From Dehalococcoidia bacterium (GTDB lineage Bacteria > Chloroflexota > Dehalococcoidia > Lucifugimonadales > Lucifugimonadaceae), in contig JAPKBN010000024.1 in the NCBI GenBank assembly GCA_026421215.1, forward strand, positions 1 through 33,130: a DNA stretch of 33,130 nucleotides, in the 5' to 3' direction. The notes beneath the pieces were generated by a model. It had not been told where the DNA came from, did not search any database, and worked only from the letters and a program-made list of their open reading frames with translations. The translations under genes and the position numbers were made by a program. This document shows positions 1 through 33,130 of this stretch, in pieces (within the stretch, counting starts at the first letter, position 1; every line of letters begins with the position of its first letter).

Positions 1-27
1 CTCTCCTGCCAGGAGAGGGGATTTTTA
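1..27. terminator. Hairpin with T-tract, probable (bidirectional) terminator
   Basis: A perfect 7-bp stem (CTCTCCT / AGGAGAG) with a 3-nt loop occupies positions 1-17. On the plus strand it is followed by GGG and ATTTTT. It lies about 20 nt beyond the stop codon of the minus-strand DUF1501 gene, so it could end that transcript, one arriving from the left, or both. The stem may continue beyond the window edge, so its full length and any T-tract for the minus strand cannot be seen. Confidence 0.55.
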
Positions 28-36
28 CATCGGTTG

Positions 37-1179
37 TCAGGCCGCGAACGGGTTAATCTGCTCGTACTTGCCGCGGACTATTTCGCTTGAATCGACGCTC
101 ATCCACTGCTCAAGCAAAGTGGCGTAAATGCTTCGGAAGTCGATCGTGTGCGCCAGGTCCTCGCCGTTCGCCCAGTCGGCCGGGTCGAGAGATGGGTAGT
201 CCGAGTAAAGTCCGCCAACTACACGCTCACCGACGATGAAAGCGCCCCCACCTGAACCGTGGTCCGTGCCTGAACCGTTATCGGCGATACGTCGGCCGAA
301 CTCCGTGAAAACGTAGATCATCACCTCTTCGGCGGCGTCATGCTCTCGCAGATCTGCCATGAAGTCCCTGAGCGCCCCGGACAGCTCCGTCAGCAGACGC
401 TCGTGGTTCGGTACCTCGATTGCGTGGTGGTCGTAGCCGGCGTGCTGTGTGTAGAAGATACGGGTCCCAAGTCCTGAAGTGTGCACACGTGCGACGTCAC
501 GAAGGCTCTTGGCGATCGGGTTGTCTGCGTACTCAACCGTTGAGCGGTAATTTGCCGGAACCGTCTTCAATAAGTCTGCCCCGGTCATCACGTCCCCACC
601 AGTCTGGTGGAGATAACTCATCACGGGACCAGAGCCGATGGCTGGCGTGTACATACGCTTGAAAATGTCCAGCTCACGCGCCCGGTGCTCCTCTATCTCG
701 ACACCGGTCAGGAGGCCGTAACTGTCCAGATCTCCGACCGAGGTGACGGAAACGCCGGGTGCGGCCATCGCACGCGGCAGGCCGCGACCGAAGCTGATTC
801 CGGTCAAGACGTTCTTGGTATCCGGGTCTATCTCGCGCAGCGCCTGTGCCAGCCAGCCCTCGGTGGCGATGCTGTTCGGCTCCGCGGTGTGCATGATGTC
901 CATCGCCCGGAAGTGTGAGCGGTTGGAATTTTCGTAGCCGATCCCCTGGATGATGGCCACGTCCCCGTCGTCAAACATCTCTTTGAGCGGAGCGGCACAC
1001 GGATGGAACGCTAGTTCGTCGTTGATCGGCAGAACGCGATCCTCGCTCACACCGACCACGGGTCGAACGTCGTGGTAAAGCCCGCTGGTGTACGGGATGA
1101 GGGTGTTCATGAAGTCATTCCCGCCTGTCAACTGGACTATCACCAGTACAGGCGGCTTGCCGTTCGTGATCGTAACCAT
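37..1179 (-). CDS. DUF1501 family protein
   Basis: This 380-residue protein belongs to the DUF1501 family, which is related to the alkaline-phosphatase/sulfatase fold. Family features include the N-terminal strand followed by QLTGGNDFMNTLIPY (about residues 17-31), the early SNRSHFRAMD segment, the central YDHH segment, and the late TEFGRR...GTDHGSGG block that corresponds to the conserved metal-site-like region. The start is supported by a strong GGGAGGAG Shine-Dalgarno sequence 7 nt upstream. It follows the DUF1800 gene by 77 nt in the same direction, the classic pairing for these families. Most DUF1501 proteins begin with a Tat signal peptide. Here the mature-type sequence starts within about 10 residues and the intergenic gap is too short to hide a leader. 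The biochemical function of the family is not established. Confidence 0.9.
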   Translation of the reverse strand: MVTITNGKPPVLVIVQLTGGNDFMNTLIPYTSGLYHDVRPVVGVSEDRVLPINDELAFHPCAAPLKEMFDDGDVAIIQGIGYENSNRSHFRAMDIMHTAEPNSIATEGWLAQALREIDPDTKNVLTGISFGRGLPRAMAAPGVSVTSVGDLDSYGLLTGVEIEEHRARELDIFKRMYTPAIGSGPVMSYLHQTGGDVMTGADLLKTVPANYRSTVEYADNPIAKSLRDVARVHTSGLGTRIFYTQHAGYDHHAIEVPNHERLLTELSGALRDFMADLREHDAAEEVMIYVFTEFGRRIADNGSGTDHGSGGGAFIVGERVVGGLYSDYPSLDPADWANGEDLAHTIDFRSIYATLLEQWMSVDSSEIVRGKYEQINPFAA

Positions 1180-1256
1180 TTAAGAGCTCCTCCCGGCGAC
1201 CGCCGGTCTCGGTACGTTCTGGCGACCTTACCTCAGGTCAATCGGTCGTAACTTGA

Positions 1257-2639
1257 TTATGCAAACTGGTACTCGGGCGTTGCGACGGCAAGTCGCAACA
1301 GCCGGATTACGCGTGTGTTCTGGTCTTCGCCCTCTGCATCGTTGGCGAAATCGATCAGCGCCTCGCGTGTCCGGTCACTGACCTCAACGTAACCCGTCTC
1401 GGTAAGCACCGCGTTAACGAGACTCTCGGCGGATCCAAGCGACTCGGAATCCTTAATGCGCTGGACTAGCGTCTGAATTCCTGGGGCCAGACCTTCGCCG
1501 ATCTCGTCAACCGCAAAGTTGACTCGTTCCGTCAGGTTTCCGCCGTCGATCCACTCGCCGCCGGTGTGCCAACCCTCGACCGTCGGCGGGTCCAGGAGCT
1601 TCTGGCCCATCACGTCGATAGCCCCGGCGTACTTGGTCATGCCCGGCGCCATCTCGGTCTGTGAGCCAACCATCTTGAGCACGCCGACGATGAACTCTGT
1701 CGGGCTCTTCACCTTCTTGTACCTTGCGGCCTTGAAGAAGTCTGAGTTGAACATCACACGGAGTACCGAACGAATGTCGCCGCCGGTCTCGATGAACGTT
1801 GCCTCCATCATGGCGATCCCGTCCGGGTCTAGAGGAGGGACATCATTCCAAGACGGAACCTGCGGCTCGTCCGCTACAAAGAAGTTGTACAGGTGACGAC
1901 AGATGAAGCGGGCGCTGGCGGGCGACTTGACGATGATGTCAATAATGTCGCCGCCGTTCAGGTTGCCGGTAACGCCCAGGAAGGTTTTTTCTCCGTCGTC
2001 GTGATCGTCCTCGCGGAAGAGGAATTTCGCTGGGTAGTAGCCATGTGGATAGAGAGGCGGCGGCTGCTCGAACGTCCAGCCTGTGAACGCGCGGGAAGCG
2101 TCCTTAATGTCCAGCTCGCTGTAGTTGCCTACACCCAGCGAGAACAGCTCAAGCAACTCGCGGCCGTAATTCTCATTAGGCTCGCCATTCCGATTCTCAT
2201 TGTTGTCCAGCCAGAACAACATCGCCGGGTCGCGAGAAAGATCGTTCAGGATGGTCGTCATATCACCCATCCCGTTCCGCCGGAACATTTTGATCTGGTT
2301 TTTCGCTGCCAGAACATGCTCGTTCTTCACAAGCCCGGTAGCGAACACGTGGTGCCAGAAGAGGGTCATCTTCTCTTGAAGCTGTGCTTCGCTGTTGATC
2401 ATCCGGTACAGCCAGCCGGCGACAAAGATCGGTGGGCCTTCTCCGTGGATATAGCGTTCAAGAACATCGTCCTGGATGTCCCTTTTCGGGTCTGGATTAA
2501 GGAGCGCTTCTACCGTGTCTTCGTAGCTAAGTTTGGCATAACTTTCGAGCTGCTCACGGGTCGCTCCAAATCCGGCGCGTCGGTAAAGATGACCAAGAAG
2601 GTCGATATCTGTTTCCGCCGGATGCGCAACGGTTGTCAT
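1257..2639 (-). CDS. DUF1800 family protein
   Basis: This 460-residue protein is a typical full-length DUF1800 member. Recognisable blocks are HLYRRAGFGATREQLE (residues 16-31), the EKMTLFWHHVFATG helix, the NYGRELLELFSLGVGNYSE segment, the AFTGWTF motif, the FLG...IDIIVKSPASARFICRHLYNFFV region and the C-terminal PPTVEGWHTGGEWI block. No signal peptide is visible. An AGAGG Shine-Dalgarno lies 7 nt before the ATG. It is the first gene of a two-gene operon with the DUF1501 gene downstream. DUF1800/DUF1501 pairs are widespread, notably in marine bacteria, and are suspected to act together, but no reaction is known. The divergent neighbour is an FAH-family gene. Confidence 0.92.
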   Translation of the reverse strand: MTTVAHPAETDIDLLGHLYRRAGFGATREQLESYAKLSYEDTVEALLNPDPKRDIQDDVLERYIHGEGPPIFVAGWLYRMINSEAQLQEKMTLFWHHVFATGLVKNEHVLAAKNQIKMFRRNGMGDMTTILNDLSRDPAMLFWLDNNENRNGEPNENYGRELLELFSLGVGNYSELDIKDASRAFTGWTFEQPPPLYPHGYYPAKFLFREDDHDDGEKTFLGVTGNLNGGDIIDIIVKSPASARFICRHLYNFFVADEPQVPSWNDVPPLDPDGIAMMEATFIETGGDIRSVLRVMFNSDFFKAARYKKVKSPTEFIVGVLKMVGSQTEMAPGMTKYAGAIDVMGQKLLDPPTVEGWHTGGEWIDGGNLTERVNFAVDEIGEGLAPGIQTLVQRIKDSESLGSAESLVNAVLTETGYVEVSDRTREALIDFANDAEGEDQNTRVIRLLRLAVATPEYQFA

Positions 2640-2843
2640 CGGAAAACCTCTCGCGGACTAACTATTAGGCACGGCTCTCGTCGAACAAACCATGCCTCAG
2701 CGCTGTGATTCTAGGATTGGCATCAACCGCAGGTCAACGTCTGATCAAATATGGGCCAGTGCGAAGTCGATGTAACATCCCGGCTGAGCGCCGAATTAAG
2801 CAAGATGGCAAGATCGGTTCATCACATCGTCCGGACACAGTAT

Positions 2844-2847
2844 GGAG
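2844..2847 (+). promoter_or_regulatory. Shine-Dalgarno GGAG fixing the FAH-family start
   Basis: GGAG ends 8 nt before the ATG at 2856. The longer in-frame ATG at 2751 has no comparable site, and its extra 35 residues do not resemble the family N-terminus. Confidence 0.6.
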
Positions 2848-2855
2848 CGACATAT

Positions 2856-3764
2856 ATGAAAATTCTCAGGTTTGGTGACGATCGCGTTGGCGTGCTCAAG
2901 AACGATGACATGGTGGTCGATGTGACAGGTTTAATCAAAGGCAGCGGATCCATCGGCCCGCAGGCCGTTATGGAAGAGCTGATAGGCAATGGTGACCAAT
3001 ATCGTTCCCAGTTGGAGAGTCTTGTCGCCTCTGAGAATGGCGTGCCAGTCGACGGGCTGACACTGTTGCCACCGATTCCCCGGCCAAGCCGGGTGCTGGC
3101 TGCATTCTCAAACTATCTCGACACACCTGAACGTAAGAGGGAAGACGTTCCAGAGGAGTTCTTCTATAAAGACCCGGATGTCGTCGGGCCGGAAGGCTCA
3201 GTCAATCTTTCAGATCTTCCCGGGGTTGTGGTCCACCAGCCTGAAGCGGAACTTGCATACGTCATAGCCTGTGGAGGGAGAAACATCAGCACGGATGACG
3301 CTATGGACCACGTCTTCGGCTACATTGGATTCTTCGATATCTCGGCTCGGGGACTGACCCGTCGTTCACAACTGATCCCAAAAGGGCAGGCGACATATGC
3401 CGTTGCCGGACCATGGATCACCACCCGGGATGAGATACCCGATCCTCACAACATATGGGTGAAGTCTTGGGTGAATGGGCAAGTCCGCCAAGATTACGGC
3501 ACGGAGCACATGGCGGTCAGGATCCCTGAGCAGATCGCATGGCTTTCCCGCTTCATAAACCTACATCCCGGGGATATCGTCGCCACTGGTACGTATCACA
3601 TAGGTCTGGGCCCACTGAACGATGGGGACGTGGCGGAAATTGAGGTCGAGGGCATCGGTAAAACAAGAGTCTTCGCGTATGGCGGAGGCCCCCCCCGGCT
3701 GGCGGAGTTTAGACCTGGAATGACGCAGGTGGAACGCCCGCCAGGAGGCATGTCCCGCGTTTAA
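2856..3764 (+). CDS. Fumarylacetoacetate hydrolase (FAH) family protein
   Basis: The 302-residue protein has the two-part FAH architecture: a short N-terminal domain opening MKILRFG...VGVL, then a catalytic domain from about residue 70. The expected metal ligands are E130 and E132 (QPEAELAYVI) and D161 (GFFDISARG), with K176 in a PKG motif and the conserved late GDIVATGT block (residues 239-246). FAH-family enzymes hydrolyse or decarboxylate beta-dicarbonyl acids, for example acylpyruvates, oxaloacetate or aromatic meta-cleavage products. The substrate cannot be told from sequence. The start at 2856 was chosen over 2751 because of the GGAG site and family-like N-terminus. The proline-rich tail after about residue 278 extends past the usual C-terminus. 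It is transcribed alone, divergently from the DUF1800/DUF1501 operon. Confidence 0.85.
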   Translation: MKILRFGDDRVGVLKNDDMVVDVTGLIKGSGSIGPQAVMEELIGNGDQYRSQLESLVASENGVPVDGLTLLPPIPRPSRVLAAFSNYLDTPERKREDVPEEFFYKDPDVVGPEGSVNLSDLPGVVVHQPEAELAYVIACGGRNISTDDAMDHVFGYIGFFDISARGLTRRSQLIPKGQATYAVAGPWITTRDEIPDPHNIWVKSWVNGQVRQDYGTEHMAVRIPEQIAWLSRFINLHPGDIVATGTYHIGLGPLNDGDVAEIEVEGIGKTRVFAYGGGPPRLAEFRPGMTQVERPPGGMSRV

Positions 3765-3855
3765 TGACGGACCTGCCGGTGGCCGGGCAAATCAGCAATT
3801 CCGGCACCGGATACTTCCTTAATTGCGTCGGGCGCGCGCACCATAACTGCCGCCA

Positions 3856-4692
3856 CTACATTTCAGTGCGCGGCAGTATGCCCGTATTCATCGCCCAGTC
3901 AGGATAGTAGTCGTAGATGTCGGCGTCGGGAAGCGGTCTGCCCATTGGCTGAGGCGGCACCCGGAATGGGCCATCCACCCCAATCATATCGGTCATCCCG
4001 TACTCCAACCCGACTCGACGGAGTGTACGGGTGGAAGGCACATTGAACGGAGCGACAGTGGCCAGAGGAAGCCGGCCCTGGTCCAGGATCCACGTCCCCG
4101 CTGTTGCCACTACGGCGCTTCCAAGTCCAGACGACTGAGCGTCTCGTGACACATCAACGCCGATCTCCATGAACGGATCTCCCTGATCCTTCACTGTGGC
4201 CAGGGAGACGAGGTTACCTCCCTGGTAAATTCCGAACGCGGCGACCGATCCGGGACCGTAGCAGTGCCAGAACAGATCGAAGTCGACCGCCGACAGCTCG
4301 TCAACCGTCAGTGCCTTTACGCGCTCGTCCACTCGTCCACGCCACGATACCGCGTCCGCAAATAAGAACCAGGTAGGCCCCCACACGGAGATCTCGTGGG
4401 GCAGAGTGACGCGCGACAATTCGTACGCCCCGAATGGTGTGAACAACAGGTCTGGGTGAACGTCTGTTGTTATCGTTTTCAACGGCTCGACCCAGTCCTC
4501 CCGGGCAACAAGGATGCTGCGGCCATTCAGTCTTACGCCGGTGAGACCAGCGTCGTCCGCGGTCGACACACCGTTTCTGTGAGCAGGCCGGGCCACTACC
4601 GGTACGGAGTCTGGACTCGCCTCCTCAAGCGACAGTCCAAGTCGCCTTTCCTGCCATTCTTTGATTGTTATGTTTAGGTCCGTGGACAACAT
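3856..4692 (-). CDS. GNAT-family N-acetyltransferase-like protein
   Basis: This 278-residue protein carries a C-terminal GNAT fold. The acetyl-CoA-binding motif A is at about residues 176-200 (IGVDV...SSGLGSAVV) and motif B follows with NVPSTRTLRRVGL near 217-229. The N-terminal 100 residues are not a recognisable acetyltransferase domain and may be a degenerate second GNAT unit. The substrate is unknown. The start at 4692 is preferred because AGAGG lies 11 nt upstream. An upstream in-frame ATG at 4797 would add 35 basic residues and has only a weak site, so it remains possible. The gene converges on the FAH-family gene and is divergent from the aminotransferase. Confidence 0.72.
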   Translation of the reverse strand: MLSTDLNITIKEWQERRLGLSLEEASPDSVPVVARPAHRNGVSTADDAGLTGVRLNGRSILVAREDWVEPLKTITTDVHPDLLFTPFGAYELSRVTLPHEISVWGPTWFLFADAVSWRGRVDERVKALTVDELSAVDFDLFWHCYGPGSVAAFGIYQGGNLVSLATVKDQGDPFMEIGVDVSRDAQSSGLGSAVVATAGTWILDQGRLPLATVAPFNVPSTRTLRRVGLEYGMTDMIGVDGPFRVPPQPMGRPLPDADIYDYYPDWAMNTGILPRTEM

Positions 4693-4927
4693 TTTCGGGT
4701 CAACCTCTGAAATAATTACGCGTCTGGACCCGCGCACTGGTGTAAATTGTGGATTCGCTTTGATACGTACCCACGCGGGCATTTTGAATGAGCACATCGC
4801 CTAGTTCGGGGAAAACGGCTAAAAACCTCTCGACGACCACCACACAGGTGTTTCAGGGAGCCATCGCCGTAATCACCATCACCCCTTAGATTATCAGTGC
4901 GCCCTGAGGGCAAAGGATCTTCGTTTT

Positions 4928-6094
4928 ATGACGCCTCCGGCCGGAAGACATTTCCTACAGATCCCCGGTCCGACAAATGTGCCGAATCGCGTGCTGAGCG
5001 CAATCGCCGGACCGACCATCGATCACCGGGGCCCAGATTTTTCAAGTCTGACCCTTGAAGTGCTGGCCGGGCTGAAGAAAGTCTTCAAGACAGAATCCAA
5101 CGTGCTGGTGTTTCCAGGGTCGGGGACCGGAGCTTGGGAAGCTGCACTGGTCAACACTCTCTCCCCGGGCGACCGAATCCTCATGTTTGAAACGGGGCAG
5201 TTTGCCACCCTGTGGTGTGCAATGGCCCGAAAGCTGGGAATCGAGGTCGATTTCATTCCCGGAGACTGGCGCCACGGGGTGGACCCGGCGCAGATCGAAG
5301 CCCGTTTGGCCGAGGATTCAACGCACCAGATTAAGGCAGTCGCCGTGGTGCACAACGAGACCTCTACCGGGGTCACCAGCCGGATTCCGGAGGTGCGCGA
5401 GGCTATCGATGCGGCGAACCATCCGGCGTTATTCATGGTGGACACCATATCGTCGCTGGGATCGATCGACTACCGCCACGATGAGTGGGGTGTTGATGTC
5501 ACCGTGGGCGGCTCGCAGAAAGGGCTCATGCTTCCGCCCGGGCTCGGTTTTAATGCCGTGAGCGAACGGGCGGTGGCAGCTTCAAAGGAGGCAGCCCTCC
5601 CGAAATCGTACTGGGACTGGGATGGCATGCTCGAGACCAACCCACAGGGATTCTTCCCGTACACACCAGCTACCAATCTCCTTTACGGCCTTCGTGAGGC
5701 GCTTCTCATGCTGGAAGAGGAAGGGCTCGATAAGGTGTTCGCACGGCATGATCGTTTTGCCGCCGCGACCCGTAATGCCGTTTCGGCATGGGGGTATGAG
5801 CTTCTCGCACAAGATGATCGTGAGTACAGCAGTTCGCTGACGGCGATCGTAACTCCGGAAGGGCACGATGCCGATAACTTACGAAAAGTAATCCTTGATC
5901 GCTTCGATATGTCGCTTGGAACCGGCCTCGGAAAGGTGAAAGGCTGGTCGTTTCGGATCGGGCATCTCGGAGATCTTAACGACCTCACGCTGATGGGCAC
6001 AATCGCCGGCGTTGAGATGGGATTGGACCTCGCCGGCATCCCGCGATCCGGTAGTGGTGTCGCCGCCGCTATGGAGCACTTGTCCGCCGGCTAA
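4928..6094 (+). CDS. Serine-glyoxylate / alanine-glyoxylate aminotransferase (class V, PLP)
   Basis: This 388-residue class V aminotransferase begins with the signature GRHFLQIPGPTNVP (residues 6-19) followed by HRGPDF, both typical of serine-glyoxylate and alanine-glyoxylate aminotransferases. The PLP-binding lysine is K198 in GGSQKGLMLPPGL, and the cofactor aspartate lies in FMVDTISSLGS (about D172). The C-terminal SFRIGHLGDLNDL block is also diagnostic. The enzyme transfers an amino group from serine (or alanine) to glyoxylate, giving glycine and hydroxypyruvate (or pyruvate). An AAAGGA site lies about 10 nt upstream of the ATG. It is transcribed alone and converges with the E1 gene after a 19-nt gap. 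A hydroxypyruvate-reductase-type dehydrogenase lies 10 kb downstream. Serine is the likelier donor, but this is inferred. Confidence 0.9.
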   Translation: MTPPAGRHFLQIPGPTNVPNRVLSAIAGPTIDHRGPDFSSLTLEVLAGLKKVFKTESNVLVFPGSGTGAWEAALVNTLSPGDRILMFETGQFATLWCAMARKLGIEVDFIPGDWRHGVDPAQIEARLAEDSTHQIKAVAVVHNETSTGVTSRIPEVREAIDAANHPALFMVDTISSLGSIDYRHDEWGVDVTVGGSQKGLMLPPGLGFNAVSERAVAASKEAALPKSYWDWDGMLETNPQGFFPYTPATNLLYGLREALLMLEEEGLDKVFARHDRFAAATRNAVSAWGYELLAQDDREYSSSLTAIVTPEGHDADNLRKVILDRFDMSLGTGLGKVKGWSFRIGHLGDLNDLTLMGTIAGVEMGLDLAGIPRSGSGVAAAMEHLSAG

Positions 6095-6113
6095 GTGTCC
6101 GGCAGTAGGAGGC

Positions 6114-8489
6114 TTAAGATCGTCGTCTTCGTTCCCGGTCAACAACTCCTAAAGCGGCTGCATAGATGCCATCGGTGTCGATGCCAAACAGCGAATATAA
6201 GTCATCCCGAGAACCTGATTGGCCGAACGTGTCGACTCCAAGGTTGATAGAGGGACTATCGAGTGCCGAGCCGATGAACGCCAACGTGTGAGGCGACCCG
6301 TCGATCACTGTCACCACCGGGCTGCCCACCTCGTGTGGTTCAAGTAAACCTGTCGGGTCATAAAGCCCGATATCGTGGCCTTTCACCTGTTCTTTTTCGG
6401 CAGTACGAACACGCCTGTGGAGCATGTCCGGGCTAGTCACCGAGAATACGTTGGCGGCGATCCCCTCACGCTCAAGCAACGGGATCGCCGCAAGGGTCTC
6501 CGGGATCATCACGCCGGTCGCAAATAGATTAACGATGGCGTCAGCTTCAGGATTTGCCGTGCGCAACCTGTAACAACCGTCGAGCACCGCCTTACGGAGT
6601 GCGTCGATGTCCGCCTCGTCGTGAGGATCATTGAACAAAGACTGATCGATCACCTTGGTACTTAGCCGTAGGAACACGGATTCGCCTTCGCCCGAGCCGA
6701 TTCCGCGTATGGACTCAAGTAAGATCCATTCAAGCTCACGAGCGAACGTCGGCTCGTAATACCGGATGTTCGGTAACTCCATTCCAATAGACGGAGAAAG
6801 CATCCCCTGGTGCGACCCGCCCTCCGGGCTGAGCGTCACACCGGATGGCGTCGCCACGGCGATGAACTTCGACTCTTGGTACACGCCGTACACGAGCGGA
6901 TCCAGCCCGCGGACGATAAACGGATCGTAGAGAGTACCGATCGGCACAAGTCGTCGCCCGGAAAGCTCCTTCGAAAGCCCGAGCTGCCCTAACAAAAGGA
7001 ACAGGCTCGTCTCGGAAAGGCCGAGCTCGATATGGCGACCATGAGGCCCTTCGGTCCACTTCAGGACCCGGCTCTCGGTATCGAAAAAGTCCGTCGCGTC
7101 GGTGTGATGCCACACTCCGGTGCGATTAATCCAGGAGCCCAGGCTGGTCGATGTTGCGACGTCTGGCGAGACCGTGACGATACGCTCAGATGCGTCAGGA
7201 GACGTTCGAGAAATCTCTAGAAGGATGCGTGCGAAGCTCTCCTGCGTAGATGCGGCGCTCGTCAATCCAAGATCGGTGTCATTAAACGCAAGTATCGGCT
7301 CTTCCGGCACAATCGGTCGGGTCAGTCGGTCGGCAGCATGAGATATGTAGTTCGACTCGGCGCTACCATCGGGGAAGCGGTCCCACGGGTAATCAGGTTC
7401 AACTCCGAAATGATCGGCCAACTCTTCAAACTGGTTTTGTGTCAGTAGCGCCGAGTGATTGGCGGGGTCGGCAGCGATCGGCAGTCCCCAACCCTTCACG
7501 GTGTACGCAAACACAACAGAAGGACCATCGGCATTTGATGCCTCTTCGTAGCAACGTGCGAGCGTGCCGACATCGTGCCCGCCGAGCCCGGCGATACGCC
7601 GCTGCAACTCCTTGTCGTCGAAATCGCTTACGCAGCGCTCGATATCGCTTCGCTGGCCGCGGGTCGTCTCAAGTAGTCGGGCGCGCACATCAGCCGCCGG
7701 AGCGACCAGCATCGCCTGGTACTCCTGGTTTGGCATATCGTCGATACGAGTCCTGAGCGCTTCACCGCCCGGGAGCTCCATAAGCTCCGTGAGCTGCTCC
7801 CCGTACTTGGCGACCACCACCTTCCAGCCGTTCACCCGGAACATGTCCATGAACCGTGCAACGCGGATTCCTGGCACCACGCGGTCAAGACTCTGTCGGT
7901 TTAGATCGACGATCCAGGTACAACGATCGAGACCCTGAATAGCGGGTTCCGTTACCGTCTCCCAGATAGAGCCCTCATCCAGTTCCGCATCACCCATATG
8001 TGCAAAGAAACGGCCTGATGTGGGTTCTAGGTTGTGGCCGTCAAGGTAATCCCTCACGAGCGCACCAAACGTGACCGAGCCTGGAGACAACCCAACGGAG
8101 CCTGACGAAAAATCGGGAGCGTCCGGGTCCTTGGTCCGACTCGGATAGGCCTGAAGCCCGCCGAACTCCCGGAGGGTCGGCAGGTACTTCACGTCCAGAT
8201 TGCCGAGCAGGTACTGGATTGCGTGATACACGGGAGACGCGTGTGGCTTGATTGCCACCCGGTCTTCTGCCTTCAACGTCTCGAAATAAAGAGCGCTCAA
8301 AATCGCCGCAGATGACGATGAGGAAGCCTGGTGGCCGCCAACCTTCGATCCGTCCGTGCTCTCACGGACGTTGTTGGCCCAGTGGATGATGGCGGTCGCC
8401 AGCCATAACACCCTGTCCCGGGAGTTATCCCTGATGAGCTGTACCTGGGATCTTCCCTGTGGGTTCACAGGCGGGTTCACGGCAACCAT
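6114..8489 (-). CDS. Homodimeric-type 2-oxoacid dehydrogenase E1 / transketolase-like TPP enzyme
   Basis: This 791-residue thiamine-diphosphate enzyme resembles the single-chain E1 of pyruvate dehydrogenase (AceE) and the 2-oxobutyrate dehydrogenase-like MdeB. Visible are GGHQASSSSSA (residues 51-61), KPHASPVYHA (81-90), the TPP/Mg site GDAELDEG (166-173) ending at N197 in DLNRQSLD, the FAYTVKGWGLP block, and a second-domain HIELGLSE glutamate segment expected to activate the cofactor. AceE proteins are usually near 890 residues, so this one is shorter. No E2 or E3 gene is in the window, so it may use a distant E2 or act alone as a decarboxylase or transketolase-like enzyme. The start at 8489 has GGAG 7 nt upstream; the ATG ten codons earlier has none. 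Confidence 0.82.
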   Translation of the reverse strand: MVAVNPPVNPQGRSQVQLIRDNSRDRVLWLATAIIHWANNVRESTDGSKVGGHQASSSSSAAILSALYFETLKAEDRVAIKPHASPVYHAIQYLLGNLDVKYLPTLREFGGLQAYPSRTKDPDAPDFSSGSVGLSPGSVTFGALVRDYLDGHNLEPTSGRFFAHMGDAELDEGSIWETVTEPAIQGLDRCTWIVDLNRQSLDRVVPGIRVARFMDMFRVNGWKVVVAKYGEQLTELMELPGGEALRTRIDDMPNQEYQAMLVAPAADVRARLLETTRGQRSDIERCVSDFDDKELQRRIAGLGGHDVGTLARCYEEASNADGPSVVFAYTVKGWGLPIAADPANHSALLTQNQFEELADHFGVEPDYPWDRFPDGSAESNYISHAADRLTRPIVPEEPILAFNDTDLGLTSAASTQESFARILLEISRTSPDASERIVTVSPDVATSTSLGSWINRTGVWHHTDATDFFDTESRVLKWTEGPHGRHIELGLSETSLFLLLGQLGLSKELSGRRLVPIGTLYDPFIVRGLDPLVYGVYQESKFIAVATPSGVTLSPEGGSHQGMLSPSIGMELPNIRYYEPTFARELEWILLESIRGIGSGEGESVFLRLSTKVIDQSLFNDPHDEADIDALRKAVLDGCYRLRTANPEADAIVNLFATGVMIPETLAAIPLLEREGIAANVFSVTSPDMLHRRVRTAEKEQVKGHDIGLYDPTGLLEPHEVGSPVVTVIDGSPHTLAFIGSALDSPSINLGVDTFGQSGSRDDLYSLFGIDTDGIYAAALGVVDRERRRRS

Positions 8490-8605
8490 CGATGCACTCC
8501 GATTAGCCCGAAAGAGCATCTGAACGTGATCGTACGTTCCGGGACACTGAAAAATGGGCGATTGCCCTGATCTTACACGTCATGACACGGTGTGACGCTC
8601 CCTTT

Positions 8606-8622
8606 TGTGATAATTCTTCACA
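8606..8622. promoter_or_regulatory. Inverted repeat TGTGA-N7-TCACA, candidate operator
   Basis: Arms TGTGA (8606-8610) and TCACA (8618-8622) flank an AT-rich 7-nt spacer in the divergent intergenic region between the E1 and enolase-superfamily genes. The arms equal the CRP/FNR-type half sites but the spacer is one base longer than the usual six. It may serve either gene. Confidence 0.3.
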
Positions 8623-8751
8623 CGTGACACTCCCGGCAGGACGTCCCGGCACGATAAACTCGCTGCAACATAGTGGAACCACATTCGGAACTAGCCTGAC
8701 CGGGCAAAGCCAGTAACACCTCCTAAGCTCCCACGGGATCCCAGAAACACC

Positions 8752-9858
8752 ATGAAGTTTGACCGGCTGGACATCTATCACGTAGCGATGCCACTGATAT
8801 ACCCGTGGCGAACCTCCTACGGCGAGGACTACGACATCCAGGCCGTGCTCGTGAAGGCCACCGACGGCGACAACGTTGCATGGTCGGAATCGTCGCCCCT
8901 CCACGCCCCTACTTACCTCACCGAAAGCGCCGGCGGCGTCTTCTACCTCCTCTCGGAGATCATGGGGCCGCAGATAGTTGGGCGTGAGTTCGAGGACGCT
9001 GACGATCTCAACAGGCTCCTATCTGTATTCAAGGGCAATACATTTGCCAAAGCGGCGCTGGAGATCGCTTCATGGGCACTGCTCGTCCGTTCTTCCGGCA
9101 TACCGCTGCACACCCTGCTCGGTGGTGAGACGCGTGATGTCTTGGCAGGTGCAGATTTTGGGATACAGGACTCGATCGACATGCTCCTCGGCAACATCCA
9201 GATCGCCGTGGATGCCGGGTTCCCGAGGGTCAAGTTGAAGGCTGCGCCGGGATGGGACCTCGACATGTTGAAGGCAGTAAGGGGCGCATTCCCGGACACC
9301 GTCTTCCACATCGACTGCAACGGAGGTTACTCACTGGACGACCTTCCGATGTTCAAGGAGATCGACAAGTTGGAGCTGGCCTTCATCGAGCAACCGCTGG
9401 CGTTCGATGACCTGTTGGACCACGCGGAGCTGGCGAAGCAGATCGAGACGCCGGTCTGCCTGGACGAGAGCGCAATCAGTATCCGGGCGGTCGAACAAGC
9501 TCTACGGATCGGCGCGGCAAGTTACATCAACATTAAACCGGGTCGTGTTGGTGGACTGGCAAACTCGATTGCCATCCATGACATCTGTCGGGACGCCGGC
9601 GTGCCCGTCTGGGTAGGTGGAATGCTCGAGAGTGCACTTGGAGCCGCGATCTGCGTCGAACTGGCCACATTACCCAACTTCACCTACCCGGGCGACCTGT
9701 TCCCATCTTCTCGCTTTTATGAACGCGACCTCAGCCAGCCGGACAACGAACTGACCGAAGCACACACGTTCAAGCCGTTTATAAACGGGCTACCGGAACC
9801 GGACGCGGACCGGCTCGACGAGTACACGGTTCAATCCGCCACGGTCGTTCCGGATTGA
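8752..9858 (+). CDS. Enolase-superfamily enzyme, o-succinylbenzoate synthase / N-acylamino-acid racemase-like
   Basis: This 368-residue protein has the full MLE/OSBS-subgroup architecture: an N-terminal capping domain and a beta-barrel. The acid/base lysines are K161 and K163 (the KxK in VKLKAAPGWD) and K262 (NIKPGRVGG). Metal ligands are D188 (DCNGGY), E213 (FIEQPL) and D238 (LDES). The terminal GGMLESALG block fits the OSBS / N-succinylamino-acid racemase subfamily better than mandelate racemase. Members either make o-succinylbenzoate for menaquinone or racemise N-acylamino acids. No other men gene is nearby, so racemisation or an unknown acid-sugar-like reaction is at least as likely. No strong Shine-Dalgarno precedes the ATG. 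It is divergent from the E1 gene and followed by a beta-propeller gene after 64 nt. Confidence 0.85.
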   Translation: MKFDRLDIYHVAMPLIYPWRTSYGEDYDIQAVLVKATDGDNVAWSESSPLHAPTYLTESAGGVFYLLSEIMGPQIVGREFEDADDLNRLLSVFKGNTFAKAALEIASWALLVRSSGIPLHTLLGGETRDVLAGADFGIQDSIDMLLGNIQIAVDAGFPRVKLKAAPGWDLDMLKAVRGAFPDTVFHIDCNGGYSLDDLPMFKEIDKLELAFIEQPLAFDDLLDHAELAKQIETPVCLDESAISIRAVEQALRIGAASYINIKPGRVGGLANSIAIHDICRDAGVPVWVGGMLESALGAAICVELATLPNFTYPGDLFPSSRFYERDLSQPDNELTEAHTFKPFINGLPEPDADRLDEYTVQSATVVPD

Positions 9859-9922
9859 ACGGTCAAATGTCAGGGCAGATCACGGCGGCAAGCCGACGTG
9901 ATACTGATCAGGCGTGCACTGT

Positions 9923-10933
9923 ATGAACGCCCGGGAGTGGCGGAGCAAGCTGCCGCGCGTGTTGATCGCAGGCATTGCAATCATCGCCGCGATCGCCATC
10001 ATCTTGGAGATCAGTTCTGACCGAGACGTCGGCGGGGAGCTAGTAGTCGAGGTACCCGCACCAGCGATCGAGTCTAGATCGTGGGCGGTGGGCCAAGAAC
10101 CAACCGGGGTCATCTTTGACGGTGAACGGTTGTGGGTTGCGGAAACCGGATTAGGGACCGTGACGAGCTACGGACTTGATGGCCAGCGGCTGGACACGGC
10201 GGATGTGGGTGGTCAGCCGGCCGTCCTCGCCTCGGGACGGGGGTTCATCTGGGCGCTAGATGCAGGCGACGGCTCCGTTACGCAGCTGGACGCCGATGCG
10301 AACGTCGTAAGGAAATTTCAGGTCGGCCTGGATCCAACGGGACTCGTATTTTTTGGGGATCACCTCTGGGTCTCGGATCCGCCGCGGGGCTCCGTATCCA
10401 AAATATCTCTTCAGGGCGCGCTGGCCCAGTTACTTGAGATCGGCGTCGCTCCCGGGGCAATCACTAAAACGCCGGAACAAGTGCTTGTCATCGATGGCGA
10501 AACGCTCACTGTCACGGGAATCGACCAGGATGGAAATCTTGTCGGCTCGTTTGAGTACCCGGGCCAGATAGATATCGGGGATTTCGAACATATTCCGGGG
10601 GCTCCAACGGCGTTCCTGTCAACCTCGGATGCCCTGTGGATCGCTTTTGGCGGCATTGGCCAGGTGATGCGTCTTACGCCCGCGGGTAACTTCTCAAGCC
10701 TCACCCGTGTTCCAACGGGTCACCTGGCGCTGGCGTGGAACGGTAACGAGCTGTGGGTGGTATCGACCGACGCAGCAACGATCACTCGAATCTCCGGCAC
10801 CGGAACGATCGTCGAAACGCACGATATCGGCGGGCACCCGACGAGCATCGCCCATGATGGCAATCACGGTTGGGTAACGGACGACGAGAAAAACGTACTA
10901 ATCCAGTTCACGCCGGTCGATTTGGTCCCGTAG
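9923..10933 (+). CDS. Membrane-anchored beta-propeller protein
   Basis: The 336-residue protein has a short basic N-terminus, one hydrophobic segment at about residues 12-30 (PRVLIAGIAIIAAIAIILE) and then repeated propeller blades outside the membrane. Each blade repeats a pattern like PTGVIFDGERLWVAE...GTV, seen about six times, with LWV-type strands at LWVAE, IWALD, LWVSD, LWIAF, LWVVS and GWVTD. This is the SMP-30/NHL/YVTN-like propeller class, usually a binding or scaffold domain; no catalytic residues can be assigned. The hydrophobic segment has no lipobox Cys and probably remains as an anchor. An ATG at 9923 is preferred over the GTG at 9914; an AGG site lies about 10 nt before it. It follows the enolase-superfamily gene on the same strand and may be cotranscribed. 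Confidence 0.75.
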   Translation: MNAREWRSKLPRVLIAGIAIIAAIAIILEISSDRDVGGELVVEVPAPAIESRSWAVGQEPTGVIFDGERLWVAETGLGTVTSYGLDGQRLDTADVGGQPAVLASGRGFIWALDAGDGSVTQLDADANVVRKFQVGLDPTGLVFFGDHLWVSDPPRGSVSKISLQGALAQLLEIGVAPGAITKTPEQVLVIDGETLTVTGIDQDGNLVGSFEYPGQIDIGDFEHIPGAPTAFLSTSDALWIAFGGIGQVMRLTPAGNFSSLTRVPTGHLALAWNGNELWVVSTDAATITRISGTGTIVETHDIGGHPTSIAHDGNHGWVTDDEKNVLIQFTPVDLVP

Positions 10934-11165
10934 GCTTTGATTCAGGGACGTTATCGGTGTCCCGGATCGACTGGTCAAGTCTACCTTCGGTTCTGAAGTG
11001 CCAGCGCTGCATGCGGCGAAAACTGCGTCAACGATCGAAAGCAGGATGGCGACCAAGGTTTCAGGAAAGTCATTCCTTGACCTTAGACAAGTTTCAACTT
11101 TCGAACATGGAGAATCGGGTTACACAATGGAGATTTAATACGCCGAGGGCCTTGCACCTATTCAC

Positions 11166-12662
11166 CTAGTCCTGCGGTGCGAATGTGGCTGAAACGTTCC
11201 GGCGCTGGATCTTGCCAGTCGCCGTCCTCGGGAGTGTGTCAGTGATGTAGATCCGCTCCGGGACCTTGAAGTCAGCCATACGCTCACGGCAGAACGACTG
11301 GATTGCAGCCTCATCGGCGTCGCCGGATAGGACCACTACCGCCTGCACGATCTCGCCGTACTTCACATCTGGAACAGCAAAACATACCGCCTCTGCTACA
11401 GCCGGGTGGTCGAGTAGCAGAGCATCTACCTCGAGCGGCGAAATCTTCTCACCGGCGCGGTTGATCAACTCCTTCAATCGACCGGTCAGGGTAAGTCGAC
11501 CGTCGGCATCCATGATTCCCTGATCACCGGTACGGAACCAGCCGTTGGTGAACGCCTCGGCGTTGGCCTCAGGGTTGTTGTTGTAACCATGGGTCACATT
11601 CTCGCCACGAATCACCACCTCGGCACGCTCTCCAAGGGGCATCATATTGCCGCCCTCGTCCATGATGCTGATCTCAACGCCGGTTCCCATGCCAACCGAA
11701 CCTGGTACCCGGTCCCCTGGGGGGAGCAGATTGGATGACATCTGGTGCGCTGCCTCGGTCATGCCGTACGCCTCAAGGACCGGAGCGCCAAAGCGAGCCT
11801 CAAGATCGGTGAATACCGATGGCACAAGCGCCGCGCTGCAAGATCGGATCAGTCGGAAACTCTCATGAGGTGCGTTGTCGTCTTCGGCACGCATCAACAG
11901 GATCTGGTGGATCGTAGGAACCGCCGAATACCAGGTCGCCCCGGTGGTCTTCTGGTCGGCCCAGAAGGTGCTTGCGGAGAAACGGGAGGGAACTACGATC
12001 GATCCGCCGGAATTCAGAGTAGACAGAGCCACGCCGATCAGGCCATGGACGTGGAAGAGCGGCATCACCACCATCGCCACGTCATCTGGCGTCAGAGCGT
12101 ACGTGTCCTTGATGTTGCCGAGCGATGTCAGCAAGTTCTTGTGCGTTAGCGGCACGCCCTTGGGCCGGTTGGTCGTGCCAGAGGTGTGAAGGAACAGCGC
12201 CACGTCGTCCTCGGATGGCCCTGCGACGTCCTTAGTCAAAGTGAGTTCGCTGCCATTGCGAGCGATAACGACATGGGCGCCGGTAGAGGAGGCGTCCATA
12301 GTCGGGATTTTCAGCTGGTTCGCAGAGTCACGTCCGGCGTGGTCGCCCGGGGGGACGATCGCCAGTTGCGCTTCGGCGTCCTCCATGAAGAACTTGAATT
12401 CGTCCACTGTGTATGCGGAGTTGAGTGGAGCGGCAATAGCACCCGCCCGGGCCACCGCCAGGAAGGTGATCATGAACTCAAGGTTGTTTGCTAGGACAAT
12501 GGACACCGGTCGCCCGGCCTCAACACCCGCAGCGGCCAGGACGCCTGCTACACGCTCGATCTCATTGGACAGGGCGGCGTAGCTGAGCGTCGGCCCTCCT
12601 GGGATGACGATGGCGTTGTCGGTCGCGGCGTTCGGGGTAAGAACCTGAGCGAGGGTGGTCAC
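11166..12662 (-). CDS. Acyl-CoA synthetase, oxalyl-CoA synthetase (AAE3/Pcs60)-like
   Basis: This 498-residue ANL-superfamily ligase activates a carboxylic acid with ATP and CoA. Core motifs are the P-loop TSGTTNRPKG (160-169), YGMTEA (299-304), GWFRTGD (374-380), the hinge GRLKELINRAGEKIS (394-408) and catalytic K484 in RTATGKIQ. LFLHTSGTTNRPKGVPLTH, MPLFHVHGL, FSASTFW, ATWYSAVPTIHQI, RSCSAALVP and NVTHGYNNNPEAN match the plant AAE3 / yeast Pcs60 group as I recall it, whose characterised members form oxalyl-CoA. A GTG start at 12662 is chosen: AGGA lies 10 nt upstream, the length then matches AAE3 (about 510), and overlap with the divergent sulfatase is avoided. The 63 residues available upstream look non-coding. 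No oxalyl-CoA decarboxylase is in the window. Confidence 0.83.
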   Translation of the reverse strand: MTTLAQVLTPNAATDNAIVIPGGPTLSYAALSNEIERVAGVLAAAGVEAGRPVSIVLANNLEFMITFLAVARAGAIAAPLNSAYTVDEFKFFMEDAEAQLAIVPPGDHAGRDSANQLKIPTMDASSTGAHVVIARNGSELTLTKDVAGPSEDDVALFLHTSGTTNRPKGVPLTHKNLLTSLGNIKDTYALTPDDVAMVVMPLFHVHGLIGVALSTLNSGGSIVVPSRFSASTFWADQKTTGATWYSAVPTIHQILLMRAEDDNAPHESFRLIRSCSAALVPSVFTDLEARFGAPVLEAYGMTEAAHQMSSNLLPPGDRVPGSVGMGTGVEISIMDEGGNMMPLGERAEVVIRGENVTHGYNNNPEANAEAFTNGWFRTGDQGIMDADGRLTLTGRLKELINRAGEKISPLEVDALLLDHPAVAEAVCFAVPDVKYGEIVQAVVVLSGDADEAAIQSFCRERMADFKVPERIYITDTLPRTATGKIQRRNVSATFAPQD

Positions 12663-12838
12663 GTTTTGCAATTCCTGACTGGTGATATCGGAAATTTCTT
12701 GAGATCTAAGAAGAACTGCTCTTAAGGAGAGCAATGCGGCCAATCGTATGTCATCCTTTGGTCTGACGGAAGGCGGTTGCACAAATAAGCCGCACTTAGA
12801 GTTCATCAACGATCCTAACCATCGGGACGATATTGAAC

Positions 12839-14314
12839 ATGCTGCGAACACCTAGTCAACACGACCAACCCAATATTCTTGTCATCATCACGGACCAGCA
12901 ACGCGCAGATACGATGGCCTGTTATGGGAACGACTGGATTCAGACACCGAACATGAACGCGCTGGCGGCGAGTTCGTTTGTGTTTGAAAATGCATATGTC
13001 ACACAGCCGGTGTGCACGCCGTCCCGGTCGACGATGCTCACCGGCACCTATCCGCATACGAACGGTCTAGTCCGTAACAGCATTGCCCTGGCGCCGGACG
13101 CGTTGTCTATCGCCGAGATGGTGTCCCCGGAGTACAGACGCGTTCACTACGGGAAATGGCATCTCGGGAATGACGCCAACGCGCAGCACGGGTTTCAGGA
13201 TTGGATCAGCACGGGCCATGTCTCGCCCGGCCTGGACGGTACCGGCCAGTCCGACTACCACGCGTGGCTTGAGGGACAGGGTGTCGAGCTTCCGGAGCAC
13301 TACGTTCGTCCCGGCGGAGACGGCGCAGGTTCGAAGCGGGCCGTGGCGCAGGCGAACCTTCCGGAAGAACTGACGCAGGCGAGCTTCGTCGGTGATATCA
13401 CAACGAAGTTCCTACGTGACGAATCTGATAAACCGTTCCTGCTATTTACGAACTTCTTCGAGCCACACCCACCATACAGTGGCCCACTCGGCGATTTGTA
13501 CGACCCGGCAACTCTGCCAGTTGGACCTGACTTCATGCGTTCACCGGAAGGTCACTCGCTGTTCAATCGCTCCCGCTCAGAGTTCTACCTGGCGGGCGAG
13601 CATCGTGAGGACTCAGTCGCCGGGTGTGACCACCACGATCTCCACGGCGAGGACGGATGGCGAGCGCTGCGCGCCAACTACATGGCCAACATCACGCTGG
13701 TGGACCGTCAGGTCGGCCGGATAATGGAGGCGCTTGAGGAGTCAGGCCACGCCGATGACACGATCGTGGTCTTCACAAGCGACCACGGCGACATGCTTGG
13801 CGACCACGGCCTGTTGGAGAAGCGGGCGTTTTATGACGGATCCGCTCGAGTGCCGCTGCTCGTGCGCGTGCCGTGGCTGTCAGAAGGCCAGACCCGTATA
13901 CCGGGGAGTATCGGACAAATCGATCTCGTACCAACGTTGCTGGACCTCGTAGGGGAGTCGATCCCAGATCACCTGCAGGGGAATAGTAAGGCGTCGGTCC
14001 TCCGGGGTGAAACGACCCTCGAAAACAACGACGTGTTCGTGCAGTGGAACGGAAAGGGAGACCGCGATCTCGGGACTCCAACCATCAACGAAATGATCGC
14101 CCTACCGCGCCGGACTGTAGTCTCAGGTGACCGCTGGAAATTGAACCTGTGTGATGGTGACGACGGAGAACTGTTCGACCTCACCGCAGATCCGCATGAG
14201 CTGAGAAATCTATTTTCGGATCTCGGTCAAAGTGAGCGGATAGGCTCAATGGCGGCGCGCCTACGCGCGTGGCAGGAAGAGACAGGCGACACAGCGCCGT
14301 TGCCGGTGGTGTAG
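12839..14314 (+). CDS. Sulfatase, formylglycine (Cys) type
   Basis: This 491-residue S1-type sulfatase hydrolyses sulfate esters. The maturation signature CTPSRSTMLTG begins at C59, the residue converted to formylglycine. Metal-site aspartates are in TDQQRADT (D19) and FTSDHGDMLGDHG (D315/H316), and HYGKWHLG gives the usual active-site Lys/His pair. No signal peptide is visible, so the enzyme appears cytoplasmic and would act on imported sulfated compounds, unlike most secreted polysaccharide sulfatases. A Cys-type site can be matured by the aerobic formylglycine-generating enzyme or by an anaerobic maturase; neither is in the window. ATG at 12839 is preferred to the in-frame TTG six bases earlier. 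It is divergent from the acyl-CoA synthetase. Confidence 0.92.
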   Translation: MLRTPSQHDQPNILVIITDQQRADTMACYGNDWIQTPNMNALAASSFVFENAYVTQPVCTPSRSTMLTGTYPHTNGLVRNSIALAPDALSIAEMVSPEYRRVHYGKWHLGNDANAQHGFQDWISTGHVSPGLDGTGQSDYHAWLEGQGVELPEHYVRPGGDGAGSKRAVAQANLPEELTQASFVGDITTKFLRDESDKPFLLFTNFFEPHPPYSGPLGDLYDPATLPVGPDFMRSPEGHSLFNRSRSEFYLAGEHREDSVAGCDHHDLHGEDGWRALRANYMANITLVDRQVGRIMEALEESGHADDTIVVFTSDHGDMLGDHGLLEKRAFYDGSARVPLLVRVPWLSEGQTRIPGSIGQIDLVPTLLDLVGESIPDHLQGNSKASVLRGETTLENNDVFVQWNGKGDRDLGTPTINEMIALPRRTVVSGDRWKLNLCDGDDGELFDLTADPHELRNLFSDLGQSERIGSMAARLRAWQEETGDTAPLPVV

Positions 14315-14592
14315 AGGTTTGCGTGCTTCTCACCCGGTGGAAGATGGCTGGGGTAAGGGAGGCAAAGTTCTCCACGATCGATAGTGTGTCCTTTGTCCAA
14401 ACTCTTGGTGAAGGTGCTGATCGCCATCTTCGGGCCGTCCGGCCAGCTGGGGAACGGCGTCGAACCAGACGACACGTGGAAGCAGTGATCGAGAGACCCG
14501 ATCTCCGGCATCACCGGCAACTTCAGATCAGTCGGGCCTTCAGGCGCGAACTTGCGGCCCGTTGAGACCATATTGTCGTCCAGCTCCCACAC
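14227..14592 (-). pseudogene. Possible gene remnant in the sulfatase-VOC gap
   Basis: The 319-nt gap after the sulfatase holds a minus-strand reading frame, opening GTG at 14592, whose first 90 or so codons show the GC-rich third positions of the neighbouring genes and read as plausible protein (FAPEGPTDLKLPVMPEIGSL, then a Ser/Pro-rich stretch, then LPYPSHLPPGEKHANLYTTG). After about 14315 the frame runs antisense into the sulfatase and loses coding character, and no good Shine-Dalgarno precedes it. I do not recognise the family. It is most simply read as the broken remains of a gene, though a short intact gene is possible. Confidence 0.3.
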
Positions 14593-14633
14593 AATCTAGT
14601 GCCCGTCAGCTGCCCTTCGAGTGCCTAGTCGTT

Positions 14634-15038
14634 TCAGGCATTGTTCTCCAAAAACTCGACCCAATTTCCGTCCGGGTCTTCGACCATCGAAATCCGCACA
14701 CCCGGCCGCACATCGCGCGGCTCTACAGCCACCGTATATCCGGCCGACCTGCACTTGTCCGTTATCGCTTCCAGATCTGGAACAGTGATCGTCCAGTAGC
14801 GGATGCCGGTCGCTCCGCCCGGACCGCCGGTGTGATCGGCGTTCTGGGACACCACGTCATGCTTCACTAACTTCACCAGAGTGGTGCCACACATGAGGCG
14901 GTGCATCGTCCCACCGGCGACCGGAGTATCTGCGACGTGCTCGAACCCCAACGTATCCCGGTAAAACTTCAGCGCCGTTTGGGCATCCTTAACGACGATG
15001 CCGATATCGATTGAGTCCTTGCCAAGTTCGATGCTCAT
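14634..15038 (-). CDS. VOC / glyoxalase-fold protein
   Basis: This 134-residue protein has the paired beta-alpha-beta-beta-beta units of the vicinal oxygen chelate fold. The first unit opens IDIGIVVKDAQTALKFYRDTLGFE (residues 10-33) and the second YWTITVPDLEAITDKCRSAG (81-100), ending in EDPDGNWVEFLEN with candidate ligand E128. The usual first metal ligand, a His at the position filled here by D11, is missing, so it may not be a standard glyoxalase or dioxygenase and could be metal-free or use another ligand. A weak GAAGAG site precedes the ATG. The carboxymuconolactone-decarboxylase-like gene lies 60 nt upstream on the same strand, so the two probably form an operon. Confidence 0.85.
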   Translation of the reverse strand: MSIELGKDSIDIGIVVKDAQTALKFYRDTLGFEHVADTPVAGGTMHRLMCGTTLVKLVKHDVVSQNADHTGGPGGATGIRYWTITVPDLEAITDKCRSAGYTVAVEPRDVRPGVRISMVEDPDGNWVEFLENNA

Positions 15039-15098
15039 ATTGCTTGCTCTTCTCTATGTTCAGATTTCAGACGTTTTGCGTAGTGGATTTTCCTGCGA

Positions 15099-15650
15099 TT
15101 AACGGCCCCGAAGCTCTGTCGCAACGCCCACATTCGCCTGTTCCATAGCGCATCCGTTCAGGACCATGCCCATCATGATGTAGTAACCGATGGTCATTAG
15201 CGTTTCTATCAAAAGTTGCTCACCAAGCTCTGCCCGCGCTGAGGCGAAGGTCTCGTCGGAAAGGGCGCGATCAGTGACCAACTGACGGCCCACTTCGATG
15301 ATCACCTGTTCCCTGCCGCTGCAGGCGGAAAGGTCACCCCCGGAACGTATCGCCTCGATCACTTCTGGAGATACACCAACATCGAGCGCCAGTACGGAAT
15401 GAGCGCTCCAGACGAAAGGGATATGGAATTCGCTGGCAGCAACGAGAGAAGCAATTTCGTAATCGTGCTTCGACATGTTGGAGCGAAGCTGGTCATTTAG
15501 CGCCGTCGAAAGGGAGCCGATTTTCGGTGAATACATGATCATCGACTGCGGAGCGTTTATGCGACCCCGGGAGCCGATGACCAGATCAAACTCGGCCACC
15601 CCTTCCGGAGATACCTGGCTGCGTTCCGTGATCGGTGTAAGTCGCGGCAT
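15099..15650 (-). CDS. Carboxymuconolactone decarboxylase (CMD)-family protein
   Basis: This 183-residue alpha-helical protein matches the CMD/AhpD family. The core helix pair is DYEIASLVAASEFHIPFVWSAHSVLALDVGVSPEVIEAIRSG at about residues 61-102. The redox CxxC of AhpD is replaced by a VWSAH sequence, so this is the decarboxylase-like, non-thiol subgroup. Members act on gamma-carboxymuconolactone or are of unknown function. A second helical segment with IETLMTIGYYIMMGMVLNG follows. The start at 15650 is fixed by AAGGAGG 5 nt upstream; the longer frame to 15836 adds 62 residues with no family resemblance. It is upstream of the VOC gene and probably cotranscribed. Confidence 0.85.
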   Translation of the reverse strand: MPRLTPITERSQVSPEGVAEFDLVIGSRGRINAPQSMIMYSPKIGSLSTALNDQLRSNMSKHDYEIASLVAASEFHIPFVWSAHSVLALDVGVSPEVIEAIRSGGDLSACSGREQVIIEVGRQLVTDRALSDETFASARAELGEQLLIETLMTIGYYIMMGMVLNGCAMEQANVGVATELRGR

Positions 15651-15655
15651 CGATG

Positions 15656-15662
15656 CCTCCTT
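15656..15662 (-). promoter_or_regulatory. Shine-Dalgarno AAGGAGG fixing the CMD-family start
   Basis: The minus strand reads AAGGAGG followed by five bases and ATG at 15650. This near-perfect site decides between the internal start and the upstream ATG at 15836. Confidence 0.75.
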
Positions 15663-15734
15663 CTGTCTTCTCGTTCTGAACATTAACGTGATCTCTAGAT
15701 TGCGGAATGAACCTACCACACACGGTCTGAGGCT

Positions 15735-15790
15735 CATCACCATTGCCCGCCGGCGGTGTAGATTGTCAGCGTCGCCGGGCAATGATGATG
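15735..15790. repeat. Long inverted repeat (15-bp arms, one mismatch)
   Basis: CATCACCATTGCCCG (15735-15749) and CGGGCAATGATGATG (15776-15790) are inverted copies with one mismatch, and parts of the 26-nt loop (CGGCG / CGTCG) could extend the stem imperfectly. No T-tract follows on either side, so a terminator is unlikely. It sits 85-140 nt upstream of the CMD-family start and about 200 nt upstream of the dehydrogenase, as a leader structure or operator would. Confidence 0.5.
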
Positions 15791-15979
15791 TTTCCGAGAC
15801 AAACATTTTCACGATGACCTTAAGCCTGAACGCCATTCATATCCGTCTCAAAGACCGGATGTCGATGATCACTTTCGGCGAGAATGACGCGCGCTGAGAC
15901 CTGGTTTCTGGATGGGATGCGCGAAGCCGAGGACTACCTTGTCAGATAACGACACGAACACAGATATTTGAAATTCATC

Positions 15980-15984
15980 GGAGG
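15980..15984 (+). promoter_or_regulatory. Shine-Dalgarno GGAGG fixing a TTG start
   Basis: GGAGG with 6-nt spacing precedes TTG at 15991. The TTG opens the family-typical N-terminus (KYVILPPL), and no ATG lies at an equivalent place. Confidence 0.7.
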
Positions 15985-15990
15985 AAACCT

Positions 15991-16953
15991 TTGGCCAAGT
16001 ACGTGATCTTGCCGCCGCTCGACGATATGCGACGAGAGTTCGCACGTCGACTCGCGGACACGGTGCCGGAGCTGGACGTGGTTGCGCCTGAGACTGATGA
16101 AGAGGCTGCCGAAGAGCTGAAGGACGCAGACGGCGCGTACGGATGGGTTCCACCGGCGGCACTGGCGAGTGCAAAGAAGCTCAAACTGCTCCAGAACCCG
16201 GACGCTGGCCCTTTTCACGGCTACTACTACAAGGAACTGTCCGATCACCCGGTCGTCATATCAAACCCCCGCGGGATCTACTTCGACCACATCAGCCACC
16301 ACATCATGATGTTCATGCTGGCGTTGTCCCGTGGCCTCCCAGACTGGGTTAATGCTCAGAAGGAGTCGAAATGGAACAAGGACGCCCGCAAGAACAAGTA
16401 CGTCAATCTGCCGGACTCGACGGTGCTAATAAATGGCGTCGGAGGGATCGGAGCTGAGACGGCACGACTCTGCAGCGAGTTCGGAGCGCGGGTGATCGGT
16501 ATCGAACCACGATCCGAGATCGACTCACCTGCAGAGCTTCACGAGCCGGAGGAGCTGGACGCTTTGCTACCGGATGCTGACTTCGTGGTGACCACGGTGC
16601 CGCATACGCCTGGCACAGAGTTCATGTGGAACGCAGACCGGTTCAAGTTGATGAAGTCATCTGCTTACTTCATCAACATCGGACGAGGGATGACTACAAA
16701 GATCGACGACCTTGCATACGCCATTGAGTCCGGAGAAATCGCTGGCGCAGGGTTGGACGTGTTCGAGATCGAACCCCTTCCGTCTAATCACCGCCTCTGG
16801 CAGATGGACAACGTCCTGATAACTCCGCATGTCGCCGTTTCTGACGCCGAAAACATCCCGGAGCGACGATTCGAGATCATCCTGGAGAACGTGAAACGAA
16901 TGCTGGACGGGCGAGAGTTTATCAATATCGTCGACAAGGACAAGTGGTACTAA
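15991..16953 (+). CDS. D-isomer-specific 2-hydroxyacid dehydrogenase (NAD(P)H)
   Basis: This 320-residue protein reduces a 2-oxoacid to a D-2-hydroxyacid or the reverse. The Rossmann motif GVGGIG is at residues 149-154, with an acidic/basic IEPRSE at the end of strand 2 (171-176). The catalytic triad is R232 (NIGRG), E261 (FEIEPLP) and H280 (ITPH). The overall layout resembles the GhrA-like glyoxylate/hydroxypyruvate reductase group, but the substrate is not certain. It starts at TTG behind a strong GGAGG site. It is followed by the split transketolase after 185 nt. If it takes hydroxypyruvate, it would consume the product of the serine-glyoxylate aminotransferase encoded 10 kb upstream. Confidence 0.9.
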   Translation: MAKYVILPPLDDMRREFARRLADTVPELDVVAPETDEEAAEELKDADGAYGWVPPAALASAKKLKLLQNPDAGPFHGYYYKELSDHPVVISNPRGIYFDHISHHIMMFMLALSRGLPDWVNAQKESKWNKDARKNKYVNLPDSTVLINGVGGIGAETARLCSEFGARVIGIEPRSEIDSPAELHEPEELDALLPDADFVVTTVPHTPGTEFMWNADRFKLMKSSAYFINIGRGMTTKIDDLAYAIESGEIAGAGLDVFEIEPLPSNHRLWQMDNVLITPHVAVSDAENIPERRFEIILENVKRMLDGREFINIVDKDKWY

Positions 16954-17017
16954 GCCCGACCGGGTGGCTATCTGGGAGGCACTTTAAAGTTGAGCTGTCG
17001 TTTTCTCACCGCATCCC

Positions 17018-17043
17018 GTCATTCCCATGCATGTGGGAATCCA
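17018..17043. repeat. REP-like palindrome of the GTCATTCCC...GGGAATCCA type
   Basis: GTC, then ATTCCCA-TGCATG-TGGGAAT (17021-17040), then CCA. The 7-bp stem with a 6-nt loop and its GTC/CCA flanks follow the pattern of dispersed intergenic palindromes known from several bacterial phyla (for example the ATTCCC...GGGAAT dRS3-type elements of Neisseria). Only one copy was noticed in this window. Confidence 0.5.
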
Positions 17044-17061
17044 TTTGTGTCCCGTCTTTCG

Positions 17062-17091
17062 TTTACTACAAGCCGATGAAAATAATATAGT
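17062..17091 (+). promoter_or_regulatory. Candidate sigma-70-type promoter for the transketolase genes
   Basis: TTTACT (17062-17067) and TATAGT (17086-17091) are separated by 18 nt, close to TTGACA/TATAAT. Transcription would begin about 40 nt before the ATG at 17139, which itself lacks a clear Shine-Dalgarno. Confidence 0.4.
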
Positions 17092-17138
17092 GACGCCAGT
17101 CGGTGCCAATCGCTTGATCATGGGTGTAAATTTGCCGA

Positions 17139-17855
17139 ATGACTAACGCAAATTCCTTAAATGGAGTATCGCCAGAGACAGGTCTCGACTACGAAGACCT
17201 GCCCCGGCTGATGACGCTGATGACCGGCGACGAAAAACACTCCTTCAGCGCCACCTCAACGCTCGACGTGCTCTGGGTGCTCTACAGTCGGGTCCTAAAA
17301 ATCGACCCGGGCAACCCGGAAAATCCGGCCCGCGACCGATTCTTACTTTCAAAAGGACATGGGCCTATGGCCTACTATGCGGTACTTGCGGCGAGGGGCT
17401 TCATCCCCGTAGACACGCTGCCGACTTTTGCGCAGTATGACTCGATTCTCGGCAAGCACCCGGACGGCCAGCTGGTTCCGGGTGTGGAGATAGGATCAGG
17501 CTCTCTTGGCCACGGCCTGCCGATAGCTACAGGAGTTGCGAACGGGCTCAGAGCCAGAGGTTCTGGCTCAAAGGTGTTCTGCCTGGTCGGCGATGCCGAA
17601 TCAGGTGAAGGTAGCGGGTTCGAGGCGATAGCGATGGCGGGTAGGCTCAAGTTGAGCAACCTTACCGCCATTGTGATCGACAACAAATCTGACTCCAACG
17701 GGTGGCCGGGCGGCATCAGCTCCAGGTTTGCCGTCGAAGGCTGGTCGACCGCCGATGTAGATGGACGCGATCAGGGTGCCATCTACGAAGCACTCGTGAC
17801 CCCCCACAGTGACCGACCACACGTCGTAGTGACATCCGTCGAACCGGACGCCTAA
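17139..17855 (+). CDS. Transketolase, N-terminal (TPP-binding) subunit
   Basis: This 238-residue protein is the N-terminal half of a split transketolase, or a 1-deoxyxylulose-5-phosphate-synthase-like TPP enzyme. It shows LLSKGHGPMAYYAVLAARG (70-87), HPDGQLVPGVEIGSGSLGHGLPIATG (107-132) and the TPP/Mg motif GDAESGEGSGFEA (151-163) ending at N182. It should pair with the next gene's pyrimidine-binding subunit to move two-carbon units between sugar phosphates. It is slightly short for such subunits (usually about 270 residues), with loss mainly at the C-terminus. The downstream gene starts 3 nt after its stop, indicating translational coupling. The substrate may not be the standard pentose phosphates; split transketolases of catabolic clusters often have other roles. 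Confidence 0.88.
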   Translation: MTNANSLNGVSPETGLDYEDLPRLMTLMTGDEKHSFSATSTLDVLWVLYSRVLKIDPGNPENPARDRFLLSKGHGPMAYYAVLAARGFIPVDTLPTFAQYDSILGKHPDGQLVPGVEIGSGSLGHGLPIATGVANGLRARGSGSKVFCLVGDAESGEGSGFEAIAMAGRLKLSNLTAIVIDNKSDSNGWPGGISSRFAVEGWSTADVDGRDQGAIYEALVTPHSDRPHVVVTSVEPDA

Positions 17856-17858
17856 CTC

Positions 17859-18773
17859 ATGCCGACAATGCGAGAGCGTTTTATCGCCGTCACATCTGAC
17901 CTATTGGACAGCGACCCCAACGTCGCCCTGATCCTGGCCGATATCGGCGTCGCCCAGTTCAGAGAGACCGGGGTTGTTGACCGTCACCCTGGGCGCGTCG
18001 TCAATATGGGTATCCGGGAGCAGCTCCTTATCGGCTTCGCAGCTGGCATGGCCAAAGAGAGTTTTCGGCCGATCGTCCACTCTTACGCGCCCTTCCTCAT
18101 AGAGCGTCCGTGGGAGCAGATCAAACTCGATTTCGCACATCAGGGCGTTTCTGGGATCCTGGTGTCGATAGGCGCGACCTACGACGAAGCCGACTGGGGC
18201 CGCACTCACCAGGCGCCTGAAGACGTGCCACTGATCGCAACGCTACCGGATTGGCGTATCCACATCCCGGGCCACCCGGACGAGGTGGAGGCACAGTTGC
18301 GTGCAGCGGCGTCGGACGATTCCAACGTGTACATACGCCTTTCCACCGATACCAACGAAAATGCGTACCTGACGGGCGGCCCTGGCTTTTCGACAATCAA
18401 GACCGGTTCGGGTGACGCGCCAACAGTGATAGTGGTCGGACCGATGCTCGACGTAGTGACGCGGGCCACCGCAGACCTGAACGTCACGGTGCTGTACGCA
18501 AACACGATCCGACCGTTCGATAGTGAGACGCTGCACTCGGTGCTGCAATCGCCCGAGGTCATCCTAGTGGAGCCATATCTTGAGGGCACATCTACCGCAG
18601 AGGTTTCACTGGCGTTGCAGGCGACGCCGCACCGCATCCTGTCGCTCGGGACTTCCCGTAGAGAAAATCGGCATTATGGCACCGGCGCAGAGCACTTCGC
18701 AGCGCACGGTCTGGACGAGGCGGGCATTCGGAGCAGCGTTACTGAGTTCCTGGCCCAACGGGTAGTCGTATAG
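17859..18773 (+). CDS. Transketolase, C-terminal subunit
   Basis: The 304-residue partner of the preceding gene contains the pyrimidine-binding domain (residues 1-165) and the C-terminal domain. The cofactor-activating glutamate is in the MGIREQLLIGFAAGMA block (E54). IVHSYAPFLIERPWEQIKLDF follows, and the Rossmann-like last domain starts near PTVIVVGPML. In most family members the block reads N/GIAEQN; here GIREQLL shows a changed environment after the glutamate. The gene begins 3 nt after its partner, so the two subunits are made together. It converges on the first MFS gene after an 18-nt gap, with no clear terminator visible. Confidence 0.88.
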   Translation: MPTMRERFIAVTSDLLDSDPNVALILADIGVAQFRETGVVDRHPGRVVNMGIREQLLIGFAAGMAKESFRPIVHSYAPFLIERPWEQIKLDFAHQGVSGILVSIGATYDEADWGRTHQAPEDVPLIATLPDWRIHIPGHPDEVEAQLRAAASDDSNVYIRLSTDTNENAYLTGGPGFSTIKTGSGDAPTVIVVGPMLDVVTRATADLNVTVLYANTIRPFDSETLHSVLQSPEVILVEPYLEGTSTAEVSLALQATPHRILSLGTSRRENRHYGTGAEHFAAHGLDEAGIRSSVTEFLAQRVVV

Positions 18774-18791
18774 CGATGCGCGTCCCGGGCG

Positions 18792-20285
18792 CTAGACGTC
18801 TTTGGCCGCTGTCTCACGTCTGGGTTTCGTAAAGAAAGCCATTAACAACCCGAGCGCTGAGAATATTGTGACCAGTACATAAGCAGCGCGCCAGCCTTGA
18901 ACAAATGCGTCCCCGGCACCCGGTGTGTCTGCGATCTTGTTCAGTTCGATATCCGGGAATCCTTGAGAAACCATCACTCCCACAACGATCGCAGACGCCA
19001 CCGCCTGGCCCGTTACGTTTCCGAAATTTCGTGCGAGATTGGTGAGCGCGCCGACAACACCGAACCTAGACGGTGGCACAGATCCCATGATCACACTGCT
19101 GTTGGGCACATTCCACAAGCCCATCGCCAGGCCATTACAAAACACGATGATCATCATGATCCACATGGGCGTTTCGCCGTCCACAAACGCGAACGCCACA
19201 GCCGTTGCGATAAGCACGATGAATCCGAGAATCAAGAATGGGCGCTCGCTAAATTTATCAGACAGACGCCCGCTGGTTTGAGCCGCGATGCCCATGCCGA
19301 GCGATGTAAGGAACAGGATCAGTCCGGCGGCGCCCTCGGTCAGTCCGCGGAAACTGATCAGGAAAATCGGCAAGAGAAACCGAGTCGCCGTCGTCCCCAT
19401 AAAGCCCAGGACGCGTGTCGAGATCCCCAGGCTGAACATGAAGTTGCGGAACATTCGGAGTTCGAGCATCGGCGATTTTGAATGCAGCTCCCACGTGACG
19501 AACCCGGCCAACAGGATCCCCACCCCTGCGATGCCGCCCAGAATGAGTGGCGATATCCAGCTCACGCCGAATGGGTTGTTGATGGTGATGACCAGCAGGG
19601 TGATGGCAGCTGCCGAAAGAAAGGCGCCGATCCAATCAAACGGTGGTTTGTCACCGTCGCGACCCTGGCTCACCGTTTCTTCGTCCAGGATGAAATAACC
19701 GGCGACGAAGGCGATCGATATCGGCACGACCAAGATCAGGAACATCACTTCCCACGGGAACCACTGGAGGATCAGTCCTGCCACGATCGGTCCGAGGGTC
19801 CCGCCCACAGCGACCGCTGTGGTCTGACTGCCGATGGCCTTGCCGCGTTCGTTGGCAGGAAACACGGAGATCACCATCGCCATGCCGACCGACTGGCCCA
19901 TCGAGTTGCCGACGGCCATGATGACGCGAGCGACGATCAGGATCCCGAATGTGGGGGACAACGCGGAGAAAACAGCGCCGCCTGCAAATAGGACAAGACC
20001 GATCAGGTGGACTTTTTTCCGTCCGATGATGTCGGCAAATCTGCCCATCGGCATCATTAGGGCGCTGATCGTCAATGCCTGAGCGATCACGACCCAAGTA
20101 ACGGCCCGGAGCGTCACCCCGTAGTCCTCAGCAATGGCTGAAAGGGCCACGAACGTCATCTGCATGCTCATCACCATTGTGGTGAACGCGATGGCAATGG
20201 CCCAGAACGCCTTCCATTTGTAGGCCGGATCGGGCTGGAGGCGGTTAGTTAACGAGGGCTCATCGCCGGATTGAGCTGTGCTCAT
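18792..20285 (-). CDS. MFS transporter, 14-TM DHA2-type (tandem copy 1)
   Basis: This 497-residue membrane protein has about 14 predicted hydrophobic helices and the MFS motif A in GRFADIIGRKK (residues 81-91). The long arrangement, the NPFGVSW loop and the LELRMF loop between halves are typical of DHA2-type (EmrB/QacA-like) drug:H+ antiporters. It probably exports small hydrophobic or amphipathic compounds; the substrate is unknown. It is a close paralogue of the next gene upstream (20405-21889): within residues 50-96 only two positions differ, and the residue numbering is in register. No Shine-Dalgarno is evident before its ATG. A 119-nt gap separates the two copies, which may be transcribed together. 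Confidence 0.92.
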   Translation of the reverse strand: MSTAQSGDEPSLTNRLQPDPAYKWKAFWAIAIAFTTMVMSMQMTFVALSAIAEDYGVTLRAVTWVVIAQALTISALMMPMGRFADIIGRKKVHLIGLVLFAGGAVFSALSPTFGILIVARVIMAVGNSMGQSVGMAMVISVFPANERGKAIGSQTTAVAVGGTLGPIVAGLILQWFPWEVMFLILVVPISIAFVAGYFILDEETVSQGRDGDKPPFDWIGAFLSAAAITLLVITINNPFGVSWISPLILGGIAGVGILLAGFVTWELHSKSPMLELRMFRNFMFSLGISTRVLGFMGTTATRFLLPIFLISFRGLTEGAAGLILFLTSLGMGIAAQTSGRLSDKFSERPFLILGFIVLIATAVAFAFVDGETPMWIMMIIVFCNGLAMGLWNVPNSSVIMGSVPPSRFGVVGALTNLARNFGNVTGQAVASAIVVGVMVSQGFPDIELNKIADTPGAGDAFVQGWRAAYVLVTIFSALGLLMAFFTKPRRETAAKDV

Positions 20286-20404
20286 TCGTGGAAGGTGATG
20301 GCGGCAACTGGGTTAATTTCGGGCACACAAGCGATAGTACTTGAGAAATCGGAACATATCCGGCCATTCGGGAATGTAAGCTGCGCCTTTTCATCTCCGG
20401 GCCT

Positions 20405-21889
20405 TTACGCCTCCGAAGACTCACGCCTCGATCTAGCTAATAGGGCCAGCAACAGCCCCATCGCAGAGAATACGGTCACGAGAATGTAGGCCGCTCGCCA
20501 GCCATCTACAAACGCATCTCCCGCACCCGCGGTATCGGATATCTCATCAAGTGCGATGTCAAATCCCTGGGAAACCATCACTCCTACCACTACCGCTGAG
20601 GCCACCGCCTGTCCGACCACGTTTCCGACATTTCGCGACAGGTTTTGTAGTGCACCGACAACTCCAAACCTCGAAGGTGGAACCGATCCCATGATCATGC
20701 TGCTGTTTGGCACACTCCAGAGACCCATCGCCAGGCCGTTAATGAATACGATCAGCATCACCACCCAAATCGGTGTGGCTCCATCCACAAAAGCGAAAGC
20801 GAAAGCGGTGGCGGCCAAAATCACGAACCCGAAAATCATAAACGGCCGCTCGCCAAACCTGTCGGCCAAGCGGCCACTGCTCTGTGCAGCGACGCCCATT
20901 CCTAATGCGCTAAGGAACAGCACTAACCCCGCGACGCCCTCAGTCAATCCACGGAAACTGATTAGGAAAATCGGTAACAAGAATCGAGTCGCCGTCGTCC
21001 CCAAAAATCCCAGGAAACGCATGGAAATGCCGATGCTGAACACGCGGTTCTGAAACATCCTGAGCTCGAGCATCGGCGACTTTATGCGAAGCTCCCAGGC
21101 TACAAAACAGCCCATGAGGGCTACAAAACCCAGTATTCCAACGATGATGAAGGGGGATGCCCAGCTCACACCAAATGGATTGTTGATCGTTATCACCAGT
21201 ACGATGACGGCAAACGCAGACAGGAATGCCCCGATCCAGTCAAACGACGGTCGATCTCTGCTGCGGCCTCGACTCACCAGTTCTTCATCGAGGAAGAAAT
21301 ATCCGGCGATGAAGGCCAACGAGATCGGGACGAAGATCATCAGGAACAGCGTCTCCCACGGCAACCACTGAAGGACAATCCCTGCGATTATTGGGCCCGA
21401 AGCGCCGCCTACCGCGACCGCCGTGGTCTGACTACCAATCGCTTTCCCGCGCTCTTTGTCTGGGAACACCGATATGATCATCGCCGTGCCCACGGCCTGG
21501 AGCATGGAGTTGCCGGTCGCCATGATTACCCGCGCCAGGATCAACAGGCCAAACGTCGGCGCGAACGCGGTGAAGAGAGAACCGGCGGCGAATATCACAA
21601 GGCCAATCAGATGGACCTTTTTTCGTCCGATGATGTCGGCAAATCTGCCCATGGGCATCATCAGGGCGCTGATGGTCAATGCCTGGGCGACCACGACCCA
21701 GGTGACGGATCGGAGAGTGACACCGTAATCCTCTGCAATGGCCGAGAGGGCCAGAAACACCATCGACATGCTCATCACAGAAGTGGTGAGCGGGATTGCG
21801 ATTACCGCAAACGCCTTCCATTTGTAGGGGTCCCCGGATTGGCTCCCGCCACTTAAAGCAACGGCGTCGTCCATCCCGGACGGGCTCAT
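20405..21889 (-). CDS. MFS transporter, 14-TM DHA2-type (tandem copy 2)
   Basis: This 494-residue paralogue of the preceding transporter shares the same motif A (GRFADIIGRKK at 81-91), FLLPIFLISFRGLTEG and MGSVPPSRFGVVGAL blocks. The two copies differ mainly at the N-terminus, the loop after SRGRS and the C-terminal tail. The register and strong conservation indicate a tandem duplication kept by selection, possibly for two substrates or for dosage. It is the promoter-proximal copy on the minus strand. Upstream of it lies a decayed coding region, not a regulator gene. Confidence 0.92.
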   Translation of the reverse strand: MSPSGMDDAVALSGGSQSGDPYKWKAFAVIAIPLTTSVMSMSMVFLALSAIAEDYGVTLRSVTWVVVAQALTISALMMPMGRFADIIGRKKVHLIGLVIFAAGSLFTAFAPTFGLLILARVIMATGNSMLQAVGTAMIISVFPDKERGKAIGSQTTAVAVGGASGPIIAGIVLQWLPWETLFLMIFVPISLAFIAGYFFLDEELVSRGRSRDRPSFDWIGAFLSAFAVIVLVITINNPFGVSWASPFIIVGILGFVALMGCFVAWELRIKSPMLELRMFQNRVFSIGISMRFLGFLGTTATRFLLPIFLISFRGLTEGVAGLVLFLSALGMGVAAQSSGRLADRFGERPFMIFGFVILAATAFAFAFVDGATPIWVVMLIVFINGLAMGLWSVPNSSMIMGSVPPSRFGVVGALQNLSRNVGNVVGQAVASAVVVGVMVSQGFDIALDEISDTAGAGDAFVDGWRAAYILVTVFSAMGLLLALLARSRRESSEA

Positions 21890-22444
21890 AGGGAGCGGTC
21901 GATAGCGATAGCGGAGTTAATAGCGGGCACGTCAGGATGTTACTTCATAAGTCGACCAGGACCGAATCTGATAAATCACTACAGGACGGAGTCAACGGGA
22001 GAAGCTGGAGTATTCTCGACGTTCAGTCTGGTTGCGCTGAAGGTGACAATGGAAGAGCAATCGGCACCTGAAGTTACGACCATAGTCCCTGGCCCAGACC
22101 TCGGGCCAGAACCGGTAATTACCTGGGATGACCAGTGGCCTTTTTTGCTGCCGCCGTCGCCGCTAACTCCAGCACCCAAAACGATGCGACAGGCCACGCT
22201 GGCCCTGACCTAGGTTCGGTAGTCGGATCGGACGTCCTCGCCGATTACCGGCCCGAAGGGTGCTCCCTTATCGCTGCCAATTGCGTCTGACTTGTGGATG
22301 TGGGCGATGATTTATCCGGATTCTCGTGGTGGTGGGTTTTACTTGGCGTGTTAGGACTCGCCGTACTACCGCGAATAGGCGTCGACCTGTTGAGTAATCG
22401 TCCTTGATCCGGACCTGAAAGGCTGAGAGACGTCGATTAAGCCG
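21890..22444. other. 555-nt region without an intact gene
   Basis: No intact gene is supported here. The plus strand carries broken coding sequence (21986-22407, separate entry). A 72-codon minus-strand frame at 21979-22197 overlaps it but has no Shine-Dalgarno and no recognisable family, so I treat it as a shadow. The promoter of the tandem MFS genes should lie at the left end of this region. Confidence 0.5.
21986..22407 (+). pseudogene. Remnant of the C-terminus of a secreted/surface protein
   Basis: The plus strand reads GEAGVFSTFSLVALKV and a Pro/Glu-rich linker ending in ITWDDQWP. It then meets a run of six T (22141-22146). Changing frame there gives FFAAAVAANSS and further sequence to a TGA at 22288, and the same frame continues past that stop to a hydrophobic segment, WWWVLLGVLGLAVLPRIG, with a final stop at 22405. 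A 'FSTFSLV' strand, a linker and a single C-terminal membrane helix is how many large surface proteins end. One frameshift, one in-frame stop and no N-terminal part suggest a decayed gene. An internal ATG at 22049 with GAAGGTG upstream could still make a 54-residue peptide. Confidence 0.35.
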
Positions 22445-23800
22445 TCAGCCGAGGTTTCTCAACCTGCTGAACTTGACGGTGAAAATCGTCGCCAAAGTCA
22501 GTAGCACCGCTGCCAGCCCGATGATCGCCGATTCAGCGCCGAATACCTCCATGGCCGTCGCCACCGATAAGATGCCAAATGGCATGAAGCCGAAGATCAT
22601 CTCGAAAATGCTGGCCACCCGCGCACGGTGCTCGTCGTCCGACAGTTCCATTGCCAGCGCCTGGCCCAGCGCAAACCGCCCAGCCTCGCCCACGCCGACA
22701 AACAGCATCAGAAACAACCCGATCCAGTAGTACGGTAATCCGGCAACGGACGCCATCGCTATCGCCGAGACGAAGGCGGAACCCATCAGGACGGCGCCCC
22801 GGCGCTGACCGCGTCTAAGCGAGGCCATGCCGAGCGCCCCCATGAGAGATCCGATCCCGGTCATGGCCGTCAATGCCCCGACCTGGAACGGGGTTGCGTC
22901 GTACACGTCCTTTGCGAACGCCGGGAGCAGCATGCGGAACGGCATTGTCAAAACCATTACAACCCCGGCAAACACAAGAACAGACAAGAGCTCTTTGTAC
23001 TGGCGGACGTACTTGAAGCCTTCGACCACGTTCGATGCCACCGATCGTCGTGGAGCGTTGGGATCCGGGTCGAAGCGAGGTAGCTGGGTCATGAACATGA
23101 TAGCGACGACATTAAGACTGGCCACAACTAGGTACACGCCTTCCGGCCCGACAAACCCGTAGAGCACTCCGCCTATGGCCGGAGCCACCATCGTCGTCAG
23201 GCTCATCGCCGCCGAGTTGAGCGAGACGGCGTTCGACATCAACTCTTTGCCGACAGTCTTCTGGATCATCAACTGACGGGCCGGCATCATGAACGCAAAA
23301 TAAAGACCTTGGATCATGGAAGCGATAAGCAGGTACTGCCACGTCAAAACGCCCACGATGATCATGGTTGCCACACCAAGTGCGATGATCACCTGCCCGG
23401 CCTGCAGGATCTGGATCAGCGTGCGTTTTTCCATTCGCTCTGCAACAGTGCCGCCGATAAACGATCCAAATAATGAAGCGGGCGCAAAACCGACAGCGAT
23501 CAACCCGGTGATCGTGAAGGAGTTCGTGATGTCGTATGCCAGGATGCCGCGAGCGAGGAACTGCATTTGGGTTCCACTCATGCCGGTCATCACACCTAGC
23601 CACAGAAAACGGTAATGCCGATTGCCGAGGGACTCAAAAGTCCGGCCAAAGAATCCGCTTGTACGTGCTGACCGAGTTGCCAATCGGGGTGCGGACAGCG
23701 CTGCGCCAGAGTCGGAAGTAGCGACCGAATCCGCTTCGGGATCTGTGACGCGTTCTGACGGCGACGTATCGCCTGGGCGCAACGGCCCGCTAGTTACCAT
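22445..23800 (-). CDS. MFS transporter, 12-TM EntS-like
   Basis: This 451-residue protein has a roughly 55-residue hydrophilic Ser/Thr/Ala-rich N-terminal tail followed by 12 hydrophobic helices. The core starts at NRHYRFLWLGVMTGMSG and has the EntS/MFS_3-type features: GGTVAERMEKRTLIQ in the motif A position, PARQLMIQKTVGKELMSNAVSLNSA, and VVEGFKYVRQYKELL between the halves. EntS-type proteins export siderophores or other small molecules; the substrate here is unknown. AGGA lies very close (3 nt) before the ATG. It is divergent from another MFS_3-type gene, and a 20-bp palindrome lies between them. Confidence 0.9.
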   Translation of the reverse strand: MVTSGPLRPGDTSPSERVTDPEADSVATSDSGAALSAPRLATRSARTSGFFGRTFESLGNRHYRFLWLGVMTGMSGTQMQFLARGILAYDITNSFTITGLIAVGFAPASLFGSFIGGTVAERMEKRTLIQILQAGQVIIALGVATMIIVGVLTWQYLLIASMIQGLYFAFMMPARQLMIQKTVGKELMSNAVSLNSAAMSLTTMVAPAIGGVLYGFVGPEGVYLVVASLNVVAIMFMTQLPRFDPDPNAPRRSVASNVVEGFKYVRQYKELLSVLVFAGVVMVLTMPFRMLLPAFAKDVYDATPFQVGALTAMTGIGSLMGALGMASLRRGQRRGAVLMGSAFVSAIAMASVAGLPYYWIGLFLMLFVGVGEAGRFALGQALAMELSDDEHRARVASIFEMIFGFMPFGILSVATAMEVFGAESAIIGLAAVLLTLATIFTVKFSRLRNLG

Positions 23801-23957
23801 ATTTCCTGGAAAATCTTGCGATCACCGATCTAGCAGTCGGCTCAGAACGATTTGCGAGAGCGGGCCATGGTCGAACCTAGAGTTGGTCGATGCTTCAAGA
23901 TCCATCAACCGGATAATTTACTGCGCGCGATCATATCGCTGGAAGATCGAGTGGCAA

Positions 23958-23977
23958 GACTGATTCAAGAATCAGTC
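23958..23977. promoter_or_regulatory. Perfect 20-bp palindrome, candidate operator
   Basis: GACTGATTCAAGAATCAGTC has two perfect 9-bp arms around AA. It sits between two divergent MFS genes, about 90 nt from one start and 160 nt from the other, as expected for the operator of a TetR-, MarR- or GntR-like repressor controlling both. No regulator gene is in the window. No T-tract follows, so it is not a terminator. Confidence 0.5.
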
Positions 23978-24069
23978 CGTTCTGGCGTGACCGGTCGTAG
24001 CGCTTGGAACTTGAGTGGACCACACTAATCAGCATCCAATTCGATCTTTTACGATGAGGCCGCCCGCAC

Positions 24070-25404
24070 ATGAATTCAGGCCCGCCGCATGTAGGCGAGT
24101 CCAGTCCCGCCATCGGTCCACCGAGGCCGGTGTCCATAGTTCGGAACCCACAGTTCGTCAGATTGTGGGCCATCGGCGGATTGACCAGCACGATGATGTG
24201 GCTGGACATGCTCGTCATCGCCCTTCTGACCCTGGACCTGACCGATTCGCCGTTCCTCGTATCGCTGACGTTCTTCCTGCGTTTCACGCCGATGCTTTTC
24301 GGGTTTGGCATTGGGGTTATCGCTGATCGCATGAACCGGAAGCACCTGATGGTGTTCGGGTTGGTCGTCCAGATCGGTGTATCCGCCGTTCTCGCCATCC
24401 TCGTGATCGTTGACGCGATTGAGTTCTGGCACCTCGCTGTTGGAGCGTTTGTCACGGGCTCCGTCCTGGCGAGTGAATTCCCTGTCCGGCGCACGATGAT
24501 CGGCGAGGTGGTCGATCCTGATCGCGTTGGCCGTGCGATATCGCTGGAGTCCGGAACGAGCGCTGGCTCTCGTATCCTTGGTCCGATCGTTGGCGGAACT
24601 CTGTTCGCTACGATCGGACCTCAAGGCGGCTTCATGGTTGGAGTGCTGCTGTACTCCGTTGCATTCCTTGTCGCCATATCGATGCGATACCAGCCGCCTC
24701 AGATTGAAGCGGTCAGAGCGGGGGCGTTCCAGCAAATCCGAGAAGGCGTGAGCTACATCCGCGGCAGCCGGTTGATGGTAGGAGTCCTGGTCGTCACATT
24801 GCTGATGAACCTGTTCGGGTTCCCGTACGTGAGCCAGCAGCCAGTTGTGGCGCGGGAAGTCCTGATGGTCAACGACGTGCTTGTTGGAGCGCTCGCGTCG
24901 GTCGAGGGACTTGGATCGTTCATAGGCGCGGCGTTGATCGTCGCATTTGCCCGTCCAAAACATTACACCCGGATCTATCTGTATGGCTCGCTGCTGTTCC
25001 TTGTGGCGATCCTCGTATTCTCCCGGTCCGACTGGTACTGGGTCAGCTTTGTGACCGTCTTCTTCGGCGGATTTGGGATGGCTTCGTTCGCCGCCATGCA
25101 GAGCGCCATCATGATCTACGCTGCGTCGCCGGCCATGAGAGCGCGGGTCATGGGTTCTGTTGCGATGTTCATCGGCCTTGGACCAATAGGCCAGATAAAT
25201 ATCGGCCTGCTCGCCGACTTAATAGACCCACGAACGGCCATCCTCATCACCGGTGGAATCGGGCTCTTCACCGTCATGGTTGCGGGCATTATGATCCCGA
25301 TTTTACGAAGCTCTCGGGCGATGGAACTGGACCGGGAACAGCGCCTCGCTAAAGCAGCGGATCTGCGTGAGGGGGACGCGTCAGGAGTTTCCGGGAGTGG
25401 TTGA
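24070..25404 (+). CDS. MFS transporter, 12-TM EntS-like
   Basis: This 444-residue protein has 12 hydrophobic helices, beginning with the RNPQFVRLWAIGGLTS helix, a motif A variant GVIADRMNRKHLMVFG at about residues 82-97, and the SEFPVRRTMIGEVVDPDRVGRAISLES segment typical of the EntS/MFS_3 group. It is related to, but clearly distinct from, the divergent 22445-23800 transporter. GAGG lies about 10 nt before the ATG. The substrate is unknown; the family exports siderophores, macrolides and similar compounds. A charged tail follows the last helix. It converges on the NTF2-like gene after 17 nt. Confidence 0.9.
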   Translation: MNSGPPHVGESSPAIGPPRPVSIVRNPQFVRLWAIGGLTSTMMWLDMLVIALLTLDLTDSPFLVSLTFFLRFTPMLFGFGIGVIADRMNRKHLMVFGLVVQIGVSAVLAILVIVDAIEFWHLAVGAFVTGSVLASEFPVRRTMIGEVVDPDRVGRAISLESGTSAGSRILGPIVGGTLFATIGPQGGFMVGVLLYSVAFLVAISMRYQPPQIEAVRAGAFQQIREGVSYIRGSRLMVGVLVVTLLMNLFGFPYVSQQPVVAREVLMVNDVLVGALASVEGLGSFIGAALIVAFARPKHYTRIYLYGSLLFLVAILVFSRSDWYWVSFVTVFFGGFGMASFAAMQSAIMIYAASPAMRARVMGSVAMFIGLGPIGQINIGLLADLIDPRTAILITGGIGLFTVMVAGIMIPILRSSRAMELDREQRLAKAADLREGDASGVSGSG

Positions 25405-25421
25405 GGCCTGACCCGGGAGAC

Positions 25422-25811
25422 CTAACTTGCCAGGAACGACGACCTGAACTGCACGCCCCACCGTCCGTCGATCTTCGTGAAGATCCACAGCGTGTCAAAA
25501 GGTTTGTACTCGATGCCATCCGCTCGTCGCCGTGACTGCCTGATCGCCAGATGAACCTTATCGCCCCCTGCCTGCACAACGTCCACCTTTAGCGAGTCAG
25601 TGTGGTGCCAGCCCTCTGCATTCAGCCGATCCGTCAGATTGTTCTCACCTGCTCGAAAATCGTCCCCCGTTTCCCACGCGCGGAATTGGTTCTCGGCCAA
25701 CCGTAGATGAGGGAAGTGCATGTGCGCAATCTGGGTTTCCACGTCTCGAGCATTGAACGCGTCGTTCCATCGGTGGAATGCTGCGATAGCTTCAATTGAG
25801 GGGTCCTGCAA
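25422..25811 (-). CDS. NTF2-like (SnoaL/ketosteroid-isomerase-fold) protein
   Basis: This 129-residue protein has the NTF2-like pattern: an N-terminal helix IEAIAAFHRWNDAFNARDVETQIAHMHFPHLRL (residues 6-38) forming the cone lid, then strands including VDVVQAGGDKVHLAIRQSRRR and the final DTLWIFTKIDGRWGVQFRSSF pair. Proteins of this fold are isomerases, dehydratases, cyclases or accessory proteins; no catalytic residue can be assigned. It starts at TTG behind GGAGGA. It is the last gene of the carboxylase/CoA-transferase operon, 36 nt after the second CoA-transferase, so it may act on or bind an intermediate of that pathway. Confidence 0.8.
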   Translation of the reverse strand: MQDPSIEAIAAFHRWNDAFNARDVETQIAHMHFPHLRLAENQFRAWETGDDFRAGENNLTDRLNAEGWHHTDSLKVDVVQAGGDKVHLAIRQSRRRADGIEYKPFDTLWIFTKIDGRWGVQFRSSFLAS

Positions 25812-25815
25812 TACT

Positions 25816-25821
25816 TCCTCC
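25816..25821 (-). promoter_or_regulatory. Shine-Dalgarno GGAGGA fixing a TTG start
   Basis: The minus strand reads GGAGGA, a short spacer and TTG at 25811. The protein has no alternative ATG at its N-terminus. Confidence 0.65.
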
Positions 25822-25847
25822 AGAAGATTATTGGCCCAGACCGGTTA

Positions 25848-27122
25848 TCACTCACGCACCAGAGGCGTGTAGCCAATGATCCCGGTCTCTTCCAGATCAG
25901 TGATCTCATCATCTGACAGCCCCAGCAGCTCGCCCAGAACGTAGGGATGGTGTTGCCCTAGGGTTGGTGCTGGCCGGTAGTGACGCGCTGGTGTCTTAGA
26001 AAGCCGTATCGGCTGACCTGCATGTGTCTGGACACCGGCCTCCGGGTGATCGAACTTCCAGAAGAAGCCGCGCTGGTTCAAGTGTTCGTCGTTCATCAAC
26101 TCATCGGCGTTGACCACGACACCTGCGGCGATACCAGCCTCTTGTAGCAGACGCATCGCGTCGTATGCGTCCCTGCCGCGTGTCCAGTCGGCCACGTGTC
26201 CATCCAGTTCAGGCTGGTGTTGAAGCCGTCCTTCAAGCGTTAAATAACGCTCATCATCCGCCCAGCCCGGCTTCCCTACGGCGTCCCGAAAATTGGCCCA
26301 CTGCTTTTCAGTTCCAACCGAGATAGCCACCCACTTGTCGTCACCCTTGCATGGATAAGCCCCGTGCGGCGCCTTGCGGACATGGCCGTTGCCGATACGC
26401 GGCGGCACTTCACCCGATAGCTGGTAGCCCAGCGACGCCTCGCCGGTCAGCGCAGCTCCAGATTCTGCCTGAGCCAGCGATATGTACTGGCCCTTTCCAG
26501 TCCGATACCTGCTGAAAAGGGCCGTCATGATCGCCCCAGTCGCGAACATCCCGGACGCAGGATCCGGGTATGCATTGCCACTCATGTGTGGCTCCTCACC
26601 CGGGTAGCCCATACGGCTCGCCAGCCCGGAGTGTGGGTCGATCGTCGTGCCGTAAGAGACGAAGTTCTGAAACGGTCCTTCAGATCCATAGCCGGGCATT
26701 GAGCAATAAATGATCGCCGGGTTGATCGCCTTCAAGATTGGGTAATTGATACCCAGGTTTGGCATCACCCGCGGGCTGTAGTTTTCGATCACGATGTCAC
26801 TGATCTTGACGAGCTGCTTGAACAGTTCTACCCCGCGCTCTGTGTTGAGCTCCAGTGTGACGTCTAGCTTGTTGCGGCCCATGTCGTTATTCAGCACGTT
26901 GCGGTTCCAATGGCGCTCGCCCGGGTCGTTGTCCGGGTAGGTGCCAAGGATCATCGCCGTCTCACGCGTCACCTCACGACGTCCGACCAGTCGCCGACCC
27001 GAGATGTGGATGACCTCTGCGCCTAGGTCCGCCAGTATCCGGGTGCAGTGCGGCCCGGCCCAGACACGTGACAAATCCAGGACGCGCACGCCGTCGAGTG
27101 GGCCTTTGGCGGTTGCCGCCAT
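25848..27122 (-). CDS. Class III CoA-transferase (CaiB/BaiF), subunit with catalytic Asp
   Basis: This 424-residue family III CoA-transferase moves CoA between carboxylic acids through an enzyme-bound mixed anhydride. It opens with GPLDGVRVLDLSRVWAGPHCTRILADLGAEVI (residues 7-38) and has ENYSPRVMPNLGI (114-125). The catalytic aspartate is D187 in YPDPASGMFATGAIMTAL, the position of Asp169 in formyl-CoA transferase. The ATG at 27122 overlaps the TGA of the upstream CoA-transferase by one base (TGATG), so the two are translationally coupled; a TTG one codon earlier is less likely. The C-terminal VVVNADELMNDEHLNQRGFF region is typical. The substrate is unknown. Together with the Asp-less neighbour it may form a heteromer. 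Confidence 0.92.
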   Translation of the reverse strand: MAATAKGPLDGVRVLDLSRVWAGPHCTRILADLGAEVIHISGRRLVGRREVTRETAMILGTYPDNDPGERHWNRNVLNNDMGRNKLDVTLELNTERGVELFKQLVKISDIVIENYSPRVMPNLGINYPILKAINPAIIYCSMPGYGSEGPFQNFVSYGTTIDPHSGLASRMGYPGEEPHMSGNAYPDPASGMFATGAIMTALFSRYRTGKGQYISLAQAESGAALTGEASLGYQLSGEVPPRIGNGHVRKAPHGAYPCKGDDKWVAISVGTEKQWANFRDAVGKPGWADDERYLTLEGRLQHQPELDGHVADWTRGRDAYDAMRLLQEAGIAAGVVVNADELMNDEHLNQRGFFWKFDHPEAGVQTHAGQPIRLSKTPARHYRPAPTLGQHHPYVLGELLGLSDDEITDLEETGIIGYTPLVRE

Positions 27123-28360
27123 CAAATAACGCCACCTTCTCTAAGCTGCCCCAGGCGGTCTGAGTCGTAACCCAACTTCTCTGCCAGCACCTCGTTAGTA
27201 TGCTCGCCAAGCAGGTTGGCCCGTTCGTACACCGGTGGGGCCTCGCTCAGGTGATAGGGCAGACCGGCGTAGCGATGGTTTCCGGCGACAGGGTGATCGA
27301 TCTCTTTCCAGAAACCTCGGAACTCGTACTGCGGATCGTCCAGGACATCACTGACCTCGTTCACAAACGCCGCCGGGATACGGTTGTCCTGAAGCGCGTT
27401 CACGATCTCTTCAGCCGTGTGATCCATGAACCACGTGCTTATCAGCGCGTCGAACTCGCGGTAGTTCACGGCGCACATCTGAGGATTGGCGAATCGCGGA
27501 TCGTCCAATAGTTCCGACATATCGAGAAGTTGAAGGAAAAGCACGTACTGAGTTGGGTCACTGATGCCGAGCGACACGAGACCCGGCTTGCCGTTGTCAT
27601 CGGCCTTGCACGGCAGAATCGTCGACGGGTGAACCGAACCGTATCGATTTCCAGACCTCATCCTTATCTTGCCGCTGGCTGTGAATCCGTTCAGCGTGAA
27701 CTGGTGCTCCGAAACCATAGCTTCTTGGATAGAAACATCCAGGTACTGGCCCTTGTCATCACGATCCCTCGCTATCAGCGCCGCCATGATGCCACTGTAT
27801 GCGTATAGGGCACTCTGGTACGACGGTTGATATCCGGACGAGCTCAGCGGCTCCCGGTCCGGGTCGCCATTGACATACATTTGACCGCTGAGCGCCATCT
27901 CCACCATGGTGTCGGCGCGGTATTCGCGATACGGCCCTGACTGGCCAAAGTTGGAGATCGAAGCCATTACAAGGCGCGGATTGATGGCGCTCAGAGTTGC
28001 GTAGTCCAACCCCATCGACTCCATCACGCCGGGTGCGAAGTTTTCGATCAGCACATCGGTCTGCGTGACAAGTTCCTTGAGGATGGCCGAGCCGCCCTCA
28101 GACGCGAGGTCCAGCGTCAATCCCTTCTTGCCGGTGTTCAAGTACAGATATAACGCGCTCGCCTCCGGGTCAGGACTCCTGTCAGGAAACGGACCAACTT
28201 GCCGCGCTCCATCACCCACTCCAGGCGCTTCGATCTTGATCACCTCTGCGCCGAAAGCCGCCAGCAACTTGCCGCAGTACGCCCCTGCAACGTAGTGCGA
28301 TAGGTCCAGCACCGTCAGTTCTGCAAGAGCGCCATTCCCGAGTTCGCTCACGGTCGCCAT
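27122..28360 (-). CDS. Class III CoA-transferase-like subunit lacking the catalytic Asp
   Basis: This 412-residue protein is a second CaiB/BaiF family member, opening with ALAELTVLDLSHYVAGAYCGKLLAAFGAEVIKIEAPG (residues 11-47) and containing ENFAPGVMESMGLDY (106-120). In the segment GYQPSYQSALYAYSGIMAAL, aligned with ADLTAGLYAAIGI-type sequences, the catalytic aspartate position is Ser180. All other framework motifs look intact, so it is not simply decayed. Heteromeric family III transferases such as BbsEF and SmtAB are known, which supports a structural or regulatory role paired with the downstream Asp-containing subunit. Its ATG lies inside the end of the carboxylase gene (13-nt overlap) and its stop overlaps the next start. 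Confidence 0.9.
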   Translation of the reverse strand: MATVSELGNGALAELTVLDLSHYVAGAYCGKLLAAFGAEVIKIEAPGVGDGARQVGPFPDRSPDPEASALYLYLNTGKKGLTLDLASEGGSAILKELVTQTDVLIENFAPGVMESMGLDYATLSAINPRLVMASISNFGQSGPYREYRADTMVEMALSGQMYVNGDPDREPLSSSGYQPSYQSALYAYSGIMAALIARDRDDKGQYLDVSIQEAMVSEHQFTLNGFTASGKIRMRSGNRYGSVHPSTILPCKADDNGKPGLVSLGISDPTQYVLFLQLLDMSELLDDPRFANPQMCAVNYREFDALISTWFMDHTAEEIVNALQDNRIPAAFVNEVSDVLDDPQYEFRGFWKEIDHPVAGNHRYAGLPYHLSEAPPVYERANLLGEHTNEVLAEKLGYDSDRLGQLREGGVI

Positions 28361-31300
28361 CGGGGCGCTGAACCGGGGCCAAGCTGCGTTTTGATCACAG
28401 GCTGGGCCGACTCAACGAAATCGCACAGCAAAGGTCTTGTGTCACGAGGGTCGATGATTTCTTCAACGAGGAAGGTCTGGGCGGTCCGGAACGGTGAGGC
28501 CAACTGCTTGAGCCGATTCTGGATTTCCTCGCGCTTGGCGTCTGGATCGTCGGCGTTTGCAATCTCACGACGGTACGCCGCGTCCACTCCTCCCTCGATA
28601 TGCATAGATCCCCAGTTGCCTGACGGCCAGGAGTATCGACGGTGCATGCCACTCAGGCGTATGTGGCAGCCACCCGCGACGCCAAAGATCTGGCGGATCA
28701 CGAAGGTCAGCCATGGCGTCTCTGTGCTGGCCATGACCGCGTGCAAACGTGCCCCGGCCCGCAGCATCCCAGCGCTCTCGGCCTCAAGCCCGATCATGAA
28801 ACCGGGGTCGTCTGCGAAGTTGATGATCGGAAGGTGGAAGTTCTCACAGAGCTCTATGAACCGGATTGCCTTTTCGGCCTCCTTCATCCCTGTTGCTCCG
28901 CCATCCACCCGAGAGTCGTTAATCATCACGCCCACGGGGTAGCCATTCACACGGGCCAGGACGGTTATGCGTCCAGCGCCGAAGTTAGGGGCTATCTCAA
29001 AAATCGAATCCTTGTCAAGAACAGACTCAAGAATCGGCCTTGGGTCAAACACCGTCTTGTTGTCATGGGGAATTGCGTTCTTCAGGGATTCGTCACGCCT
29101 GTCACGATCGTCGTCCGGCTCCACATACGGTGGCATGTCGTAGACGCTGTCCGGCAGGTAGCTGAGGAACTGGCGGATCATGTCGAACGCCTCTTCCTCG
29201 GATTCCGCCAGATTGTTCACGACACCGCTCTGGCGCACCTGCACACTTTCGTCGCCAAGTTCCTCCTTGGTGATATCGATCCCGAACGCCACTTTGACCA
29301 CGGGCGGACCACCGGCGAACAACACGGAGGTGTCCTTCACCATGACGCTGAAGTGCGCCAGCGCGGCTTGTACAGCGGGCAGCCCGGCGACAGAGCCAAG
29401 TACCGCCGCAACCGACGGAACGACCGGAAGCAGGTGTGGTGATAAATCATGTCCCGGGCCGTTCGGCAGGTAGGTGTGGCCGATCTGCTCGAAGGTGCGG
29501 ACGCTCCCGCCAGCCGCGTCCAGCAGCCGTATGAACGGCAATCGCCATTCAATCGCCATGCGTTCAGAAAAGGCGGTCTTGTTTCCGACGTTGGCATCCG
29601 ATGCGCCACCGCGGATAGTGAAGTCACCGCCATTGACCATTACCCGACGGCCGTTGATCTTGGACACGCCGATTACCGTGTTTGCTGGCGTGAAGCCGGT
29701 CAGATTACCGTCTGCGTCGTAGGTCGCAGATCCGGCCAAGGTGCCGATCTCTTCAAAACTGCCGGGGTCCACCAGTGAATCGATTCGTTCTCGAACCGTG
29801 AGCTTGCCGCGACCCTTGTGAAACGCGACGTTGTTTTCGCCGCCCATCTGGTGCGCGAGGTTGGTCCGCAGCGCCAGTTCATTCAGCTCAGCGTCCCAGC
29901 CTATCTGGCGTTGTATCGACTTTTCACCGGACTCCGCACGATCTCCAAGGTCCGCCTCGTCCATCTCCTCGATAAATACGAGGGCCTGACCTTGAAGCGC
30001 GGAACCGCCCTGTTCTACCGCGACCATCCGGACGATGCCGCTGAACTCCACCGTCACAGTATGGAAGAACTTCATCGCCTCAAGCACGGCGATCTGGTCG
30101 CCTACCCGCACTGAATCTCCCTCGACGACGTTCAGTTCGGCGATGATGCCCTGTGTCGGCGATGCCACGGACACCGTGCCTTCCGGGCCTTCCACATCGG
30201 CCATCACGGTTGGGACTGCAACAACCTCTGCCGTCGCCATCTCGGCGAACCGTTTCGGGTGCGAGCCGTTGCTTGAATTGGCCAGCGTCGCGATCTGTTC
30301 ATCCACAAAACGCGTGTGGATCTTCATTTCTGCGAAATCCGAGTGCTGCAACAGGTTCTGCAGGAAACTCAGGTTAGTCGACACACCCTCGATGCGGAAC
30401 TCGCTCAAGGCGCGGTAGGTCCGACGAATGGCGTCGCCGAAGTCACTTGATTTGGAGTGGCCGATCACCTTGGCGATCAGAGAATCAAAGGACGGGCTGG
30501 TGGAGTAACCCGCAAACCCAAAGGTATCGGTTCGGACGCCGGGACCAGTTGGGGGATCGAACGCGGAGAGTACCCCGACCGATGGAAGCGTTCGCCCGTC
30601 CGGCGTGACGGTCTCCATGTTGACGCGCGCTTGTATGGCGAAGCCCCTTGGTGCCGGGATGTCCGCCTGCTCGAGCCCAAGATCGCTTAGAGAGGAGCCG
30701 GCGGCGATGTTCAGCTGTGCTTCAACAAGATCGATTCCGGTCACCGCTTCCGTGACCGTGTGCTCGACCTGCAGGCGGGCATTGGCCTCAATGAAGTAAT
30801 ACTCGGAACCATCTGTCAGATCCGTGGCGTCTACAAGGAACTCAAAAGTGCCCAGGCTCCGATAATTCACCGCCACCGCAAGCCGTTGTGCGGAGGCGAT
30901 AATTCGCGCCCTCAAGCCGTCTGGAAGGTTTGGCGCCGGCGCAACCTCCATCACCTTCTGATATCGGCGCTGGATACTGCATTCACGCTCACCGAAATTG
31001 GAAACGGCCCCGGAGCCATCGCCGAGAATTTGCACCTCGATGTGGCGCGCCCGCGTGATCATCCGCTCCGCGAATAGCGTGCCATCGCCGAACGCGTTCA
31101 TCGCCTCGGCCGTGGCTTCAGCGTACAGACTTCTTATATCGGCCGTATCGTTTACGGCCCGGGCGCCACGCCCGCCACCGCCCGAGATAGCCTTCAAGAT
31201 CATCGTGCCGCCATCGCCGAGCGACTCCAGAAAGGCACTGGCCTCGTCGACAGACCCGAGTTCGCTGGAACCCGTCAGCACCGGCACGTCGTTATCGACG

Positions 31301-31668
31301 GCGATAGCCCGCGCTCGCACCTTGTCGCCAAACAACTCCAGAGTCTCCGGCAGAGGGCCCACGAAAATAAGCCCGGCATCCAAACAAGCCTGTGCAAACC
31401 GGGCGTTCTCCGCTAGGAAGCCGTATCCCGGGTGGACAGAGTCGCATCTCGTAGAAATAGCGGCGCCGATTACCTGGTCTATGTCAAGGTACGACGCCAC
31501 GCCGCGCCCCTCGAGCCGAACCGCCTCATCCGCCTGTTGGACGTGGAGCGATTCTGCGTCGTCTGACGGGAAGATCGAAACGGTCGGAATTCCCATATCG
31601 GCTGCGGCGCGAATAATGCGAACGGCGATCTCTCCGCGGTTCGCGACGAGAAGTTTGGACAGAGTCAT
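28348..31668 (-). CDS. Single-chain biotin-dependent acyl-CoA carboxylase (BC-BCCP-CT fusion)
   Basis: This 1106-residue protein carries all catalytic parts of an acyl-CoA carboxylase. Residues 1-455 are biotin carboxylase (LLVANRGEIAVRIIRAA; ATP-grasp loop KAISGGGGRGARAV at 159-172; FIEANARLQVEHTVTE). Residues about 497-568 are the biotinyl domain, with biotin lysine K533 in LEAMKFF. Residues 590-1106 are the carboxyltransferase, with paired crotonase-like halves (GGDFTIRGGASD; GVMINDSRVDGGATG; GGCHIRLSG). It would fix bicarbonate onto an acyl-CoA. Propionyl- and methylcrotonyl-CoA carboxylases usually split these parts over two chains; single-chain long-chain acyl-CoA carboxylases are known. 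The linker between BC and BCCP is only about 40 residues, too short for the usual BT domain. It is the first gene of the operon. Confidence 0.93.
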   Translation of the reverse strand: MTLSKLLVANRGEIAVRIIRAAADMGIPTVSIFPSDDAESLHVQQADEAVRLEGRGVASYLDIDQVIGAAISTRCDSVHPGYGFLAENARFAQACLDAGLIFVGPLPETLELFGDKVRARAIAVDNDVPVLTGSSELGSVDEASAFLESLGDGGTMILKAISGGGGRGARAVNDTADIRSLYAEATAEAMNAFGDGTLFAERMITRARHIEVQILGDGSGAVSNFGERECSIQRRYQKVMEVAPAPNLPDGLRARIIASAQRLAVAVNYRSLGTFEFLVDATDLTDGSEYYFIEANARLQVEHTVTEAVTGIDLVEAQLNIAAGSSLSDLGLEQADIPAPRGFAIQARVNMETVTPDGRTLPSVGVLSAFDPPTGPGVRTDTFGFAGYSTSPSFDSLIAKVIGHSKSSDFGDAIRRTYRALSEFRIEGVSTNLSFLQNLLQHSDFAEMKIHTRFVDEQIATLANSSNGSHPKRFAEMATAEVVAVPTVMADVEGPEGTVSVASPTQGIIAELNVVEGDSVRVGDQIAVLEAMKFFHTVTVEFSGIVRMVAVEQGGSALQGQALVFIEEMDEADLGDRAESGEKSIQRQIGWDAELNELALRTNLAHQMGGENNVAFHKGRGKLTVRERIDSLVDPGSFEEIGTLAGSATYDADGNLTGFTPANTVIGVSKINGRRVMVNGGDFTIRGGASDANVGNKTAFSERMAIEWRLPFIRLLDAAGGSVRTFEQIGHTYLPNGPGHDLSPHLLPVVPSVAAVLGSVAGLPAVQAALAHFSVMVKDTSVLFAGGPPVVKVAFGIDITKEELGDESVQVRQSGVVNNLAESEEEAFDMIRQFLSYLPDSVYDMPPYVEPDDDRDRRDESLKNAIPHDNKTVFDPRPILESVLDKDSIFEIAPNFGAGRITVLARVNGYPVGVMINDSRVDGGATGMKEAEKAIRFIELCENFHLPIINFADDPGFMIGLEAESAGMLRAGARLHAVMASTETPWLTFVIRQIFGVAGGCHIRLSGMHRRYSWPSGNWGSMHIEGGVDAAYRREIANADDPDAKREEIQNRLKQLASPFRTAQTFLVEEIIDPRDTRPLLCDFVESAQPVIKTQLGPGSAPRWRP

Positions 31669-31953
31669 CTGGCGTTTCTGCTACCTGTAAACCTAGTGTC
31701 GGGGCCGCGCTTCAGGAAATAATATCCGGCGCACGGGTACACAATACCCATACGAAGTGAAGTCGTGTGACTTCCAATCACGGAATGAACCAACAAACGG
31801 CTGAGAAGGCCACCACCGGTTGGTACAAGCAAGATGTGACCTTGTTCTTGTGCCAGGTAGCCAGAATGTTTCGTGCAACCACGTGCATGGATGTCCCGAC
31901 CACACGACCCTGTGATAGCTTGCGGCCCGCAGGCTGTACTCGTTCCAATCATT

Positions 31954-31957
31954 GGAG
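31954..31957 (+). promoter_or_regulatory. Shine-Dalgarno GGAG fixing a GTG start
   Basis: GGAG with 8-nt spacing precedes GTG at 31966. Earlier in-frame ATGs would add 31 residues unlike cupin N-termini and have no such site. Confidence 0.6.
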
Positions 31958-31965
31958 TTTCTACT

Positions 31966-32658
31966 GTGACGACTTCGCAAGATCCGATTCGGTCTCGACC
32001 GATCCAGATAAATCAGATCGCATGGGTCGAAGGCGCGCCTGGAATGCGCACCCGGCCGATCTGGGAGGACCCGGCAACCGACCGGAAGGCCCACATCGTC
32101 GAGTTCGAGCCCGGCGCCCACATGCCGCTCCACAGGCACGCCGGACATGAGCTCATCTACCTGATCGAGGGCTCGCTGACGGACGAGTCTGGCACTATCA
32201 GGCCGGGCAATGTCGCCTACCGACCGGACGGTTGCGTCCACTCGAACACAAGCCCTAACGGGGCGCTTGCGCTCGCCATCATCGCTGGCGGCAATGAGCC
32301 GGCCACCGAGATCGGTGATGCGCCGGGATCACAAATCTTCGTGCCGGAAGACCTGCCATGGGTCAAGACTCCGAGGGGGACATACACGAAGCGAATCGTC
32401 GCAAACGAGGCCGCCGATTGGGCGGCGGCGATCAACCGATTCCCGTCACGCGCAGGCATTCCTCTCCACCGCCACCACGGCGATGAGCTGATCTTCGTTA
32501 TCGAGGGAGCCAGCGTGGACGAGGCCGGCGTTATCACACCCGGTAATATGAGCTACAGGCCAAACGGGACGGAGCACTCCGTCAAGACCGAACTTGGGGC
32601 GACGGTATTCGGCATCGTCTGGGGCAGTACTGAACCGCTTAAGGCACCCAACACTTAG
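31966..32658 (+). CDS. Bicupin protein (ChrR-like double cupin)
   Basis: This 230-residue protein is two cupin domains in tandem. Domain 1 has H56, H58, E62 and H92 (LHRHAGHELIYLIEG, then GCVHS). Domain 2 repeats it with H168, H170, E174 and H204 (LHRHHGDELIFVIEG, then GTEHS). Both metal sites are complete. The spacing and RPGNVAYRPDG/TPGNMSYRPNG turns resemble the ChrR cupin of anti-sigma factors, but no zinc-binding anti-sigma domain is present, so it may be an enzyme (dioxygenase, isomerase or decarboxylase) or a sensor. It starts with GTG. It is divergent from the carboxylase operon, with a 297-nt gap between the two starts, and could be coregulated. Confidence 0.85.
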   Translation: MTTSQDPIRSRPIQINQIAWVEGAPGMRTRPIWEDPATDRKAHIVEFEPGAHMPLHRHAGHELIYLIEGSLTDESGTIRPGNVAYRPDGCVHSNTSPNGALALAIIAGGNEPATEIGDAPGSQIFVPEDLPWVKTPRGTYTKRIVANEAADWAAAINRFPSRAGIPLHRHHGDELIFVIEGASVDEAGVITPGNMSYRPNGTEHSVKTELGATVFGIVWGSTEPLKAPNT

Positions 32659-32796
32659 AGCCAGACAGCTATTAGGGTCAAGAATTCAACCTCTGAACGA
32701 ACGCCATCAGGCGATCCCTGAAGGTCGCGAACAGTTCGGACTGATCATGGGGTTCCACAAGAAGCTGACCGGAGCACCGACATGAGCTCCGGGTCC

Positions 32797-32812
32797 ATCT
32801 CCGATCGGAGAT
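32797..32812. repeat. Perfect 16-bp palindrome
   Basis: ATCTCCGATCGGAGAT reads identically on both strands with no loop. It lies in the convergent gap between the bicupin and the epimerase-like gene. It could be a protein-binding site; with no loop and no T-tract it is a poor terminator. Confidence 0.45.
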
Positions 32813-32885
32813 CGCACAGCGCTTCTTGAGGTCGCTTGTCGAAACCCAGAAGGCCGTCCAAGAATACTTGGAATTTACGACGAGC

Positions 32886-33130
32886 CTATACGTCTGTCGT
32901 CCAATCCGCGCCGTCCTGTGGCGCGTATCCGAGCACTTCTTTGGCGTGTGCGTTGTCCCTGAACATGCGTTTGTTGTCAGACGTGGCCCAAAAAATGTCG
33001 AACTTCAGGCTCGTGGGCGCTTCTATTATCTTGATAATTAGTTGCTGAAGATCGCGATAGCTCTGCCAGTTGGCCTGCCCACGCCCGGGCTGAGGGGCGT
33101 CTATCGGACCTGTGTTGCTGATCCGGATAT
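32886..33130 (-). CDS. NAD-dependent epimerase/dehydratase-like protein, C-terminal part (cut by window edge)
   Basis: The minus strand is open from the window end to a TAG at 32886-32888, giving the last 80 residues of a protein. It ends with LKFDIFWATSDNKRMFRDNA, then HAKEVLGYAPQDGADWTTDV, a typical C-terminus of extended short-chain dehydrogenases of the NAD-dependent epimerase/dehydratase family, where an FRD...A...LGY.P element closes the substrate domain. An upstream QANWQSYRDLQQLIIKIIEA helix supports this. No start codon is visible, and the cofactor-binding half lies outside the window. The gene converges on the bicupin. Its substrate cannot be inferred. Confidence 0.78.
   Translation of the reverse strand, partial: IRISNTGPIDAPQPGRGQANWQSYRDLQQLIIKIIEAPTSLKFDIFWATSDNKRMFRDNAHAKEVLGYAPQDGADWTTDV

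Follow-up and report, generated by a model that had tools for sequence, protein, structure and literature searches.

A decayed tail of a surface-protein gene between two transporter genes in a Dehalococcoidia genome

Positions 21974-22407 on the plus strand of a 33,130-nucleotide stretch from a Dehalococcoidia bacterium (assembly GCA_026421215.1, contig JAPKBN010000024.1; this whole stretch is referred to as the window) are what remains of the 3' end of a large surface-protein gene. The relic resembles the C-terminal end of large surface proteins from related Chloroflexota, and the matched parts comprise the last beta-strand of a domain, a Pro-rich linker and a single membrane helix. Our preferred reading, which we hold to be likely, is that it represents the decayed tail of a surface protein that was anchored in the membrane, probably had an S8 front and was lost by separate deletions. 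The comparisons covered 59 genomes of relatives as well as a genus set of eight genomes, consisting of the own genome (G000, 127 contigs, with the window as contig C119) and seven others of the same genus (G001-G007).

The relic and its homologues

The ORF list shows 555 bases between the transporter genes MFS2 and MFS3, with no whole ORF of at least 80 aa inside. The region is laid out as follows:

20405-21889, minus strand: MFS2, a diverged second DHA2-type MFS copy, its start bordering the relic (ORF list)
21890-21973, minus strand: upstream leader of MFS2, part of the transporter and not of the relic (alignment with transporter leaders)
21974-22042, plus strand: relic, extreme end of the lost C-terminal domain, up to and including the FSTFSLVALK strand
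22043-22287, plus strand: relic, Pro-rich linker, frame unbroken through the T6 run (tblastn, profile match, translation)
22141-22146, plus strand: T6 run, frame unchanged; same length in G007 (TTCTTT)
22288-22290, plus strand: real frame break (alignments of three species)
22291-22407, plus strand: relic, membrane helix and short basic end, with stop codon
22445-23800, minus strand: MFS3 transporter, convergent neighbour of the relic (ORF list; orthologues beside MFS1 in G002, G004 and G001)

Translation confirmed the open plus-strand frame (21857-22213) that an earlier note, made from the letters alone, had singled out for its FSTFSLVALK strand (22013-22042) and Pro-rich stretch. The portion of this frame up to 21889 is antisense to the start of MFS2, and the portion from 21890 to about 21973 is MFS2 leader and not surface protein. 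A relic extending up to the MFS2 start was dropped; 21890-21973 aligns with transporter leaders. At positions 21974-22042, G007 reads HYTAEFTGDAGGFSTFGLVALKV and G001 reads HCTAMFTGDAGGFSTFGLVALAL. Searches of the relic pieces against Pfam and NCBIfam returned a single Pfam match at E 0.14 and otherwise none, the plasmid collection searched gave no match, and no title on this relic or its protein family appeared among the papers listed.

Similarity to intact proteins was significant by several routes. In its own genome, a profile (A2) built from four relatives and reported at a threshold of E 0.001 matched only the relic (E 4.3e-9; the match spans 21986-22264 and contains two TAG codons), with no paralogue at E 0.001; against G007 the same profile reached E 5.8e-21, with one TAG and one TAA. 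The DNA of 21890-22480 occurs once in its own genome, other matches there scoring at most 30 bits, and among the 59 relatives it matched G007 at 86% over its whole length and G006 in two pieces at 82 and 92%, the remaining relatives giving short matches only (E 0.0097 or weaker). Besides G007, a 47-residue piece of the relic found an 892-aa frame in G001 (E 3.4e-5) and a 530-aa frame in G029 (E 0.005), all further matches being weaker (E at least 0.08).

The G001 protein matched the G007 locus by tblastn at 48% over 147 residues (E 1.5e-35), in one frame with two stops; the match starts at HYTAEFTGDAGGFSTF, takes in the Pro-rich linker and the helix and extends to the basic end. With the window as target, the first part of the G001 protein's tail matched at E 2e-11 with two stops contained and its helix matched in another frame at E 6e-6 (42% identity over 33 residues), all E values of these searches being computed for seven short stretches and without composition correction. 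Aligned with 21970-22410, the G001 tail reached 48.9 bits, the highest score among 500 dinucleotide shuffles being 26.2; for the G029 tail, in frame, the corresponding values were 40.0 and 26.6 bits. A 52% match to the helix on the own contig C79 (E 0.32) lies in the frame of a large multi-spanning protein and was judged to be chance. The tblastn and profile matches uphold the earlier suggestion that a large membrane-anchored surface protein has lost its body and left only its tail; the search against surface proteins of relatives found a match, so that an absence of similarity is excluded.

The lost protein and the MFS1-MFS3 junction

The surface-protein tail is well founded on these sequence comparisons, and it is probable, from G001 and G005, that this protein also had an S8 front. 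In G001 the surface gene (contig C20, L056 7905-12407; C20 is a 100% match to JAQBUX010000059) lies away from the MFS junction, adjoining an aldose epimerase gene, and carries in this order Peptidase_S8, PKD_4, fn3, the C-terminal domain, the Pro linker and the membrane helix. Its S8 frame (PF00082, E 1e-13, plus PKD_4) is followed in phase by a frame with PKD_4, fn3 and the C-terminal domain, the two being separated by one TAG (L056 10584-10586) that may represent early decay, an assembly error or readthrough. As an observation in its own right, the window holds a second relic, about 64 residues of an aldose 1-epimerase (about 14413-14604, minus strand, overlapping ORF 14227-14592), with a stop within the matched stretch; its identity to the corresponding G001 and G005 genes, 298-313 aa long, is 59-62% (PF01263 in G001).

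Only G001 has S8 first and the C-terminal domain with the helix last. Among 12 S8 places, seven share one ORF with the C-terminal domain, and in all seven (L131, L132, L134, L135, L136, L138 and L139) the domain precedes S8, opposite to G001, the two modules having been shuffled among relatives. The S8 front is less sure because these seven carry the opposite order, and there is a modest chance that the tail came from a surface protein without an S8 front, either alone or followed by S8 (domain, helix, then S8); in the latter case G005 would have kept the S8 piece of the pair and lost the other. Tail-bearing frames without a Pfam S8 match in G029 (on C138), in G075 (on C61) and at L124 favor this alternative as well. 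It is opposed by the same-genus G001, where a single frame, interrupted by the TAG, leads from S8 to the tail at its end, and by G005, where no match to the C-terminal domain, and hence no trace of it before the S8 front, was found. The S8 gene of G029 stops at a contig end in an apparent PKD repeat and the frame with its tail starts, ahead of an fn3 domain, at a different contig end, pieces that would fit the G001 order. In G020, whose S8 gene, like that of G029, is among those nearest to the G005 piece, this gene continues through further domains and has an unread stretch, and the C-terminal domain had no match in that genome at E 0.001. At L124, a reverse transcriptase gene (7393-8733, minus strand; PF00078, E 7e-14) neighbours a 1137-aa surface protein that likewise carries the C-terminal domain.

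The preferred reading, with an S8-fronted protein, gains from the junction itself. Comparison of synteny, which the earlier note had proposed, found one shared state in G000, G006 and G007, which have the same junction of MFS2 leader with relic, and other states in G001, G002, G004 and G005. In G002, G004 and G001 MFS1 directly adjoins MFS3 with about 75-110 bases between the frames and no trace of a surface gene. The eight genus genomes thus comprise three with a clean gap, one with a front (G005) and three with a tail, while for G003 no close MFS3 was among the matches listed; an intact surface gene at the MFS1-MFS3 junction was not found in any of the eight. The relic in the window contains no S8 part, and an S8-like front remains at the junction only in G005.

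This G005 front (L089, contig C61 of G005) is a plus-strand frame from an ATG at 11976 to about 12701 with a hydrophobic N-terminal segment (by eye), and over its last 127 residues it shares 63% identity with the G001 S8 frame. It sits between MFS1 and MFS3 and ends where MFS3 loses its last residues. The G005 MFS3 itself (L089 12360-13787) lacks about 80 residues at its end, at the junction with the S8 piece. The piece alone had no Pfam match at E 0.01 and, as a query, found nothing in the G000 genome at 1e-10. A misjoin in the G005 assembly is possible.

It is unlikely, in our estimate, that the tail never belonged to a full gene at this place and that a fragment was brought in by recombination, for example with MFS2. 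The trace-free MFS1-MFS3 junctions of G001, G002 and G004 would agree with such an event, as would the direct adjacency of relic and MFS2 leader, MFS2 being a copy that did not turn up next to MFS1 in G002, G004 or G005. Against it, a portion of an S8 surface gene survives in G005 at this very junction and in the same orientation, with a deletion reaching into MFS3, which is simplest if whole genes stood there.

The transporter copies bear on the age of the duplication. MFS2, whose best NCBIfam match (TIGR00711) is below its cut-off, is 72.9% identical to MFS1 of the window and 70-74% identical to MFS1 of G000, G002, G004 and G005, whereas these MFS1 proteins are 77-83% identical among themselves (the G002 row beginning some residues upstream of the first ATG). 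Since the former identities are below the latter, the MFS duplication appears to predate the divergence of these species. A G001 MFS fragment is about equally close to MFS2 (75.5%) and MFS1 (74.1%), so that G001 may hold both copies. The earlier note had also proposed an old deletion at the MFS genes, which is supported; its link to the duplication is unproven, with the contact between relic and MFS2 leader as its sole support, and G005 lost most of its surface gene with no MFS2 at the locus.

The MFS2 leader aligns with the leader of MFS1 in G002 (80% over 40 bases, E 0.003) as well as with those of MFS1 in G004 and in the window. Similar leaders (GTTAATAGCGGGCAC...GATACTACTTC-like) occupy 20286-20404 and 21890-21973, upstream of MFS1 and MFS2, and also precede MFS1 in G002 and G004; they are possibly a shared putative promoter or operator. 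A genus tree from DH, TKN, TKC and MFS3 separated G000, G006 and G007 from the others with a support of 100, all other splits having 66-75, and the single-gene identities of these four genes conflict. Because of this conflict and the weak support, gain and loss were left unordered.

Lesions and drift of the relic

The frame of the relic runs from 21974 to about 22287, is broken by TAG codons at 22211-22213 and 22220-22222, and switches near 22288 to the helix frame (22291-22407) with its Trp-rich hydrophobic segment. The second TAG is common to G007, while the frame break is common to G006 and absent in G007. Both the TGA and the Trp-rich helix behind it that the earlier note had described are present, the TGA (22288-22290) being no separate lesion because it follows from the frame break. 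In G006, 218 columns (bp) are missing from the middle of the relic, about half of it, and a stop, identified by eye, stands where the helix begins.

Divergence of the relic was level with or somewhat above the neutral yardstick. Between G000 and G007, 68 of 431 sites differ (0.158), as compared with 0.095-0.158 at fourfold sites of five neighbouring gene stretches; the relic values for G000-G006 (38/216, 0.176) and G007-G006 (51/213, 0.239) stand beside MFS3 fourfold values of 0.137 and 0.208. Substitutions between G000 and G007 are spread evenly over the codon positions of the relic (15, 18 and 18 of 100, 100 and 99 sites) and of the helix (6, 5 and 5 of 38 each), unlike those of MFS3 (14, 10 and 51), and the relic therefore drifts with no sign of selective constraint. 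As its divergence among G000, G006 and G007 is at or above neutral, the decay seems to precede the split of these species. Judged by its sequence, the relic is a neutrally decaying gene remnant, predicted to be non-functional, and ordinary gene loss in kind.

Retention of the relic as a regulatory spacer, a promoter or terminator for MFS2 or MFS3, is very unlikely. The leader at 21890-21973 does differ between G000 and G007 at only 8 of 84 sites, but this low divergence is confined to the leader and the relic behaves like fourfold sites or diverges somewhat more; half of the relic is missing in G006, and the window had no match in Rfam or tRNA searches. We give even less credence to a separate small gene in the minus-strand ORF 21979-22209. 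This ORF is open in G000 (76 aa) and G007 (72 aa), but neither Pfam nor NCBIfam gave a match at E 10, the ORF is removed in G006 and shows no spared codon position, and a long open frame likewise lies on the strand opposite the G001 gene (L056 7951-8622); the conserved minus-strand gene that the earlier note had named as a contrary outcome thus did not hold. The same note had placed a one-base shift at the T6 run between the open stretches, with programmed slippage or a sequencing error as a possible cause, and a living gene that slips there, or an intact gene misread, can practically be dismissed, since G007 reads TTCTTT at equal length with no indel, the homologous frame passes straight through and is not the shifted one, further stops and indels occur across three species and the substitutions are even over codon positions.

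Under the preferred reading of an S8-fronted surface protein lost by separate deletions, the protein would have been a membrane-anchored S8 subtilase with PKD/Fn3 spacers, similar to that of G001, and its gene would have occupied the space between MFS1/2 and MFS3, oriented toward the latter. The deletion that fused the MFS2 leader to codons near the end of the gene would have happened in a common ancestor of G000, G006 and G007, and the stub, presumably without present function, would afterwards have acquired stops and a one-base loss as well as, in G006, the further 218-bp loss. A separate deletion in G005 would have spared the front of the gene but taken out everything behind it along with the end of MFS3. 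One junction accordingly presents a tail in one lineage, an S8-like front in another and further loss in a third relative, and this makes the loss of secreted surface proteins in these Chloroflexota datable and testable. The comparison also corrects a false slippage call at T6. While the kind of event is ordinary, its history is well resolved.

The lost C-terminal domain and comparison with known systems

The C-terminal domain of about 285 residues, of which the window keeps the last strand only, was studied in eight members from relatives (L120-L127), none of which had a Pfam match at E 0.1. The domain ends in GGFSxF (AGLSMF in L127), and an invariant Ser begins the last strand. With respect to the motif H-X-S/T, all eight rows show G-F/L-S: the Ser is present, position -2 is Gly and the His is absent. 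AlphaFold2 models reached a pLDDT of 81.3 and a pTM of 0.77 for the whole domain and 85.7 and 0.84 for its second half, and Foldseek found nothing under 0.001 with either. For the second-half model, the VIA comparison ranked CD97 first (Z 7.5, rmsd 4.2, 147 aligned), followed by a second CD97 entry, BAI3 (6.5), BAI2 and the ankyrin ZU5 (5.8); GAIN, ZU5 or FIIND proteins make up nine of the 11 best rows, with Z 5.4-7.5, all rows being below the Z of 8 under which, as VIA warns, a score may reflect just a common arrangement. We take the aligned ranges to be GAIN in CD97 and FIIND in CARD8.

In the BAI2 row the aligned range ends with 197 paired to 921, and an ungapped back-count puts Ser 188 (of GGFS) on S912, a placement obtained by counting nine residues back from the last aligned pair without a residue-level alignment. 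The same count in the CARD8 row misses what we assume to be the CARD8 cleavage site, which counts against an exact match. According to PMC13062082, S912 is the residue after the BAI2 cleavage site and His is the base of the canonical GAIN cleavage motif H-X-S/T. A search of PDB sequences with the domain profile gave one match (E 0.25), and PF00791 matched two places over eight genomes, neither of them a locus of the C-terminal domain. A G035 protein has a Pfam ZU5 match at residues of about 83-152 and SHFSTI at 204, some 50 residues later. Large bacterial surface proteins with ZU5-superfamily domains, for which self-cleavage was suggested, are described by Zhang et al. 2012 (PMC3482391); this paper, like PMC8195603, bears on GAIN or ZU5 in bacteria.

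These models allow the tentative and rather doubtful suggestion that the FSTF strand may be all that is left of a bacterial juxtamembrane domain of GAIN/ZU5-like type, lost in this lineage with the whole device by deletion. If so, the architecture of adhesion receptors (large ectodomain, GAIN-like domain, stalk and membrane helix) would recur in Chloroflexota surface proteins, proteases among them, with the invariant Ser at the predicted place of the self-cleavage site, and the likeness, if confirmed, would be relevant to the bacterial ancestry of receptor domains that cleave themselves. What the domain has in common with ZU5 bacterial surface proteins and GAIN adhesion GPCRs is that its second half aligns best, that the Ser begins the last strand and that a membrane anchor follows; it differs in its Z values below 8, in the lack of a Pfam match in all eight members and in Gly replacing His at -2.

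Compared with the G001 surface gene, the last strand (FTGDAGGFSTF), the Pro linker, the helix and the basic end align, best by way of G007. The relic differs in consisting only of about 145 end codons with two stops and one frame break, and the G001 gene in its other genomic place, its front running off the contig and its one in-frame TAG. Bacterial pseudogene remnants occur in intergenic space, and the relic shares with them homology to intact genes, several lesions, neutral divergence and a deletion ongoing in one relative, here G006. Nothing about it is different in kind, and it is the retention of different pieces at one junction in two lineages that makes this case unusually informative.
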